A stretch of DNA of 64,000 nt. Origin: TM7 phylum sp. oral taxon 349 (GTDB taxonomy: Bacteria > Patescibacteriota > Saccharimonadia > Saccharimonadales > Saccharimonadaceae). Under the pieces are notes generated by a model. It had not been told where the DNA came from. It made no database searches and was given only the letters and a program-made list of their open reading frames with translations. The stretch spans positions 558,001-622,000 of the forward strand of contig CP072328.1 in the NCBI GenBank assembly GCA_018127705.1. Direction: 5' to 3'. Both the position numbers and the translations under genes were made by a program. Below, in pieces: positions 1-64,000 of the stretch. Each line of letters opens with the position of its first letter. The stretch's first letter is position 1.

Positions 1-18
1 AAAGGAGACTAAAAGAAA

Positions 19-744
19 GTGATTAGTATCGAAAACTTGCACAAAAAATACGGTAAAAACCACGTGCTGAAAGGGATTGATTTGCAAATCGATCAAGGCG
101 AAGTTGTTGTAATTCTTGGTTCAAGCGGCGGTGGCAAAAGCACTTTGCTGCGCTGTATTAACATGACCGAAACACCGACTAGCGGGCGCGTGTGGGTGAA
201 CGGCATCGATATGACCGACCCGCATACAAATCTCAACCAAGTACGCGCCGACATCGGTATGGTGTTTCAGCAGTTCAACTTGTTCCCGAATATGAATGTC
301 ATTGATAACATCATGCTAGCGCTTACGAAAGTGCGTAAGCTGTCGCGTCGCAAAGCGCGCCAAACCGCGCTTGAAGCGCTCGAAAAAGTCGGTTTACGCG
401 AAAAGGCCAACGAATTTCCCAGCCATTTATCGGGCGGGCAAAAGCAGCGCGTTGCGATCGCGCGCGCCATGGCGATGCAGCCAAAGGTCTTGCTCTTTGA
501 TGAGCCAACTAGCGCCCTCGACCCGGAAATGGTCGATGAAGTGCTAGCGGTTATTCGCAAGCTCGCCAGTACCGGTATTACTATGGTGATCGTCACGCAC
601 GAAATGTCGTTTGCGCGCGATGTCGCTTCGCGCATTATCTTTCTGGACGGCGGCAAGATCATCGAAGACGGCACGCCCGAAAAAGTCATCAAGCACTCGC
701 GCCACGCCAAAGTCCGCTCGTTTTTCGAGGCGCTGACGAATTAG
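19..744 (+). CDS. glnQ: Amino-acid ABC transporter ATP-binding protein
   Basis: ATPase subunit of a polar amino-acid importer; it would sit on the cytoplasmic face of a permease presumably encoded just upstream of the window. The 241 residues are full length for the family. Visible motifs are Walker A GSSGGGKST (about residues 34-42), the signature LSGGQKQR, Walker B VLLFDEPTSALD and an H-loop histidine in VTHEMSF. The GTG start at 19 is set by AAAGGAG at positions 1-7. The substrate (glutamine or another amino acid) cannot be read from the ATPase. A decayed IS begins 27 nt after the stop, so any downstream partner gene has been displaced or never existed. Confidence 0.9.
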   Translation: MISIENLHKKYGKNHVLKGIDLQIDQGEVVVILGSSGGGKSTLLRCINMTETPTSGRVWVNGIDMTDPHTNLNQVRADIGMVFQQFNLFPNMNVIDNIMLALTKVRKLSRRKARQTALEALEKVGLREKANEFPSHLSGGQKQRVAIARAMAMQPKVLLFDEPTSALDPEMVDEVLAVIRKLASTGITMVIVTHEMSFARDVASRIIFLDGGKIIEDGTPEKVIKHSRHAKVRSFFEALTN

Positions 745-770
745 CGTAAAAATAGTAAAGAAAATCCTTA

Positions 771-1682
771 GGGTTCACCCAACCAACCCGTAAAGCCATA
801 GTAAACCGTAGGAATGCTATTGGGCTGGCGAGCAGTTCTGGCTGGTTAGCTCTTGCCATCCATTCTTGGCAAAGAGAGTCTAGCTGTCTCGTCAGGATTC
901 TTCCGCCGAACAGCTTCCCGAGCATACCGCTTTGTCACGCTCCAGACATTCTCTCCTTGGTTGGTACTGGCAAAGCACCCTTTGCTATGATTCCAACTCT
1001 CATGAGCGTAGCCAAAGTAGTTCTTAGCTCGTCATACGCCCCACCATTTGTCACTCGCCACTAGGCTGCCTGCTACGATGTAATCCTGAACAAATTGTTC
1101 AAGCGATTGTCTATCCCCGGCTGCCGGTAATGCGTAGGGCAATGCGCCCAGTCGTAGTATCTTTAGCGCCAACTACGATGTGCTGAGGCTGTTTGGATCG
1201 CCTCTTGCCAAAGTAGCTTTCATCTACTTGTACCACACTCTCCAGCATGGTGGTGAGCTTGCTGCTGCCAGGCAGTTGCTTGCGGAATCGGGTAAACTAG
1301 CGCCGAACAGTAGTATAGCTTACGCTAGCTAATAGGTATGACGTTTCCGTTGAGCGTTTTGTTTGCTAGCAGTAGAGCAGGATGAACAGAGCTGCCGGGG
1401 ACTTAGCTTCATGCCGTATAACCAACTAGCCTGGTAGCTGGTAGGTCAGTATTTCTTGCGGCACAGTTTACACCACAGATATTTGTTGCAATAGTTTTCA
1501 TGAAGACCCTTATGGCAGCGAGGATAAGACACCTCATCGCCAAAGACTAGTTTGTTAAGGATCTGCCAGTATTTCTTGTTACTGGCAAACTTTTGGTATG
1601 GTAGGCATTAGGAACATCTCCTTTCACTTAGTTGCTATTCACTCCTAAGTTTACGGGATGTTCTGGTTTAGGTTAATGGATC
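771..1682 (-). mobile_element. Decayed IS1595-type insertion sequence
   Basis: A remnant about 910 bp long. Its left end starts GGTTCACCCAACCAACCC, the same end as the IS copy at 6010. Its right end, read inward on the minus strand, contains AGAACATCCC as in the intact copies. The transposase reading frame runs on the minus strand from a start near 1608 but is broken by several stops and frameshifts. Only the last ~50 codons (to about 925) read cleanly, and they match the C-terminus of the 6-kb copy. No target duplication is visible at the flanks. It is the left partner of a pair of same-orientation IS copies around the 1752-5981 cassette. Confidence 0.8.
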
Positions 1683-1712
1683 TTGCTCATGTATGATTGA
1701 TTTTTATATAAT
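1683..1712 (+). promoter_or_regulatory. Promoter of the glycan cassette
   Basis: A -35-like TTGCTC (1683-1688) and a perfect TATAAT (1707-1712) are 18 bp apart. The -35 begins at the end of the decayed IS, so the cassette promoter is formed at or next to the IS boundary. Translation of the first gene starts about 40 nt downstream. Confidence 0.55.
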
Positions 1713-1751
1713 AGTGCTGTAAGACTAAGAAAACAATCTGGAGATTTTGAG

Positions 1752-2321
1752 ATGCAAAGTCTATCTGAAGTGGTTGGCAGTATAAAAGTCTGTCCAAACC
1801 AATGCGTATTGATATTCCTGGGGTCGTTCGCCCCCTTTCATGATGGCCATCTAGATGTTTCTCTCAGCGCCTTAGACAGGATTGAGAAAATGGGAGTGCA
1901 GGTTAACTGTTTAATTTTTTGTTTGCACAACGACAGTAGTGTCAAATCAAAAATAGGTAATGATGCTTGGGGTATAGGTAGAAGACTAAGTCACCTGACG
2001 CATAAGATGCGTGCGCACAAGTCCGACACCCCGTTCATAGTTAATGACTTAACGTGTAGAAAAGACGATGTGAAAGAAATGACACTTGAAATCATAAAAG
2101 ACGTGTCTGAACTACTGAAAATAAAACCCACACAAGAGATCTTAATTATGGGGTCAGATAATGCATCTAATATTAGCAAATACATCGATAAGAATAGGGT
2201 TATTTGCGTAAATCGACCAGGCTATAAAAAAATTACTATGAAGCATCCAAACCTGACAGTTGCAGAGAGGAGATTTACTAAAGACATATCATCAACAAAA
2301 ATAAGGGATGAGCATGCATAA
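1752..2321 (+). CDS. HxGH-type nucleotidyltransferase
   Basis: A 189-residue member of the HxGH nucleotidyltransferase superfamily (relatives: NMN adenylyltransferase, phosphopantetheine adenylyltransferase, CTP-dependent cytidylyltransferases). The N-terminal motif GSFAPFHDGH (residues 24-33) carries the HxGH signature, and the C-terminal ISSTKIR (179-185) is the second nucleotide-binding motif of the superfamily. It should transfer a nucleotide to a phosphorylated small molecule; the substrate is not readable. GGAG about 8 nt before the ATG supports the start. It overlaps the downstream kinase-like gene by 14 nt, which suggests activation of a sugar or alcohol phosphate made by that kinase. 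The region is visibly more AT-rich than the core genes. Confidence 0.75.
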   Translation: MQSLSEVVGSIKVCPNQCVLIFLGSFAPFHDGHLDVSLSALDRIEKMGVQVNCLIFCLHNDSSVKSKIGNDAWGIGRRLSHLTHKMRAHKSDTPFIVNDLTCRKDDVKEMTLEIIKDVSELLKIKPTQEILIMGSDNASNISKYIDKNRVICVNRPGYKKITMKHPNLTVAERRFTKDISSTKIRDEHA

Positions 2322-3183
2322 TATAGAGAGACTGCGCGGAGCAGGCATAATTCCTGATGACAGTGAAGTAATTCACGATAGACGTAATACGATTATGAAA
2401 TCCAGCAGTCGAGGTACTGTCTATCGAGTATCTGCAGAGAATGTTTTAGACGATACGCCGCAAGACATTGCATATTCACACAGGCTTAGCTGGCAAATTG
2501 CGCAAAATTCGAACATCGTACTATCGCCGCTAACCCCCGAGCCTATTATATATGACGGCGTTGTTGTGTCTCAGTATCCACTTGCAGACACAGAGATAAG
2601 TAGAGCTAGTACTCAAGAATTTGCGAACTTATTGAACGAGGCGGCAAATATTGCTATAAATTCTTTGACAAAAATACGTGAGCTTAAGGTCTATGATTAC
2701 GTCAATGATCGTCTTGAATTATCAACTGACGATGAGGTTGCTCGTCTGCGAAACTGGTTAAAATACTATTATCAGGCACACGTTGATATGTATGCCGAAC
2801 GCATCGGTGATTGCGAGACGGGTTTTGTTCACGGCGACTTACATTCAAATAATATTGTTAGGTATGAGGGAGAGCTGAAGTTAATAGATTTAGATTCGGC
2901 ATCTTCCGGGCCGCCGCTTTATGATGTAGCCGCTTGGCACCTGAGATATCTGAGCGGTGATGATGTGCGCGTTGATGTACAGTCGGTGATCGATGTTATG
3001 AAAGGTGATGAGAAGTGGGATGCTGCCCTATACCAAGGAATGGTTGGTTGGAAGGCTCTTTCTTCAATGAGTTATCTATTGCTTAATTACAGAAACTATC
3101 CTGATTTTAAGAAGAGAATAATAAACATTAAGAGGTGCATTGAGGACTTATGTCCGATATCACCTCCAGGAGATTGTATTTAA
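2308..3183 (+). CDS. Aminoglycoside/choline-kinase-like phosphotransferase
   Basis: A 291-residue protein-kinase-fold small-molecule kinase. The catalytic loop HGDLHSNN lies near residue 174 and the metal-binding IDLD near 192, the Brenner-type motifs of APH and choline kinases. The likely role is phosphorylation of a hydroxyl on a small substrate such as an amino alcohol, a sugar or an antibiotic. Its position between a nucleotidyltransferase and a glycosyltransferase favours building an activated glycan decoration over drug resistance; that is inference from context. It starts inside the previous gene, and the next gene's ATG overlaps its stop (TAATG). Confidence 0.75.
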   Translation: MSMHNIERLRGAGIIPDDSEVIHDRRNTIMKSSSRGTVYRVSAENVLDDTPQDIAYSHRLSWQIAQNSNIVLSPLTPEPIIYDGVVVSQYPLADTEISRASTQEFANLLNEAANIAINSLTKIRELKVYDYVNDRLELSTDDEVARLRNWLKYYYQAHVDMYAERIGDCETGFVHGDLHSNNIVRYEGELKLIDLDSASSGPPLYDVAAWHLRYLSGDDVRVDVQSVIDVMKGDEKWDAALYQGMVGWKALSSMSYLLLNYRNYPDFKKRIINIKRCIEDLCPISPPGDCI

Positions 3184-4139
3184 TGAACAATAAGTTGATA
3201 AGCGTCATAATACCAGCCTATAACACCGAGGAGTTTATAGACAAATGCTTACAAAGCGTGGTTAAGCAAACATATCGTAATCTGCAGATCATAGTTGTAA
3301 ATGATGGGTCTGAAGATGGCACTGAAGATATCATATTGCGTTATGCAAGAAATGATAAACGAATCGAGTATTATAAACAAAAAAATCAGGGTTATGGAGC
3401 GGCATGTCAGGCTGCGCTGTCCAAGGCGCGCGGTGAATATTTAGCATTTATTGATAGTGATGACATTATCGCTGCTGATTATATAAAGAACCTTAACGAG
3501 GCGATATCTAGAACTGGATCGGATATTGCCGCCTGTAAAATAAAGCAAATAAAGAAGCATGAAGAGGCGCCTAAAACAGGGGTCGTTAATCACGAGTATT
3601 TTGAAACGGATCAAGAAGGTGGCTTGAAAGAGCTGATTTATATGCGCCGAACATCCACCGGCTTAGCCTGTAAATTATTCAAAAAACATTTATTCAAAAA
3701 CTACATTTTTCCTAAAAGCAATTACAGCAATGACTATTACTCGGCTTGGCATGGATTTATTATGGCTAGCAAAATTGTTTTCTTGGACTATGTGGGCTAT
3801 TTTTACCTGCAGAACCAGAACTCAGTTACTAAAAGAAAGATTTTTACAACTGAAAGGCTGCTTTCGATAAAATATGCCGAAGATAATTTGATTTACATTT
3901 CGAATAAATATCCTAAACTAATTAAAGCTGCTAAAAATAGAATAGCAATTGAAGCGATAGTTATATTACGACAACTAGATGTTGAAAAAGCCCCTGACAT
4001 CTACAAGAAGTGCAAGGACATTATTCTGCGCAGTAGGGTGTCGATGCTTTTTGATGGGAATATTCGATTTAGTACAAAACGAGTCCTGCTGATGAGCTAT
4101 TTTGTTGATTTTTATAAGATTTATAATAGATTTAAATAA
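3183..4139 (+). CDS. Family 2 glycosyltransferase
   Basis: A GT2-type inverting glycosyltransferase of 318 residues. The N-terminus VIIPAYNTEEFIDKCLQS is typical of GT-A enzymes, followed by VNDGSEDGT and the DSDD metal/sugar-nucleotide motif near residue 90. I chose the ATG at 3183, which overlaps the previous stop, because AGGAG lies about 11 nt upstream; an in-frame ATG at 3150 would lie inside the previous gene and has no good ribosome site. It probably transfers a sugar or the activated group made by the two upstream enzymes onto a cell-surface polymer. The acceptor is unknown. Confidence 0.85.
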   Translation: MNNKLISVIIPAYNTEEFIDKCLQSVVKQTYRNLQIIVVNDGSEDGTEDIILRYARNDKRIEYYKQKNQGYGAACQAALSKARGEYLAFIDSDDIIAADYIKNLNEAISRTGSDIAACKIKQIKKHEEAPKTGVVNHEYFETDQEGGLKELIYMRRTSTGLACKLFKKHLFKNYIFPKSNYSNDYYSAWHGFIMASKIVFLDYVGYFYLQNQNSVTKRKIFTTERLLSIKYAEDNLIYISNKYPKLIKAAKNRIAIEAIVILRQLDVEKAPDIYKKCKDIILRSRVSMLFDGNIRFSTKRVLLMSYFVDFYKIYNRFK

Positions 4140-4151
4140 GGTTTTGGAACC

Positions 4152-5981
4152 ATGAAAATAACATTTATCCGACACGGGCACAGTCAAAGTAACGAATTGA
4201 ATATTTTATCCAGCAGCGCGGACGATGAGTTTTACCTAACCGACAAGGGCGTGGCGGAGATAAAAAAGGCTGCTCTAGAGTTCCGACCTTCTGCGGTCGA
4301 AAACGTTATCTTCATCAGCTCGCCGCTGAAACGTACTGTCCACAGCGCTCAAGTTTATATGAAGGCGATCGGTAAATCTAATGACGAACTTGCCATTGAC
4401 CCCAGAATTAGAGAACTTGATTACGGAAAATTTTCTGGCAAAGAGAATGTGGGTCATATCCAAGAAAAGATTGACGAGGCGTATTCGAAATTTAAAAAAG
4501 ATGGCGACAATTTGTTTAGGGTGGGTAAAACCGGCGAGAATAATTACGAATTTTTGATGAGAAATTACCGGTTTTTGAATGAATTGTGTGAAAAGTACAT
4601 CAATAATGCCAATGTCCACGTAGTCGTTTTTTCTCATGCCGGTCCGATACGCGCGATGGAGAACGCGATTTTAAATAGCAGTGAACATCGTCCTAGAATT
4701 GCCAACGGTGAATTTCGTACGCATGAAATAAAACGACCTTTGCTAGGTCATATACGAAGAGAGGTTTTTAAGCTCAATAATTTTGTGTCAAAGAATACGA
4801 AACACTACGATGTAATAATTGGCGGCGCTGGTCCTTTTGGTCTAGTTTGTGCGGAGAGGCTAGCTAGTGCAGGAAAAAACGTGCTAATTTTAGAGAAAGA
4901 GAGCTACATCGGCGGTACCAGCTCATCGTATATTGATGAAGAGACTGGCATCGAAGTGCATCGTTTTGGTCCGCATATCTTTCATATCAAGGATGAGAAA
5001 ATACATAAATATGTATCTAAGTTTAAACCCCTCAATAATTATGTGCACAAAATAAAAGCGGCGCTGGTCCAAGACGAGACAGGCGAGATCAGTTATTATG
5101 ATATGCCGTTAAACTTGAACTCGATTAATGATTATTATCATAAAAAATTAACACCAAAAGCCGCTCAAGAGTTTATATCTAAGCGTACTGGCGGCATTGA
5201 AGTATCTCAGGCAAAAAATGCAAAAGAAGCTGGCTACGCCGTTTTTGGGAAAGAATTGTTTGAATCATTTTTTAAAAACTATACCGAAAAACAGTGGGGA
5301 CGATTGGCTGAAACTCTGCCTCCTGATTTATTCAGCCGGTATCAAATCAGATGGGATGATAATAATGAGGCGTTTGCTGGTCAATTCCAGGGAATTCCAG
5401 AAACAAGCTACGATGACCTCTTTAAGAGTATTGTGAGCCATGCCAATGAGACATACAGCGGAAGCATCGATATTATTTATAATGCAGATTTTCTTGTTGA
5501 ATCTGAAAAAATTGAGCGACAGAACGGATACAGTAGTTTAAAAATATTCACTGGAGCTATTGATGAATACTTTAAGTTTTCGCTCGGAGAGCTAGCTTAT
5601 AGATCGTTAAAATTCGAAGTTATCAAGAAGAATATGGATGAATTTCAGCCTGTTGCCGTCGTTAATTACCCGCAAAAGAAATACAAATATACGCGAGTTA
5701 CAGAATATAAACATTTTCATCCTGAGGCGAAGAGTAGTAAGACGATTGTTGGTTACGAATTTCCGGTTGAATACACCAGGGGACTGGAGCGGATATATCC
5801 AATTGAGGATGAAAAGAATAAAAAACTGTATAGGAAGTATAAACTTTTAGCGGAAAAAGAATACAAAGACAAAAGAGTGCTTTTTGGTGGTAGGTTGGGC
5901 GAATATAGGTACTATGACCTTGAGAATACGATAAAATCGGCTATAGAATTAGCGGATAAGATAGTTAAGGAGTATTTGTAA
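4152..5981 (+). CDS. glf: Histidine phosphatase / UDP-galactopyranose mutase fusion
   Basis: A 609-residue two-domain protein. Residues 1 to ~205 are a histidine phosphatase (phosphoglycerate-mutase superfamily), with FIRHGHSQS at the N-terminus and the second catalytic histidine in FSHAGPIRAM near residue 162. Residues ~215-609 are a UDP-galactopyranose mutase: an FAD dinucleotide site IIGGAGPFG near 220, HRFGPHIFH near 273, and the usual ~390-residue length. The mutase converts UDP-galactopyranose to UDP-galactofuranose for surface glycans. The phosphatase substrate is unknown. There is no stop or frameshift between the domains, so the fusion looks genuine. It is the last gene of the 1752-5981 cassette, 12 nt after the glycosyltransferase. 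Confidence 0.85.
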   Translation: MKITFIRHGHSQSNELNILSSSADDEFYLTDKGVAEIKKAALEFRPSAVENVIFISSPLKRTVHSAQVYMKAIGKSNDELAIDPRIRELDYGKFSGKENVGHIQEKIDEAYSKFKKDGDNLFRVGKTGENNYEFLMRNYRFLNELCEKYINNANVHVVVFSHAGPIRAMENAILNSSEHRPRIANGEFRTHEIKRPLLGHIRREVFKLNNFVSKNTKHYDVIIGGAGPFGLVCAERLASAGKNVLILEKESYIGGTSSSYIDEETGIEVHRFGPHIFHIKDEKIHKYVSKFKPLNNYVHKIKAALVQDETGEISYYDMPLNLNSINDYYHKKLTPKAAQEFISKRTGGIEVSQAKNAKEAGYAVFGKELFESFFKNYTEKQWGRLAETLPPDLFSRYQIRWDDNNEAFAGQFQGIPETSYDDLFKSIVSHANETYSGSIDIIYNADFLVESEKIERQNGYSSLKIFTGAIDEYFKFSLGELAYRSLKFEVIKKNMDEFQPVAVVNYPQKKYKYTRVTEYKHFHPEAKSSKTIVGYEFPVEYTRGLERIYPIEDEKNKKLYRKYKLLAEKEYKDKRVLFGGRLGEYRYYDLENTIKSAIELADKIVKEYL

Positions 5982-6841
5982 TATATAGCTAAGGTGGTGA
6001 ACCTATTAGGGTTCACCCAACTAACCCGTAAAGCCATAGTAAACCGTAGGAATGCTATTGGGCTGGCGAGCAGTTCTGGCTGGTTGGCTCTTGCCATCCA
6101 TTCTTTGCAGAGTTCTTCTAGTTGGTGGGTTAGGATGCGTTGTCCGTAGAGTTTGCGCATGTGGCGCTTGGCTACGCTCCAAATTAGCTCAGCTTTGTTG
6201 GTATTAGCAAAGTCGCCTCTGCTGTGGTTGTGGCTTTCATGCTCGTAGCCTAGGAGCGGTAATTCGTCGTAACCGTACCATTTGTCGGTAATAATTAGGC
6301 TGCCTGGTTTTACGCTGTCTTGGATGAACTGTTCAAGCACATCTTGGCTTCGTCCGTCATGGAAGCCGCCGGTTATACGCAAGGCTAAGCGCCCGGTATC
6401 CTGCTCAATGGCGCCAGTAACTATGTAGGTAGCTTGTTTACTCTTGAGCTTTGAGAAGTAGCTTTCGTCGGCTTGGATTAAGCCTTCTAGCATTGTTGCA
6501 GCGTCTGGCAGGTTCTCTCGAAAGCGGGAGAACCATCTAGCTACAGTTGGATAACTAACGCCAGCAAACAGTATAGCTGCCTCAACACTTTTACGATTCT
6601 GCCAGCACCAGATTAGCTTGAATAGTTGTTTGGACGACAGCTTCATGCCATACAGCCAGGAACCATGCCAGGCAGTGGCTCTGAGCTTTTTGCGGCATAT
6701 TTTGCACCAGAGATATCTTGAGAGGTAGTTTTCTTGCAGCTCGCACCCGCAGAGCGGGCACGACACCTCCTCCCCAAAGACAAGCTTGTTGATAAGCCTC
6801 CAGCACTTCTTATTGCTGGCAAAGTTTGGTATGTTAGACAT
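5912..6841 (-). CDS. IS1595-family transposase (copy 1)
   Basis: DDE transposase with an N-terminal zinc ribbon (CPLCGC ... CKIC, residues ~28-50) and an ISXO2-like catalytic domain: IQADESYF (first Asp), ITDKWYGYD (second Asp) and a C-terminal NKAELIWSVAKRHMRK block that includes the Glu. The frame has no stop inside the element; it reads through the left IS end at 6009 and stops at 5912, giving about 30 foreign residues and overlapping the 3' end of the fusion gene on the other strand. The C-terminal tail LLASPIAFLRFTMALR differs from the intact copy's RFTLDVPG end. Activity of the extended protein is uncertain. Confidence 0.88.
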   Translation of the reverse strand: MSNIPNFASNKKCWRLINKLVFGEEVSCPLCGCELQENYLSRYLWCKICRKKLRATAWHGSWLYGMKLSSKQLFKLIWCWQNRKSVEAAILFAGVSYPTVARWFSRFRENLPDAATMLEGLIQADESYFSKLKSKQATYIVTGAIEQDTGRLALRITGGFHDGRSQDVLEQFIQDSVKPGSLIITDKWYGYDELPLLGYEHESHNHSRGDFANTNKAELIWSVAKRHMRKLYGQRILTHQLEELCKEWMARANQPELLASPIAFLRFTMALRVSWVNPNRFTTLAIYYKYSLTILSANSIADFIVFSRS

Positions 6842-6917
6842 ACGGAGCGTCCTTTCTGTACTTAGTTGCTTTACATCTCTAAGTATATGGGATGTTCCGT
6901 TTTAGTTTAGAGTACCC
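6009..6917 (-). mobile_element. IS1595-type insertion sequence, chimeric copy
   Basis: A ~909-bp element. The end at 6917, read inward, is GGGTACTCTAAACTAAAACG and the other end is GGGTTCACCCAACTAACCCG; the two are imperfect inverted repeats. The transposase is intact, and its first ~265 codons match the copy at 62573-63481. The last ~100 bp (6006-6105) match the decayed IS at 768-867 instead, with about two differences. No 8-bp target duplication is seen (CCTATTAG against CGAATGTC), which fits formation by recombination between two IS copies. Confidence 0.9.
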
Positions 6918-6997
6918 GAATGTCAACTTACTAGCCGTATGCTATCAGCAGGGTGTATAATAAGCCTATCTAATAAATCATAAACAAAGGAATACAT

Positions 6998-7231
6998 ATG
7001 AATATCAAACCTCTAGACATAGTATCTATGATAGGTATTATTATCGTAGTATCAAGTAGCGCTATCTCTACATATATTGCCGTAAAAGCAAGCAAGAAAC
7101 AAAAAGCTCAGCAAGAGAAAGACGCTAAAACTGAAAATACAGAACCAAACAGCCCCGTAGCAAGCACCAGCGAACTCCGCGCCGAACTGGATGATTTGAA
7201 GAAACGAGTCGCAGCGCTGGAGAAGAAGTAA
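6998..7231 (+). CDS. Small membrane-anchored coiled-coil protein
   Basis: A 77-residue protein with one N-terminal membrane segment (about residues 5-29, IVSMIGIIIVVSSSAIS), a lysine-rich stretch and a C-terminal heptad segment ELRAELDDLKKRVAALEKK. AAAGGA lies about 6 nt before the ATG, and TATAAT at 6956-6961 is a good -10. I recognise no family. The layout (short anchor plus cytoplasmic coiled coil) suggests a structural or partner-binding role, which is inference. The IS at 6009-6917 ends just upstream of its promoter. Confidence 0.65.
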   Translation: MNIKPLDIVSMIGIIIVVSSSAISTYIAVKASKKQKAQQEKDAKTENTEPNSPVASTSELRAELDDLKKRVAALEKK

Positions 7232-7373
7232 GTAGATAATCTCGCCTCTAATCTTGCCTCTTGCATCGTGAATCTTTTTCTCAAGATAGGAGATCTAGGT
7301 ATGAGGTTGTAATGTGTGGGCGACCCTAGTTCACTAACAGCACTTCGCTCTGTCTGATATACTGAAGAGTAGT

Positions 7374-8049
7374 ATGAAAATCTCCTTGACTCAGCCTAAC
7401 ACTACAATAAAACGCCAAGCAACACAGGCGTTTTTTGATAAAACAAAGGCAAAACCGCGCGAAGAAGGCGTTGATTTCTCGCTGGCTCTCATTATGGCTG
7501 GCGTGCCGGGTGCTGGTAAAACGGAATATATCAGCTCGTTCATCGAAGAAAATGAGATATTCAAGCACGATGCTCTACGAATTGATCTGGATGAGATTAT
7601 CACTGTTTTTGAAGAGTATACGCCAGAAGAAGATGGCAGATTTCGTAGTATTGGTAATAGAATTGTTGAGAATATTTTGGATCGTGCTTTTAGGAACGGG
7701 TACAATTTTATTCTAGATGGTACATTCGCTGGTGCTAAAGCAATTAATAATGTGCGGCGCGCTGTTCGCCATGGCTATCTTGTATATATCGTTGTGTTAG
7801 TTGAGGATATTGAACAGGCTAAAGAATATACGCGCATTCGCAGAGAAAAAAACCAAAAGAGAGATTAAGGATGAAGCATTTGACAAGACGATAATAGGGA
7901 TAAGGAAGAATCTTAAAATTATTCAAAGCGAGTTTGTCGAGAAAGGATTGCCGGTTGTAGTTGAATTTATCGAGAAGCGCTGGCAAGAAGGTACGGTTAG
8001 CTACAAGAGAAGTACGTGGCCTAACATTGATGCTTTATATGAAAAATGA
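7374..8049 (+). pseudogene. Zeta-toxin-like kinase, frameshifted
   Basis: A P-loop kinase of the zeta-toxin / UDP-N-acetylglucosamine-kinase type. GVPGAGKTE sits at residues 43-51, followed by RIDLDEI and NFILDGTFAG. The first frame ends at 7868 after ...RREKNQKRD. The frame beginning near 7843 continues with TKREIKDEAFDKTIIGIRKN and ends at 8049 with the expected C-terminal helices. The break is in a run of seven A (7846-7852); six would join the frames. So this is either a one-base insertion that inactivates the gene, a sequencing error, or +1 frameshifting. TATACT at 7358-7363 lies 10 nt before the ATG. Confidence 0.75.
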
Positions 8050-8062
8050 TAAAATAAACCAC

Positions 8063-8236
8063 ATGGATAAACTTAGAAAGACGGCAGAAATGAACTCTCT
8101 AAGAAATAGAATCAAAAAGCAAGCAGCGATAACTCGCCAAAACAAAATGAAGAAAGCCCTTGAAGATCCGAAGAAAATTCGTGCTGCTGCTCAAGGTGCC
8201 ATTAGGCGACAGCAGAAGCTAGCCAAGGCTGGATAG
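8063..8236 (+). CDS. Small highly basic protein after the zeta-like gene
   Basis: A 57-residue Lys/Arg/Gln-rich, probably helical protein (MDKLRKTAEMNSLRNRIKKQ...). It begins 14 nt after the kinase's stop; an alternative ATG at 8039 overlaps that stop. Position next to a zeta-like kinase could mean a partner or antitoxin, but known zeta antitoxins (epsilon) are acidic and lie upstream, so this is a guess. I know no family. Confidence 0.45.
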   Translation: MDKLRKTAEMNSLRNRIKKQAAITRQNKMKKALEDPKKIRAAAQGAIRRQQKLAKAG

Positions 8237-8308
8237 ATAACTCCCGTCCATTTCACATTCCCTTCACACGAGCCTGCTGCACTGACATAGAACCAAGAAA
8301 GGAGATCT

Positions 8309-8638
8309 ATGCCATTTGTACAACGTGCCTGGTTGTATATCACCAGGAAAAAACTCAAAACGCTGATTTTGCTGGCGATTTTGCTGTGTATGTCGACGAT
8401 TATGCTGAGTGGATTTGCCATCAAGCATTCGACCGACGCGGCGGCGCAGTCGCTAGACAAAACGCTCAAGGCCGGCTTCACGCTGGGCAATAATCCGCGC
8501 ACCAATCCAGGAACCGCCCGCGGCTCAGGAACGGTGTCAAACAAAGATATCGACGCGGTGAAGAACCTAGAGGGTGCGACGGACTATGTCAAGCGTCAGA
8601 ACGCCACGGTTGATTTTATCAATACCAAACTGGTGCCG
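8309..8638 (+). pseudogene. FtsX/MacB-type permease, truncated by an IS
   Basis: The N-terminal ~110 residues of an ABC permease: a short basic start (MPFVQRAWLYITRKKLKTL), one membrane segment (LILLAILLCMSTIMLSGFAI) and the beginning of the extracellular domain. AAAGGAG precedes the ATG. Coding is cut at 8638 by the IS whose end (GGTTCACCAAACGAATCC) starts at 8639. The frame then runs 13 codons into the IS. After the IS, 9548-9601 reads PLPVLLTIIMLIAVIKR and stop, which could be a scrap of the last membrane helix of the same gene. Confidence 0.75.
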
Positions 8639-9546
8639 GGTTCACCAAACGAATCCATAACAAGCCCTAGCCTTTAAGTAGCTGTCTACATTATAGAACA
8701 AATCGGGGTTGTTGTAGCGGTTTTCGTATTCTCTTAGGATAAGTCCTAGGTCGTTTAGATTAAAGGTTAGGTCTCGGTAGATATAGCGCAGCGCTCGCTT
8801 AATTACACTCCAAGAGATTTTCTATATGGTTAGTGGATCCAAAGAAGCCAGTAGAGTGATTGCAGGCTAGCCATTCATAACCTAGAGCGGGCAATTCATT
8901 ATAGCCGCTAAATCCATCTGTTAAGACTAGGCTGCCTGCCCGGATGGTTTGTTGCACGGAAGCGCTCGGGCATTCTCTCTATCTCTGCGGTGAATAATTC
9001 TTAATCTAATGCGCTGCCTTTTAGGATCTATAGCGCCGATTACTAATCGCTGCTTGGCCCGAACTTCTTCTTGCCAAAGAAGCTGCCCGTCTACCTCGCA
9101 AGCACCCTCTAAAATAGCTTCAGAAGGCTTCAGGGAAGCTCGAAAGCGCGCTAGCCACCTTCCGTACAGTTGGGTAGCTAACGCCAGCAATCTTGATCGT
9201 TTCTCCTATGCTGCATTTCTGCTGCCAACACCAAATTAGGATAATGATTTGCCTAAGGGTTAGATTGCAATAAGAGAATACCTTGGTATCTGCTTTAACA
9301 GAGTATTTCTTTTTGCAATCTGGACAGTACTCATAGTTCTTCCGCAACTTTAATTGCTTGGCTACCGCAATATTTGCAAGAAACCTCTCCCCAGACGCAG
9401 CGATAAAACTTACGGTGGCAATGATATTCTGATGGAATATCTGCTAAACTATTCATTAGAACAGTCTCCTCTCTAAAACTAGGTTTGTTTACACTACTTA
9501 TCTTAGACTAAAGAGGCTGTTCTTTTCTGGATTCGTTGGGTGAACC
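8639..9546 (-). mobile_element. IS1595-type insertion sequence, decayed
   Basis: A 908-bp element with inverted ends GGTTCACCAAACGAATCC (8639) and, on the other strand, GGTTCACCCAACGAATCC (9546), matching at 17 of 18 positions. The transposase on the minus strand starts near 9456 (MNSLADIPSEYHCH...), shows a CKYC...CPDC zinc ribbon, IWCWQQKCSIGETIKIAGVSYP and further pieces down to ~8650, but is split by at least two frameshifts. It is a different subtype from the 6-kb and 62.6-kb copies. No target duplication is visible. Confidence 0.85.
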
Positions 9547-9648
9547 TCCGCTTCCTGTGCTATTGACAATCATCATGCTAATTGCTGTAATAAAAAGATA
9601 GGCATTACTTCTTACACAGGGACTTGGCGTAGCGATAGGTAACAAATT

Positions 9649-10119
9649 ATGGCAGAACAAATAGCCTCAGCGTGCGGGCAGGTTGCTGGCAGCACCGAAT
9701 TGGCTGGCAGGACGGCGCGGCGCGTAATTCCAGCGTGCGAGCTGACGAGCAAGCGGCTCGGCGCGCTGCTTGCGAGATACCACGTTGCACGGAGCGAAGA
9801 CGGCGCGCTTGCGATCAAGCAAGATGACAGCCGAATCTGCGTGCCGTACGGCTACGGCGGCACGAAAACGCCGCGTGACGAAGACGGCAGCTACAGCGTC
9901 GCTCCGGAACGCCTCGACATTGCGGCGATTGATTGGGGGCATACCGGCATGCCGTACCGCCTTTCCGTCGAGTTCCGCCCAAATGCCGAAGACGAAAGCA
10001 AAGCAGCAAACGAAAAGGTTGCCGCCACGGCGCGCATTCTCGGCAGCAAAGCGGCGGCGCATATCGCTGATACGATTTTTGGCGCAGGCGCATGGTCGTG
10101 GACGGCGCCGACACGATAA
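9649..10119 (+). CDS. Hypothetical protein, GC-rich orphan
   Basis: A 156-residue ORF between two IS remnants, with a base composition clearly more GC-rich than its neighbours. It is rich in Ala, Arg, Glu and Asp, with a central segment ICVPYGYGGTKTPRDEDGSY and later IDWGHTGMPYRLSVEF. No signal peptide, membrane segment or motif was recognised. The ribosome site is weak (ATAGGT). It may be a real gene or the surviving part of one damaged by IS insertion; antisense ORFs of similar size overlap it, as expected for GC-rich DNA. Confidence 0.4.
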   Translation: MAEQIASACGQVAGSTELAGRTARRVIPACELTSKRLGALLARYHVARSEDGALAIKQDDSRICVPYGYGGTKTPRDEDGSYSVAPERLDIAAIDWGHTGMPYRLSVEFRPNAEDESKAANEKVAATARILGSKAAAHIADTIFGAGAWSWTAPTR

Positions 10120-10126
10120 TAAATAA

Positions 10127-10909
10127 GGTTCAAGCCTACTTTAGCCTAGTCACTCGCTTCCTTTCGTAGCATCTTAAGTAGCTCATGGTACATATCTTTA
10201 TGTCTCATATTATACCTAAATTCACACTCTTTGAGATGTAAGTTGAAATAGTCTTTTCTTAAGCCTCGTAGCTTGGTTAGACGCACCTTTGCTAAGCCCC
10301 AAAAGTTCTCTATGCCATTGATATGGTTCTTTTAGGATTGTTTTTATTAACGAATTCATTATTACCATGATTTACACGGGTAGTGACGCTTATATCCCCA
10401 GTCAACTAACCCGTCATAACTACGCCAACCATCACTGTAGATAGTACTATTCTAGCTGTACTTTCATTCGTACAATCTGCTTTAGAGTCTCTTAGGCTAA
10501 CATGAGGTATAGGTACTAAGTACTATTTGGGTATATACCTTACCATGACGCTTTAATAGACCAAAGACAATAATCTTAGTCTTTGTTACTAGCTCTACGG
10601 AGACTATGTATATCATGTGCGCTACGTACTCTACATGGTCCAAAATAACTTTCATCAATCTCAACTTCGCCAGAGAGTGGCGAGGTGGCCTCGCAGCGCT
10701 TGGCGATAACGGTTCGAATATGCGTCAGAATGCGATTGATTGTATTGCGGTTCACGCCGGTTAAAGAGGCTATTTGAGTAGCCGTGATATCTTCACAAAA
10801 TAGCCTAACAATCTGCCTGGTTTTAGCCTCTGAAATATGTGAACGTTTTAGATACCTATTCCTCATCTGTTATTTAGTATAGATGATGGGGTTAAAGTAG
10901 TCTTGAACC
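10127..10909 (-). mobile_element. IS1016-like (IS1595 superfamily) element, decayed
   Basis: A 783-bp element. The left end is GGTTCAAGCCTACTTTAGCC and the right end, on the minus strand, is GGTTCAAGACTACTTTAACC (18 of 20 match). The minus-strand transposase starts at 10866 (MRNRYLKRSHISEAKTRQIV) with a helix-turn-helix and the first catalytic Asp in VEIDESYFGP, then breaks by frameshift near 10600. Further pieces such as IVFGLLKRHGKVYT can be read downstream in other frames. Its right end stops 19 bp before the start of the next coding region and may have removed that gene's promoter. Confidence 0.8.
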
Positions 10910-10927
10910 AATTAAATATATTAGATT

Positions 10928-12538
10928 ATGACATATTTATCATTAAGTAGATTACAGAGAGAACAAAATCAACTAAGCTTAAATCTCATTGAATATTCGC
11001 TTGAGGAAGAATGACAATCTAGCAGGCTTATTGGAGAACTTCGCAAACGCGTATATCCTAAGCTACCGAGCGGATTATTTGATCCGCAGGACCTTGAACA
11101 TCAAACATTGTTTCGCTTGACTACATATGACCCAAATGATATTACCGACGAAACAATTGATGAGGTTATTCGCGAACAACATGCAATTATCGAAAATAGG
11201 CTGAGTAGCGTAAGTGATCGTGAGTACTTATTTCGCGGTTTTAACCATCGCAGTAAGGATTTGAATACGCGAGACAGGCTTGAGCTGAAGCACGATAAAA
11301 ATAGACTATACGCAACAGGATTTGGTCGAACTATTGAAGTTGAGTTTCGTAAAATAACTGACGATGCCACCATTAGGCTTTTTACGGAAAAGTTGCACTA
11401 TATCCATCATGCACGCGCAACCGGCGATACATTTGGCTTCTACTTTACTGGAGATGATATTCCTTGGGGTGTTGAGACGATAGAATGGGGATTGAACATT
11501 AAAAAATATAAGCAAGATGCACTGCTGGCTCATGGAATTGATCCGAGCAAGGCTGTAGAGGTAACTCGGTTATACTTACTGCCCGGCAGTCCAAAAAATG
11601 CTATAAGCATATTAGATGGTTTAGTTGCCAAATACTATCGAGAAAAAGGCATGGAAGCAATGTACACAACAACCATGCCAATGTACGCTAAGACCAAAGG
11701 AGCAACTACATCAGGGGGAATGCGCAGCGTACTGTTAGTAAAAGAGTTGTCTCACAAGTTTACTAAATCAAATCTAGGAAACAAAACAGTGTATCAACAT
11801 AGCGTAAATGCCAACAATAAACAAATTGCATTGAAGACAAGTTCTAAATTCCCAACCTTGCTAACAGTTGAAACTTTCCTACGATTAAATAAAAATAAAG
11901 AATTAGTACCTCTTCCTGCCCTAAGAGATAAAACAATATTCATTAATACTCATTATCGACGCAGCGAAAAGGTCGCTGAAATGCGATTTCTTATAGAGAA
12001 TTTATCAAAGTTGTTAAGTGAAATGCAAAACATAGAAGCAAATTATGTGCAGACTTGTTGTCTCAATGATTCTTTTTGGCAAAAAAATAATTCCAGCAAC
12101 AAAATAAGACTCCGACAGATGATTGCAAAAACACAAATCACCTACGAAGTTTCTACAAAGTATCGGATATCAAAAGAAAAGCATATAAGAACAACTATTA
12201 ATGACATCTTGTATCGTGGCGATAGTTACGACAACGCTCTTTCTGCCATAAAAATTAAAGACAAGAAATATCACAATGTCAAAGATTTTGAAAGAATCAG
12301 AATGACCTATGCTACTAGCAAAGTGTTCCTGTCTATTGACATATGCCCTTTTGGTTCGTTTCTAAAGATATCTGGAGACGCAGATCATGTACTAAAGACA
12401 GCAAAAATATTATGCTTCAAGAAAGACCAAAGCTTAACCGACTCTTTAGATAGTCTCTATGAAAAATGGTGTGAATCTCTAAAGATCGAAAAGCAGCACT
12501 CTATAAAATTTGGGCTAGGAAAGACAGTGCGTGAGTAA
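10928..12538 (+). CDS. Unknown protein, possibly GNAT-like, with in-frame TGA near the N-terminus
   Basis: The clean frame from 11108 (TTG) to 12538 gives 476 residues, but the same frame reads back as plausible coding to an ATG at 10928 except for one TGA at 11012-11014 (...SLEEE, stop, QSSRLIGELRKRVYPKLPSG...). An acyltransferase-like core is suggested by EVTRLYLLPGSPKNAISILD and YYREKGMEAMYTTTMPMYAK; this is my impression of the fold, not a firm assignment. The C-terminal ~250 residues are unrecognised. The downstream kinase-like gene overlaps its stop by 8 nt. Either the gene is decaying (IS against its promoter, nonsense codon) or translation starts internally. Confidence 0.5.
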
Positions 12539-13118
12539 AGTAATCAGAAACCTACACCTCATCCCAGGCGTCTCAGGCTGCGGTAAAACCACAGTGGCTA
12601 AATATATGGCACGCAAACTAGAATACGCCGACATGGTCGTCGGCTACACTACGCGACCAGCTAGAGCTAACGAGGAAGACGGTGTAGATTATCATTTCCG
12701 AAATATTACTCATCTACACTCAAAATTAGGTGAACTTGGTTGGCGGTACAGCCAAATTGGTGAACATTATTATTACGCGAACGACACTGAGACCTTACCA
12801 AACGATACGATCACAACAAAGGTCTTACCTGTATCATTCAGTGTATTAGACGAGGTCATTGAAGACTACTCCTACGCTATGACAAATGATTGTAAAATCT
12901 CTGTCGCACCAATTATAATAGGAGATGAGCTAAGGGGTTCCTGGCTTTCAATTACACAACCTCTGCGACCAAGTAGAGATTTGCGTGCGGAACTAACATT
13001 GCAAGACGAGATACTATCCAGTCGAAAGTTCGACGGCTTATTCTACCCCACATGGAGTTCCAGGAACGACGCCGAAAACTATTTACGTATGTACAATATC
13101 ATAAGGAGGCAGTTTTGA
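12531..13118 (+). CDS. Guanylate-kinase-like NMP kinase
   Basis: A 195-residue P-loop nucleotide kinase. PGVSGCGKTT is the phosphate-binding loop (residues ~13-22), and VGYTTRPARANEEDGVDYHF matches the GMP-binding signature of guanylate kinases. The GTG start overlaps the previous stop by 8 nt. It lies in a cassette with a HAM1-like pyrophosphatase and is AT-rich, so it is probably not the housekeeping gmk; a non-standard nucleotide is a possible substrate (inference). Confidence 0.7.
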   Translation: MSKVIRNLHLIPGVSGCGKTTVAKYMARKLEYADMVVGYTTRPARANEEDGVDYHFRNITHLHSKLGELGWRYSQIGEHYYYANDTETLPNDTITTKVLPVSFSVLDEVIEDYSYAMTNDCKISVAPIIIGDELRGSWLSITQPLRPSRDLRAELTLQDEILSSRKFDGLFYPTWSSRNDAENYLRMYNIIRRQF

Positions 13119-13735
13119 AATTAATCCTAGCAACAACAAATCCTCATAAAATAGTAAAGCTGAGACAAATCTTTAGTCAATATTTTAACGATATATCCCC
13201 GCAGAGTAAGAAAGTTGACATAGAAGAAGATGGCAAAACTTTCTGCGAAAATGCCGAGAAGAAGGCTATCGAAGTCTCCAAGATTTACCACTGCCATGCG
13301 GTCGCCACTGACGGCGGCGTGCTCATACCCGCACTAGGCAATGATTGGAATGGTTTGCTTACAAAACGGTTTATCGGTCAAGCTGATGCGACAGATTTTG
13401 ATAGAATTGAAGCTTTGCTTGAACTTATGAAAGATAAAAAAGGAACTGAACGGGCAATACTATGGAACGAGGCCATTGCCCTGGCGAATGATGGTGTGCT
13501 GCTATTCTCGGTGCAAGTTGAAGGTGATCAAGGAGAGATTCAAGAGACGTACAACCCAGAACAGTATCAGCCTGGGATTTGGCAGTGCACTGTTACACGC
13601 TATCCTCAATTTGATGGTAAAAATTTCTTTGAGTTAAATGAGGAGGAGCGCAAATATAGCGAGATATCATGGACGAGGCTAGAGGCGGCGGTGAGAGATT
13701 TCATGAACAGAAATAGCTCTACTGCCAATCTCTAG
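13115..13735 (+). CDS. HAM1/RdgB-like non-canonical NTP pyrophosphatase
   Basis: A member of the ITP/XTP pyrophosphatase family, 206 residues. The N-terminal ILATTNPHKIVKLRQIF is the family's substrate-entry motif, followed by EDGKTFCENAEKKAIEV. The usual DDSG is ATDGG here, and the later PG.SAR-type block is replaced by LTKRFIGQ. The TTG start at 13115 has AGGAGG (13104-13109) upstream; an ATG at 13052 lies inside the previous gene. The divergent active-site blocks and the cassette context suggest a specialised substrate. It could still be plain house-cleaning. Confidence 0.7.
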   Translation: MKLILATTNPHKIVKLRQIFSQYFNDISPQSKKVDIEEDGKTFCENAEKKAIEVSKIYHCHAVATDGGVLIPALGNDWNGLLTKRFIGQADATDFDRIEALLELMKDKKGTERAILWNEAIALANDGVLLFSVQVEGDQGEIQETYNPEQYQPGIWQCTVTRYPQFDGKNFFELNEEERKYSEISWTRLEAAVRDFMNRNSSTANL

Positions 13736-13854
13736 ATTTTATTTACTAGTTCTACTAAAAGATGCTATACATACAGCTCAAGTTTTGCGGGAACTATCGC
13801 AGAATATTTAAGTTATTGCAGAATTGCAGAGCGCAATAAGACAAACTAGCAGTG

Positions 13855-13883
13855 TTTACATAATCGACGTCTTCCACTATAAT
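13855..13883 (+). promoter_or_regulatory. tuf promoter
   Basis: TTTACA (13855-13860), a 17-bp spacer and a perfect TATAAT (13878-13883). The ~95-nt leader contains a 7-bp stem with a TTCA loop (GAGGTGC/GTGCCTC near 13911-13928) and TTAGGAGA before the ATG. Confidence 0.8.
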
Positions 13884-13983
13884 TATAGGTAACGCGCGAC
13901 GTGTTTTGTCTGAGGTGCTTCAGTGCCTCGGCGGCAGCTCGCGTCGTGAATATCATCAATATTAAGTTAGGAGAAATACCTCT

Positions 13984-15168
<1,185 letters not shown>

Positions 15169-15189
15169 CTGATCGCTGCTTTTGCAACA

Positions 15190-15218
15190 ATACCCCGCTT
15201 GTGTAAGCGGGGTATTTT
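15190..15218 (+). terminator. Terminator after tuf
   Basis: A perfect 11-bp stem (ATACCCCGCTT / AAGCGGGGTAT) with a GTGT loop runs into a T tract. Confidence 0.9.
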
Positions 15219-15257
15219 GGTTGACGCAATTGCTGTCTTGTGGCATATTATTTAATA

Positions 15258-16079
15258 ATGTGTAATCAAAAAGACAAACTAACGCTTTCGTCATGGAATA
15301 TAAAAGGTGGACTGAGTGATCCGCAGCGTGCCCGGAAAATCACCGAAGCGGTGGTGGATGCTGATTGCGATATTATACTATTGCCTGATGCATGGCATGA
15401 AGATTCTGAATTTTCCCGGTACTTAGGCGAGGAGCGCAGGCTACTAGTGTCGCCTCAGGAATTTTATGAAGTCGGCTATAATTTTTATGCAACAGTGTAC
15501 GACGATGACACCCGTCCGGACGATAACTACGCAAACTATGCTTTAGTAGCGTTGGTAAAACGAGGAAAATCAATTAGAGCAAATCCAGTTTTATTGGGGC
15601 ATCGACCTGGATTTAAGTTTGATTGCCGCTTGGGCAATAAAAGCATTTCAGCCATTGGCGTATATCTGAGTGATCAATCCTCAAAAATGCGTCTCCGTCA
15701 AGTTAACGACTTGATTAATTTATCAGGCAACAACAGCCCGACTGTACTTATCGGCGACATGAATGAACTGTACAGAAAATCGCGGCTAGCCCGCAGTATG
15801 CAATCATCGCTGTTTAAGGCGGTTGCCCGATTAATCCACCTGGAAAATGATATGCTGACACGATTAAATGAAATGGCAGACAGTGCAGCAATTACGCAGC
15901 TAGAAGCATTTGGATTTTGCGATGTTGACCATGAGCATCGCGGGACGATGCCGCAAAACATGCCTGTGCTTCAGCTTGACCGTGTACTGACGCGTGGCGT
16001 TATAACATCGGACGTGCGTCACTACAATCACAAAGGACTTTCAGACCATAAGAGGATTGAAGCTGATATTTTTAGCTGA
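15258..16079 (+). CDS. Endonuclease/exonuclease/phosphatase family protein
   Basis: A 273-residue protein of the EEP (DNase I/exonuclease III-like) fold: LSSWNIKGGL at the N-terminus (metal-binding Asn), DIILLPDAWHE in place of the usual LQE block, LIGDMNEL for the catalytic Asp-x-Asn and GLSDHKRIEADI for the C-terminal Asp-His. The ATG at 15258 lies 6 nt after a TATTAT box (15246-15251), so the mRNA is probably leaderless. The substrate could be DNA, RNA or a phosphate ester. The Glu of the second motif is not obvious, which weakens a nuclease assignment. Confidence 0.75.
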   Translation: MCNQKDKLTLSSWNIKGGLSDPQRARKITEAVVDADCDIILLPDAWHEDSEFSRYLGEERRLLVSPQEFYEVGYNFYATVYDDDTRPDDNYANYALVALVKRGKSIRANPVLLGHRPGFKFDCRLGNKSISAIGVYLSDQSSKMRLRQVNDLINLSGNNSPTVLIGDMNELYRKSRLARSMQSSLFKAVARLIHLENDMLTRLNEMADSAAITQLEAFGFCDVDHEHRGTMPQNMPVLQLDRVLTRGVITSDVRHYNHKGLSDHKRIEADIFS

Positions 16080-16108
16080 TTGCACTGTGATATATTTTGT
16101 GGTATGAT
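16080..16108 (+). promoter_or_regulatory. rpsJ promoter
   Basis: TTGCAC (16080-16085), a 17-bp spacer and TATGAT (16103-16108). The ~90-nt leader holds the hairpin ATCGC-TCT-GCGAT and a second inverted pair AACTCGGT ... ACCGAGGTT before AAAGGAG. Confidence 0.7.
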
Positions 16109-16203
16109 TGACCAGTAAATATCATAAATCGCTCTGCGATAACTCGGTCAGACGCTAACAAAACCGATTCGAACCGAGGTTACGCGGGAGCAAAGGAGTA
16201 ATT

Positions 16204-16527
16204 ATGGCAGACGCCAATAACCAGGGTCTGAAGATCCGCATCCGCCTCAAGGCATACGACCACAAACTTATTGACCAGTCGGCGAAGCAAATCGTTGATA
16301 CAGCGATCCGCACCGGTGCGACTGTTGCCGGTCCTGTGCCGCTGCCAACGCGCCGCAGCACCTACACGGTGGTAAAGAGCCCGCACGTGTACAAGACGGG
16401 CGGCGAAGCATTTGAGATGCGCGTGCATAAGCGCCTAATTGACATCTCAAACGCTAGCCCAAAGACTATTGACAACTTGCAGAACTTGTCGCTGCCAGCC
16501 GGCGTCGACGCAGAGATCCGCATGTAA
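16204..16527 (+). CDS. rpsJ: 30S ribosomal protein S10
   Basis: Small-subunit head protein, 107 residues. Recognised by [44 protein letters not shown] and [17 protein letters not shown] precedes the ATG. Unlike the usual S10 operon, it is followed by its own terminator and a small membrane-protein gene before rplC, so it is transcribed separately from the rest of the cluster. Confidence 0.96.
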
Positions 16528-16548
16528 TTTCGGACTTTCCGCTTCATA

Positions 16549-16578
16549 AATAACCCTGCTAGACGCGGGGTTATTTTT
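16549..16578 (+). terminator. Terminator after rpsJ
   Basis: Stem AATAACCC / GGGTTATT with extra pairs toward a short loop, followed by a T run. Confidence 0.8.
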
Positions 16579-16677
16579 GTAGGTAAAATATGCACTCCAT
16601 GATATATTTATCATAATTTTTGCCTGAGCCGGCGGCAAATCAATCAATAACTATGCTGCATATGCTATACTGATGAT

Positions 16678-16998
16678 ATGTCGCGCAAACACAAACAGCG
16701 TACCTACGCACGTAATCGTATATTTAGCCGCCGCGGCAACGAAAAACTGCAAGAGCCAGACAGTTCGTATCTTTTAAAGTTGGTAATCGTAGCGATACTA
16801 GGCACGTTGTGGCTGAAGTTCCGTACACCAGCCAGCGCGGGCGCGGTAGTGGTCAATGCATTGCCGGTCGGGTTGGCGGTAGGCGTGCTGCTCGTGCATT
16901 GGCTGGAAACATCGCCGATGAACCGCAAGATTTGGTACGCAACGCTGCTGATTATCGCAATTGTGAGTTATTTTTTGCCGGCGGGAATCGTCATTTAG
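16678..16998 (+). CDS. Small membrane protein, about three helices
   Basis: A 106-residue protein with a basic N-terminus (SRKHKQRTYARNRIFSRRG) and hydrophobic segments near residues 34-48 (LLKLVIVAILGTLWL), 54-73 (AVVVNALPVGLAVGVLLVHW) and 83-103 (IWYATLLIIAIVSYFLPAGIV). TATACT at 16666-16671 lies 6 nt before the ATG, so it is probably leaderless. Family unknown. Its insertion between rpsJ and rplC is unusual. Confidence 0.65.
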   Translation: MSRKHKQRTYARNRIFSRRGNEKLQEPDSSYLLKLVIVAILGTLWLKFRTPASAGAVVVNALPVGLAVGVLLVHWLETSPMNRKIWYATLLIIAIVSYFLPAGIVI

Positions 16999-17034
16999 CT
17001 TGCTTTTTAGCGCGCTGCTTGTAGAGAAAACCTC

Positions 17035-17064
17035 TTGACGTAACCCCCTATAACATGCTACGCT
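17035..17064 (+). promoter_or_regulatory. Candidate promoter of the r-protein operon
   Basis: TTGACG (17035-17040) and a weak TACGCT (17059-17064) are 18 bp apart, upstream of a ~105-nt leader to rplC. Confidence 0.5.
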
Positions 17065-17076
17065 AGTAAATGTAAT

Positions 17077-17090
17077 TTATTACGTAATAA
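17077..17090. promoter_or_regulatory. 14-bp perfect palindrome in the rplC leader
   Basis: TTATTACGTAATAA is a perfect palindrome lying 12 bp downstream of the proposed -10. It could be an operator for a dimeric repressor or the top of an RNA hairpin. The usual L4-binding leader cannot be confirmed by eye. Confidence 0.4.
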
Positions 17091-17169
17091 TAACTTGACT
17101 CGCGCGAATTGGTAAGTCCTTTCCGGATACTGCCAGCCGCCGAGGCTTTTAAATGGGAGCAAGAGGGCA

Positions 17170-17787
17170 ATGAAAGCACTTCTCGGTACCAAGATTGGTA
17201 TGACCCAAATCATCGGCGAGGACGGCGTTACGACTCCAGTGACACTGATTCAAGCCGGACCTGTGACTGTAACTCAGGTCAAGTCTGTCGAACGCGACGG
17301 CTATAACGCAGTCCAGGTTGCCTATGGTGAGGGTAAGAACCTGAGCAAGGCCGTGGCTGGTCACGTAAAGCCAGCTAGTGTAACCCCGAAAGAGATTCGG
17401 GAATTTCGTGTCGACGACCTGGGCGAGGTAAAAGTCGGCGATACGTGGGATGTTACAGAGTTTGAACTCGGTGACATAGTGGATGCAACTGGTACCAGCA
17501 AAGGTAAAGGTTTCGCTGGAACAATCAAGCGCCACAACTTTAAACGCCATCGTAAAACGCACGGCGGCAAGGGCAACACGCGCAAAGTCGGTTCAATCGG
17601 CAGCATGTATCCGCAGAAAATTTTTAAGGGCAAGCGCATGCCGGGCCATATGGGCGCAGAACAGGTGACAGTAAGAAATCTGAAGGTCGCCTATATCTCG
17701 GCGGACGACAATTTGATTGGCGTCAAAGGCGCGGTGCCAGGCCCGAAAAAGGGCTTAATCAAGATTAAGTTAGGAGGTGCTAAGTAA
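17170..17787 (+). CDS. rplC: 50S ribosomal protein L3
   Basis: Early-assembly large-subunit protein, 205 residues. Recognised by KALLGTKIGMTQIIGEDG, the loop SKGKGFAGTIKRHNFKRHRKTHGGKGN that reaches the peptidyl-transferase centre, and PGHMGAEQVTVRNLKV. GGGAGCAAGAGGGC lies upstream of the ATG. First gene of a 15-gene operon; its TAA overlaps the next ATG by one base. Confidence 0.97.
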   Translation: MKALLGTKIGMTQIIGEDGVTTPVTLIQAGPVTVTQVKSVERDGYNAVQVAYGEGKNLSKAVAGHVKPASVTPKEIREFRVDDLGEVKVGDTWDVTEFELGDIVDATGTSKGKGFAGTIKRHNFKRHRKTHGGKGNTRKVGSIGSMYPQKIFKGKRMPGHMGAEQVTVRNLKVAYISADDNLIGVKGAVPGPKKGLIKIKLGGAK

Positions 17788-18410
17788 TGGCTGAATCAAC
17801 CAAGCCAGCAAAAGCAGCCTTGCCGAAGGAAGTGTTCGGGGTTGATGTGCCGAACCACGAGCTATTGAAGCTCGCGTATGACGCGTTCCTTGCGAACAGC
17901 CGCCAGGCAAGTGCGACCACTAAAACACGCGGTGAAGTACGTGGTGGTGGTAAAAAACCGTGGAAGCAAAAAGGTACCGGGCGCGCCCGATTTGGTAGCA
18001 CGCGTAACCCGATTTGGCGCCACGGCGGCATCGTTTTCGGACCACGCGGTAACGAAAACTACAAGCTAAAGCTATCGAAAACTAGCAAACGCGTAGCAAT
18101 ACGTCAAGCGTTGACGTTGGCGAATGAAGCGAAGAAAATTACTGTCAGCGATATTAAAACAACCGGCAAAACTGCCGAAATCGCAAAGTTTATTGCTGAC
18201 AAGAAATTCAAACGCGACCGCCGCGTTCTGCTCGTTGTTGACGAGAAAACGCCGGAATTGATACGTGCGACGAATAACCTACAGAGTGCCCTCTTGATTC
18301 GTGCGCAGTATTTGAGCGTGTATTACGTGCTAAACGCCGATCAAATCATCATGACGCCAGCTGCCGTGAAGGTGATTGACGCATGGCTAAACCCGAAGGA
18401 GGACAAGTAA
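17787..18410 (+). CDS. rplD: 50S ribosomal protein L4
   Basis: Exit-tunnel protein, 207 residues. The family loop is clear: TKTRGEVRGGGKKPWKQKGTGRAR and RHGGIVFGP. In many bacteria L4 also represses its own operon through the leader; no such site can be verified here. Overlaps rplC by one base (TAATG) with TTAGGAGG upstream. Confidence 0.97.
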   Translation: MAESTKPAKAALPKEVFGVDVPNHELLKLAYDAFLANSRQASATTKTRGEVRGGGKKPWKQKGTGRARFGSTRNPIWRHGGIVFGPRGNENYKLKLSKTSKRVAIRQALTLANEAKKITVSDIKTTGKTAEIAKFIADKKFKRDRRVLLVVDEKTPELIRATNNLQSALLIRAQYLSVYYVLNADQIIMTPAAVKVIDAWLNPKEDK

Positions 18411-18411
18411 T

Positions 18412-18729
18412 ATGAAATTAGTACTCGTTACTCCGCGTGTGAGTGAAAAAGCGTATCGCTTGGTCGCTAACCAGAATACCTACATATTTGATGTGCCGAT
18501 GAGTGCAAACAAAAACGACATCAAAGCAGCAGTTGAATCGCAATTCGACGGCACGAAAGTTGCAAAAGTAACGACGCTTGTCCAAAACGGTAAGTCAATA
18601 CGCTACAGCCGCGGCAAAAATCGCTACCCGGGCACAACCTCGCGCCAGGACAGCAAAAAAGCCTACGTTACACTCAGCGAAGGCAAAATCAAAGTATTTG
18701 AACAAGAAGAAGTCAAGGAGGAGAAGTAA
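18412..18729 (+). CDS. rplW: 50S ribosomal protein L23
   Basis: Exit-tunnel rim protein and docking site for trigger factor and SRP, 105 residues. Motifs VTPRVSEKAYRL, NTYIFDVPMSANKNDIKAAVE and RYSRGKNRYPGTTSRQDSKKA. AAGGAGGACAAG lies before the ATG. One-base overlap with rplB. Confidence 0.95.
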   Translation: MKLVLVTPRVSEKAYRLVANQNTYIFDVPMSANKNDIKAAVESQFDGTKVAKVTTLVQNGKSIRYSRGKNRYPGTTSRQDSKKAYVTLSEGKIKVFEQEEVKEEK

Positions 18730-19565
18730 TGGCGATTAAAGCATACAACCCAACCACTCCGGCTCGTCGCGGCATGACTTCGCAGGATCTGAGCGACATC
18801 ACAACCCGCAAGCCGCTGAAAAGCCTGGTGAAAGCCGGCAAGCAGCGTGCGGGACGTAACAATACTGGTAAGATTACGGTGCGCCACCGCGGTGGCGGCG
18901 TGAAGCGGCACTACCGTTTAGTAAATCACCGCATGCCAGCTGGCATGGTGCTAACAGTTGAGGAAATTGAATACGATCCAGGCCGCAGTGCGCGCATTGC
19001 TCGCGTGAAAGATCAGCACGGTTTGTACCACTACATTCTTGCCGACACGCAGATGACAAAAGGCGCAGTAGTTAAAACTGGCGCCGAAGCACCAGTTGAA
19101 GCAAGTAACCGCTTACCACTTGTAAATATTCCGGTAGGTTCACAGATCTACGCGATCGAAATTAACCCGGGCAAAGGCGCACAGATGGTTCGTTCAGCTG
19201 GTACAAAAGCACAGCTTATGGCGAAAGAAGGAAACTATGCGATGGTACGCATGCCGTCGGGTGAAGTTCGGCGCTTTCGTTTGGAATGCGAGGCGTCGCT
19301 TGGCGTCGTCGGCAACGTGCAGCACCAGAATGTCAAGCTAGGCAGCGCCGGCCGCCGCCGCCGTATGGGTTGGCGTCCGAGCGTGCATGGTAAGGCGATG
19401 AACCCAGCCGATCACCCGATGGGCGGCGGTGAAGGCAAGACTGGTCCGGGCCGCATTCCGAAAACGCCATGGGGTAAACCGGCGATTGGATTCAAGACTC
19501 GCCGCCGTAAATCAACTAACAAGATGATTGTCCGCAGTCGTCACGAAGCTAAGAGGAAGAGGTAA
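18729..19565 (+). CDS. rplB: 50S ribosomal protein L2
   Basis: Core protein near the peptidyl-transferase centre, 278 residues. Recognised by NNTGKITVRHRGGGVKRHYR, GRRRRMGWRPSVHGKAMNP, DHPMGGGEGKTGPG (the conserved His loop) and a C-terminal KTRRRKSTNKMIV. Standard length. GGAGGAGAAG precedes the ATG. Confidence 0.98.
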   Translation: MAIKAYNPTTPARRGMTSQDLSDITTRKPLKSLVKAGKQRAGRNNTGKITVRHRGGGVKRHYRLVNHRMPAGMVLTVEEIEYDPGRSARIARVKDQHGLYHYILADTQMTKGAVVKTGAEAPVEASNRLPLVNIPVGSQIYAIEINPGKGAQMVRSAGTKAQLMAKEGNYAMVRMPSGEVRRFRLECEASLGVVGNVQHQNVKLGSAGRRRRMGWRPSVHGKAMNPADHPMGGGEGKTGPGRIPKTPWGKPAIGFKTRRRKSTNKMIVRSRHEAKRKR

Positions 19566-19568
19566 TCT

Positions 19569-19832
19569 ATGAGTCGATCACTCAAAAAAGGTCCATTCGT
19601 CGACTGGAAGCTTGCCAAAAAAGTGAAGGCGCTGAAGATTGGCGATCGCACCGTTATCAAAACATGGGCACGCAGCAGTACAATTACGCCTGAAATGGTT
19701 GGTTTTACTTTTGCAGTACACAATGGGCGCGTGCATGTGCCAGTGCTGATTAGCGAAAACATGGTCGGTCACAAGCTTGGCGAATTCTCGCCGACACGCA
19801 AGTTCCGTAAGCACGGGGGCAAGGAGAAGTAG
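19569..19832 (+). CDS. rpsS: 30S ribosomal protein S19
   Basis: Small-subunit head protein contacting tRNA, 87 residues: [71 protein letters not shown] lies upstream. Three bases after rplB. Confidence 0.97.
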
Positions 19833-19834
19833 CC

Positions 19835-20248
19835 ATGGCTGAAGCAGAAGTTTATACTGTTCGCGCTGAAATTCGCGGTGTTGACCAAACGCCGCGCAAA
19901 GTCAGTCTCGTGGCTGCGCTCGTACGCGGTCGTACCGTTGCCGACGCAGTGGTGATTTTGGATCACACGCCGAAACGTGCTGCGCTTGCGGTGAAGAAAG
20001 CGATCCAATCGGCTGCCGCTAACGCGACGAACAATCATAATTTAGACGCCAAGAGTTTAACGATTAGCACGCTCAGTGTTACTGCTGGTTCGCGTTTGCG
20101 CCGCTACAAGCCGGCAAGCCGCGGCCGCGCATTGCCGTTCGCTAAAAAATCAAGCCACATTCTCGTTGAGGTCTCAGGCGTTGAGAAAGTTATTAAAAAA
20201 CCAGCAAAGAAAGCTGAATCAAAAGCAGCAAAAGAGGAGAAGAAATAA
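19835..20248 (+). CDS. rplV: 50S ribosomal protein L22
   Basis: Exit-tunnel protein, 137 residues, slightly long because of a Lys/Ala-rich C-terminal tail (KKPAKKAESKAAKEEKK). Family motifs QTPRKVSLVAALVRGRTVADA and LRRYKPASRGRALPFAKKSSHI are clear; the last covers the tunnel hairpin. Overlaps rpsC by one base. Confidence 0.96.
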   Translation: MAEAEVYTVRAEIRGVDQTPRKVSLVAALVRGRTVADAVVILDHTPKRAALAVKKAIQSAAANATNNHNLDAKSLTISTLSVTAGSRLRRYKPASRGRALPFAKKSSHILVEVSGVEKVIKKPAKKAESKAAKEEKK

Positions 20249-20889
20249 TGGGTCAGAAAGTTAACCCGATCAGCTTCCGCCTTCAAACCAGCAAAAACTG
20301 GAATTCGCGCTGGTTCGCCAGTAAGAAAGACTTTGCGGTTTGGCTGGCGGAGGACGGTAAAATCCGCGACCTAATTGAGAAGCGTTTTGCATCGCGCCCG
20401 ACAATTGCGAACGTCGAAATTGAGCGCAGCGCTAATCTCGTTACAGTCACAATTCATACAGCGAAAGCCGGTGTGGTAATAGGCCGCGGCGGTGCGGGCA
20501 TTAACGAGCTGAAAAAGGTAATTGAAAAGGTCGTGAGCCTGCCGGTTCGTATCAATGTTGAAGAAGTTCGCCGTCCGGAATTGAACGCCAAGCTCGTTGC
20601 TGAAAATATCGCGCATCAGTTAGAACGCCGTGCGAATTTCCGCCGCGCAGTTAAGATGGCAATTCAAGGCAGCCGTAATGCTGGTGCGAAGGGTATCCGC
20701 GTTGAGGTGGCCGGTCGCTTGAACGGCGCCGAGATGAGCCGCCGCGAGAAATTTATTGAAGGTTCAGTGCCGTTGCACACGCTACGCGCCGATGTTGATT
20801 TTTACGCTGCGCGCGCGCTTGGTCCAAACGGTACGGGGATCATTGGCATCAAAGTTTGGATTTACAAGGGTGAAAGGAGCACGAAGTAA
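20248..20889 (+). CDS. rpsC: 30S ribosomal protein S3
   Basis: mRNA-entry-channel protein, 213 residues: [23 protein letters not shown], the KH domain with [21 protein letters not shown], and [35 protein letters not shown] precedes the ATG. Overlaps rplP by one base. Confidence 0.97.
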
Positions 20890-21302
20890 TGTTATTACCG
20901 AAAAAAGTTGCTCATCGTAAAGTCCGAATTGGTAAAAATCGTGGTAACGCAACGCGCGGCAACTATGTCGCATTTGGCGACTACGGTCTGCAGAGCCTTG
21001 ATAACGAGCGCATCACCAGCCGGCAGATTGAGGCCGCTCGCCAGGCGATGACACGCCACGTCAAGCGCGGCGGTAAGATTTGGATTCGTATTTTCCCGCA
21101 TACGCCAGTTACTAAAAAGGCTCTTGGGCTAAAAATGGGTGGCGGCAAGGGTAACCCGGAATATTACGTTGCCAAGGTAAAAACCGGCACAGTTATGTTT
21201 GAGATGAAGGGCGTTAGCGAAGATGTAGCCCGCGAAGCGATGCGCCTCGCCGGCCACAAATTGCCTGTCCGTGTCCGATTCGTAAAGCGGGAGGAGGTGT
21301 AG
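20889..21302 (+). CDS. rplP: 50S ribosomal protein L16
   Basis: Large-subunit protein contacting A-site tRNA, 137 residues: [75 protein letters not shown] precedes the ATG. Confidence 0.97.
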
Positions 21303-21303
21303 C

Positions 21304-21522
21304 ATGGCAGATACGAAAAAAACTGCTAAAAAAGCCGATGTCGTGAAAACGATTGACGAGCTGCGTGCTGAGCTCGCAACTAAGCAGCAGGATTTAAACG
21401 ATTCTCGCCGCTCGCATAAAGCTGGCGAATTAGTCAACCCGCGCGTACTTGGACAAATTCGCAAAGAAATCGCGCGCTTACATACCGCGATTCATGCCGC
21501 AGAATTAAAGGAGGAACAGTAA
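21304..21522 (+). CDS. rpmC: 50S ribosomal protein L29
   Basis: Small two-helix protein at the tunnel exit, 72 residues. The N-terminal Ala/Lys extension (ADTKKTAKKADVVK) is longer than usual; the core TIDELRAELATKQQDLNDSRRSHKAGELVNPRVLGQIRKEIAR carries the family pattern. GGGAGGAGG precedes the ATG. Overlaps rpsQ by one base. Confidence 0.93.
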   Translation: MADTKKTAKKADVVKTIDELRAELATKQQDLNDSRRSHKAGELVNPRVLGQIRKEIARLHTAIHAAELKEEQ

Positions 21523-21848
21523 TGGCGAAGACACTGACTGGGGTCGTGATATCCGACGTCGCCGACAAAACCATCACCGTCGCCGTTATTTCGCGTGAGA
21601 CGCATCCGATTTACAAGAAGCAGTATACTGTGACTCGTAAATATGCGGCGCACGACGAGAATAACGATGCTCGTAAGGGTGACACGGTGCGGATTGTCGA
21701 AACTCGACCCATCTCGAAGCGTAAGAGCTTCACACTTGATCGTATTGAGAAGCGCTCAGTTGGAAGCGTTGAGTTGAAAGAAGAAGTAAACGCTGAAGTT
21801 AGCGACAAAGTTGACCACGATCACGACAGCGAGGAGGATAAAGAATGA
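21522..21848 (+). CDS. rpsQ: 30S ribosomal protein S17
   Basis: 16S rRNA-binding OB-fold protein, 108 residues; the core is [30 protein letters not shown] and [17 protein letters not shown]. It has an acidic C-terminal extension (residues ~85-108, [20 protein letters not shown]) that is unusual for S17. Overlaps rplN by 4 bases (ATGA). Confidence 0.94.
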
Positions 21849-22213
21849 TCCAGCAAGAAACTCGTCTGCATGTTGCTGATAACAGCGGGGCGAAATCAAT
21901 TTTGTGCATTAAGGTCTTGGGCGGAACGCGCCGCCGTTACGCACGTGTCGGCGATATCATCGTCGCAAGCGTGAAAGACGCCAGCTCGACCGGTAACGTT
22001 AAGAAGAAATCTGTCGTGAAAGCAGTCGTCGTACGCACGCGCGATCAAATCCGTCGCAAAGATGGCAGCACGATCTGTTTCGATGATAATGCTGCTGTTA
22101 TCATTAACGACGACAAAACGCCAAAAGCAACACGCGTATTCGGCCCTGTGCCACGCGAGCTACGCGACATGGGATACGGTAAGATTATCAGCTTAGCACC
22201 GGAGGTACTATAA
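21845..22213 (+). CDS. rplN: 50S ribosomal protein L14
   Basis: Inter-subunit bridge protein, 122 residues: [56 protein letters not shown] and [19 protein letters not shown] precedes the ATG inside rpsQ. Overlaps rplX by one base. Confidence 0.98.
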
Positions 22214-22533
22214 TGGCTCAGCGTATTCGTAAAGATGACACGGTCAAAATCATCTCTGGCGCACACAAAGGCACGACTGGCAAGGTGCTCGCTGTCAACC
22301 CGAAGGACGGTACGGCACTCGTTGAAGGCGTCGGCTTGGGGCACCGCTATGTCAAACCGAATCAATTGAATCCGCGTGGCGGCAAGAAGGATATCCATAA
22401 GCCAGTGAATCTATCCAAGCTTGCGCTGGTTGTTGATGAGAAATCTGGCAAAACTAGCCGCGTCGGCTACGTCGTGAACGACGGCGCTAAGACGCGCGTG
22501 GCGCGCCAATTAAAGAATAAGGAGATTAACTAA
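22213..22533 (+). CDS. rplX: 50S ribosomal protein L24
   Basis: Assembly-initiator protein with a KOW motif (DTVKIISGAHKGTTGKVLAVNPKDG), 106 residues. GGAGGTACTATA precedes the ATG. Overlaps rplE by one base. Confidence 0.95.
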   Translation: MAQRIRKDDTVKIISGAHKGTTGKVLAVNPKDGTALVEGVGLGHRYVKPNQLNPRGGKKDIHKPVNLSKLALVVDEKSGKTSRVGYVVNDGAKTRVARQLKNKEIN

Positions 22534-23114
22534 TGGCAGAGACGAAACAAACCGCCGTTTACACTCCTCGTCTGAAAGCCTTGTATGATGATACGTACAC
22601 GAAGGAACTGCAGACCGAACTGAAGCTCGACAACGTGAATCAAGTTCCGCGGCTCGAGAAAATTGTTGTGAGTGTGGGAACAGGCAAAAGTAAAGACGAT
22701 AAGCGTATGTTTGCCGCCGTCAAGAACACATTGACGCGCGTAACAGGACAAGCGCCGGTCGAACGACTTGCGAAAAAATCAATCGCAACATTCAAAATTC
22801 GCAAAGGCATGGGCGCGCCAATTGGCGTAATGGTCACATTGCGCGGTGCTCGCATGTACGAGTTCCTTGACCGCTTAGTGAACGTAAGCTTGCCGCGCGT
22901 ACGCGATTTTCACGGCGTCGGTAGTAAATTTGACAAGGGGGGCAACTACAACCTTGGCGTCACTGACCAAAGTATCTTCCCGGAATTAACGTTTGAGGAA
23001 ACGCAGCTTGTACACGGCATGCAAGTTACTTTTGCTATCAAGAACGGTAGCAAAGAAGCAAGCCGCGCTCTACTCGAAAAGTTTGGCGTACCATTTGAAA
23101 AGGAGGCGAAATAA
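22533..23114 (+). CDS. rplE: 50S ribosomal protein L5
   Basis: 5S rRNA-binding protein, 193 residues. Family motifs [61 protein letters not shown] and [20 protein letters not shown]-terminal extension of ~15 residues. AAGGAGATTA precedes the ATG. Confidence 0.97.
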
Positions 23115-23383
23115 TGGCGAAGAAATCAATGATCGCACGCGATAAAAAACGCCTGGCTCTGATTGAGAAATTTAGCGAAAAGCGTGCTACGCTAAAGGCG
23201 GAAGGCGATCTCGACGCTTTGCAGAAATTACCGCGCAACTCAAGTCCGTCGCGCCGCAAAAATCGCGATATGCTTGATGGCCGTCCGCGCGGCTACATGC
23301 GCCGGTTCGGTATGAACCGCATCCGATTCCGCGAAGAAGCAAGCAAAGGCAACATTCCTGGTGTCACAAAGAGTAGTTGGTAA
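23114..23383 (+). CDS. rpsN: 30S ribosomal protein S14 (zinc-free type)
   Basis: Small-subunit head protein, 89 residues: the long form without CxxC zinc pairs. [73 protein letters not shown] precedes the ATG. Confidence 0.96.
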
Positions 23384-23401
23384 GGAAAGGAGAACGAAGA
23401 T

Positions 23402-23803
23402 ATGTCACTACAATCAACTGACCCGATCGCGGATCTCCTGACCCGCATTCGTAACGCTGCGCTAGTCGGCAAAACGGAGATTCGCGTACCGACCAGTAAA
23501 CTGAAAAAAGTTGTTGCTGAGCAGTTGGTGAAGAACCACTACTTGGCTGGTGTAAAAGTTGAGGACGGCAAGCCGCGCGGTACGCTCGTCGTAAAACTTG
23601 CAAAAGATGGTGAGAACTGTCCGATCACGGAAATTACACGTGTTTCCAAACCTGGTCGTCGTGTTTATACTGCTGCAAGCGATATCCCAAAGGTTAAGCA
23701 AGGCCGCGGCATCGTGCTTGTCAGTACGAGCAAAGGTGTAATGACTGGCGCTGAAGCTGCTAAGGCGAAACTTGGTGGAGAGGTGTTGCTAAAAGTTTAT
23801 TAA
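23402..23803 (+). CDS. rpsH: 30S ribosomal protein S8
   Basis: Central-domain 16S rRNA-binding protein, 133 residues: DPIADLLTRIRNAALVGKTEIRVPTSKLK, SKPGRRVYTAASDIPKVKQGRGIVLVSTSKGVMTGAEA. AAGGAGAACG precedes the ATG. Last gene of the operon: the usual continuation (rplF, rplR, rpsE, rplO, secY) is absent here and must be elsewhere. Confidence 0.97.
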   Translation: MSLQSTDPIADLLTRIRNAALVGKTEIRVPTSKLKKVVAEQLVKNHYLAGVKVEDGKPRGTLVVKLAKDGENCPITEITRVSKPGRRVYTAASDIPKVKQGRGIVLVSTSKGVMTGAEAAKAKLGGEVLLKVY

Positions 23804-23831
23804 GCTTACTACTTTGCTGGTTGCTATAAAG

Positions 23832-23871
23832 ATTGTAAAGCCTCTGCTCTTTGAAGTAGAGGCTTTACAAT
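23832..23871. terminator. Terminator candidate after rpsH
   Basis: 14-bp stem ATTGTAAAGCCTCT / AGAGGCTTTACAAT around a 12-nt loop, followed by ATTT only. Strong hairpin, weak T tract; could work in either direction. Confidence 0.6.
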
Positions 23872-23914
23872 ATTTAGCGTGATACATCTGAGAACAAGAA
23901 GGACAAAGGATAAT

Positions 23915-24487
23915 ATGATTTCTAACCAAGTTATAGCGACGATAGCAGATGGTGACGTAGGGCTACCCACAGTACAAACTTCTCATGAGAAATCAGTACG
24001 CACGGGTGCGCGGGCGATTTTATTTGATGACGACAATGAAGTTGCGCTGGTATATGAAACGGCGTACGATCATTATAAATTGCCTGGTGGATGTGTCGAG
24101 CCGGGCGAGACGCTTGAACAGGCATTACGCCGAGAAATTGCAGAAGAGGTCGGGGCAACAATAAGGAGTATTAGATATATAGGAGTCGTGGAGTCCCACC
24201 TAGCAAGGTACAACGAGGATTGCAGCCAGCACTATTTTACCGCTAAGATAGACGGTGAAATTGGTAAGAGCGCCTGGATCGACGAAGAAGAGCTGCACGG
24301 CTGCTCAATTGTCTGGTGTAAAGATATCGCACAAGCTATTAATAAAGTTCAAAACGCAACGTCGCAAGAGTATGTTCATATTTTTGAAAGAGCACGAGAG
24401 CTAGCGAGCTTACGATGGGCGGAGCATATCTTTCGGCAACAAAATTCTACGGTTTCCAGTCTGGGCGATGTGCATTCAACTTTGTAA
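23915..24487 (+). CDS. Nudix hydrolase
   Basis: Hydrolase of nucleoside diphosphates linked to another moiety. The complete Nudix box GGCVEPGETLEQALRREIAEEVGA begins near residue 57. I chose the ATG at 23915 (190 residues) because AAAGGA lies just upstream; a GTG at 23879 in frame has no ribosome site. It follows the terminator hairpin of the r-protein operon, so it may get some read-through. The last 41 nt overlap the convergent gene at 24447-25715. Substrate unknown. Confidence 0.85.
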   Translation: MISNQVIATIADGDVGLPTVQTSHEKSVRTGARAILFDDDNEVALVYETAYDHYKLPGGCVEPGETLEQALRREIAEEVGATIRSIRYIGVVESHLARYNEDCSQHYFTAKIDGEIGKSAWIDEEELHGCSIVWCKDIAQAINKVQNATSQEYVHIFERARELASLRWAEHIFRQQNSTVSSLGDVHSTL

Positions 24488-25715
24488 TTACGCCATTAAT
24501 CAAGTCCTGCTCGTCAAAACCGGCGTACGCTAGAGTCGTGAGCAATTGAATCTGCGTATCAACGATCTCAGATAATAGCGTCTCGGGGTTTACTTTCTGC
24601 TCTTTCCATTGGCGTCGCGGTAATTCCCGGACAACTTCCCACGCCTCTTCCTGCGTATGGTAAGCAAACGCTAAGCAGGCTTTCCAGTTGCGTTCAAGCG
24701 GCTCCATATAGCCCTTGTCGACGCGGGCTTGCTGCGCTTTAAGCACCTCAGAAAAGAGCGATACCGTCTGCTCAACGCCAATGCGATGATATAAAATCGC
24801 GCGTATAATGCCTACATACTGCAACCGCTTTTTAAGCGCGGCAGCCTCGTGCTCGGCCGTTAGATTCTCGCTAAACGACCCAGACAAATTATCGGTCACT
24901 AGATGAAGGTAGCTAAACGATAAGCCAAAATCTTTCGCCGCCTTTGCCGCCCAGCCGATCTCAGGATCGACAAACCGATACGTATCTTTTACTTCGCTGT
25001 ACCATTCAGCGGTTTCATCTAATACGGACGGAAGTGTGTAGTGTGTACCTTCAACCGCCAACGGAGAGTTTTTGAAAAGATTGTTCCATGTTACCAACGA
25101 ACCGTCAACGTATGAAGAGTTGCCAGTAGCAATCGTCGCATTTGGCGTGTCTGATGGCGTAAGCGAGCCGAGCCTACCGGCATAAATGACTGTTGAGCAA
25201 TATCTCGAGAGCGCTTCAATAACAGAGTAAATAATATTACCCCAATAACTAAACGCCACGCCAATAAACGCAACTTTCTGCCCGTTGATTGTTTCCGTTT
25301 TCCATTTTACATCGTCATTGCCGCGCCATTCTTGACCACCGGGAGCAAGTGCCTCAACATACCCTAGTAGCGCTACGTCGCACGCCGGCATATCGTCTGG
25401 AAGCGCGTTCTTAACAGCTCTGGTCGTTTGTGCTTGAGTTGGCGTTTTTGCCGTGACTTTATAACCGCATGTCTCATAGATTTTCTTGTAATGGCGTACG
25501 TAGTCTTTGCCGGGAAAGACGTACAAGTAACCAACACCATCAATAATTTCCGCCGTCGGACGTTTGTAGTTGAAGAGTTTATCGGTCTCTTCGGCATCGG
25601 AGATAGTTTTTGTCCTGTCATATGCGGGGATGATGCGAATCTTCTCTACGTCCGTATCCTTAAATAAACTATGTATTTTACTTTTACAGTACTTTAGCGT
25701 ACCTATCTTTGTCAT
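24447..25715 (-). CDS. Nucleoside-phosphorylase-like / MazG-like fusion
   Basis: A 422-residue protein that looks two-domain. The central part (VAFIGVAFSYWGNIIYSV, TVIYAGRLGSL, IATGNSSYVDG, FVDPEIGWAAKAAKDFGL) resembles purine/nucleoside phosphorylase or nucleosidase folds. The C-terminal ~90 residues (HTQEEAWEVVRELPRRQWK ... EIVDTQIQLLTTLAYAGF) have the E..E/E..D helix pattern of all-alpha NTP pyrophosphatases (MazG/dUTPase type 2). A joint role in handling an unusual nucleotide or nucleoside is inference. Convergent with the Nudix gene and overlapping its 3' end by 41 nt. Confidence 0.55.
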   Translation of the reverse strand: MTKIGTLKYCKSKIHSLFKDTDVEKIRIIPAYDRTKTISDAEETDKLFNYKRPTAEIIDGVGYLYVFPGKDYVRHYKKIYETCGYKVTAKTPTQAQTTRAVKNALPDDMPACDVALLGYVEALAPGGQEWRGNDDVKWKTETINGQKVAFIGVAFSYWGNIIYSVIEALSRYCSTVIYAGRLGSLTPSDTPNATIATGNSSYVDGSLVTWNNLFKNSPLAVEGTHYTLPSVLDETAEWYSEVKDTYRFVDPEIGWAAKAAKDFGLSFSYLHLVTDNLSGSFSENLTAEHEAAALKKRLQYVGIIRAILYHRIGVEQTVSLFSEVLKAQQARVDKGYMEPLERNWKACLAFAYHTQEEAWEVVRELPRRQWKEQKVNPETLLSEIVDTQIQLLTTLAYAGFDEQDLINGVITKLNAHRPDWKP

Positions 25716-25986
25716 GATTTTATTTAATCACGGACAGGCGATACGGCGCAAGGCTTGTAGATTAAGACAATTTATATAAGTACCATAACGCCTATAGCGC
25801 TAACCTGCTACATAATCTCAAACGTAAAGTAAGCAATACACTCTTATCCTTATCAAGATCTAAGAGGTCTGGAGTCGTAGACTTCGTCTAGAAAGGATCC
25901 CTCAAGTCGCCTGAATCTGCCTCTAAAGACATGGCTCGCCCATTATATTTCGCACAAGCAGCTGGAGTAACCCTCCTCATGCATGG

Positions 25987-26355
25987 CTAACTCCCACTTT
26001 CTGCGCGGTTTCTGCGGTTGATGCGGTTTTTACGATCGTTTCTGCGTTTGACAATTAACGGGTGGTTATACCAATATTCATAGAATGCTGCGCTTACCGC
26101 CGTGCCGCCGTAGGTTGCCCCGTATCTACGGATCAAATCGCCTTGGAGTCTAAAAGGAGAACGCTCAATGTCTAGTCCATCAAAAACTCCTTGAAGGTCG
26201 CGCCTTGCTTCATCGAACAGGAACTGATCCCTCTCTGGCTCATCCATGTCATCTAATCGCTGCGACCAAAGGAGGCTGGGACGGTGGGGACGGTGATTTA
26301 CCCCCATTTCGGAATCAGAATTATTGTCTGATGGTTGAGATTCTAGATTTTTCAT
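25987..26355 (-). CDS. Small orphan protein
   Basis: A 122-residue hydrophilic protein. I set the start at 26355 (MKNLESQPSDNNSDS), downstream of an AT-rich -10-like stretch; an upstream in-frame start at 26481 would lie inside the repeat element. Notable parts: an acidic helix DDMDEPERDQFLFDEARRDL, a segment LIRRYGATYGGTAVSAAFYE and a basic tail RRNDRKNRINRRNR. No family recognised. The 270 nt between it and the fusion gene at 25715 hold nothing I can name. Confidence 0.5.
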   Translation of the reverse strand: MKNLESQPSDNNSDSEMGVNHRPHRPSLLWSQRLDDMDEPERDQFLFDEARRDLQGVFDGLDIERSPFRLQGDLIRRYGATYGGTAVSAAFYEYWYNHPLIVKRRNDRKNRINRRNRAESGS

Positions 26356-26419
26356 ATGATATATACTAACATTATGATTGATTCGTGGCAAGCATGTATC
26401 CCTGCGAGGTACGGACGAT

Positions 26420-27242
26420 GGTACCCTAACCCAACCCACAACACCAACATCCCCCAAACCTGCACCCATACAACGCCTCAAGTATAGCTATCTGCCCTTT
26501 CTTAAGTACTAAACGTTTATTGTTCGTCTGCTTATGCGCCTGTTTACCCATTTACTTACTCACCTGCTCGCTCGTTCGTTTATATTCACGTACATACGTA
26601 CTCACGTACGTATGTACTTACTCATTCATCAATCCACTTATCTACTAACTAGCTAACCTACTAACCTACTAACTAACTTACTTACCAATTAACCTATTCG
26701 CTCACTTATTCACGGTATGTATGTATATATACTTACTAACTTTCACATTCCTATCATATCTAAACTTCTTATCTAAACTCTTTTTATAATTCTTAGTTAT
26801 TTAATAATTTAGTTATTCTTCTTATTTATTCTTTAATTAATAATTTAATTCTTCACTTACTTCATACTTATTCTTTTATTTATTTCTTTACTTACTTACT
26901 TCATACTTATTCATTATTCCTTTCTTATATATTATATATAAGAAAGGAAAGAAAAAGGAACAACACACAACAGAGGTAAAATAGACAAACTATACCGGAT
27001 ATCGATATACGGTATTTTTAGGCTAAGAGAATAGCTAAAATTATTGGATGTTTATGGGTAAATAGTAATACAATACTAACCGCTCTGAGGCTTTAATGGC
27101 CATCTATTAGTAATAGCACTATCGCTAATAATGCAAATCATACATTAGCAAGATATACAGAGTTATCTCTTCTCTGATTAGTTGTTTTACTATATAGCTA
27201 GAGCTAATTTTATTGGGGTGTTTTGGGTTAGATTGATGTACC
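26420..27242. repeat. Terminal-inverted-repeat element, left copy (ORF-less)
   Basis: An 823-bp non-coding element. Its ends are 26-bp inverted repeats starting GGTAC and finishing AACCCAAAACACC or a close variant (26420-26445 and, on the minus strand, 27242-27217). Three blocks match the right copy in inverted orientation: 26420-26517 with 54208-54307, 26971-27060 with 53420-53510, and 27165-27242 with 53121-53200. Between them lie low-complexity C/T/A-rich stretches of drifting 4-bp units (ACTAACCTACTAACTAACTT type) and a 14-bp inverted repeat at 26919-26947. No ORF and no target duplication were found. Confidence 0.8.
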
Positions 27243-27260
27243 GTGCGAGCAGAGATATTG

Positions 27261-27266
27261 TATAAT
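27261..27266 (+). promoter_or_regulatory. dnaX -10 box (leaderless)
   Basis: TATAAT ends 8 nt before the dnaX ATG, so transcription should start at or next to the start codon. The repeat element ends 18 bp upstream, so any -35 lies at the element boundary. Confidence 0.7.
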
Positions 27267-27274
27267 ACAACTAT

Positions 27275-28801
27275 ATGAGCCAAGCGTTATACCGAAAATA
27301 CCGCTCGAAAAAATTGAGCGAAATTGTTGGTCAGACACACATTACACGGCTATTGGAGCGCGCGCTAAAGCGTGGCACGGTAGCGCATGCATACTTACTG
27401 ACTGGACCGCGCGGTGTTGGCAAGACATCAATTGCGCGGATCCTAGCGCATGAAATTAATAACTTACCGTATACTGACGAATCGACGCACCTGGATATTA
27501 TCGAAATTGATGCAGCGAGCAACAACTCCGTTGAGGATATTCGCGATTTACGCGATAAAGTACAGATTGCACCAGTCAGCGCTCCGAAAAAAGTGTATAT
27601 CATTGACGAAGTACATATGCTCAGCAAGTCGGCGTTCAATGCGCTCCTCAAGACGCTTGAGGAGCCGCCGGAGCACGTTGTTTTTATTCTCGCAACCACT
27701 GACGCCGATAAACTACCGGCAACAATTTTGAGTCGCGTGCAGCGATTTAATTTTCGGCTAATCAGCGAAGCGGATGTGGTAGCACACCTGCGCACAATTG
27801 CCGAAGCCGAGCGCATCAAGATTGATGACGATGCCTTGCGGCTTATTGCTGAGCAAGGACAGGGAAGTTTTCGCGACAGCATCAGTCTGCTCGATCAATT
27901 ACAGCATGTCGCAGATGGCGCGATTACCGCGCAGCTAATAGAAGAGTCGCTCGGGCTCGCAAGCGCGCACGATATTGATATGCTGCTCACGGCAGCAAAG
28001 ACAGGTGACATAGCGGCAATTGTACAACAGCTTGACACTATGGAGCATAGTGGCGTACCGGCACCAATTGTTACCGAGCAAATTGCACGATATATTCGAT
28101 GCCATGCGATCACACACCCGGAACGTTTAATGTTACTTGACCCGCTCGCGAAAGTAACACGCAGCCCGTGGCCGTATACATTGTTATTGGTTGCGCTAAC
28201 ATCGCAGGCGAATATAGCAGCGCAGCCAGTTGCTACGGCTGCTGTACTTAGTGGAAATAGCGCGGTAAAGCCAGCCAATTCTCCGGCGCAGGCAAAAGAG
28301 CCTGCGTTACACGAAGCACCGCAGGTATCCAAAAAATCGCCAGAAACACCTGCCGCGTCTCCGCGGGCACATACGAGTGCGGCAACAAACTCAGGTGTAA
28401 CCTCTATACAAAAGCCCTCAGTATCAATAAAAGATGACAAGAGCAATGCTACATCGTCCGCATCAACCGCAGCGCCGGCGCACAATAAGAAAAATAAGGA
28501 AGAAAAATCCTTTGCTTGGGATGATTTTCTCGCGCCGCTCAAGGAATCTGCTGCGGGCGCGCACAGTATTCTTGCTAAATGTAAGTATTGCTACGACGGT
28601 GCGACTCTTACTATCTACGCTGGTAAAAAATTCGCCAAAACTCAAATCGATAAAGTGTTACCGGCACTCGCCGAATCGTTGCAAATGATCGGTTTGCCCG
28701 ACATCGAAATCACCGTACTTGCTACGCCGAAACCGCCAGAAGATAGTCAAACTGCCGCAATTATTGCTATGATGGGCGGTGGAGAGGAGGTTAGTTTATA
28801 A
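27275..28801 (+). CDS. dnaX: DNA polymerase III subunit gamma/tau
   Basis: Clamp-loader ATPase, 508 residues. Walker A GPRGVGKT (44-51), Walker B YIIDEVHML near 106, sensor 1 ATTDADKLPATILSRVQRF and the SRC-like arginine in SRVQRF. The four-cysteine zinc module that normally follows Walker A is replaced by HEINNLPYTDESTHLD. A Pro/Ala-rich linker (about residues 330-410) leads to a C-terminal domain that may be tau-like. No ribosome site; leaderless. Its stop overlaps the dnaB ATG (TAATG). Confidence 0.95.
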   Translation: MSQALYRKYRSKKLSEIVGQTHITRLLERALKRGTVAHAYLLTGPRGVGKTSIARILAHEINNLPYTDESTHLDIIEIDAASNNSVEDIRDLRDKVQIAPVSAPKKVYIIDEVHMLSKSAFNALLKTLEEPPEHVVFILATTDADKLPATILSRVQRFNFRLISEADVVAHLRTIAEAERIKIDDDALRLIAEQGQGSFRDSISLLDQLQHVADGAITAQLIEESLGLASAHDIDMLLTAAKTGDIAAIVQQLDTMEHSGVPAPIVTEQIARYIRCHAITHPERLMLLDPLAKVTRSPWPYTLLLVALTSQANIAAQPVATAAVLSGNSAVKPANSPAQAKEPALHEAPQVSKKSPETPAASPRAHTSAATNSGVTSIQKPSVSIKDDKSNATSSASTAAPAHNKKNKEEKSFAWDDFLAPLKESAAGAHSILAKCKYCYDGATLTIYAGKKFAKTQIDKVLPALAESLQMIGLPDIEITVLATPKPPEDSQTAAIIAMMGGGEEVSL

Positions 28802-30147
28802 TGCCTACAAAACAAGTTGATGCCAAGATCCCGCCACAAAATATTGATGCCGAAATGAGCTTACTTGGTGCAATCCTCATTGACGACGATGTGCTCGCTG
28901 ACGCGTCGGAAATTGTCAAACCGGCGGATTTTTACGATCAGCGCCATCAAACTGTTTTTGCTGCCATGATGCGTTTGTACGAACGCCACAAGCCGGTGGA
29001 TTTGCTAACGTTAACTGATGAACTAAAAAAGAAAGATAAATTGGAGCTTGTTGGCGGCAGCAGCTACCTCACTGAGCTGACAAATTACGTACCAACCGCC
29101 GCGCATGCTAGCAGCTATGCCGACATTGTTGCACAAAAAGCTGTTCGCCGCCGTCTCATTAAAGCAAGTGCTGATATTGGCGAAATGGGATTTAACGAGG
29201 AAACATCTACTGCCGAGCTGCTCGAAAAAGCTGAAGCGGAATTATTTAATGTGTCTGATCAGTCGCTTAAACAGGACTTGGTGAGTATTGAAAATATTCT
29301 CGACGAAAGTTTCAGCCGTATTGAAGAATTGCACCGCAACAAAGGACAATTACGCGGCATTCGTACTGGCTATCAAGACCTTGATAATATGACAGCTGGA
29401 TTACAGCGCAGCGACTTAATCATTCTCGCAGCACGTCCAGCGATGGGTAAAACGACGCTCGTGACAAACCTCGCCTATAATATTGCAACAATCGCGAAAT
29501 TGCCCGTTCTATTTTTCAGTCTAGAGATGAGTAAAGAGCAACTGATCGACCGCATGCTTGCTGATGCCTCTGGTGTTGACAGCTGGAATATCCGCACCGG
29601 TAATTTGAGTGACGACGATTTCAGTAAAATCAGTGAAGCGATGGGAGAAATGGCAGAAGCGCCAATCTTCATTGATGATACGCCAGGACTTAGCGTGTTG
29701 GAGATGCGCACTAAAGCTCGCCGCGCTATGCATGACCAGCCGCTCGGACTAATCGTCGTGGACTACCTCCAGCTCATGCAAGCAGCAAACAATCACAATG
29801 GCAATCGCGTGCAGGAAGTGAGCGAAATTTCGCGAGGACTTAAGCTTATTGCGCGCGAGCTCGATGTACCGCTCATTGCCCTCAGCCAGCTGAGCCGCTC
29901 GGTTGAAAGCCGCACGCCGCCAATCCCGCAGCTTGCCGATCTGCGCGAATCGGGAAGTATTGAGCAGGACGCCGACCTCGTATCGTTCATTTACCGTCCC
30001 GGCTACTATGAGCCGGATAATCCTGAAGTGCAAAATATCACTGATTTGATTATCGCCAAGCACCGCAATGGTCCGACAGGCAAAGTGCAATTATACTTCC
30101 ATCCGGAACGCTTGCGTTTCATGTCACTTGACCGCCGTCACGAGTAA
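28801..30147 (+). CDS. dnaB: Replicative DNA helicase DnaB
   Basis: Hexameric replication-fork helicase, 448 residues. The N-terminal domain begins PPQNIDAEMSLLGAIL; the RecA-like domain has ARPAMGKTT (Walker A, ~210), FFSLEMSKEQL, LIVVDYLQLM (Walker B), LSQLSRSVESR and the arginine-finger region ADLRESGSIEQDADLV. GGAGAGGAGG lies upstream within dnaX, so the two are translationally coupled. Confidence 0.97.
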   Translation: MPTKQVDAKIPPQNIDAEMSLLGAILIDDDVLADASEIVKPADFYDQRHQTVFAAMMRLYERHKPVDLLTLTDELKKKDKLELVGGSSYLTELTNYVPTAAHASSYADIVAQKAVRRRLIKASADIGEMGFNEETSTAELLEKAEAELFNVSDQSLKQDLVSIENILDESFSRIEELHRNKGQLRGIRTGYQDLDNMTAGLQRSDLIILAARPAMGKTTLVTNLAYNIATIAKLPVLFFSLEMSKEQLIDRMLADASGVDSWNIRTGNLSDDDFSKISEAMGEMAEAPIFIDDTPGLSVLEMRTKARRAMHDQPLGLIVVDYLQLMQAANNHNGNRVQEVSEISRGLKLIARELDVPLIALSQLSRSVESRTPPIPQLADLRESGSIEQDADLVSFIYRPGYYEPDNPEVQNITDLIIAKHRNGPTGKVQLYFHPERLRFMSLDRRHE

Positions 30148-30169
30148 ATATCTGGTATAATCAAGAAGT

Positions 30170-31630
30170 ATGAAATCGCACGTCACAGATTACGTTCTTT
30201 ATCGTTGGCGCTTTGGACTGGGGTTGTTGGTAATTGCAGTGATTATCGGCGTGATCGTATGGGGCGGTGCACTACAAACGCCAGGCGAATTGCGCCCTGA
30301 AGAAATCAAATCGGTATCAATAAGCAGCTCGCTCTCAAAAAACTCGCTTGACCCAGCGATGATCGTTAATTTCCCGTATCATTTGCTGCAGCGGCTAAGT
30401 ATTTATGCGTTCGGCGCGACGACATTTGCAATTAAGCTGCCATCTCTTGTGCTAGCGACATTTACCATTCTTGGTATACTTGTACTAACGCAATCGTGGC
30501 TAAAGCGTAACGTCGCGATGATCACGACGATGGCGCTCGCTACAACAACGCAATTTTTGTTCATGGCGCAAGACGGTACGCCAGCGATTACATTTAACGC
30601 AATCGCCGTCTGGCTACTCGTAGCAGGATTACGCGTGACCCGCGGTAAATATTTTCATACTTTTTGGAAGATTTTAGGCGGCGTTCTAATGGCGGTGGCA
30701 TTGTATGTGCCGCTTGGAATTTACGTCGTCGTGTCGCTGCTTATTACCTCGGTGCTGCATCCGCACATTCGCTATATCATGAAACGCCTTGGCAAAACAA
30801 AGTTGCTGATGGCGGCAATATTAGGGCTAGCGAGTACGGTGCCGCTTGTCTACGCAATTATCATCCAGCCGTCGACTGCGCTTGAGCTTGCTGGGGTGCC
30901 AAGCAATATATCGTTTACTCGTATCCGCACTACAGCGCTACAAGCGGTTCTTGATTTAGTTGGATTCAGTGCAGACAGCTCGGGCGCGTTACTGCGACCG
31001 GCGTATTCATTAACGCTTGCGCTCGTAGCACTTATCGGGCTGTATCGTCTCGTTATGACGCGCTATACGGCGCGTAGCTATGTAACAATTATTTTGAGCG
31101 TCCTGCTTGTACCGCTTATTCTACTTACGCCGGCACATATAAGCGCTCTTTTCTTCGTCATGACGATTCTCATCGCGACTGGATTTGACTTCTTGATACG
31201 TTACTGGTACCGGTTATTTCCGCGCAATCCGTACGCGCGGCTGGCAGGGCTGTTGCCGCTTGCTGTGCTGGTAATCGGCATTATTGCTACAAATGTCACG
31301 CATTATATGGATGGTTACCGTTACGCGCCAAATGTGCTCGCGCATTATTCAAGCGATTTAAACCTTATACACGCTTACGCTAGTAAGCACGATCAGATGG
31401 CACTCGTCGCAACCGAGCAAGAACGCGAATTCTACCATATCGTAGCAGAGCGCTCGCCTAAAATCACGCTACGCGATCAAGCCGACCAGTCGCCCGGTAC
31501 TATCGTGCTCACACGAGATGCCCGCCGTGCTATGCCCGCCGCGCCAGAATCATGGCAGCTTGAGTGCATTATCACGAATGGGCGCGCCGAGCAGAGCGAC
31601 CGATTATATGTCTACAAAATCTTACAATAA
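30170..31630 (+). CDS. GT39/ArnT-like membrane glycosyltransferase
   Basis: A 486-residue integral membrane protein with an N-terminal helix (residues ~14-30), a periplasm-side loop LRPEEIKS that corresponds to the catalytic acidic loop of polyprenol-phosphate-dependent mannosyl/arabinosyl transferases, then about ten hydrophobic segments and a C-terminal soluble domain. It should transfer a sugar from a lipid carrier outside the membrane; donor and acceptor unknown. TATAAT (30156-30161) is 8 nt before the ATG: leaderless. Confidence 0.7.
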   Translation: MKSHVTDYVLYRWRFGLGLLVIAVIIGVIVWGGALQTPGELRPEEIKSVSISSSLSKNSLDPAMIVNFPYHLLQRLSIYAFGATTFAIKLPSLVLATFTILGILVLTQSWLKRNVAMITTMALATTTQFLFMAQDGTPAITFNAIAVWLLVAGLRVTRGKYFHTFWKILGGVLMAVALYVPLGIYVVVSLLITSVLHPHIRYIMKRLGKTKLLMAAILGLASTVPLVYAIIIQPSTALELAGVPSNISFTRIRTTALQAVLDLVGFSADSSGALLRPAYSLTLALVALIGLYRLVMTRYTARSYVTIILSVLLVPLILLTPAHISALFFVMTILIATGFDFLIRYWYRLFPRNPYARLAGLLPLAVLVIGIIATNVTHYMDGYRYAPNVLAHYSSDLNLIHAYASKHDQMALVATEQEREFYHIVAERSPKITLRDQADQSPGTIVLTRDARRAMPAAPESWQLECIITNGRAEQSDRLYVYKILQ

Positions 31631-31635
31631 TGCGA

Positions 31636-31641
31636 TATAAT
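31636..31641 (+). promoter_or_regulatory. -10 box for ybaB-recR
   Basis: TATAAT, about 42 nt before the ybaB ATG. In contrast to neighbouring genes this one has a leader with GGAGGG. Confidence 0.65.
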
Positions 31642-31683
31642 ATCACCATTACCGATTAGTTGTTATATGGAGGGACTGACCAC

Positions 31684-31974
31684 ATGGCGTTGAACCAAAT
31701 GAAGATGTTGAACGATTTACGTAAGGCGCAGAAGGCGCTCGCAAAAGAAATTGTTGAGGTTGAGGCAGGTGATGGCGCGGTGATCGTGCAAATCACTGGC
31801 GAGCTAAAAATTAAATCAATTAAAATTGATCCGGCGTACGTTGATTTGGATGATATCCATCAGCTGGAGCACTGGATTGAGATTGCTATTCGCGACGGTA
31901 TGGCAAAGGCTCAGGAAATTGCCGCCGAAAAGATGAAACCACTCATGGGTGGCTTGGGCAATTTAGGATTGTAA
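31684..31974 (+). CDS. ybaB: YbaB/EbfC nucleoid-associated protein
   Basis: A 96-residue dimeric DNA-binding protein usually encoded between dnaX and recR. Core: MLNDLRKAQKALAKEIVEVEAGDGAVIVQITGELKIKSIKIDP. The ATG at 31684 has GGAGGG 9 nt upstream; an earlier ATG at 31660 has none. recR follows after 6 nt. Confidence 0.88.
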   Translation: MALNQMKMLNDLRKAQKALAKEIVEVEAGDGAVIVQITGELKIKSIKIDPAYVDLDDIHQLEHWIEIAIRDGMAKAQEIAAEKMKPLMGGLGNLGL

Positions 31975-31980
31975 GGCATA

Positions 31981-32595
31981 ATGGCACAGCTGTTGCCAAA
32001 CGCGCTAGAGCGTGCAATTAATGAACTCGGGCGATTGCCAGGCGTCGGTCCGCGTACCGCTGAGAGATATGCATATTTTTTGTTGCGTGCCGACGAACGT
32101 ACTGCGCAGTCTATGGCGCGTGCTTTAACAGCATTGCATAGCGACGTTAAGACGTGCCCTGTTACATTCGCGCTCATCAATGCCGATGAAGACATTTCAC
32201 CGCTTTATAGCGATGCCGCGCGCGACAAGCGTATGATTGCAGTGGTTGAGGAGCCGCTTGATATCGTTGCGTTAGAGCGTACCGGACAGTTCAAGGGAAC
32301 GTACCATGTGCTTGGCGGTACGATTTCACCGATAGACGGCATTGGACCAGAACAGCTGCACATTCCAGAATTACTAAAGCGTATCCGCAATGATGCCGCC
32401 GAAGAAATTATTATTGCAACAAACGCGAGCGTTGAAGGCGAGTCGACAGCGTTATTTATTCAGCGCCACATTCAAGAAGCACGCCTCAATGTCAAGGTGT
32501 CGCGCCTGGCGCGCGGCATTCCCGTGGGTGTCGACCTAGAATATGCCGATCAAATCACCCTCAGTCATGCGCTTGAGGGGCGACGAGCTCTATAG
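31981..32595 (+). CDS. recR: Recombination protein RecR
   Basis: RecFOR-pathway loader, 204 residues. The helix-hairpin-helix LGRLPGVGPRTAERYA and the Toprim domain (MIAVVEEPLD, GTYHVLGGTISPIDGIGPEQL) are intact. The zinc finger between them is degenerate: only one cysteine remains (TCPVTFALINADED), where four are usual. Length is normal, so this is loss of the metal site rather than truncation. Confidence 0.93.
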   Translation: MAQLLPNALERAINELGRLPGVGPRTAERYAYFLLRADERTAQSMARALTALHSDVKTCPVTFALINADEDISPLYSDAARDKRMIAVVEEPLDIVALERTGQFKGTYHVLGGTISPIDGIGPEQLHIPELLKRIRNDAAEEIIIATNASVEGESTALFIQRHIQEARLNVKVSRLARGIPVGVDLEYADQITLSHALEGRRAL

Positions 32596-32743
32596 CTAGT
32601 GGACGGATTGTAGTTTTTTTGCTAAAAGCGAGCGGTCAATGGGTGTACAGTAACAATACTAGTTTTATTCTACACCAAAGTATTTATTTTGTCAAGCAAT
32701 TTCGCTTAGACGGCAACTTAGTATATCGCGCACTGTATAAATT

Positions 32744-33109
32744 CTAATCATCAATATAATCGGTCAGCTTACCTGCACCAGCTACTCGGTATAATGCATC
32801 GACTGCTACACGCATATCATGCTGTAATTTTGGATATCCTGCAATCGTGTCATCATAAAATTTTCGGATCGATTCAGGATATCCATCGTCTGGCGCGTCG
32901 TACAAAAACGTCCGCTGCAACAATTCTTTTTGACTAGCCGGAATATCATCAAAGAAACCTGGATGAAAATCATAGAACCATTCAAGTCTGGTTTGAAGCG
33001 CAAGGTATTTTTTGTAGTTCACAGGTGTATTATACGAAATTGCTAAGATATACACACCCGGTGAAGTAGAAAGTAGAAATAACAAAACGCCTGCTATAAC
33101 GATAGGCAA
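32744..33109 (-). CDS. Small secreted or membrane-anchored orphan
   Basis: A 121-residue protein with an N-terminal hydrophobic helix (IVIAGVLLFLLSTSPGVYILAI) and an extracytoplasmic part rich in Tyr, Phe and Asp (YKKYLALQTRLEWFYDFHPG). No family recognised and no clear ribosome site. It stands alone at the edge of the AT-rich 33-35.7 kb island. The 148 nt between recR and its end hold no recognisable feature. Confidence 0.5.
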   Translation of the reverse strand: MPIVIAGVLLFLLSTSPGVYILAISYNTPVNYKKYLALQTRLEWFYDFHPGFFDDIPASQKELLQRTFLYDAPDDGYPESIRKFYDDTIAGYPKLQHDMRVAVDALYRVAGAGKLTDYIDD

Positions 33110-33353
33110 AAGCTTGAAAATTAAAATATCTCAAGAAAATCAACTAGCTGGCTCTGATTTTGAAATTAAAATCGACATACCAAAACATTTCCGCCGCCAT
33201 ATAGGTCTAGACAGGCACTAGGCGACATTTTACGCTGTCCGTGTGGCTTATTTGAGGTATATTTCAATATTAGTTTGTCTACTTTGCGATTATTGCGGTT
33301 TCAAAGCTACGTGAGATTCATCCAATGTCTACAGGTAATTACCGTAGCAGGGG

Positions 33354-33557
33354 ATGAAACCGTATGAAGAAATTATCTAGGACAAGACTACCAAGCGCGC
33401 GCTCAAAATTCTACGCGATAGATACGGCTCTGTTTCTGTAAGCTCACTCAAGCCGACGCTCTATGCTTTTTCGGAACATAGCGAAAATGCACCAAAGATT
33501 AAAGAGTTTGATATGATAATTATAAGTCTAGGAGAAGATGGTGAAGCCAAAAGTTAA
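33354..33557 (+). pseudogene. Short degenerate ORF before the glycosyltransferase
   Basis: Read from the ATG at 33354, the frame gives MKPYEEII, a TAG, then DKTTKRALKILRDRYGSVSV... to a stop at 33557, overlapping the start of the next gene by 20 nt. The composition is plausible coding with one nonsense codon. I do not recognise the product. Its end carries the next gene's ribosome site (AGGAGAAG). Confidence 0.4.
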
Positions 33558-35094
33558 TATAGTAATGCCAACCTGGAATGCGCTTGAATATACCAAGATA
33601 ACTCTCAGCAGGCTCTTTGAAAGTACCAAGGTACCTTTTACCTTAACAATTATTGATAATGCGTCGAGGAAAGAAACGATTGATTTTCTTAAAAAGATTA
33701 AATCACAAGGAAGTTGTATTAAAATAAACAAAATTTTTAATCAAAAAAATCTCGGGTCGGGTCGTGCATTTAATCAAGGCTGGCAAATTTCGCGAGAAGA
33801 GGATATTGAGTTTACGTGTCTAATCAATAACGATTTGTACTTCTCTAGAGGATGGCTTGAAGCACTTTTAACAGAAATGGAGGCACCGAAAATTGGCGCA
33901 GTGGCTCCAATAGGGGTTTCGCAATATTCAAATTATTTTGACGGGATGCGAAATTCGCGCAAAGTTTTTGAAGAGTTGAACAAGGATTTATCTCCCCAGG
34001 ATGAACTCATAGACTTTTTTGAAGGTGACCTTGATAGAAACATGAAGAAATTTTGCCAATCAAACACTTCGCAAATTTTTACAGAGATTCCGAGTTTTCT
34101 GCCAAGCCACTGCCTTCTAGTGCGAAATAAAATTATTGAAGAGATAGGATTCATTGCTGATCCAATTTACAAAACATACGGTTGCGACGATGTAGACTTA
34201 TCGTGGGAAATTCTGTGCCGTGGTTATTTCCTAAAAATATCAAACCAAACACTTGTCTATCATTTTCGCCACAGATCAATCACAGAGCACGACCTAAATC
34301 GTAAAGAGAAACTAGCAAAAACAACAAAAAATTTTCTTAATAAATGGCATAATACTATCACGAAATTAACAAGTCAGGACGACTTTTTCGAAAAATTTTT
34401 CGATTTAAGCTTTCAGCAATTTGCAATTCTTCGAAAAATGAACCAGGAATGTCATTTCTTGGAAGAAAAAAGTAAGATATTTGCTGCATTTGCCTGTTTG
34501 GGCAAAACTAATTTTTCAAAAAAGTATCCGCATCTCTCACGAGATTTAGAGATCTCAAATTTCCGCTGTCTCTTTAAAAGCAGCGAAGACATTGAAGGCT
34601 TAGAACCAACGTTAGAGCAAGATGTAAATCCTCATTTTCCGCAGAACTATTTGTGTGCAATCGGTAAAAATTATGGTAAAAAAGCGATTATCTTTATTGC
34701 GCTTTCACCTGAGATTATGCGGATTTTAGATAATTTAGGAGTCTTGTACTCTGTCATTTACCCTGAGAAAAACATGGCGCCCGAGACATTAAAGCACACA
34801 AAAGATAGAGGTAATAACAATGACTTCATAAAGCTTCTGCGCAAGAACTTATCAAACAACAACGAGCTTAATCGTATAACGTCAAACACCAGGCCAAAGC
34901 GAATCATTATCGCAAAAAATCAAGACACTATTGAATCAATTCTAAAGAACGACCATGAGATTCAAAATATCTTGCTTAGAAATTCAAGTTTTACCTATAA
35001 GGGCGTTTGTTACTCGGTAGTTTTTAAAAGCTTAATTAACAAAAGGATTCCAAATAAAAACTGGGGGGCAAGTCTACGCAGTAGGAAGAATTAA
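33538..35094 (+). CDS. Family 2 glycosyltransferase with an unknown C-terminal domain
   Basis: A 518-residue protein in visibly AT-rich DNA. Residues ~1-265 are a GT2 enzyme: VNIVMPTWNALEYTKITLSRL, TIIDNASRKETIDFL, LINNDLYFSRGWLEAL and YGCDDVDLSWEILCRGY. Residues ~370-500 form a second domain (CAIGKNYGKKAIIFIALSPE, LGVLYSVIYPEKNM, RGNNNDFIKLLRKNL) that I cannot place firmly; it has the look of a small nucleotide-kinase-like domain. AGGAGAAG precedes the ATG. Upstream of a Nudix gene and a broken P-loop kinase. Confidence 0.7.
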   Translation: MVKPKVNIVMPTWNALEYTKITLSRLFESTKVPFTLTIIDNASRKETIDFLKKIKSQGSCIKINKIFNQKNLGSGRAFNQGWQISREEDIEFTCLINNDLYFSRGWLEALLTEMEAPKIGAVAPIGVSQYSNYFDGMRNSRKVFEELNKDLSPQDELIDFFEGDLDRNMKKFCQSNTSQIFTEIPSFLPSHCLLVRNKIIEEIGFIADPIYKTYGCDDVDLSWEILCRGYFLKISNQTLVYHFRHRSITEHDLNRKEKLAKTTKNFLNKWHNTITKLTSQDDFFEKFFDLSFQQFAILRKMNQECHFLEEKSKIFAAFACLGKTNFSKKYPHLSRDLEISNFRCLFKSSEDIEGLEPTLEQDVNPHFPQNYLCAIGKNYGKKAIIFIALSPEIMRILDNLGVLYSVIYPEKNMAPETLKHTKDRGNNNDFIKLLRKNLSNNNELNRITSNTRPKRIIIAKNQDTIESILKNDHEIQNILLRNSSFTYKGVCYSVVFKSLINKRIPNKNWGASLRSRKN

Positions 35095-35110
35095 TAATCA
35101 AGTTCCCATT

Positions 35111-35461
35111 GTGAAATATAATAAAAAAGGTTTTATATCATTCAATCTACCAGGCGGCGGAACCGAATCCGGCGAGAGCTACGAGGAGACGTTACGACGC
35201 GAGCTTTTGGAAGAGCTAAATATGCGTGTCTTAGATTTTGAACCAATAGGTTATCAAATTAACGTTGCGTCTAATGGCAAGAAGTATTACCAGTTGAGAG
35301 TTTTTGCCACTCTTGAAAAAGTTGGAGACTTCAAAAAAGACGTAGGTGGAAGCGTCATTGGTTACGAACTTGAAAACATACAAACTCTCAATGATCGTAT
35401 TAATTGGGGCGAGGTCGGTGATTGGTTTACATTGATTTTACAGGATAAATATGAGAAATAG
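35111..35461 (+). CDS. Small Nudix hydrolase
   Basis: A 116-residue Nudix protein. The box GGGTESGESYEETLRRELLEELNM is complete at residues ~15-38. The short N-terminus before the box suggests that the true start may lie upstream, since coding-like sequence overlaps the end of the glycosyltransferase gene; as listed it lacks the first strand of many Nudix folds. It overlaps the next (broken) kinase ORF by 10 nt. Confidence 0.75.
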   Translation: MKYNKKGFISFNLPGGGTESGESYEETLRRELLEELNMRVLDFEPIGYQINVASNGKKYYQLRVFATLEKVGDFKKDVGGSVIGYELENIQTLNDRINWGEVGDWFTLILQDKYEK

Positions 35462-35733
35462 CGAGAAGTCTATCGTTTCAGGAGTCTCTGGCATTGGTAA
35501 AGATTTTATGCTTGAGCAACTTCGAAACTCAGATGAATTAATTTTTTGAGAAATGGAACAGTTACAGAAGTAGTAGCATTCTTAAAATATTAATCAAACT
35601 GGCAGATAGCGGCAGAAATTTATAAGGGAGCAGAAGAGGTTATTGACCCTGAAGATTAGCCTGATGCCAAGGAGCTAGATAGTAGGAAAAGCCTCGCTAC
35701 ATGCGAATACATTAGAGAAATTTTAGAGGCGTA
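35452..35733 (+). pseudogene. Broken P-loop kinase
   Basis: Starts MRNSEKSIVSGVSGIGKDFM, a guanylate-kinase-style P-loop, and stops after 32 codons. From ~35562 another frame reads GTVTEVVAFLKY, stop, SNWQIAAEIYKGAEEVIDPED, stop, PDAKELDSRKSLATCEYIRE, i.e. the end of a real gene with two nonsense codons and a frameshift. Its 3' end overlaps the convergent ABC-F gene. Confidence 0.6.
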
Positions 35734-37336
35734 GCTCAATCTGTTCTGTTACGCCAATGTTTTCAATAAAATCACGATCGTGCGACGTAAGAATAACGCC
35801 TCCCCGATAATTACGGATTACCCGCTCAAACGCTTCAATTGTTGGAATATCAAGGTTATTTGTTGGCTCGTCAAGAATAAGCAGACCGCCGTCATTTGTC
35901 GTCATCGCTGAGAGCAGTACTTTTGCACGTTCGCCGCCGCTAAGATTTCTCCCTAATGTTGTACGAATCGTATCTTTACGCAAATTGAAGCGCATTAACA
36001 GATTTATTGCATCATGGAGATCTATGCTTGGCGCAAGTTTTTGAAGATTTTCGATTGCCGTCGCATCAGGCAATGGCAGTGTCTGGTCTTGGTCAATATA
36101 TATGACGCCTACTTCATCCGCAAACCATACATCCCCGCTTTGTCTCTTTTCACGATTAACAATAGCTTTCATGAGCGACGTTTTACCTGAACCATTCATG
36201 CCGCTTAGTAGAATTTTATCACCCGCGCGAATATGACATGAGAACGAGCCAATCGTATGTATACCGTCATGCGAGACAACAAGATCACGCACCGAAAGCA
36301 GCGACGATCTTTTCCTTTTATGCTCACTAAACTTGGCGGTAATAACGATATCCTCTTCCGGCCTTTCAGGCTCTTCAAGTCGATCAAGGCGACTGCCAAT
36401 TGCTATTGATGCACCCGCAAGATGCGAAGCAGCGCGTTCTTTGCGAAAATGATTCGTGAGACGATCTCTGTCGGTAGCATGTCTACTGCTGCTAGCTGAG
36501 TTAGCGCGGATCCGCGCGTCCCGAGCAACTCGCCGCAAACGCCTTTTTTCTCGCTCATATTGTTCGTATGCGTGTACGATTGATTCTTTTTCTCGCTTCC
36601 TTGCCTCAACATACTCATCGTATCCAAGACTATACTGGCGAATACCTTTGTCTCCATAAGTAAGTTCAATAATTTGTGTCGTTACGTTACGCAAGAATCG
36701 GCGATCGTGCGATACGATGAGAAATGACGCCGGTGAACTCTTGATGAATTCTTCCAACATAGCGACACCGCTCTGGTCGAGATTATTCGTTGGCTCGTCA
36801 AGTAAAATCACATCATACTTTGCGGCAAATATGGCAGCAAGCGCAATACGCGCCCTCTGGCCGCCTGAAAGATCCCCAATCTTATAGTCTCCGTTTATTC
36901 TTGCTAGCCCAGCTTGCGTCAATGCCCGTTCTATATTCGTATCAAAAGACGAAGTTTCAAATTTATTATATTTTTCCAGGACTTCAGCATAAAGAAGCAA
37001 GCTTTTCTCGCTTGAATCTATTGCGAGATTACGGCATCGCTCTTCAAGTTGCTCGCGCACTTGCTTGACGCCAGTCGCTTCTTCAAGAAAATCGTAAACC
37101 GTTCTATCAAGCCAAGCGCTCATATCCTGTGGTACAATGCCAATTGTCTCTCCGGAGGAAAGAATACTTCCAGAAGTCTGCTCAATATCACCATTCACAA
37201 TACTAAGCAGCGTCGTCTTGCCGACACCATTTAACCCGACAAGTCCAATTCTATCACCGGGGTTGATTGAAAATGAAACGTCATGAAATAAATGGCGGTT
37301 TGGCGTCTCATAAGACACGTTATGTAGCTGAACCAT
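35723..37336 (-). CDS. ABC-F ATPase (first copy)
   Basis: Soluble tandem ABC ATPase of the ABC-F family (ribosome-associated translation factors, some giving antibiotic protection), about 537 residues from the ATG at 37336 (MVQLHNVSYETPN). Two ATPase halves: GLNGVGKTT / LSGGQRARI / VILLDEPTNNLD and GMNGSGKTS / LSGGERAKV / LLILDEPTNNLD, joined by a long charged linker (YEQYEREKRRLRRVARDARI) that would reach the ribosome. No membrane part. An in-frame ATG at 37384 is less likely. Whether it is housekeeping or protective cannot be told from sequence alone. Confidence 0.85.
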   Translation of the reverse strand: MVQLHNVSYETPNRHLFHDVSFSINPGDRIGLVGLNGVGKTTLLSIVNGDIEQTSGSILSSGETIGIVPQDMSAWLDRTVYDFLEEATGVKQVREQLEERCRNLAIDSSEKSLLLYAEVLEKYNKFETSSFDTNIERALTQAGLARINGDYKIGDLSGGQRARIALAAIFAAKYDVILLDEPTNNLDQSGVAMLEEFIKSSPASFLIVSHDRRFLRNVTTQIIELTYGDKGIRQYSLGYDEYVEARKREKESIVHAYEQYEREKRRLRRVARDARIRANSASSSRHATDRDRLTNHFRKERAASHLAGASIAIGSRLDRLEEPERPEEDIVITAKFSEHKRKRSSLLSVRDLVVSHDGIHTIGSFSCHIRAGDKILLSGMNGSGKTSLMKAIVNREKRQSGDVWFADEVGVIYIDQDQTLPLPDATAIENLQKLAPSIDLHDAINLLMRFNLRKDTIRTTLGRNLSGGERAKVLLSAMTTNDGGLLILDEPTNNLDIPTIEAFERVIRNYRGGVILTSHDRDFIENIGVTEQIELRL

Positions 37337-37583
37337 AGCTGTAAGCATACTATAGCATGAATTATTGTCTCTTAATTTATCCAACGCCCGGCCAACCTAT
37401 TAGTATAAACCGTAAGTGCGTAATGAACTCTCAAAAAGCTGACCTTATAGTCTGGCATTAGGTACTATGCTTATGCAATTGTTTATACATACTCTTATTT
37501 TACTGAGTGTTTTGTTTTAGATTGCTGAACACGCTTGAGCGCAGCCACTAGTATTTACGTATGCTAATCGCTATAATGATTCC

Positions 37584-38390
37584 ATGAGCGACGAAAAGGG
37601 GAGGGTGATTGCTGCGTTTTTGCGGTATTTTAATGATGATCCGGAGCGAGCGGTTGCAGCAATTCGACAATACACGACGCGCAATAGTGACGCGCGGAAA
37701 AAAACTGCTGTACCGCTCGGCAGTGAAATTATCTCAGCCAAAGATGTCGTAAAAACATACAAAGTCGGACGGCAAAAAATTGAGGTACTGCGCGGTGTCA
37801 GCTTGAGTGTACGCCAGCGGGAATTTGTAGCGCTCACTGGCGCAAGTGGCTCAGGGAAATCAACGTTGTTACAGCTAATCGGCGGACTCGACAAACCGAC
37901 CAGTGGGCCCATTACCGTCAACGGACAAGCGCTTAGCGCATTATCAGACCGAAAATTATCACAATTCCGCGGGCGAACAATTGGATTCGTATTTCAGTCA
38001 TTTTATTTGCAGCCATTTTTGAATCTAGCGACCAACCTAGAAATCCCCGGCATGTTTGCGCGCACTAATCCACGCGAGCGTAGACAACGCGCCGTTGAAC
38101 TCGCTAGGATGGTTAATGTTGCAGAGCGCATGAAGCATCTGCCGAAAGAGCTATCTGGCGGACAGATGCAACGCGCCGCTATTGCGCGGGCGTTATTAAA
38201 TCAGCCAAAAGTCCTGCTCGCCGACGAGCCGACAGGTAATCTTGATAGTGTTAACTCACAGCGTGTCATTGACATTTTCGAGCAAATTCGCCGCCAGCTT
38301 GGTACAACGATTTTAATCGTTACGCACGACCACGATATCGCTCGGCAAACTGACCGCGAGATTACGCTGCACGACGGGAGGGTGCTCTAG
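37584..38390 (+). CDS. MacB/LolD-type ABC transporter ATPase
   Basis: A 268-residue ATPase partner of the permease that follows directly. Walker A GASGSGKST, signature LSGGQMQR, Walker B VLLADEPTGNLD, H-loop VTHDHD. It has an extra ~45-residue N-terminal region (MSDEKGRVIAAFLRYFNDDP...) before the ABC core. TATAAT (37572-37577) is 6 nt before the ATG: leaderless. The stop is immediately followed by the permease ATG. Confidence 0.88.
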   Translation: MSDEKGRVIAAFLRYFNDDPERAVAAIRQYTTRNSDARKKTAVPLGSEIISAKDVVKTYKVGRQKIEVLRGVSLSVRQREFVALTGASGSGKSTLLQLIGGLDKPTSGPITVNGQALSALSDRKLSQFRGRTIGFVFQSFYLQPFLNLATNLEIPGMFARTNPRERRQRAVELARMVNVAERMKHLPKELSGGQMQRAAIARALLNQPKVLLADEPTGNLDSVNSQRVIDIFEQIRRQLGTTILIVTHDHDIARQTDREITLHDGRVL

Positions 38391-40295
38391 ATGCTGCGGA
38401 TACTTGACGCCAGCAAACTTGCACTTACAAAACTACGCACGCGTAAGATTCGGCTCGCGGTAACAATTATCGTAGCAGGATTGCTATTTGGTGTTGTAGT
38501 GTTCGGTTTGACGGTATTGCGCGCCAGTATGGCAAGCATTGGACGATTCAGCCGCGATACGATGTCGACGCGATATCTATTAGCGTATAGCAATCACAAT
38601 AAAGATCAATCCGAGCTGTTTTATAACACGCCGCAAGATGCTAAAGACCGCATACTAGCATTACATAAACAGCATATCGCCGATAAAAAAGCGGCAGCGA
38701 AAGCGCTCGGTGTCGAATACGACGAAAAATCTGAAGAAGAGCCGATTATGAAAATAAATCAGGACGATTCAGGTTCGCTCAATCGCAATAGTTGGGCGGT
38801 AAAAACGTTTTTGAGGCAATACACCAACGAGAAGAATCCGCTCAAACCAGAGCGCATTGATGCAGCCGCCAAGCGATTTGGCTCAAGCGTGACATACCGT
38901 ATACAGAATGTCGGCGGGCGCAACGGATCGCTTGATGTAATGATTGGCGGGCGCGAGGATTTCCAGCGTAACAAAGAAGCTGTGCCGGAACAGCTAAACG
39001 AGTTTGTAAGTGCGGCGGGCTATCAAGAAATTCTTGATGAATCACTGCTCAATTATTATTTCTTGCCGCATCGCGCACATGCAGCTAGCAATGAAATTCC
39101 CGTCTTTATCAGCTACAATGACGCGGCGGTGCTGCTCGGCAAAAAGCCTCTACCAACGACCGCGCAGCCGCAGCAGCATATTGAACGTATTCGGGAGCTG
39201 AGAAACGAGGCGGGTAACATAACAATTCAGGTGTGCTATCGTAATAATGCGTCGTCTCATTTAATCCAGCAAGCACTTGACCAGCAACGCACAGCTGCCA
39301 ACAAATCTAAAAACGAGTTCGACGTTAAGCCGAGCATTGAATATGCCTTGCCGGCGACAGATAGCTGCGGCGGCGCTATTGTGAAAAAAGATAATCGCAG
39401 CGCTAGTGAAAAGATAGCTGACGAAAAGTTGCAGAAATTCAACCAGCAATTTTCAACAGAAAACATAACGCCACAACAAGCGAAATTAACCTACCGTGTT
39501 GTTGGGCTGCTGCCAGATACGGCATACGGTGACGACCTAAAAAGTAAGCTGGCTGGCGCACTCAACGCTAACATGCCATCACACTGGATTATACCGAAAC
39601 AGACATTTGAGGCAGGCGCTGCAAAAATATATTTACCGAATATTCTTACCACGGAGCGTCAAGAGCTTTCGGGTGGACTATCAGATACGACTATTTACGA
39701 ATTCATAGATGCTGAACATGCCCGCGCATTTTATCACGCTACCATGTGTAATGTCCAGCCGAAAGACAAGGATCTATGCGTAGACGGCGTATCAAACTTT
39801 ACACAACCATTCGGAAGTAACTCGCTTGTTATTGAAGAATTGCAGCAACAGCTTACACCGATATTGTGGTATAGCCTACTTGGCGTTATCGGCGTAGCAG
39901 CGTTTATTTTAATGTTAACGATTTCGCGTACAGTCGCCGATAGCCGTAAAGAATCTGCCATATTTCGCGCGCTTGGCGCAACGCGCCTAGACATTGCGCA
40001 AATTTACGTCATGTACACGCTACTGCTCGCCGGGCTAATTGCGCTATTTGCAATTGTCGCTGGGCTGATCGGCGCAGGTGTCATTGATGTACTCTATTCA
40101 GCCGACTTTTCGACCGCAGCACACTACATCATCATGCCGCGCGATTTGAATACAACATTTCAGCTGTTCACATTTGATCCGCTTATTATTGCGCTCGCTG
40201 CCGTAAGTATCGTTGCGGCAGCGCTCATCGGTAGCATATTACCGCTTGTGCGCAACACGCGCCGCAATCCGATGAAAGATATGCGTGACGAATAG
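38391..40295 (+). CDS. FtsX/MacB-type ABC permease
   Basis: A 634-residue permease: one N-terminal helix (residues ~23-43), a large extracellular domain (~45-505), then three helices with the FtsX core (ILMLTISRTVADSRKESAIFRALGATRLDIAQIY) and a C-terminal SILPLVRNTRRNPMKDMRDE, the typical family end. It probably works as a mechanotransmission pump on a surface substrate or peptide. No gap to the ATPase gene. The truncated permease at 8309 is a smaller relative. Confidence 0.85.
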   Translation: MLRILDASKLALTKLRTRKIRLAVTIIVAGLLFGVVVFGLTVLRASMASIGRFSRDTMSTRYLLAYSNHNKDQSELFYNTPQDAKDRILALHKQHIADKKAAAKALGVEYDEKSEEEPIMKINQDDSGSLNRNSWAVKTFLRQYTNEKNPLKPERIDAAAKRFGSSVTYRIQNVGGRNGSLDVMIGGREDFQRNKEAVPEQLNEFVSAAGYQEILDESLLNYYFLPHRAHAASNEIPVFISYNDAAVLLGKKPLPTTAQPQQHIERIRELRNEAGNITIQVCYRNNASSHLIQQALDQQRTAANKSKNEFDVKPSIEYALPATDSCGGAIVKKDNRSASEKIADEKLQKFNQQFSTENITPQQAKLTYRVVGLLPDTAYGDDLKSKLAGALNANMPSHWIIPKQTFEAGAAKIYLPNILTTERQELSGGLSDTTIYEFIDAEHARAFYHATMCNVQPKDKDLCVDGVSNFTQPFGSNSLVIEELQQQLTPILWYSLLGVIGVAAFILMLTISRTVADSRKESAIFRALGATRLDIAQIYVMYTLLLAGLIALFAIVAGLIGAGVIDVLYSADFSTAAHYIIMPRDLNTTFQLFTFDPLIIALAAVSIVAAALIGSILPLVRNTRRNPMKDMRDE

Positions 40296-40310
40296 TGACG
40301 CGCTCAATGA

Positions 40311-40316
40311 TATAAT
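40311..40316 (+). promoter_or_regulatory. -10 box upstream of the NrnA-like gene
   Basis: TATAAT about 73 nt before the ATG; the leader ends with CGGAGAC. Confidence 0.55.
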
Positions 40317-40388
40317 GAAGAGGCGCTCTAGATAAAGTTAAGGTTTTTATATTTTTGAAGCGCACACACCAAACGGAGACAAGTAATA

Positions 40389-41387
40389 ATGTTCACTGAA
40401 GCAAAAAAAATAATCGACAACGCAACAAATATCGTCATCATTCAAGCGGAAAACCCTGATGGAGATAGTGTTGGTTCAGCGTTAGCGCTTGAGGAGATTC
40501 TCAGCGATATTGGTAAAAGTGTTAGTTTGTATTGTCCGGTCGCTATCCCAAAGTACCTGCGCTATATTCGCGGTTGGGATCGTATCTGCGCAGAGTTTGA
40601 TACAAAAGCCGATGCAGCAATTATCGTCGATACAAGCGCCGATATCTTGCTCAGCAAAGTGCTTGGTACTCCTGGTGTGCGGCATTTTTTAGAGACGCAC
40701 CCCGTGCTCGTACTTGATCATCATACGACTGGCAGCACGCTCAGTTTTGACCACACGATGATCAGCCAAGACGTTGTCGCAACAGGCGAGCTAATCTACA
40801 ATTTGGCACAGGACGCCGGTTGGGCAATCAACCCGCAAGCTGCCGAGGATTTACTGATCGCTATTATGAGCGACAGCCTAGGACTAACCACGCAAAGTAC
40901 GCACGCCGATTCATTCACGGTCGCAGGCGAACTGACGCGGCTCGGTGCAAGCAACGCGGCAATTGAAGAGCGCCGCCGCGATTTTATGAAAAAGTCGCCG
41001 GAAATTTTGGCGTATAAGGGGCGGCTGATTGAGCGGATCGAATATCTACTGGACGGAAAACTAGCGCTCGTGCATATTCCGTGGGAAGAAATCCAAGCGT
41101 ACAGCGACCAGTACAATCCGAGCATGCTCGTTCTCGACGAAATGCGGCTCGTAGAAGGCGTCGAAGTTGCGTGCGCGATCAAAACCTACCCGGACGGCAA
41201 ACTCACTGGCAAATTGCGCTGCAACACCCCCGTTGGCGAGCAAATCGCCGGCTACTTTGGCGGCGGCGGCCACCCATACGCCGCAGGATTTCGCATTTAC
41301 GGGGCGTATGAAGCAACGGTGCGCGAACTCGTTGACGCGGCGGATAAAGCTCTTAAAAACTTCAAAACAACCGCCGACCAAGCATAG
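40389..41387 (+). CDS. nrnA: DHH-family phosphoesterase, NrnA-like
   Basis: A 332-residue bifunctional oligoribonuclease / pAp-phosphatase-like enzyme. DHH domain: NPDGDSVGSALAL, VDTSAD and VLDHHTTG (manganese ligands). DHHA1 domain: CNTPVGEQIAGYFGGGGHPYAAGFRI. It would degrade 2-5-nt RNA fragments or pAp/c-di-AMP products in the cytoplasm. ACGGAGAC before the ATG. Confidence 0.88.
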   Translation: MFTEAKKIIDNATNIVIIQAENPDGDSVGSALALEEILSDIGKSVSLYCPVAIPKYLRYIRGWDRICAEFDTKADAAIIVDTSADILLSKVLGTPGVRHFLETHPVLVLDHHTTGSTLSFDHTMISQDVVATGELIYNLAQDAGWAINPQAAEDLLIAIMSDSLGLTTQSTHADSFTVAGELTRLGASNAAIEERRRDFMKKSPEILAYKGRLIERIEYLLDGKLALVHIPWEEIQAYSDQYNPSMLVLDEMRLVEGVEVACAIKTYPDGKLTGKLRCNTPVGEQIAGYFGGGGHPYAAGFRIYGAYEATVRELVDAADKALKNFKTTADQA

Positions 41388-41439
41388 CAATGGTCTATCT
41401 AGATTCTAAGTTCATAATTATTTACTATTTTTCCGCATG

Positions 41440-42480
41440 GCTACGTATCCAACTCAAAACCTCTGCAACATCTCCCTAGGCGTGCGTAACTGTATACCTA
41501 AGCGTACACGATGGTTGTTGTAGTAGTCTAGGTATGACGTTAGCTGTGCCTGGACTTTTTGTATGCTGTCTTTGGCTGTTATGGTTCTGCCGGTGCATTC
41601 ATCTTGCAGGGTGCGGTTAAAGCGTTCGATGTGGGCGTTGTCGTTGGGTCTGCCGAGGCGGCTGTGTCTGGTAGGTATGCCCGCTTTCTTCAGGGTCTGC
41701 TCAAAGTAACGGCCATATTCTGGTTCATTGTCGCTCTGCACCATAGAGATGGTAAAACCCCACCGTTCCCGGGCTTCAAGCACCGCCTGGGCGGCTAGCC
41801 CTGGGCGCAGCTTAGTAGCTAGAACAGCGTGAGTCATTCTGGTGTAGAGGTCAATAACAGTATAGTAATACAACCGTTTGCCGCTGTATGGGTCAACGTA
41901 GTGAATAGTATCGGTTTGGACTAGTTCGCCTGGAGCAGCGGCTGGCGGGCGCTTGGGATTACTTTTCTTTACCCTAGGTTTTCTAGCGCCATCGAAGCAG
42001 TGGTGGCGCTGGAGGATGCGCCGTACGCTGCTGAGGCTAACCTTAATCCCCAGTCTATTGTTTACGTAGTGCCAGACAGCTTCAGCCGCAGCGCTTTAGT
42101 TTTTCTCTAGCTTCTAGGACTGCTTTAACTATATGCTTTGGTATAGCCCGAGAGTTGCTGTGCGGACGCGAGGAGAGGGTTGGGATGTTCCAGGTGCAAG
42201 CCTGCAGCTTAAACTTGGATACGGGCGCCTATCCCGGGGATGTAGCCGGCAGGCTTAATCTGGCGGCTAATGCGGTTGTTGTTAACGAAACAGAGGTTAC
42301 TGTTTTGCTGTTGCCATTTCTTAAGCCAGCGCCAAATAGTACTGCGGTTAACCCCCAAGCGCAGTGCAACTACTCCAACTGGCAGCTGCTCCTGAATGAG
42401 CAGCTTCATAGCATCGCCTCTAGCTTTAGGAGCACTAGAATTGGTATTATATGCCATAGCAGGTCTTCCTTTCTGTAATT
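41440..42480 (-). mobile_element. IS481-type element, decayed
   Basis: The transposase is in two main pieces. The N-terminal helix-turn-helix part (42209-42457: LPVGVVALRLGVNRSTIWRWLKKWQQQ) and the C-terminal integrase-core part (41454-41873: YTVIDLYTRMTHAVLATKL, MVQSDNEPEYGRYFEQTL with the second Asp, NAHIERFNRTLQDE with the Glu, YLDYYNNHRVRLGIQLRTP) are separated by frameshifted sequence. Clear terminal repeats were not found, so the limits are approximate. Confidence 0.75.
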
Positions 42481-42548
42481 AGTTGTTGTAACTACAGTTT
42501 ACGAGGCCTGCTTTTTGGTTGCAAAGGTGGTGGGTTGGTACGAAAGTA

Positions 42549-42579
42549 TTGACTTTAGGCGGCAAGTATGGTATATAAT
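42549..42579 (+). promoter_or_regulatory. Promoter of the hammerhead-bearing transcript
   Basis: TTGACT (42549-42554) and TATAAT (42574-42579) with a 19-bp spacer, or the overlapping TATATA (42572-42577) with 17 bp. Start expected near 42586, just before the first hairpin. Confidence 0.65.
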
Positions 42580-42676
42580 ATATCAGCTTTTGTTGAGAGT
42601 TCAATGCATCCTGCATTACGAAGGACTCTCCAAAAGTGTTCATTGACAAGCAATCTGAAGAGAGGGGGTGGCCACC

Positions 42677-43006
42677 ATGGCCACCAACAACATCGACGCT
42701 CGGTTCTTCTCTCAGGACGCAGTGTGCTGCGTTCTTAGGGGACTTACCCCCTCTTCGCGCGAGACGAGAAGGGAGGTAGAAGACCTTAAGAGACATCTTC
42801 TGTCTTATTTCTGTAACGTCATCACCATGTATATGCACGTCAGTAAGATGGAGACGTATTCTGGCGTCGTAGATGCCGTCGCTTTTTGGTGGTTGGAGGT
42901 TCTCTCCAACCACCAGCCCTCGTGGCGAGGAGGCTCTCTCCTCGTCACCCCAGCGCCTGAGGAGGCGTTGGATTACTACCTGGATAACGTGGTGGCGCAA
43001 GCCTAA
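42677..43006 (+). CDS. Small ORF within structured transcript 1
   Basis: A 109-residue ORF starting at an ATG in the loop of a GGTGGCC/GGCCACC hairpin, preceded by GAGAGGGGG as ribosome site. The product (ATNNIDARFFSQDAVCCVLR..., a Trp-containing AVAFWWLEVL and LDYYLDNVVAQA) matches no family I know. The coding sequence is constrained by the overlapping hairpins; the stop lies in the loop of the 15-bp terminal stem. It may be translated, or the ORF may be secondary to RNA structure. A 207-residue ORF on the other strand is taken as a shadow. Confidence 0.5.
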   Translation: MATNNIDARFFSQDAVCCVLRGLTPSSRETRREVEDLKRHLLSYFCNVITMYMHVSKMETYSGVVDAVAFWWLEVLSNHQPSWRGGSLLVTPAPEEALDYYLDNVVAQA

Positions 43007-43102
43007 CCACGTTATCCAGGAGGGGGGGCGAATATGACCCTGCAGCCTTAGACTTTGCCCGGGTTTGTTTATTCCCGCCTTTCTCTCTGATCTGCTTGTC
43101 AT

Positions 43103-43157
43103 ATTCGCTCCATAGGTGCGTGCCTATGCTGATGAGTCCAAAAGGACGAAAGCGAGT
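43103..43157 (+). ncRNA. Type III hammerhead ribozyme
   Basis: All catalytic elements are present in order. Stem III: 43103-43109 with 43151-43157 (one G-U). Cleavage triplet CUC, cut expected between C43110 and C43111. Stem I: CATAGG (43111-43116) with CCTATG (43123-43128), loop TGCGTG. Core CTGATGA (43129-43135). Stem II: GTCC/GGAC (43136-43139/43144-43147), loop AAAA. Core GAAA (43148-43151). Stems I and II are closed, stem III is open: type III. Activity is inferred from sequence. Confidence 0.9.
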
Positions 43158-43276
43158 TGGCCCTAATAGGTTAAATTAATTAGGTACAGCAAAGACCCAT
43201 CCTATTAATGTATCGTGGTTTGCGCCCGCTTCCATACTGGTTGATCGTACCGACATTACGCAACGCAGACATATAC

Positions 43277-43305
43277 TTGACAAAATATCCATCCTGTGTT
43301 ACAAT
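43277..43305 (+). promoter_or_regulatory. Consensus promoter of the 43.3-kb gene
   Basis: TTGACA (43277-43282), 17-bp spacer, TACAAT (43300-43305). The ATG at 43313 is 7 nt after the -10, so the transcript is expected to be leaderless. Confidence 0.8.
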
Positions 43306-43312
43306 GAAAACC

Positions 43313-43762
43313 ATGAGTAGTTTAGAGAGGAAATATTCAAATAACAACCATAATGATACGCATGAGGTACCATTAAGGAATCGTCTGCGTACCAGAATTG
43401 CTGCAGGAATGCTAGCAGTAGCAGCAGCATTCGGCGTTAGCAGTTTGTCTCACGAAGGCAATACCGATAATGCTCCGCAGCAAGAACTTGCTTGCGTTTC
43501 AGAGGAGACCACGTTTGCTGGAATCCACGATACGACTAACGAGCTCACAGAGCGTGTTGCAAAAGATGGTAAAGAATACAGCTGGCCTGTCATGATATAT
43601 GATCGTCCAACGGAGAATATGAGATACCGCGAAACAAACGGTATGTCTGTCGATGAGGATGCTCGTGTTGAAGTAACAGTATGCCGAGATGATAATGCCT
43701 TATATAATTTATACGCTAGAGTTAATTCATTAGAAAGCTATCCTAAAGAAAGCGACCAGTAA
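43313..43762 (+). CDS. Putative secreted or anchored small protein
   Basis: A 149-residue protein. The N-terminal ~30 residues are polar and basic, then a single hydrophobic segment (IAAGMLAVAAAFGVSSLS) acts as signal anchor or signal peptide. The exported part has two cysteines (ELACVSEE and VTVCRDDN) that could form a disulfide. No family recognised. The start is decided by the promoter; an ATG at 43304 overlaps the -10 box and cannot be used. Followed by a tetranucleotide repeat and a terminator. Confidence 0.6.
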   Translation: MSSLERKYSNNNHNDTHEVPLRNRLRTRIAAGMLAVAAAFGVSSLSHEGNTDNAPQQELACVSEETTFAGIHDTTNELTERVAKDGKEYSWPVMIYDRPTENMRYRETNGMSVDEDARVEVTVCRDDNALYNLYARVNSLESYPKESDQ

Positions 43763-43911
43763 CCAATAAGCTTAATAGGCTAAAGAGAATTAGCGATTAA
43801 TCAAGCTAAGGAAGCAATCAGGCAAACAATTAGCTAACCAAGCAACTAATCAATCAAGTAAGTGAATAACTAATCAATTAACGAAACGTTAACTAACTAA
43901 CTAACTAACTA
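43763..43911 (+). repeat. Degenerate tetranucleotide tract
   Basis: About 150 bp of drifting 4-bp units (AATC, AAGC, AACT and similar), ending in five exact AACT copies. It lies between a stop codon and the terminator, so it forms a 3' untranslated region. Confidence 0.7.
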
Positions 43912-43947
43912 AACCGCCAACTACAGGTATGTTGTTGGCGGTTTTTT
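43912..43947 (+). terminator. Terminator after the 43.3-kb gene
   Basis: 10-bp stem AACCGCCAAC / GTTGGCGGTT, followed by a T run. Confidence 0.88.
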
Positions 43948-43987
43948 GTGGGGGTTAAGTATTAGTTTTTATGGCAGTTTCTGTGTG

Positions 43988-45382
43988 CTAGCATGTTTCA
44001 CCCAACCGCCCCGCTGCGCACAGCTGCTCATACAGCTCACCGAGCATATACATTGACCCGACAACAACAATAGGACGATCATGCTGGAGCGCAGCGTTGA
44101 ACGCGTCGATCGGGGTGTCAAATTGTCTGACATTCTTCATGTTGCATACGCTAATAACCGCCGCGAACTCTTCCGGTTTCACGCTATAATTCTGTAAATG
44201 AGGTGATGGCATGTCACGGAAGAACTGTGTAATATACACCCTGTCTGCCAAATAACCGATTGTCTCAAGCGACCCCCTCCAGTCCTTGCCATGCTTTGCT
44301 GCAAAAATAACCAACGGGCGATGCCATTCTGGACGATGTGCAAGTTCACTTAAAAATGCTGCAATCTTCTGCGGATTATGCGCGCTATCCACCATTACGT
44401 TGCGCCCATCAAGATGCCACACATTTGCACGACCTGGCAACTCCGCTTCTAAGAGCGCTTGGCGCGCCATATCAAACGAAAAATCCCAGCCATCGCGCGT
44501 TGCCAAAAATCGTACCGTATCCAGCGCAACCGCCGCATTTTCCATCTGGTAATCACCCGGTGTCTGTGTCTCCATCGGTTCGCCGCGATACAAAAATTCA
44601 ACACCCGTCTCTGTTCGAGATTGCAACGATACATACTTCAATGGCTCACTCCAAATAATTTGCGACTGGCGTCCGTATGCAACTTCTTCAAGCACTGCCC
44701 GCACTGAATCTTGTTCCGGTCTCAATGCAACAACCGTGCCGCCGTAGGGGATGATACCAGCCTTTTGCCAAGCGATTTCTTCAAGCGTGTTGCCTAAAAT
44801 CTCGGTATGATCAAGTCCGAGGCGCGTAATAACCGCTAATTTGTCTGACCGACGCACCGTGTTTGTAGAATCATAACGACCGCCCAGTCCCGTCTCAATC
44901 ACGCCATAGTCAACATGATGAGCTTCAAATAACCTCAGTGCTAGCGCATTCGTTACTTCAAAATATGTCGGGCGACCATATGGCGTATATTGCATTGACC
45001 GCACATAAGGAATGAGGTCAGCGGTAGCTTTGGTAAACTTAGCTTCACTTGGCAACTCTATATTTATCTGCGCACGTTCGCGAACGTCAAATACGTGCGG
45101 CGAAACGTGTAATCCGTTCGTTTTGCCATGTGCTTTCAAAAGATTGGCAATAAAATAGCTCGTCGAACCTTTACCGCTCGTGCCGGCGATGTGAATAATC
45201 GGGAACGATTCCTGCGGATCACCTAGCAGTGCAAGCCATGCTCTCGCTCGCTCAAGCCCCACTGCGCCACGAAACACCGCATTGCCAAGTGACGGCAAGT
45301 CGTCAAATAAAAATCTCTTTGCATCCGAGAATGCTTGTATATTGCCAGACAACGGCACGGTTTGGTTCTTGCGAGTCGCCAT
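43988..45382 (-). CDS. folC: Folylpolyglutamate / dihydrofolate synthase
   Basis: Mur-ligase-type ATP-dependent enzyme that adds glutamate to folates, 464 residues from the ATG at 45382. ATP loop IHIAGTSGKGSTS, metal/folate region VIETGLGGRYDSTN, GLDHTEILGNTLEEIAWQKAGII (family signature), and the C-terminal domain VMVDSAHNPQKIAAFL. TATAAT (45390-45395 on this strand) is 7 nt upstream: leaderless. The ORF is open to 45418 but that start would lie upstream of the promoter. Confidence 0.9.
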   Translation of the reverse strand: MATRKNQTVPLSGNIQAFSDAKRFLFDDLPSLGNAVFRGAVGLERARAWLALLGDPQESFPIIHIAGTSGKGSTSYFIANLLKAHGKTNGLHVSPHVFDVRERAQINIELPSEAKFTKATADLIPYVRSMQYTPYGRPTYFEVTNALALRLFEAHHVDYGVIETGLGGRYDSTNTVRRSDKLAVITRLGLDHTEILGNTLEEIAWQKAGIIPYGGTVVALRPEQDSVRAVLEEVAYGRQSQIIWSEPLKYVSLQSRTETGVEFLYRGEPMETQTPGDYQMENAAVALDTVRFLATRDGWDFSFDMARQALLEAELPGRANVWHLDGRNVMVDSAHNPQKIAAFLSELAHRPEWHRPLVIFAAKHGKDWRGSLETIGYLADRVYITQFFRDMPSPHLQNYSVKPEEFAAVISVCNMKNVRQFDTPIDAFNAALQHDRPIVVVGSMYMLGELYEQLCAAGRLGETC

Positions 45383-45460
45383 CAAAGTTATTATAGCGCC
45401 CCGAAGGGATGCGCGCATTACTAAAAGAGGCTTACGAGAAAGCGAAAAAATCCTTGGCTA

Positions 45461-45886
45461 CTAACGCCGGCGCCGGCGCCGATGCAGCTCGGCAACCTTC
45501 AACCGTACCGCATGACGATCAACCAGCTGATGGGCTTTTTCTAGCTCAACCTGGTCGCTTGATTCTTCTTGCAACTTCAGTGCGCGTTCTAGCGCCGCCT
45601 GGCTTTCCGCCTCGATAATATCGTCGCCATGTTCCGCTTCGTCAACCAGAATACGCACGCGCTCTTGATTAATCTCAACCACGCCCCCCGAAATCGCAAA
45701 ATATTCCAGCTCATCATCGCGATCTTCTTTACGGCGGCGCACTGTTACTACGCCGGGTATTGCCACCGTCACGAGCGCCTCGTGGCTTGGAAAGACCGAA
45801 ATCACACCCTCGGTAGTCGGCAGAATTACTTCATAGACTGCTTCGTCAAGTTTGACGCCAGCCAATGTCACCAACTGAAACTGCAT
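45461..45886 (-). CDS. atpC: F1 ATP synthase epsilon subunit
   Basis: Central-stalk subunit, 141 residues. The N-terminal beta sandwich is clear (MQFQLVTLAGVKLDEAVYEVILPTTEGVISVFPSHEALVT; VEINQERVRILVDEAEHGDDI), followed by two helices. It ends in six arginines encoded by a GGCGCC-rich run, which is unusual. Last gene of the operon, 4 nt after atpD. Confidence 0.93.
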   Translation of the reverse strand: MQFQLVTLAGVKLDEAVYEVILPTTEGVISVFPSHEALVTVAIPGVVTVRRRKEDRDDELEYFAISGGVVEINQERVRILVDEAEHGDDIIEAESQAALERALKLQEESSDQVELEKAHQLVDRHAVRLKVAELHRRRRRR

Positions 45887-45890
45887 TTGG

Positions 45891-47738
<1,848 letters not shown>

Positions 47739-47742
<4 letters not shown>

Positions 47743-48608
47743 CGCATTGCCTCCACGCCAGCGCTAATCTCTGTCAACTCTTGCGTAATTGCCGCTTGTC
47801 GCGCCTTATTCATTTCAAGTGTCAGCGCATCAACAAGATCAGTCGCGTTATCGGTAGCGTTTTTCATAGCGAGCATGCGCATACTATGCTCGCTGGCGCG
47901 CGAATCCATCAATGCCTGGAACAGGCGCGCACTAATTAACCGATAGGCAATATCGTCGATAATCTGCTTCGGGCTCGGTTCAAATCTTGCTTCGGCAATA
48001 TCAGGCTGCACATTATCAGTTGGCGTGAAGCCAGCAGGGAACAGGCGTACTACGTCTGCTCGCTGCGTTAGACTACTAACAAACCGCGTAAAAATGACGT
48101 CCACAGCATCAACTTGATTCGCTTCAAACATATCTTTCGCAGTGTTCAGAATCGCGTGAAACTCAGCACCCGAAAAATGATCCGGCAGATCCTCATAGGT
48201 ACCGACTATTTCCGTGTCTTTGATGCGCGTTGCCGCCTGAGCAATTTTACGCCCTACTGCAATCGTTTTATTTGCAATATTTGCCGCATCGTCGGACTTC
48301 AGCTCGTGCACGTAAGACTTCAGAATATTTGCATTATACGCGCCCGCCAAACCCTTATCGCTCGCGACGACGATAAGCAAGCGAGACTTCACTGGACGCA
48401 CCGTGAACCATTTATGTCCGTTCGTCGCACCTTGTGCCGCTAGATAAGTCAGCAGTTCGCGTGCCGCTACTGTATATGCCTGCGAGCTCTTTGTCGCCTC
48501 TTGCGCTCGGCGCATCTTGCTCGCCGCTACCATCTGCATCGCCTTAGTGATTTGCTTCGTGCTTTTCACCGAGCGAATGCGCGATTTTAGTTGCTGGGTA
48601 GACGCCAT
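47739..48608 (-). CDS. atpG: F1 ATP synthase gamma subunit
   Basis: Rotor shaft subunit, 289 residues. N-terminal ASTQQLKSRIRSVKSTKQITKAMQMVAASKMRRAQ and C-terminal ASEHSMRMLAMKNATDNATDLV ... NKARQAAITQELTEISAG are the family's paired helices. Begins one base after atpA's stop; overlaps the next gene by 4 nt. Confidence 0.96.
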
Positions 48609-50144
48609 TTACTCCTCGTACCCTTTCGCAATTGCTTTAGCAGCGTCTCTCACGATTTTTGCAATTTTTTCATCTTCGCCAAATTTTTTATCACCCTTTG
48701 CAAGCGCGCGCATATCATCTTTGTGTTCAGCCCACAAGCGCTCCAATAGTGCTTGCTGCGCCTCTTTAATCTTTGCTGCCGGCACATCATCGAATAACCC
48801 TTCGCTCACTGCCGCGATTGATGCAACTTGCTCCCAAACGCTCATTGGCTGATACTGCGGCTGTTTGAGCAGCTCTGTTAAGCGCTGGCCGCGCTCAATT
48901 TGCGATTTCGTCGCGTCGTCCAAATCCGAACCAAACTGCGCAAAACTCGCAAGCTCGCGGAACTGGCTGAGGCCAAGCTTTAGGTTGCCGCTGACCGACT
49001 TTACCGCCTTTGTTTGTGCAGCACCACCGACACGCGACACGCTCAAGCCTGCAGAAATTGCCGGGCGAATGCCTTGATAAAACAGATCTGTCTCCATAAA
49101 AATCTGGCCGTCTGTAATAGAGATCACATTGGTCGGAATGTAAGCAGAGATGTCACCTGCCTGCGTTTCGATAATTGGAAGGGCAGTTAACGACCCGGCG
49201 CCTAATTCATCTGATAATTTTGCAGAACGCTCCAACAAACGCGAGTGCAGGTAGAATACATCGCCCGGAAACGCTTCGCGACCCGGCGGGCGGCGTAACA
49301 GTAGCGACATCTGGCGGTATGCCACGGCGTGCTTCGTTAAGTCATCGTAGATCATTAGTGCATGCTTACCACTATCGCGGAAGTATTCGCCCATTGACGT
49401 GCCGGCGTATGGCGCCAAATATAGCAGGGAAGCTGAGTCGCTCGGACTCGTTGCCACAACAATTGTTTGATTCATCACGCCTTCGGACTTCAGGCGTTCG
49501 ACCAGTCGGGCAATTTTTGATAATTTCTGACCAATCGCTACATACACGTTAACAACGCCGGTTTTTTGGCGCGCTTGATTAATCATCGTATCAAGCGCAA
49601 TAGCGGTCTTGCCCGTCTGACGGTCGCCGATAATTAACTCGCGCTGTCCACGCCCAATCGGGAACATAGCATCAATCGACATAATACCAGTCATCAGCGG
49701 CTCGTGCACGCTCTTTCGACCCATCACGCCAATAGCTTCGCGCTCTACCGGCAAACGATGTTTTGCTTTAATCTCCGAGCCACCATCAAGCGGTTGTCCA
49801 AGCGGATTGACCACTCGTCCAAGCAATTCTTCGCCAACCGGCACGCTAAGCACTTCGCCCTTCAGCTTGACTCTATCGCCAGCCGCTACACCCTGGTCGC
49901 TGCCTAGCAGCACTGCGCCGATTTCGTCTTCCATCAGGTTCAGCACGAACGCTTCGACAATACCGTTAGCTGTTTGCACTTCCAGCACTTCCGAATAGCC
50001 CGCCTGGCGCAGCCCATATACCCAAACTACGCCGTCGCCGACGCGTGTCACGATACCGACTTTTTCTAATCCTTCTTTCGCCTCAAGTCCCGCGATCGCC
50101 CGCCGCAGGCTCTCAGACAATTCCGCCACTGCGTTATCAGCCAT
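48609..50144 (-). CDS. atpA: F1 ATP synthase alpha subunit
   Basis: Non-catalytic nucleotide-binding subunit, 511 residues. [18 protein letters not shown] (P-loop), [61 protein letters not shown] and [20 protein letters not shown]. Standard length. Nine nt after atpH, with AAAGGAG upstream. Confidence 0.98.
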
Positions 50145-50153
50145 ATTGCTCCT

Positions 50154-50534
50154 TTACTTCGCGCCCTTGAGGGCGATTAATTTACGTTGAATCGTGTCGT
50201 CAAACTCGCTATCGGGCAAGGTAATTTTCACGCCGCCAATAACATCCGGATTGATGCGCTCGCGAAAATGCGTCTCGTGCCCTCCAGCGAGTGTACGTAT
50301 ACGCGCGCGCAGCTCATTGCTTAGCTGGTGCGCCGAAATTGTTTCAATGACGACGACGCCGCGCGCTTGCAACTCCTCTTCAATCGCTGCGACAACCAAA
50401 TTCGCCGTACGCGTCGCTTTTGTTTCGATCAAATACGCCGCAATTTCGCGCAGCAATAAACCGCAATCGCCACCCGCCGTCAATACATCAGCCGCGTAGC
50501 TCGCAATTCGTCGCCGCGAAATCACCTGCGCCAT
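50154..50534 (-). CDS. atpH: F1 ATP synthase delta subunit, short
   Basis: Peripheral-stalk subunit linking F1 to b. Only 126 residues; the family is usually about 180. The C-terminal pattern DVIGGVKITLPDSEFDDTIQRKLIALK is recognisable (as in GG..v...D..iD.Sv...L). The N-terminal six-helix bundle appears shortened. The start next to atpF is fixed by the one-base spacing, so this is genuine shortening rather than a wrong start. Confidence 0.88.
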   Translation of the reverse strand: MAQVISRRRIASYAADVLTAGGDCGLLLREIAAYLIETKATRTANLVVAAIEEELQARGVVVIETISAHQLSNELRARIRTLAGGHETHFRERINPDVIGGVKITLPDSEFDDTIQRKLIALKGAK

Positions 50535-51074
50535 TTATTGCAGCTCCCTGAGGTTTTCCTCAATCAGCTGCTTATCTTTGCGCGCATCAACAGTGTGGCG
50601 CGTTACGCTCGCAGTCGCCTCAACCACTAAGTCAATCATTTCGCTGCGCAAATTTTTCTTTGCTGCTGCTAATTCTGCCGCCACATCACGCCGCCCATTC
50701 TCAATAATCTGCTTCGCTTGTGATGACGCTTTTGCCTCAGCATCGGCTATCATATCTGCCGCTTCTTGCTTTGCCGACGACACAATCGCCCGCGACTTAC
50801 GCTGTACATCTTTAAGCATTGCTGCGGTGCGCGCTTCGCTTTCGTCGGCCGCTTTCTGTGCCTGCCGTGCTGCTTTGGCGCCCGCTCTAACTTCGGCATC
50901 CCGTTTATCCAGCGTCTCAACAAGCGGCGGATACACAAACTTGCGGAGTAAAACGAGCAATACTAGAAACGCAACCGTTTGCGAGCCAAGCGCCTTCCAG
51001 TCAAGTCCGAGCGACGTGAACATATCCGCTTTTTCCGCGTGCACCGCCGCAAACTGTGTCACACTTTCTATCAC
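50535..51074 (-). CDS. atpF: F0 ATP synthase b subunit
   Basis: Peripheral stalk, 179 residues: one membrane helix near residues 30-46 (GSQTVAFLVLLVLLRKFVYPPL) and a long Ala/Lys/Glu/Arg coiled coil. The N-terminal ~25 residues before the helix are longer than usual. Located between atpE and atpH as expected. Confidence 0.94.
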   Translation of the reverse strand: MIESVTQFAAVHAEKADMFTSLGLDWKALGSQTVAFLVLLVLLRKFVYPPLVETLDKRDAEVRAGAKAARQAQKAADESEARTAAMLKDVQRKSRAIVSSAKQEAADMIADAEAKASSQAKQIIENGRRDVAAELAAAKKNLRSEMIDLVVEATASVTRHTVDARKDKQLIEENLRELQ

Positions 51075-51089
51075 GATGTACCCCTGCTA

Positions 51090-51302
51090 CTACATAACCT
51101 TTCCGACAATCGCTGCAACGAAACCGATAATTGCGATCGCATCAATAAACGAAATACCGAGCACCATCATTGTGCGCAAATCGTTAATCTTTTCTGGATT
51201 ACGCCCAGCCGCCTTCAGCGCTGACGCGGCGACAATTGCTGCACCAGTTGCTGCAAATGCCGCTGGAACTATGTAGGTAAGAGTAAATGCTAGTGCTTCC
51301 AT
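51090..51302 (-). CDS. atpE: F0 ATP synthase c subunit
   Basis: Rotor-ring proteolipid, 70 residues, two helices joined by the polar loop AAGRNPEK. The ion-binding carboxylate is Asp54 in SFIDAIAIIGFV. No Q/E-S sodium signature is seen, so proton coupling is likely. AAGGAGAATAT precedes the ATG. Confidence 0.95.
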   Translation of the reverse strand: MEALAFTLTYIVPAAFAATGAAIVAASALKAAGRNPEKINDLRTMMVLGISFIDAIAIIGFVAAIVGKVM

Positions 51303-51339
51303 AATTGATATTCTCCTTATAAATTATGCTGTTATCGTT

Positions 51340-52239
51340 TTATACTTCACCCTCTGCTGCTAATTTTGAATTATCAGTAAGAGAATGATCGGGTGTATTA
51401 TGAGACTCATCATGGTCGCCATGCGGCACAAGACCCAGGGAAATAAACACTGTTGACAACATAAAGAAAATATACGCTTGAATACCGCCAATGAACAGTT
51501 CAAAGAAATAGAACGGCTGAAGCGCTACCGGAGAAGCAAACTGTGCCATATATGAAATTACTATCAGTAGAATCTCACCGGCTAATACATTGCCGAATAA
51601 GCGGAAACTCAGACCCAACATGCGCGAGAACTCTGCTACCAGTTCCAAGATACCGACAAACGACATAATCGGATCACGCAGCGGGTTTACAAAGTAACGC
51701 CCCATATTACCACGAAAGCCCATATACTTAAACGCATACACCTGCGCCGCGACAATAGTCACGATCGCCAATCCAAACGTCATGTTTAAGTCCGCTACGC
51801 CACCACGCAATAGGGGAGTGCCGTGCTCGCCAACTGTGATCGGGCCAACAACAGGCAACAAGCCTAACCAATATTGTGCCACCACAAAAAAGAATATCGT
51901 AATCGTTAACGGTGCAACTCGTCGCGCCCACACCTCATCTTGGATCACCTGCTTAACTGTGCCGTACAGCCCTTCAAACGTCCACTGCATCAAGCGCGTT
52001 GCAAATGTATGTTTTTTACGCCCCAGTACCGCCAAGCGCATCCGAAACATCAGCCACACGAGCACGATTAGTCCAAACGCGCCGAGCACCTGCGAATTCG
52101 TTACTGTAAATCCGCCAATCGTTGCGACTGTATCAGCTTTTACCGAGATATGCGGACTAGCCGCCGCAAATGTCGCCATAACAGTGTCAGTCACCGTCGC
52201 ACTTGCACTAGATACCAATGTTGTACTGTTAGATATCAT
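51340..52239 (-). CDS. atpB: F0 ATP synthase a subunit
   Basis: Stator membrane subunit, 299 residues from the ATG at 52239 (MISNSTT). The essential arginine is in GLSFRLFGNVLAGEILL, followed by FIGGIQAYIFFMLSTVFISLG. The frame stays open upstream to 52416, but that would overlap the atpI-like gene entirely; the ATG at 52239 overlaps that gene's TAA by one base and is preferred. About six membrane helices. Confidence 0.92.
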   Translation of the reverse strand: MISNSTTLVSSASATVTDTVMATFAAASPHISVKADTVATIGGFTVTNSQVLGAFGLIVLVWLMFRMRLAVLGRKKHTFATRLMQWTFEGLYGTVKQVIQDEVWARRVAPLTITIFFFVVAQYWLGLLPVVGPITVGEHGTPLLRGGVADLNMTFGLAIVTIVAAQVYAFKYMGFRGNMGRYFVNPLRDPIMSFVGILELVAEFSRMLGLSFRLFGNVLAGEILLIVISYMAQFASPVALQPFYFFELFIGGIQAYIFFMLSTVFISLGLVPHGDHDESHNTPDHSLTDNSKLAAEGEV

Positions 52240-52517
52240 TATGCCCGTACCGCCTTTCGTCGCGCACCACCAATGATTTGCCGCCTTACGAGCACAAACG
52301 CGCCAGCAAACCCTAGCGCGATACCGCCAAACATTAGCCATGGTTTCGTACCAAACTGCATATCTAGCCACACGCCAGCCAGCGTCAGGCCGACGCTCGG
52401 CGTAAACATACGCCACGTCGTGCCTGCCATCGTCGCCATAATCGCCGGCACCGGCACGCTTGCAGAGGATGTGGCGCCCGCCGCACGGCTGCCGCTATCG
52501 CCAAAGGGTTTACTCAT
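52239..52517 (-). CDS. atpI: AtpI/AtpZ-like assembly protein
   Basis: First gene of the ATP synthase operon, 92 residues: a Ser/Ala-rich N-terminus and two membrane helices (FTPSVGLTLAGVWLDMQF and LMFGGIALGFAGAFVLV), as in small AtpI-type proteins that help c-ring assembly or magnesium uptake. The -10 (TACAAT) is 9 nt before the ATG: leaderless. Confidence 0.75.
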   Translation of the reverse strand: MSKPFGDSGSRAAGATSSASVPVPAIMATMAGTTWRMFTPSVGLTLAGVWLDMQFGTKPWLMFGGIALGFAGAFVLVRRQIIGGARRKAVRA

Positions 52518-52526
52518 ACGCAGTTA

Positions 52527-52556
52527 ATTGTATCAGGCAACCAGATTGTCTGTAAA
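52527..52556 (-). promoter_or_regulatory. ATP synthase operon promoter
   Basis: On the minus strand: TTTACA (52556-52551), 18-bp spacer, TACAAT (52532-52527). A divergent promoter for the 52.58-kb gene (TATACT, 52569-52574) starts immediately beside it. Confidence 0.8.
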
Positions 52557-52580
52557 GCCCGAAGCTCGTATACTACAAAC

Positions 52581-52790
52581 ATGCCACGCCGTAATCGCAC
52601 TCCTAAGCACCAGCGCTACCGCAATAATTCCGCCCGAGCGCCTGAGAAAAAGCGCTTCGCTAGCCGCAGCGATGCCCTGCGTGCTATTCGCGAACTACAA
52701 AAGTACCATTTAGACTTGAGGCTTACTTGCTATCAGTCACCTGTTGACGGCGGTTGGTACTTGACAAGCGACACATCTAGCGTTCAATAA
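52581..52790 (+). CDS. Small basic protein, divergent from the atp operon
   Basis: A 69-residue protein: a very basic N-terminal half (PRRNRTPKHQRYRNNSARAPEKKRF) and a compact C-terminal half (RAIRELQKYHLDLRLTCYQSPVDGGWYLTS). It looks like a nucleic-acid- or ribosome-associated small protein, but no family is assigned. TATACT (52569-52574) is 6 nt before the ATG: leaderless. Confidence 0.6.
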   Translation: MPRRNRTPKHQRYRNNSARAPEKKRFASRSDALRAIRELQKYHLDLRLTCYQSPVDGGWYLTSDTSSVQ

Positions 52791-52850
52791 GCTCTTGCGT
52801 ACGCTACATATTGTGTGTATAATGATTACGGTTAACGAAAAGGGGTCATA

Positions 52851-53120
52851 ATGTCAAAAACTACACAATCACACGTTATTATTTATAGTGCCGCCTGGTG
52901 CGCATTTTGCAAGACCGAAAAACAATATCTAGAACACCTCGGCGTACCATTTACCGTACGCGATATTGAAACTGACGAAGGTGCGATGGACGAGCTGCTC
53001 ACCAAAGTCGACAGCAGTACTAGTAGCGTCCCCGTTACCGACATTGACGGTATTATTGTCCGCGGTTTTGATCGCGCTAAGATTGACGCAGCACTGCACG
53101 ATAAAGGGTTGCTTGCCTAG
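52851..53120 (+). CDS. Glutaredoxin/NrdH-like redoxin
   Basis: An 89-residue thioredoxin-fold protein with the redox motif WCAFC (CxxC) after VIIYSAAWC, a cis-Pro region SSVPVTDIDG and a C-terminal helix. It would reduce ribonucleotide reductase or other disulfides. TATAAT at 52818-52823 and AAAAGGGG before the ATG: a normal leader, unlike most neighbours. Ends exactly at the inner edge of the right repeat element. Confidence 0.85.
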   Translation: MSKTTQSHVIIYSAAWCAFCKTEKQYLEHLGVPFTVRDIETDEGAMDELLTKVDSSTSSVPVTDIDGIIVRGFDRAKIDAALHDKGLLA

Positions 53121-53459
53121 GGTACATTAACCTAACCCAAAACACCTCTAGTAAAATTAGTTCTAGCTATATAGTAAACAACTAATCAAAGAAAGAGATA
53201 TCCCAGCATGTCTCGTTTAGCAGGGTATACCGACGAGCTAAGCTCGGTGTAAACAGCTAATACCCTATGTACTGTTAACAAAACATAAGGCCAGCCTTAG
53301 ATTATCTTCACTGACGTTAGAGTAGTACTATCACTATCATCGTTATCACCCTCACTATTGCTCTTACTCACAAATATCCAATCATTATCACTCTTGCCCT
53401 TACTTTTATCCTTACTCTTACCCATAAACATCCAATAATTTTAGCTATTCTCTTAGCCT

Positions 53460-53491
53460 AAAAATACCGGATATCGATATCCGGTATTTTT
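53460..53491. repeat. 32-bp perfect palindrome
   Basis: A perfect palindrome centred on ATATCGATAT, with arms that read TACCGGATATCGATATCCGG and continue into A/T runs. The left element has the same site at ~26994-27017 with one changed base in the core. It could act as a bidirectional terminator or as a binding site for a dimeric protein. Confidence 0.75.
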
Positions 53492-53617
53492 TATCTATTT
53501 TACCTCTGTTATCTTTTATTCTTTTTTCTCTTCTTTTATATATAAATATATAGAGGAGAATTATGGTAAGAATTATGAGGAAGAATTATATGGGATTATG
53601 GAACTATGAAACTATGG

Positions 53618-53737
53618 GAGTTATAGAGTTATAGAGTTATAGAGTTATAGAGTTATAGAGTTATAGAGTTATAGAGTTATAGAGTTATAGAGTTATAGAA
53701 CTATAGAACTATAGAACTATAGAACTATAGAACTATA
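53618..53737. repeat. Octanucleotide tandem arrays
   Basis: Ten exact copies of GAGTTATA (53618-53697) pass directly into five copies of GAACTATA (53698-53737), a two-base variant of the same unit. Confidence 0.92.
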
Positions 53738-53810
53738 GAGAATATCATTAAAGAGCTATAGAGAGTTAGGAGTATAGGAGCATAGGAGTTGTTAAAGAAC
53801 TACTTATAGA

Positions 53811-53990
53811 GAGGTAGAGAGAGGTAGAGAGAGGTAGAGAGAGGTAGAGAGAGGTAGAGAGAGGTAGAGAGAGGTAGAGAGAGGTAGAGAGAGGTAGAGA
53901 GAGGTAGAGAGAGGTAGAGAGAGGTAGAGAGAGGTAGAGAGAGGTAGAGAGAGGTAGAGAGAGGTAGAGAGAGGTAGAGAGAGGTAGAGA
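53811..53990. repeat. Decanucleotide tandem array
   Basis: Eighteen exact copies of GAGGTAGAGA, all purine except one T per unit on this strand. No variation between copies is seen, so the array is young or actively homogenised. No spacers, so it is not a CRISPR. Confidence 0.95.
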
Positions 53991-54325
53991 GAATTAAGTA
54001 AATAGTTTAGGAAGATTAGTATAAATAATAATTGAAGTAAGCAAACAGGTAGGCAGACGAAGTAAGTTAAGTTAAGTTTTAAGGTAAATTAAGTTAGTTA
54101 GTAAATGGATAGACGAATGAATGGATGAATGAACGATGGATAGACGAATGGATGAGCAAACAGATGAGTAAACAGATAGATAAGCAAATAGGTAAGCAGA
54201 CGAATAATAAACGTTTCGTACTTAAGAAAGGGCAGATAGCTATACTTGAGGCGTTGTATGGGTGCAGGTTTGGAGGGTGTTGGTGTTTTGGGTTGGGGTA
54301 AGGTACCTTCTTACCCAGCTTATGC

Positions 54326-54355
54326 TTGACTAAGTATAATCATATATCGTATATA
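54326..54355 (+). promoter_or_regulatory. Promoter of structured transcript 2
   Basis: TTGACT (54326-54331) and TATATA (54350-54355), 18-bp spacer. Expected start near 54362, just before the first hairpin. Confidence 0.55.
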
Positions 54356-54422
54356 TGGAATAACTTTTCGCGCAATCTCGCGCGGAGAGGTCGCTCTTTA
54401 AGCTAGAGAGAGGAGTAGAGCA

Positions 54423-54644
54423 ATGGGAACTGCCCTCATTGTTACTTTGTTCATTATTGCGATTGTCGCCTGCCTGGCGATTATCGTTACCATTCAGGCG
54501 TGGTTTATTATGATCATTCTGGGTGCGCTGCATGCATCCGGGTTGGAGAACGTTCCAGCAATTTCTTTCTTCCGAGCATTTTTGCTCGTATCTCTAGCTA
54601 TGGTAGTCTTCTGGTTGCTGCATGTGGCAACCAGAGACTACTAG
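54423..54644 (+). CDS. Small hydrophobic ORF in structured transcript 2
   Basis: A 73-residue, strongly hydrophobic protein with two membrane segments (ALIVTLFIIAIVACLAIIVTIQAWFIMIILGAL and AFLLVSLAMVVFWLLHVA). GAGAGGAG precedes the ATG. No family is recognised; it resembles small membrane peptides in general. Its coding sequence forms the hairpins of the transcript. Confidence 0.6.
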   Translation: MGTALIVTLFIIAIVACLAIIVTIQAWFIMIILGALHASGLENVPAISFFRAFLLVSLAMVVFWLLHVATRDY

Positions 54645-54649
54645 TTCTC

Positions 54650-54766
54650 GCCCCCGAAATAGCTCGCCGACTCAGCATTAGACCTGATTGAGCGCTTTCT
54701 TGTAAACGCTCTCGGGCTTTTTGTCCGAAGTTCGGCTTGAGCTGTTTCGGGGGCTATTTTCTTTTT
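54650..54766 (+). terminator. Long-stem branched terminator
   Basis: Outer 16-bp stem GCCCCCGAAATAGCTC / GAGCTGTTTCGGGGGC (one G-U) enclosing hairpins GAGCG/CGCTC and CCGAA/TTCGG, followed by TATTTTCTTTTT. Far larger than an ordinary intrinsic terminator. Confidence 0.85.
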
Positions 54767-54838
54767 GTGCTATTTGCAATAATCAGCAGGGGATTCAGCC
54801 AACGCTATCTATAGCCTAAAGGAGAGAAGTCTATTAGC

Positions 54839-56497
54839 CTACACCGCGCTAATTTGTACAACCGTGCCACCGATCTTTCGGCGGAAATAATCGTCGTGGC
54901 TAACGTAAAGTATTGCGCCTGAATAGCGCTCAAGCGCCATCTCTAGCTCTTCAATACTCGGCAAGTCCAAATGGTTCGTTGGTTCATCTAGGATTAGCAG
55001 CTGCGGATCATTTGCCAGCATACTAATGATCTGGAACCGTGCTTTCTGTCCGCCGCTCAACCGAACAAGCGGCGTCATACCGTCAGCATCAGTAAACAGA
55101 TAATCGCCCATTAGCTGGCGGATTTTTGTCTCGCCAATTGCCAGCTTGCGGTCAATATACATTTGCTCAATCGCATCGTGTAACGGCATATTCAGATACG
55201 TCGACGTGATTTCCTGCTCGTATACGCCCACGCGCACATGCGGGTCAAGATTAAGTGTACCGCCATAAAGTACAGGCGCTACGTTTGAGCCCTGAGCAGG
55301 GCTTGCTAGCAATGCCCGAATCAACGTTGTCTTGCCTGTTCCGTTGCGCCCGCGCAGCTCTACTGCTTCGCCTTCGCGCAAATCAATATTCACGCCCTCA
55401 AACAACAGTACATCGCCATATCCAAGTGCCACATCGCGCGCCTCAACAAGTTTGCGCCGCGAGCGCATCGCACCATCCTTCATACGCAAATGGATGTTAC
55501 GCGCCTTGAATTTTTGGTAACGATCCGCCACCTTGTAATCCAACTGCGCTACATGCTCACGGTCAATCCAAAAGGTTGGCTTTTCGATTTTTTCTAACTC
55601 CGCTAGCTCTATCGATGCTTGATTCTCGCGTCGCTTGAATTGTTTAATCGTATCGGGGTCGCGCGCCCGTTCTTTCATGCGCCGAAACTGCAGTACTTTA
55701 TCTTTTAGATTCGCGATCCGCCGCGCCACCGTCTCATATTCATTCATCGCGTTGCCCGTCGCGAATGCATTATGTTTCAAATACGCGTCATAGTTTCCTT
55801 CAAAGCTTACCGTCGCACCGTCCTTCAGCTCAATAATTCGATCAACTTCTTTCAGTACGTCGCGGTCATGCGTAATCACCAGCATCGCCTGTTTTGATGT
55901 TTTCATCCAATCGATAAACTGCTTCTTTGCTAGGTAATCCATGTGATTGGTCGGTTCGTCAATCAGTGCCAAATCCGCTTGCGCGTGCATAATTTTCACG
56001 ACCTCAACCAGCCGCTTCTGGCCACCACTTAGCGAGGCGAGGGGACATTCCGCCATACCGTCCATTTGAAAATTTCTCAACTCTTCGGTCACAAGCTCCT
56101 CAATTTGATAGAACCCTTTTTGCCCAAACCGATCAAGCGCTTGCGTATATTTTTCAATCTTCGCCATGTCACTACCCATCGTCTCGGGATAGGTATGCAG
56201 AATATGCCGCAATCGTGCGTACTCCGGCAGCCCGCTCAAGATGTACTCCAACATTGTTATGTCACCAATATCGTGATGCTCTTGCGCCGTTGCTACAACC
56301 ACGCTGCCGCGACGAAAAATCACGCTACCCGTGAAATCTTTATCCGCGCCTGTCAATATGCCAAATAGCGTCGTTTTTCCTGCGCCATTGCGTCCGATGA
56401 GCCCGACTTTCTCGCCGTCATCCACACTAAACTTCACTCCGGCCATCAACACCGTAGGGCCAAACGATTTCTCAGTAATATGGACGTCGGCAATCAT
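54839..56497 (-). CDS. ABC-F ATPase (second copy)
   Basis: Tandem ABC ATPase, about 552 residues from the ATG at 56497 (MIADVHITEKSFGPTVLM). Halves: GRNGAGKTT / LSGGQKRLVEV / LALIDEPTNHMD and GRNGTGKTT / LSGGQKARFQI / LLILDEPTNHLD, with a charged linker (RRIANLKDKVLQFRRMKERA). TNHxD Walker B variants differ from TNNLD in the copy at 35.7 kb, so the two are distinct subfamilies. TACACT is 7 nt before the chosen ATG (leaderless); the longer frame to 56530 would start upstream of that box. Confidence 0.87.
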   Translation of the reverse strand: MIADVHITEKSFGPTVLMAGVKFSVDDGEKVGLIGRNGAGKTTLFGILTGADKDFTGSVIFRRGSVVVATAQEHHDIGDITMLEYILSGLPEYARLRHILHTYPETMGSDMAKIEKYTQALDRFGQKGFYQIEELVTEELRNFQMDGMAECPLASLSGGQKRLVEVVKIMHAQADLALIDEPTNHMDYLAKKQFIDWMKTSKQAMLVITHDRDVLKEVDRIIELKDGATVSFEGNYDAYLKHNAFATGNAMNEYETVARRIANLKDKVLQFRRMKERARDPDTIKQFKRRENQASIELAELEKIEKPTFWIDREHVAQLDYKVADRYQKFKARNIHLRMKDGAMRSRRKLVEARDVALGYGDVLLFEGVNIDLREGEAVELRGRNGTGKTTLIRALLASPAQGSNVAPVLYGGTLNLDPHVRVGVYEQEITSTYLNMPLHDAIEQMYIDRKLAIGETKIRQLMGDYLFTDADGMTPLVRLSGGQKARFQIISMLANDPQLLILDEPTNHLDLPSIEELEMALERYSGAILYVSHDDYFRRKIGGTVVQISAV

Positions 56498-56560
56498 ACG
56501 GAATAGTGTATCACGAGACAGTCTTGACACAAATCACAAAAATTACGATAATACGACGTT

Positions 56561-56908
56561 ATGGGAGAAATTATTACATTAAGTCCGGCGGAAGACCCCG
56601 ACGATGACAGCCACGATTCACAATATGGTAATTTATGCAGGCCATTTGATAAAAAAGGGTTGCGGTCAGAGATTAGTAAACAATGCCATGGTTACGAATC
56701 AATCAGAGCATTCGATGGCTTCACGGCGCTCATCGAATATCTAGAGTCAGCAAGCCCGAAAGAAGTAGCGAATACGATAACGAGACAAGAGGTGCTTGGC
56801 ATTATTTCGCGCGCTCGACAATCTTGCGATTTTTCATCTTTGGAAGGATGGCTGGCACGGCTTGAACAGATTATCAGGAAACATAACGGCGATAACTCTA
56901 TAGACTAA
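56561..56908 (+). CDS. Hypothetical protein upstream of smpB
   Basis: A 115-residue soluble protein with an acidic N-terminus (SPAEDPDDDSHDSQYGN), a middle helix and a C-terminal segment VANTITRQEVLGIISRARQS ... WLARLEQIIRKHN that looks helical. No family is recognised. No ribosome site; AT-rich -10-like sequence lies just before the ATG, so probably leaderless. Confidence 0.55.
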   Translation: MGEIITLSPAEDPDDDSHDSQYGNLCRPFDKKGLRSEISKQCHGYESIRAFDGFTALIEYLESASPKEVANTITRQEVLGIISRARQSCDFSSLEGWLARLEQIIRKHNGDNSID

Positions 56909-56945
56909 ATTACCACCACATATCTCTGATATAATTAGTTACAGC

Positions 56946-57425
56946 ATGAGCAAGAAGCGTCCACACGGCAAAAAACACACTGGTTCGTCCGCGATCGTTA
57001 ACAGACGGGCACGATTTGATTATACGTTGGGCGACGAGATTATTGCAGGACTAGCGCTGACTGGTCTTGAGGTGCGCGCCGCCCGTGACGGGCATGTACA
57101 ACTAAAAGGTGCATTCGTTACAGTAAAAAATGGGGAATTATGGCTAAATAACGCTAGTTTCAGTCTGCGTCATAACGAGCGCGGCAAGCCCGAAGCGCGC
57201 ACGGTTGATACAAGCCCGCGCAAGTTGCTTGCAAACCGCAAGCAAATTGATCAGCTCGCCGCAAGCCGTACGCAAGGCATGACAATCGTGCCGACAAAAT
57301 TATTGACACAGGGACGATTTATCAAGCTCGTTATCGCGCTCGGTAAAGGCAAAAAGCGCTACGATAAACGCGAAACTATCAAACGCCGCGACCAAGACCG
57401 CGAGGCAAAGCGGCTGATGCGCTAA
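56946..57425 (+). CDS. smpB: SsrA-binding protein SmpB
   Basis: Partner of tmRNA in ribosome rescue, 159 residues: NRRARFDYTLGDEIIAGLALTGLEVRAARDGHVQLKGAFV, NNASFSLRHNERGKPEARTVDTSPRKLLANRKQI and the basic C-terminal tail RYDKRETIKRRDQDREAKRLMR. TATAAT (56930-56935) is 10 nt before the ATG. The ssrA gene itself was not found in this window. Confidence 0.95.
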   Translation: MSKKRPHGKKHTGSSAIVNRRARFDYTLGDEIIAGLALTGLEVRAARDGHVQLKGAFVTVKNGELWLNNASFSLRHNERGKPEARTVDTSPRKLLANRKQIDQLAASRTQGMTIVPTKLLTQGRFIKLVIALGKGKKRYDKRETIKRRDQDREAKRLMR

Positions 57426-57496
57426 GAATGCGTCAATAAGTTATCGCGATCAGATGCACCATATTCACATGGCAAGAGCGCAGCAGGCAACAAAAC

Positions 57497-57524
57497 ACGC
57501 TTAAGACTCAAGCGTTCAGGTTTT
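57497..57524. terminator. Weak terminator candidate between convergent genes
   Basis: Stem ACGCTT/AAGCGT with a 7-nt loop, followed by TCAGGTTTT, between smpB and the convergent glycosyltransferase. Confidence 0.4.
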
Positions 57525-57537
57525 ATGAAACTTTAAG

Positions 57538-58797
57538 TTATTCCCCAAGTTCCCGCCGCGCATCAATCAGGCGCTGATACAATTCAACAAGTTTTTTCGC
57601 CATCGTTTCAGAGTCAAACGCTTTAGCGACACGCAACGCGCCTGCTGACAAGCGCTTAAGCCTTTCGCGGTCGTTAAGCATGTCAGTAAAGACGCGCGCA
57701 AAATCTTCACCTTCAATTCCGTCGGTCAAAATTGAATTCTTCGGCGTAAGCGCTTCGGTCAAACGCTCATCACAGTATACAATCGGCAAGCCTGCTGCTG
57801 CCGCTTCCAAAAACGTCATCGGCTGATTATCGAAATGATACGACGCAAGCGCAAACACGTCTGCCTGCTTAAGCAACGATGCTACCTGCGCGCTTGAGCA
57901 CATCCCCGTAAATATCACGCGGTCTTCTAGCTCTAATTCCGCCACGCGCTTACGCAATTCGCGTTCGTATGGGCCGCCGCCGACAAGTACGAGTTTAATC
58001 GTCTTATCGGTAATGTGAGGCATCGCCTCAACAAGCGCCATTTGCCGCTTCTCTGGGCTAAGCCGCGCCACGCAAATGATAAATTTTTCACCGCGCTTTT
58101 TTGTAATTGGTGAGTCTATAGCACGCGCATAACGATATTTTTTTGTATCAATACTATTCGGGAAAATATAATACGGCGTCGTCAAGCCGCCTTCGTCGAC
58201 TAGAATCTTCGCTAAATGTTTCGACGGTGATAAACACGCATCGCATTTATTCGCGAACGCTGCCGTCAGACGCCAGCCTTGACGCGATAGCATATCTTTG
58301 ATCTTACTGCGATCAAGCTCGCGAATCTGCTCGCGCGACATTTTCGGCATAATCGGCTTCGTTCTCAACACTACGGGAAACGCTACCGTTGCTGCGATCA
58401 ACCCCGCCGTCACCATAAACGGATAATCGTCGATGAGCTCGGTGTAGAGCGTATGGATTGTCGTGACATGCGGAATATTCTGGCGCTTCGCAACGCTATG
58501 CGCTAACACGCCTAAATAAAACTGCGTCTGGCTATGTACGACATCAAAGTCATATTCGTCAAGGCGTTTTGCAAGCCCTGGGTAAATATATGCCATTTCG
58601 CGCTTTTCAAACACATAATTCTTTGACGATGGCATACGAATTACGTGGTCTTCATAATCGTCATAATCTTCGACTTTCGGAGCAACAACAAACACCTCGT
58701 GCCCTAAACCCTCTAGTGCTTGCTTGTATGTTGCTGTCGACGTTGCCACGCCGTGCACCGACGGTAAATAATCGTCGATAAACAGTCCAATTCTCAT
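57538..58797 (-). CDS. GT4 family glycosyltransferase
   Basis: A 419-residue GT-B enzyme of the alpha-glucosyl/mannosyl-transferase type. N-terminal MRIGLFIDDYLPSVHGVATST, HSQTQFYLGVLAH, HTIHTLYTELIDDYP, and the C-terminal nucleotide-sugar domain FIICVARLSPEKRQMALVEAMP, LVGGGPYERELR, FDNQPMTFLEAAAAGLPIVYCDERL (EX7E motif). It probably makes a glycolipid such as glucosyl-diacylglycerol. TATACT lies 11 nt before the ATG. Confidence 0.85.
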   Translation of the reverse strand: MRIGLFIDDYLPSVHGVATSTATYKQALEGLGHEVFVVAPKVEDYDDYEDHVIRMPSSKNYVFEKREMAYIYPGLAKRLDEYDFDVVHSQTQFYLGVLAHSVAKRQNIPHVTTIHTLYTELIDDYPFMVTAGLIAATVAFPVVLRTKPIMPKMSREQIRELDRSKIKDMLSRQGWRLTAAFANKCDACLSPSKHLAKILVDEGGLTTPYYIFPNSIDTKKYRYARAIDSPITKKRGEKFIICVARLSPEKRQMALVEAMPHITDKTIKLVLVGGGPYERELRKRVAELELEDRVIFTGMCSSAQVASLLKQADVFALASYHFDNQPMTFLEAAAAGLPIVYCDERLTEALTPKNSILTDGIEGEDFARVFTDMLNDRERLKRLSAGALRVAKAFDSETMAKKLVELYQRLIDARRELGE

Positions 58798-58806
58798 AAC
58801 TATCCC

Positions 58807-59673
58807 TTAGTATATCATATTGCGCGCGCCCGGCTCGTCAGGCAGCAAATCGCGCCAAGCTTCAAAGTGCAGAATATGACCGGCACTTGGTACGATACGG
58901 ATCTTCGCCTCAGGTAAAAGCTGGCGCATCGCACTGCGCGCCTTCTCGGAGACGACCCTATCTCTTGCCCCCATCACGACCGTAACGCGCCGCTGAACTT
59001 CTAGGGAAGGGGAAGCCGTAAATGGGTTATCGTTATAGAGCAACGTTGACAATACGTTTGATACTTGCGACGTCGTTGTTGCTTTTTTGTATTTTTCAGA
59101 CTCAAGAAACCACGACCATGCAGTGCGATCATGCGAACTCATAACAACCGCGCCGCGAATCAGCCGACCAAGGTAGATATTGTATACAGCCCAGCTCGCT
59201 TTTTTTGGCACGTGCACCGAAACAGTTTGTAGCGCATTCGCAACATGCGACGTATGAGGTGTCGGGCAAGCAAGCACAACGCGCGTTTTTTGCGGCAACA
59301 AACCGTTAACCATATAACGATACACTACAGACGAGCCATACGAATTACTGCTCAGTAAATCCGGTGTTCGCCCAATCGTGTCAACTGCACGTGCTAACCA
59401 TGCCGCTAAATCGTCGTATGACCGCAGTTCCGGCAGCTCCGAGCCGCCATGCCCCGGCAAATCAACGGCGTATACAGCGTAACCGGCGCGTACATACTGC
59501 CTAGCAAGCGGCATCATGTCAATTTTGCCACCCGTCACGCCATGAACTACAACCGCAACTTTGCTGGCTCTCGTGTTGCACTCCAACCAGCAGATTCCGT
59601 TTCGCTGACGTTCTTCGCAGCCGAGCGTCTTAGCGATCTGCCTCAAGCTTGGCGGTCGTGTTGATCGTTTCAT
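58807..59673 (-). CDS. Alpha/beta hydrolase
   Basis: A 288-residue serine hydrolase: VVVHGVTGGKIDMMPLARQYVRAGYAVYAVDLPGHGGSE, nucleophile region LLSSNSYGSSVV, Asp in VVMGARDRVV, His in PSAGHILHFE. No signal peptide. TATAAT (59682-59687 on this strand) is 8 nt from the ATG: leaderless. Followed after 9 nt by the GT4 gene, so probably co-transcribed, and divergent from a second GT4 gene. Confidence 0.8.
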   Translation of the reverse strand: MKRSTRPPSLRQIAKTLGCEERQRNGICWLECNTRASKVAVVVHGVTGGKIDMMPLARQYVRAGYAVYAVDLPGHGGSELPELRSYDDLAAWLARAVDTIGRTPDLLSSNSYGSSVVYRYMVNGLLPQKTRVVLACPTPHTSHVANALQTVSVHVPKKASWAVYNIYLGRLIRGAVVMSSHDRTAWSWFLESEKYKKATTTSQVSNVLSTLLYNDNPFTASPSLEVQRRVTVVMGARDRVVSEKARSAMRQLLPEAKIRIVPSAGHILHFEAWRDLLPDEPGARNMIY

Positions 59674-59732
59674 GCCATCGTATTATAGAGCGCATGCGGC
59701 AAAAAAGCTACTGCATATTGTATAATGCAAGT

Positions 59733-60962
59733 ATGCAAACGCTTCATATTGCGCTCGTGCTTGAGGATATGTTTCCTGATTCCAGCGGCGTTAGTCGTTC
59801 CGTACAAATGCAAATTGAAGAGCTGGTGCGTTTAGGGCACCGCGTCACGCTGCTCGCACCTGCCGTACAGCTAGTGCCACCCGTAAACGCTGAAACGATT
59901 CGCCTGCCGTCATATCGCCTCCCGGGTCTGCCAAAGCACACGCGAATTATTGTCAGCACCCATGCCCTCGCTAAACAGATTTCACGCAAGCATAAATTCG
60001 ATGTTATCCATAGTCAAACCGACACTGGTGCCGTGCGGTTAGCAGCACATATCGCACGCATACAGCACATTCCGCACATACATACCTTTCACACCAACAT
60101 GGCGGGCGCACACAGTACAGCACCGATTGTCGCATTCCTCGGCAGCATCGGCTACCGGCTAGGCGCATACAAACTACGGCGCATCCGTGGCAGTACGCAA
60201 GCCCTAGCTACAATCAATCGCGCTATACTGCACGAAGAGTCGCCGCTCGGGTTGTTTGACTGGCGATCGCAAGCGCTTATGGCGACAAGCGTTGATGCTA
60301 TTACTACGCCATCACGCTACATGCTGCGCTACATTCAGGCTGCCGGCGCTAGTATGCATATTCCAAATGCTAGTATTCCTACCGGCTATAGCCGCTCGTT
60401 TGAGGCGATTATCGCGAAGACAAGGCGCAAGCGGACATCACATGCATTGCGGTTCGTAAGCGTCAGCCGCATCGTCAAGGAAAAACGCCTCGCGGTCGTT
60501 ATTGACGCATTTCGCCAAGCAGATATTCCAGACAGCGAACTCGTCATTATCGGGGACGGCGCAGAGCTTGCTGCTCTGCGCGCCCACGCCCGGGGCGATA
60601 CACGCATTACGTTCACCGGGCACGTCGGCAGCCAGCAAGAGATCGTACAGCATCTGCGCGATGCCGATATATTCATTCTCGCGTCATACCGCTTCGACAA
60701 CCAGCCTATCGTCATTACAGAAGCACTCGCTGCCGGATTACCCGTATTGTACTGCGACGACCGGCTTGACGTCGGGCTACACCCAAACAACAGCCTGCTC
60801 GTTAAGCCGTCTTGCAAGACGCTCGCCGCCGGTATGCGCCAATTATCTGATAAGTCAACCCGCCATCGCCTAAGCATTGGCACGAAGTCCGTCTTCCGTG
60901 AGTTGTCACCAGAGACAACTGCACGCGCATATATCAAGCTATATCGGCAATTACTCAAATAG
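59733..60962 (+). CDS. GT4 family glycosyltransferase, second copy
   Basis: A 409-residue GT-B enzyme, paralogous in layout to the one at 57538: MQTLHIALVLEDMFPDSSGVSRSVQM, HSQTDTGAVRLAAHIA, HTFHTNMAGA, FVSVSRIVKEKRLAVVIDAF, IIGDGAELAALRAHA, FDNQPIVITEALAAGLPVLYCDDRLD. The ATG at 59733 is 6 nt after TATAAT (59721-59726), so the longer frame from 59649 is not used. Probably acts with the other GT4 on a membrane glycolipid. Confidence 0.85.
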   Translation: MQTLHIALVLEDMFPDSSGVSRSVQMQIEELVRLGHRVTLLAPAVQLVPPVNAETIRLPSYRLPGLPKHTRIIVSTHALAKQISRKHKFDVIHSQTDTGAVRLAAHIARIQHIPHIHTFHTNMAGAHSTAPIVAFLGSIGYRLGAYKLRRIRGSTQALATINRAILHEESPLGLFDWRSQALMATSVDAITTPSRYMLRYIQAAGASMHIPNASIPTGYSRSFEAIIAKTRRKRTSHALRFVSVSRIVKEKRLAVVIDAFRQADIPDSELVIIGDGAELAALRAHARGDTRITFTGHVGSQQEIVQHLRDADIFILASYRFDNQPIVITEALAAGLPVLYCDDRLDVGLHPNNSLLVKPSCKTLAAGMRQLSDKSTRHRLSIGTKSVFRELSPETTARAYIKLYRQLLK

Positions 60963-60977
60963 AGACTAAGCCTTGTC

Positions 60978-61039
60978 TGTAACATAAATTTATAGACGAT
61001 CATCACACAAAGAATATATGATGTGTGCGATCGGTTACA
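60978..61039. repeat. Inverted repeat downstream of the second GT4 gene
   Basis: Nested arms TGTAAC/GTTACA and GATC..CACAC / GTGTG.GATC around an AT-rich loop. It may act as a terminator or processing signal, but there is no T run. Confidence 0.45.
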
Positions 61040-61081
61040 GTCGTTGTACCATCTTTATTTAAATAATGTCAAGGAAACCCC

Positions 61082-61110
61082 TTGGCCAACCCAAACAAAC
61101 ATAGTATATT
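61082..61110 (+). promoter_or_regulatory. Candidate promoter of structured transcript 3
   Basis: TTGGCC (61082-61087), 17-bp spacer, TATATT (61105-61110). The expected start (~61117) coincides with the first base of the 5' hairpin. Confidence 0.5.
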
Positions 61111-61166
61111 ACTTCAGGATCTCATCGCAATCCCGCATGAGATCAGGTCTTTAAGAGAGGCAAAAC

Positions 61167-61598
61167 ATGGACGACACGTTCGACGAGTTCGACGAGTTCT
61201 TTGTCTTCGAGGACACGATTCCTAATATCGTGTCCTATAGCGTCATCCTCGGGAAGGAGGTGCGGAATGAGCTCAGGCTCATTAGGTCTGAGCTTCCGGA
61301 GGTGATCTACAACTTCTTTATTAATGAGGCAGACGATACTCTGAACATCTTTATCCAGATGTTCGCGGGAGCATTGCTGTCAGGGAGCGCTAGCATACTA
61401 GAACGCATAAAGGAATTCCTTGAAGAGCTTGCGGTCGTTGAGACCGCAAAAGTTGATAAGAGGCTTCTTAACAATATCGTTTTTAACGATATTGTCGAAG
61501 GCTTCGACGCCGATCCCGATTCCGACGCCGACACCGCCCCCGACGCCGACACCGCCCCCGACGCCGACACCGCCCCCGACGCCGACACCGCCGGCTAG
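61167..61598 (+). CDS. Acidic ORF with DADTAP repeats in structured transcript 3
   Basis: A 143-residue acidic protein: DDTFDEFDEFFVFEDTIP at the N-terminus, a mostly helical middle (RNELRLIRSELPEVIYNFF; LERIKEFLEELAVVETAKV) and a C-terminal repeat of four DADTAP-like units from an 18-bp DNA repeat. AAGAGAGG precedes the ATG. Product unknown. The coding sequence carries the transcript's hairpins. Confidence 0.6.
   Translation: MDDTFDEFDEFFVFEDTIPNIVSYSVILGKEVRNELRLIRSELPEVIYNFFINEADDTLNIFIQMFAGALLSGSASILERIKEFLEELAVVETAKVDKRLLNNIVFNDIVEGFDADPDSDADTAPDADTAPDADTAPDADTAG
61524..61592 (+). repeat. 18-bp coding repeat, about 3.8 copies
   Basis: Unit GACGCCGACACCGCCCCC, keeping the reading frame (six codons per unit). 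Confidence 0.9.
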
Positions 61599-61615
61599 TC
61601 CCTCCTAGCCTCTCA

Positions 61616-61680
61616 CCCCCAGACAGAAGCCGCTCTAGGGCATCATTGCCCGGGGTTCGTGCTTCTGTCTGGGGGCTTTT
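61616..61680 (+). terminator. Long-stem terminator of transcript 3
   Basis: 15-bp perfect stem (CCCCCAGACAGAAGC / GCTTCTGTCTGGGGG) enclosing GGGCA-TCAT-TGCCC, followed by CTTTT. Confidence 0.88.
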
Positions 61681-61694
61681 CATTTGGAATTAAA

Positions 61695-62528
61695 TTAAGA
61701 TGCAGATGGTTGGCAGTATGTTTCTACTAGCCTAATAACCGGTAACGCCATAGTTTCGCGCGGCAGCTCTATACTGCGATCAATAATAGCAGCAGGGCAA
61801 GGGTAGCGTAGCGGCAGTATGGTTGGCAGCTCGCCTACAGAGTAGGTGAGCGCGCCAGCAGGCGGTACGACAGGCTGTACTGAGCGCGTACGATCAGCAT
61901 GGTTGCGCGCAGTAATCTGTGCAACCTGGTCGTCAACGCGGGCGCGTTCATCGGCATTTAACTCGGCGTACGGACGCGGCATCATACCAAGCGTACGCTG
62001 GGCGCTTACTACCGGATCGCACACGAAAAACAAATCAAGCACATGTTCGCACAATCCGGCGCGGGCAAGCTCTTCGCCGACTTCGCCGAGTGCGCGCCCG
62101 TCTAGCAGTACAATCTCTACGCCTTCTTCGCGCGCATCGCGCAGCCATTTACGCAATAGTGCATCTTTGAATGCTTGGCTGCGCGGGCGAGCGCCAATCT
62201 TCACGCTGTTTGCGCTGATTTTTGGCGTGTAGAGTAACGTATCGCGGTCTGCCCGCGGCAGATGGTATACAAATTTCACGCGGCGTACGCAGGCGTCTTC
62301 GTTATGCTTGTCGGCGAGGAATGTATCTATTGCTATTGGATCATCCAAGTCTATGCCGTATTCCTGCATCATCACTACGAGCACGCGAAAGACTTGCCCT
62401 GCATCGATCAGCATGACGGGCAATGATAGCTCATCGCGTATATAGTCTTTTACCAAGCTTACGATCGTACCTTTGCCGCTGCGCGCATCGCCATCGAACG
62501 TTACCAGCTTAGGAAGTGGGTTGGTCAT
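61695..62528 (-). CDS. cmk: Cytidylate-kinase-like protein
   Basis: A 277-residue P-loop kinase from the ATG at 62528 (MTNPLPKLVTFDGDARSGKGT). P-loop GDARSGKGT, LLDGRALGEVGEELARA (cf. DGRDigtvv of CMP kinases), FFVCDPVVSAQRTL and a long C-terminal region. CMP kinases are usually ~220-230 residues, so there is an extra C-terminal part of ~50 residues. It converts (d)CMP to (d)CDP if the assignment holds. The IS at 62573 lies just upstream of its promoter region. Confidence 0.7.
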   Translation of the reverse strand: MTNPLPKLVTFDGDARSGKGTIVSLVKDYIRDELSLPVMLIDAGQVFRVLVVMMQEYGIDLDDPIAIDTFLADKHNEDACVRRVKFVYHLPRADRDTLLYTPKISANSVKIGARPRSQAFKDALLRKWLRDAREEGVEIVLLDGRALGEVGEELARAGLCEHVLDLFFVCDPVVSAQRTLGMMPRPYAELNADERARVDDQVAQITARNHADRTRSVQPVVPPAGALTYSVGELPTILPLRYPCPAAIIDRSIELPRETMALPVIRLVETYCQPSAS

Positions 62529-62572
62529 TAGGGTATATGATAGCATATGATTTTTTTGGAGGGGTAATACTT

Positions 62573-63481
62573 GGATACTCTAAACTAAAACGGAACATCC
62601 CATATACTTAGAGATGTAAAGCAACTAAGTACAGAAAGGACGCTCCGTATGTCTAACATACCAAACTTTGCCAGCAATAAGAAGTGCTGGAGGCTTATCA
62701 ACAAGCTTGTCTTTGGGGAGGAGGTGTCGTGCCCGCTCTGCGGGTGCGAGCTGCAAGAAAACTACCTCTCAAGATATCTCTGGTGCAAAATATGCCGCAA
62801 AAAGCTCAGAGCCACTGCCTGGCATGGTTCCTGGCTGTATGGCATGAAGCTGTCGTCCAAACAACTATTCAAGCTAATCTGGTGCTGGCAGAATCGTAAA
62901 AGTGTTGAGGCGGCTATACTGTTTGCTGGCGTTAGTTATCCAACTGTAGCTAGATGGTTCTCCCGCTTTCGAGAGAACCTGCCAGACGCTGCAACAATGC
63001 TAGAAGGCTTAATCCAAGCCGACGAAAGCTACTTCTCAAAGCTCAAGAGTAAACAAGCTACCTACATAGTTACTGGCGCCATTGAGCAGGATACCGGGCG
63101 CTTAGCCTTGCGTATAACCGGCGGCTTCCATGACGGACGAAGCCAAGATGTGCTTGAACAGTTCATCCAAGACAGCGTAAAACCAGGCAGCCTAATTATT
63201 ACCGACAAATGGTACGGTTACGACGAATTACCGCTCCTAGGCTACGAGCATGAAAGCCACAACCACAGCAGAGGCGACTTTGCTAATACCAACAAAGCTG
63301 AGCTAATTTGGAGCGTAGCCAAGCGCCACATGCGCAAACTCTACGGACAACGCATCCTAACCCACCAACTAGAAGAACTCTGCAAAGAATGGATGGCAAG
63401 AGCCAACCGCCCCAAGCTATTCGAGGACCCGATGACTTACCTGCGCTTTACTTTGGATGTTCCGGGTTAGTTGACTGAACC
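62573..63481 (+). mobile_element. IS1595-type insertion sequence, intact, with 8-bp target duplication
   Basis: A 909-bp element with ends GGATACTCTAAACTAAAACG (62573) and, on the minus strand, GGTTCAGTCAACTAACCCGG (63481). It is flanked by the direct repeat TAATACTT (62565-62572 and 63482-63489), the expected 8-bp duplication. Transposase intact. It lies between cmk and the exonuclease III gene. Confidence 0.95.
62649..63470 (+). CDS. IS1595-family transposase (intact copy)
   Basis: A 273-residue DDE transposase with a zinc ribbon (CPLCGC, CKIC) and ISXO2-like catalytic core: IQADESYF, ITDKWYGYD, and the Glu region NKAELIWSVAKRHMRK. Identical to the 6-kb copy over about 265 residues; the last residues are RPKLFEDPMTYLRFTLDVPG, and the stop lies inside the element. 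This is the complete form, and probably the source of transposition functions for related elements in this genome. Confidence 0.95.
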   Translation: MSNIPNFASNKKCWRLINKLVFGEEVSCPLCGCELQENYLSRYLWCKICRKKLRATAWHGSWLYGMKLSSKQLFKLIWCWQNRKSVEAAILFAGVSYPTVARWFSRFRENLPDAATMLEGLIQADESYFSKLKSKQATYIVTGAIEQDTGRLALRITGGFHDGRSQDVLEQFIQDSVKPGSLIITDKWYGYDELPLLGYEHESHNHSRGDFANTNKAELIWSVAKRHMRKLYGQRILTHQLEELCKEWMARANRPKLFEDPMTYLRFTLDVPG

Positions 63482-63534
63482 TAATACTTGCCGGGCATTA
63501 CATAAATAGCACGCCCATGCGCTATACTAAGCTC

Positions 63535-64000
63535 ATGAAGCTTTTCTCCTGGAACGTTAATGGCATCCGCGCCGTCATTAGTAAAGGCGAGTTTGCACGA
63601 TTCATTAGCACATACAGCCCTGACATCATCTGTTTACAAGAGACGAAAGCATCACGCAGCCAAGTAGAGATTGACTTACCTGAATACACTGAGCATTTCT
63701 ACTCGGCAACAAAAAAAGGCTATTCAGGAACAGCGATTTTCTCAAAAACGCCAGCACACTGCTACCGCGACGGCTTTCCGAACGATATCGTCCAGCGATT
63801 CCAGCTAACAGACGACCGCTATGGTGATCCGAACAACGAGGGGCGCATTATCGCCGCAGAATTTGACGATTTTTGGCTTGTAACGTGCTACACGCCAAAT
63901 TCCAAAGGCGATTTAAGCCGACTGAGCCTACGCCAGCGCTGGGACGCCGCATGTCTCGCATACCTGCAAGAATTAGAGACGGGGCGATACGGTGTCGCTA
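63535..64000 (+). CDS. xthA: Exodeoxyribonuclease III (partial)
   Basis: DNA-repair AP endonuclease/exonuclease, the first ~155 residues; it runs off the window. MKLFSWNVNGIRAVISKGEF, DIICLQETKASRSQV (metal-binding Glu), GYSGTAIFSKT, NNEGRIIAAEF and VTCYTPNSKGDLSRL. TATACT (63523-63528) is 6 nt before the ATG: leaderless. The IS insertion ends about 40 bp upstream of the -10. Confidence 0.93.
   Translation, partial: MKLFSWNVNGIRAVISKGEFARFISTYSPDIICLQETKASRSQVEIDLPEYTEHFYSATKKGYSGTAIFSKTPAHCYRDGFPNDIVQRFQLTDDRYGDPNNEGRIIAAEFDDFWLVTCYTPNSKGDLSRLSLRQRWDAACLAYLQELETGRYGVA

Follow-up and report, generated by a model that had tools for sequence, protein, structure and literature searches.

Pairing between the 5' and 3' untranslated regions of a message is known from bacterial mRNAs such as icaR of Staphylococcus aureus, in which no ribozyme is known to take part. 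The units described here share with such mRNAs the pairing of a 5' leader with the 3' end, but differ in that the paired strand adjoins a predicted self-cleaved end. Hammerhead ribozymes were reported in prophages by a 2011 survey, the available text of which has them flanking single genes, for instance ardA in A. tumefaciens, and suggests that they process transcripts (PMC3088659). A paper of 2023 found bacterial hammerheads and twisters to be enriched near certain genes, for a reason that its available sections call unknown (PMC10085705). In those same portions, both sources describe the function of hammerheads in bacteria as open. Our literature search, which covered few subscription papers and no preprints, found no paper on hammerhead or other self-cleaving ribozymes in Saccharibacteria, Patescibacteria or the candidate phyla radiation.

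The hammerhead studied here lies in a 64-kb stretch of DNA (the window, by which we mean the whole stretch analysed) from a Saccharibacteria genome that consists of a single contig of 1,021,750 bases. Going by the available text of the 2011 survey, prophage hammerheads likewise adjoin small genes that stand singly, among them an anti-restriction gene; the Saccharibacteria units differ in being chromosomal, in the promoter-like site that precedes many of them, in the 3' position of the ribozyme, in the end-to-end helix present in part of them and in their folded coding region (PMC3088659). The association with genes seen in the accessible part of the 2023 paper holds here too; what sets the present case apart is a definite anatomy, with a function that can be tested, in a single lineage (PMC10085705).

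The hammerhead and its relatives

In the first-pass annotation, 43103-43157 of the forward strand had been described as a type III hammerhead, complete and located on a bacterial chromosome. When every stem, the core and the triplet were rechecked base by base, all elements and coordinates proved correct. Stem III joins 43103-43109 to 43151-43157 in seven pairs, one of them a G-U (43104/43156); stem I joins 43111-43116 to 43123-43128 in six Watson-Crick pairs, with a possible additional U-G (43117/43122); and stem II joins 43136-43139 to 43144-43147 under an AAAA loop. CUGAUGA stands at 43129-43135 and GAAA at 43148-43151, while the cleavage triplet C43108-U43109-C43110 places the predicted cut between 43110 and 43111. 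The core CUGAUGA...GAAA, the NUH cut site, the loop-closed stems I and II and the open stem III are those of type III, and the three helices and the stem III-open permutation are shared with Rfam RF00008, from which the window's hammerhead differs by its stem II of four pairs with a four-nucleotide loop and by a score below the Rfam cut-off. The annotation had named a search with the Rfam hammerhead model as a check, and the lack of a hit to any model as evidence against its claim. RF00008 does match, aligning to 43109-43151 at 28.1 bits (E = 0.0012, permissive settings, search of 1001 bases); this is below the gathering score of 48.5, which is a curated detection cut-off and not a defining property of type III hammerheads. 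At the gathering threshold there was no Rfam match anywhere in the 64-kb window, nor did any hammerhead in the 16 related loci tested reach it, so that annotation at the curated cut-off may overlook such hammerheads.

Taken alone, the core pattern CTGANGA-N(4-30)-CGAAA does not reach significance: it has three matches in the window versus 0.94 expected, and at least three in 7 of 100 shuffles. The decisive evidence that the predicted hammerhead goes beyond chance is conservation. A BLAST search with 42600-43180, made without any structure model, gave matches in 48 of the 198 genomes of the family, a count that includes the own genome (best E 1.1e-22). Outside the own genome, every match listed is located at the hammerhead or close around it; the longest extend over 43091-43156, many cover part of this stretch, and the longer ones are 77-94% identical. 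Among 17 aligned sequences, 95.4% of cells are paired and 43 cells have changed on both sides, compared with 13.5 in shuffles, a value that none of 500 shuffles reached. Two-sided changes affect 12 of the 18 pairs and all three stems covary; the shuffles were never as high on four of five measures (0/500), and were so in 10/500 on the fifth. T22 and G23, in the numbering of the first row (the end of stem I and its loop), are invariant in these 17 sequences, which may bear on a possible tertiary contact between loops I and II. With 95 sequences, in an alignment fitted to the model, there are 440 two-sided cell changes versus 122.

A covariance model built from the 17 copies found matches in 76 of 295 family genomes and 29 of 61 genera (E up to 0.01), leaving 219 of the 295 without a match, and in 66 of 246 genomes of the order (E up to 0.001), with up to 19 copies in one genome and more than 100 copies in the sampled family genomes; these genomes are related, and the counts are not statistically independent. 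The window's own 86.7 bits is not an independent score, because its sequence is among the 17 that made the model, whereas the BLAST result is independent. Sequence, covariation and the family of relatives thus support the first-pass reading of a complete type III hammerhead, as a predicted ribozyme, and we conclude from the comparison of sequences that it is genuine and one of a large family in Patescibacteria. The window's hammerhead is the one good match to the model in its own genome. One weak match lies about 159 kb away (L107, G000:C1:442221-442278; 18.6 bits, E 0.06), shortly 3' of a gene, and reads like a decayed hammerhead.

Anatomy of the unit and its closing helix

All parts of the window's unit lie on the forward strand. 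A putative promoter read from the sequence (42549-42579) combines TTGACT at 42549-42554 with either TATATA at 42572-42577 (spacer 17) or TATAAT at 42574-42579 (spacer 19); a strict promoter scan of the region did not report it. It is followed by a predicted 5' terminal hairpin of the transcript (42586-42637), which folds alone at -19.3 kcal/mol, and by the 5' strand of a candidate end-to-end, or closing, helix, GACAAGCA (42645-42652), which contains the subclass motif GACAAG and is complementary to 43093-43100. An apparent ribosome-binding site, AGAGGGGG, at 42661-42668, precedes an ORF of 109 aa at 42677-43006 (a GTG start at 42668 is possible), whose synonymous codons favour folding (codon-shuffle z = -4.6). 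A perfect 15-bp hairpin at 42979-43020 spans the stop codon. At 43025-43038 lies a local arm which, by complementarity and folding, could pair with 43098-43111 and so block stem III and the closing strand. The 3' strand of the closing helix, UGCUUGUC (43093-43100), was recognized by its complementarity and falls within the BLAST stretch, with the predicted cut ten nucleotides after it. The small ORF that the annotation had placed about 100 nt before the hammerhead is thus there, with its stop at 43004-43006, 104 nt ahead of the cut, and its "hairpin-rich transcript" is borne out by folding of 42560-43180 at z = -9.1 relative to 20 shuffles. A terminator scan of 42450-43450 returned one terminator-like site, inside the ORF, and no hairpin with a U-run at or after the hammerhead in that interval.

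The 109-aa protein appears to have no convincing relatives in the databases and genomes searched: none in Pfam, PADLOC or PHROGs, no confirmed one in GTDB or IMG/VR contigs (a search sensitive to close relatives only), one chance-level phage match (E 7) and weak matches in family genomes, the best at 0.005. Just ahead of the promoter ends an insertion sequence (window 41454-42549) that carries two ORFs, one with an rve integrase core and one with an HTH, and the junction between it and the unit is repeated at 97% identity over 72 bases at another locus of the genome, L108. L108 and a further locus, L109 (G000:C1:545000-552000 and G000:C1:786000-793000), are own-genome units that have a near-identical promoter, a hairpin at the 5' end and, in their ORFs, many hairpins in a row; neither matches the hammerhead model, and by eye a long stretch 3' of the ORF is common to both. 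The neighbours of the window's unit are, judging from their translations, presumably DHH-type, folC-type and ATP synthase genes. In a look-up for an empty site, G129 alone of 13 genus members besides the own genome had the folC-type neighbour, and homology stops at 43996, which gives nothing firm.

Comparison across the family shows a predicted ribozyme placed about 90 nt after an ORF, with promoter-like sites, folded leaders and excess folding, and with a closing helix in part of the units. ORFs were sought within 170 nt of the ribozyme by a simple rule, which for one unit at least (L133) settled on a questionable frame, and they end 29-166 nt before the cut (median 89) in 83 of 93 units. The closing helix has a rank of 1 or less against 100 shuffles in 31 of 93 units, where about 2 are expected, compared with 3 of 92 for a control on the downstream side. 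The other 62 fail this strict test, the window's unit included, since its 8-9 contiguous pairs do not rise above shuffles alone. An earlier test, with the 5' sides of 40 other units as control, put 29 of 92 units in the top 3 of 41. An anchored test picks units without regard to complementarity: CTTGTC stands before the ribozyme in 28 units, and GACAAG occurs 200-1300 nt upstream in 26 of these 28 (about 0.27 per unit by chance), both counts including one indexing artefact (L210). Beyond this six-base core, pairing extends over 4.96 pairs within units versus 3.89 between units (0 of 5000 permutations); in the window's unit it extends over only 2. The same pairing is made by different sequences in L070 and L117 (16 bp each), L091 (17 bp), and L111 and L128 (14 bp each).

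In 28 of the 31 passing units, which were chosen for complementarity, the cleaved RNA as a whole, folded at minimum energy, has at least half of the closing helix formed; in L068, L143 and L067 an alternative fold beats it by 2.5 to 10.1 kcal/mol. A sigma-70-like site scoring at least 10/12 lies just upstream of the 5' closing strand in 21 of 28 units (1.6% of shuffles), three of the 31 being too close to the locus end for this test. Between promoter-like site and 5' strand, the related leaders fold at -3.9 to -25.6 kcal/mol. Many family units would, on this anatomy, be whole transcripts, running from promoter through 5' hairpin, 5' strand and folded small ORF to the complementary 3' strand and the hammerhead.

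The messages themselves are unusually folded. The 400 nt before the ribozyme have a median folding z of -2.97 (n=92) versus -0.51 for control open frames of the same loci (n=90; p = 4e-13), and with protein and codon counts fixed the medians are -1.77 (n=83) versus -0.69 (n=86; p = 1e-4). Just before the ribozyme stands a strong hairpin (score at least 24) in 26 of 92 family units, versus 2/90 and 2/92 in controls, and such hairpins recur in all sets, phage contigs included (26/92, 32/93 and 46/107, with 1-2 in each control). GC3 of the unit ORFs is 0.70 versus 0.48, and AGG makes up 0.16 versus 0.09 of their arginine codons. AGG is rare in actinobacteria. We considered that the mRNA might be made for an actinobacterial partner cell and rejected this, as GC3 is high but AGG is raised too, a combination that fits folding better.

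Distribution, cargo genes and mobility

In species genomes the exact core pattern occurs in at least 118 stretches. Among the 80 matches listed, 63 carry names that we take, grouping by taxonomy, to belong to the Patescibacteria group, 15 are named "bacterium" only and 2 are other bacteria (L150, L165). Viral contigs hold 69 stretches with the core pattern. In a further set, which had played no part in the discovery, the closing helix passes in 7 of 23 Saccharibacteria units, 4 of 16 from "bacterium"-only sources and 1 of 50 at other loci. This set of 89 units was left from 94, with 16 passing rows and a downstream control of 3/85, after removal of the artefacts L149, L156, L178 and L210; by eye, one of the 4/16 (L213) is an inverted repeat, and two of the 7/23 (rows of L338) pair with the hairpin arm of a neighbouring unit. 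On phage contigs, in a set without artefact cleaning, the helix passes in 5 of 105 units versus 13 of 96 in the control. Being nearly absent outside Saccharibacteria and not above control in phages, the closing helix is therefore no general rule for bacterial hammerheads, and we rejected it as such.

Several loci differ in arrangement. A Parcubacteria locus (L160, S40-23) has nine hammerhead matches on one strand of an 8-kb stretch, each preceded by a hairpin with an arm starting TGGG. Four tandem units about 600-650 nt apart make up L132 (G026:C13); their ORFs seem to be related to one another, and the stem II loops of their hammerheads are longer and vary. The viral contigs (L265-L333) carry one to several hammerheads, and in 42 of their 46 strong hairpins the arm ends 5-6 nt before the cut.

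We scanned 70 of the 83 unit ORFs for known families, leaving out 13 doubtful-looking ones; the family names are annotations, predicted only. Pfam (E up to 0.001) placed Tad4, a family of Thoeris inhibitors, in three (L073, L144, L116), and by eye L133 also has a Tad4-like reading, in another frame than the ORF picked. The remaining matches were to the RNA polymerase alpha C-terminal domain, NUDIX and glycosyltransferase (two each) and to DUF4419, DUF350, YfbU and Band 7 (one each). Ten PHROG families match among the 70 ORFs, and phrog_9822, the most frequent of them, does so three times; some of the cargo proteins thus have relatives in phages. Five PADLOC models match weakly (best 8.9e-5). 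A phage origin of the window's own unit is not supported, as its DNA matched nothing in the phage and plasmid records searched.

Thirteen of 192 units have tRNA genes on the same strand no more than 1.7 kb upstream, fourteen such genes in all, and one further tRNA gene is on the opposite strand. At L146 the last 19 nt of a tRNA-Glu are repeated 261 nt after the ribozyme end, about 1.09 kb overall; a repeat of such length is found in 1 of the 13 tRNA-adjoining units, the next best being 12 nt. In the relative G057 the stretch with the repeat lies 54 nt after its own tRNA-Glu, and no clean empty site was seen for L146. In a relative of L068 (G179), whose flanks are 95% and 86% identical, 3.3 kb of other DNA lies between the same tRNA-Trp and the flank. 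The shared flank begins at the exact 3' end of the hammerhead, with the same first base in G173 and G138, which suggests, at this one locus, that cassettes are exchanged and that the end of the ribozyme marks a border.

Proposed role of the ribozyme

We propose that the ribozyme trims the 3' end of a small protein-coding mRNA whose ends then pair non-covalently, in place of a terminator, and we put the probability of this reading at roughly two in three, slightly reduced because the window's own unit is not among the 31 that pass. RNA polymerase would start near 42549-42579, make the 5' hairpin, the leader strand, the ORF and the complementary strand, and read through the hammerhead, which would cut at 43110/43111 and so remove all downstream RNA. 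Hammerhead cleavage, as a matter of general chemistry, leaves a 2',3'-cyclic phosphate. The 5' leader strand would then pair with the strand before the ribozyme and close the mRNA end to end without a covalent bond. The message would then begin with a hairpin and have a strongly folded coding region, and not much of its tail would be accessible. What the cell probably gains is a long-lived mRNA with a defined end that replaces an intrinsic terminator. Cleavage, the chemistry of the end, closure in the cell and stabilisation are what we infer from the anatomy described above.

Another role, which we consider unlikely, is that of a mere separator that cuts read-through transcripts between neighbouring genes, the end-to-end helix being irrelevant. 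The hammerheads of L087, L098, L130 and L135 do lie directly before the apparent ribosome-binding site of the next gene, that of L127 abuts the next promoter-like site in a tandem array, and a closing helix is missing from most units that are not from Saccharibacteria; the 2011 survey, in its available text, also proposed that long phage transcripts are processed (PMC3088659). This role fits poorly, however, with a promoter-like site just upstream of the 5' closing strand in three quarters of the units scored (21/28), or with a closing helix that covaries and is specific to matching ends. Less probable again is a switch, in which a local hairpin would cover the 3' closing strand together with stem III on its 5' side and so keep the ribozyme inactive; the hairpin would give way to the 5' leader or to a ribosome at the stop codon. 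Folds of the window are compatible with one: before cleavage the local 14-bp helix 43025-43038/43098-43111 outdoes the hammerhead and closing helix together by 1.5 kcal/mol, which could make for a slow ribozyme, while in the cleaved RNA forcing the closing helix costs nothing (-240.8 kcal/mol, equal to the minimum) versus -237.7 for the local alternative, 3.1 kcal/mol in favour of closure. Local arms also match 82-104 nt before the cut in the GCTTGTC subclass, over 16 bp in L133, L143 and L146 (the full 16-nt test segment) and 13 in the window and L138, and a longer scan allowing G-U gave pairing of up to 26 bp; in 7 of the 107 cases scored, the end of the pairing coincides with the cut. Over all 93 units, though, local pairing is modestly above control (16.0 vs 13.8), and the same arms that may hold the ribozyme off may instead simply seal the 3' end after cleavage.

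Some Obelisks carry hammerheads, and a type III hammerhead next to an ORF and extreme folding recalls such agents. We regard it as highly improbable that the unit is the chromosomal DNA copy of a covalently circular, viroid-like or retrozyme-like RNA. The unit has one hammerhead and so lacks two processing sites that would free both ends, its predicted fold is branched and not a rod, and the lack of phage or plasmid records that match its DNA also speaks against this origin. RtcB (PF01139) was found in 0 of 148 family genomes, with 9 of 14 control genomes positive, and we reject covalent closure by this enzyme; moreover, the promoter-like site at the 5' end of the unit means that this end would be a triphosphate. 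Set beside retrozymes and viroid-like circular RNAs, as the available text describes them, the unit has the hammerhead and the strong folding in common, and differs in having no second ribozyme, no RtcB found, a promoter-like site and a chromosomal location (PMC13096302).

The reading of a trimmed and base-paired mRNA can be extended, more tentatively and at somewhat under even odds, to a message format of Saccharibacteria as a group. The units would then be mobile single-gene cassettes, some with anti-defence-like (Tad4-like) genes, and their exchange would take place beside tRNA genes, the hammerhead's 3' end forming one border. Their mRNAs, trimmed at the 3' end by the hammerhead, closed into a non-covalent circle and folded over the whole coding region, would offer no end for a nuclease. 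The proposed trimming and closure would give bacterial hammerheads a testable job, as the anatomy predicts the RNA ends, the base-paired closure and the effects of compensatory mutations. If the proposal is true, bacteria would have in these units a natural example of a closed-loop mRNA, and stable mRNAs a design that is compact.
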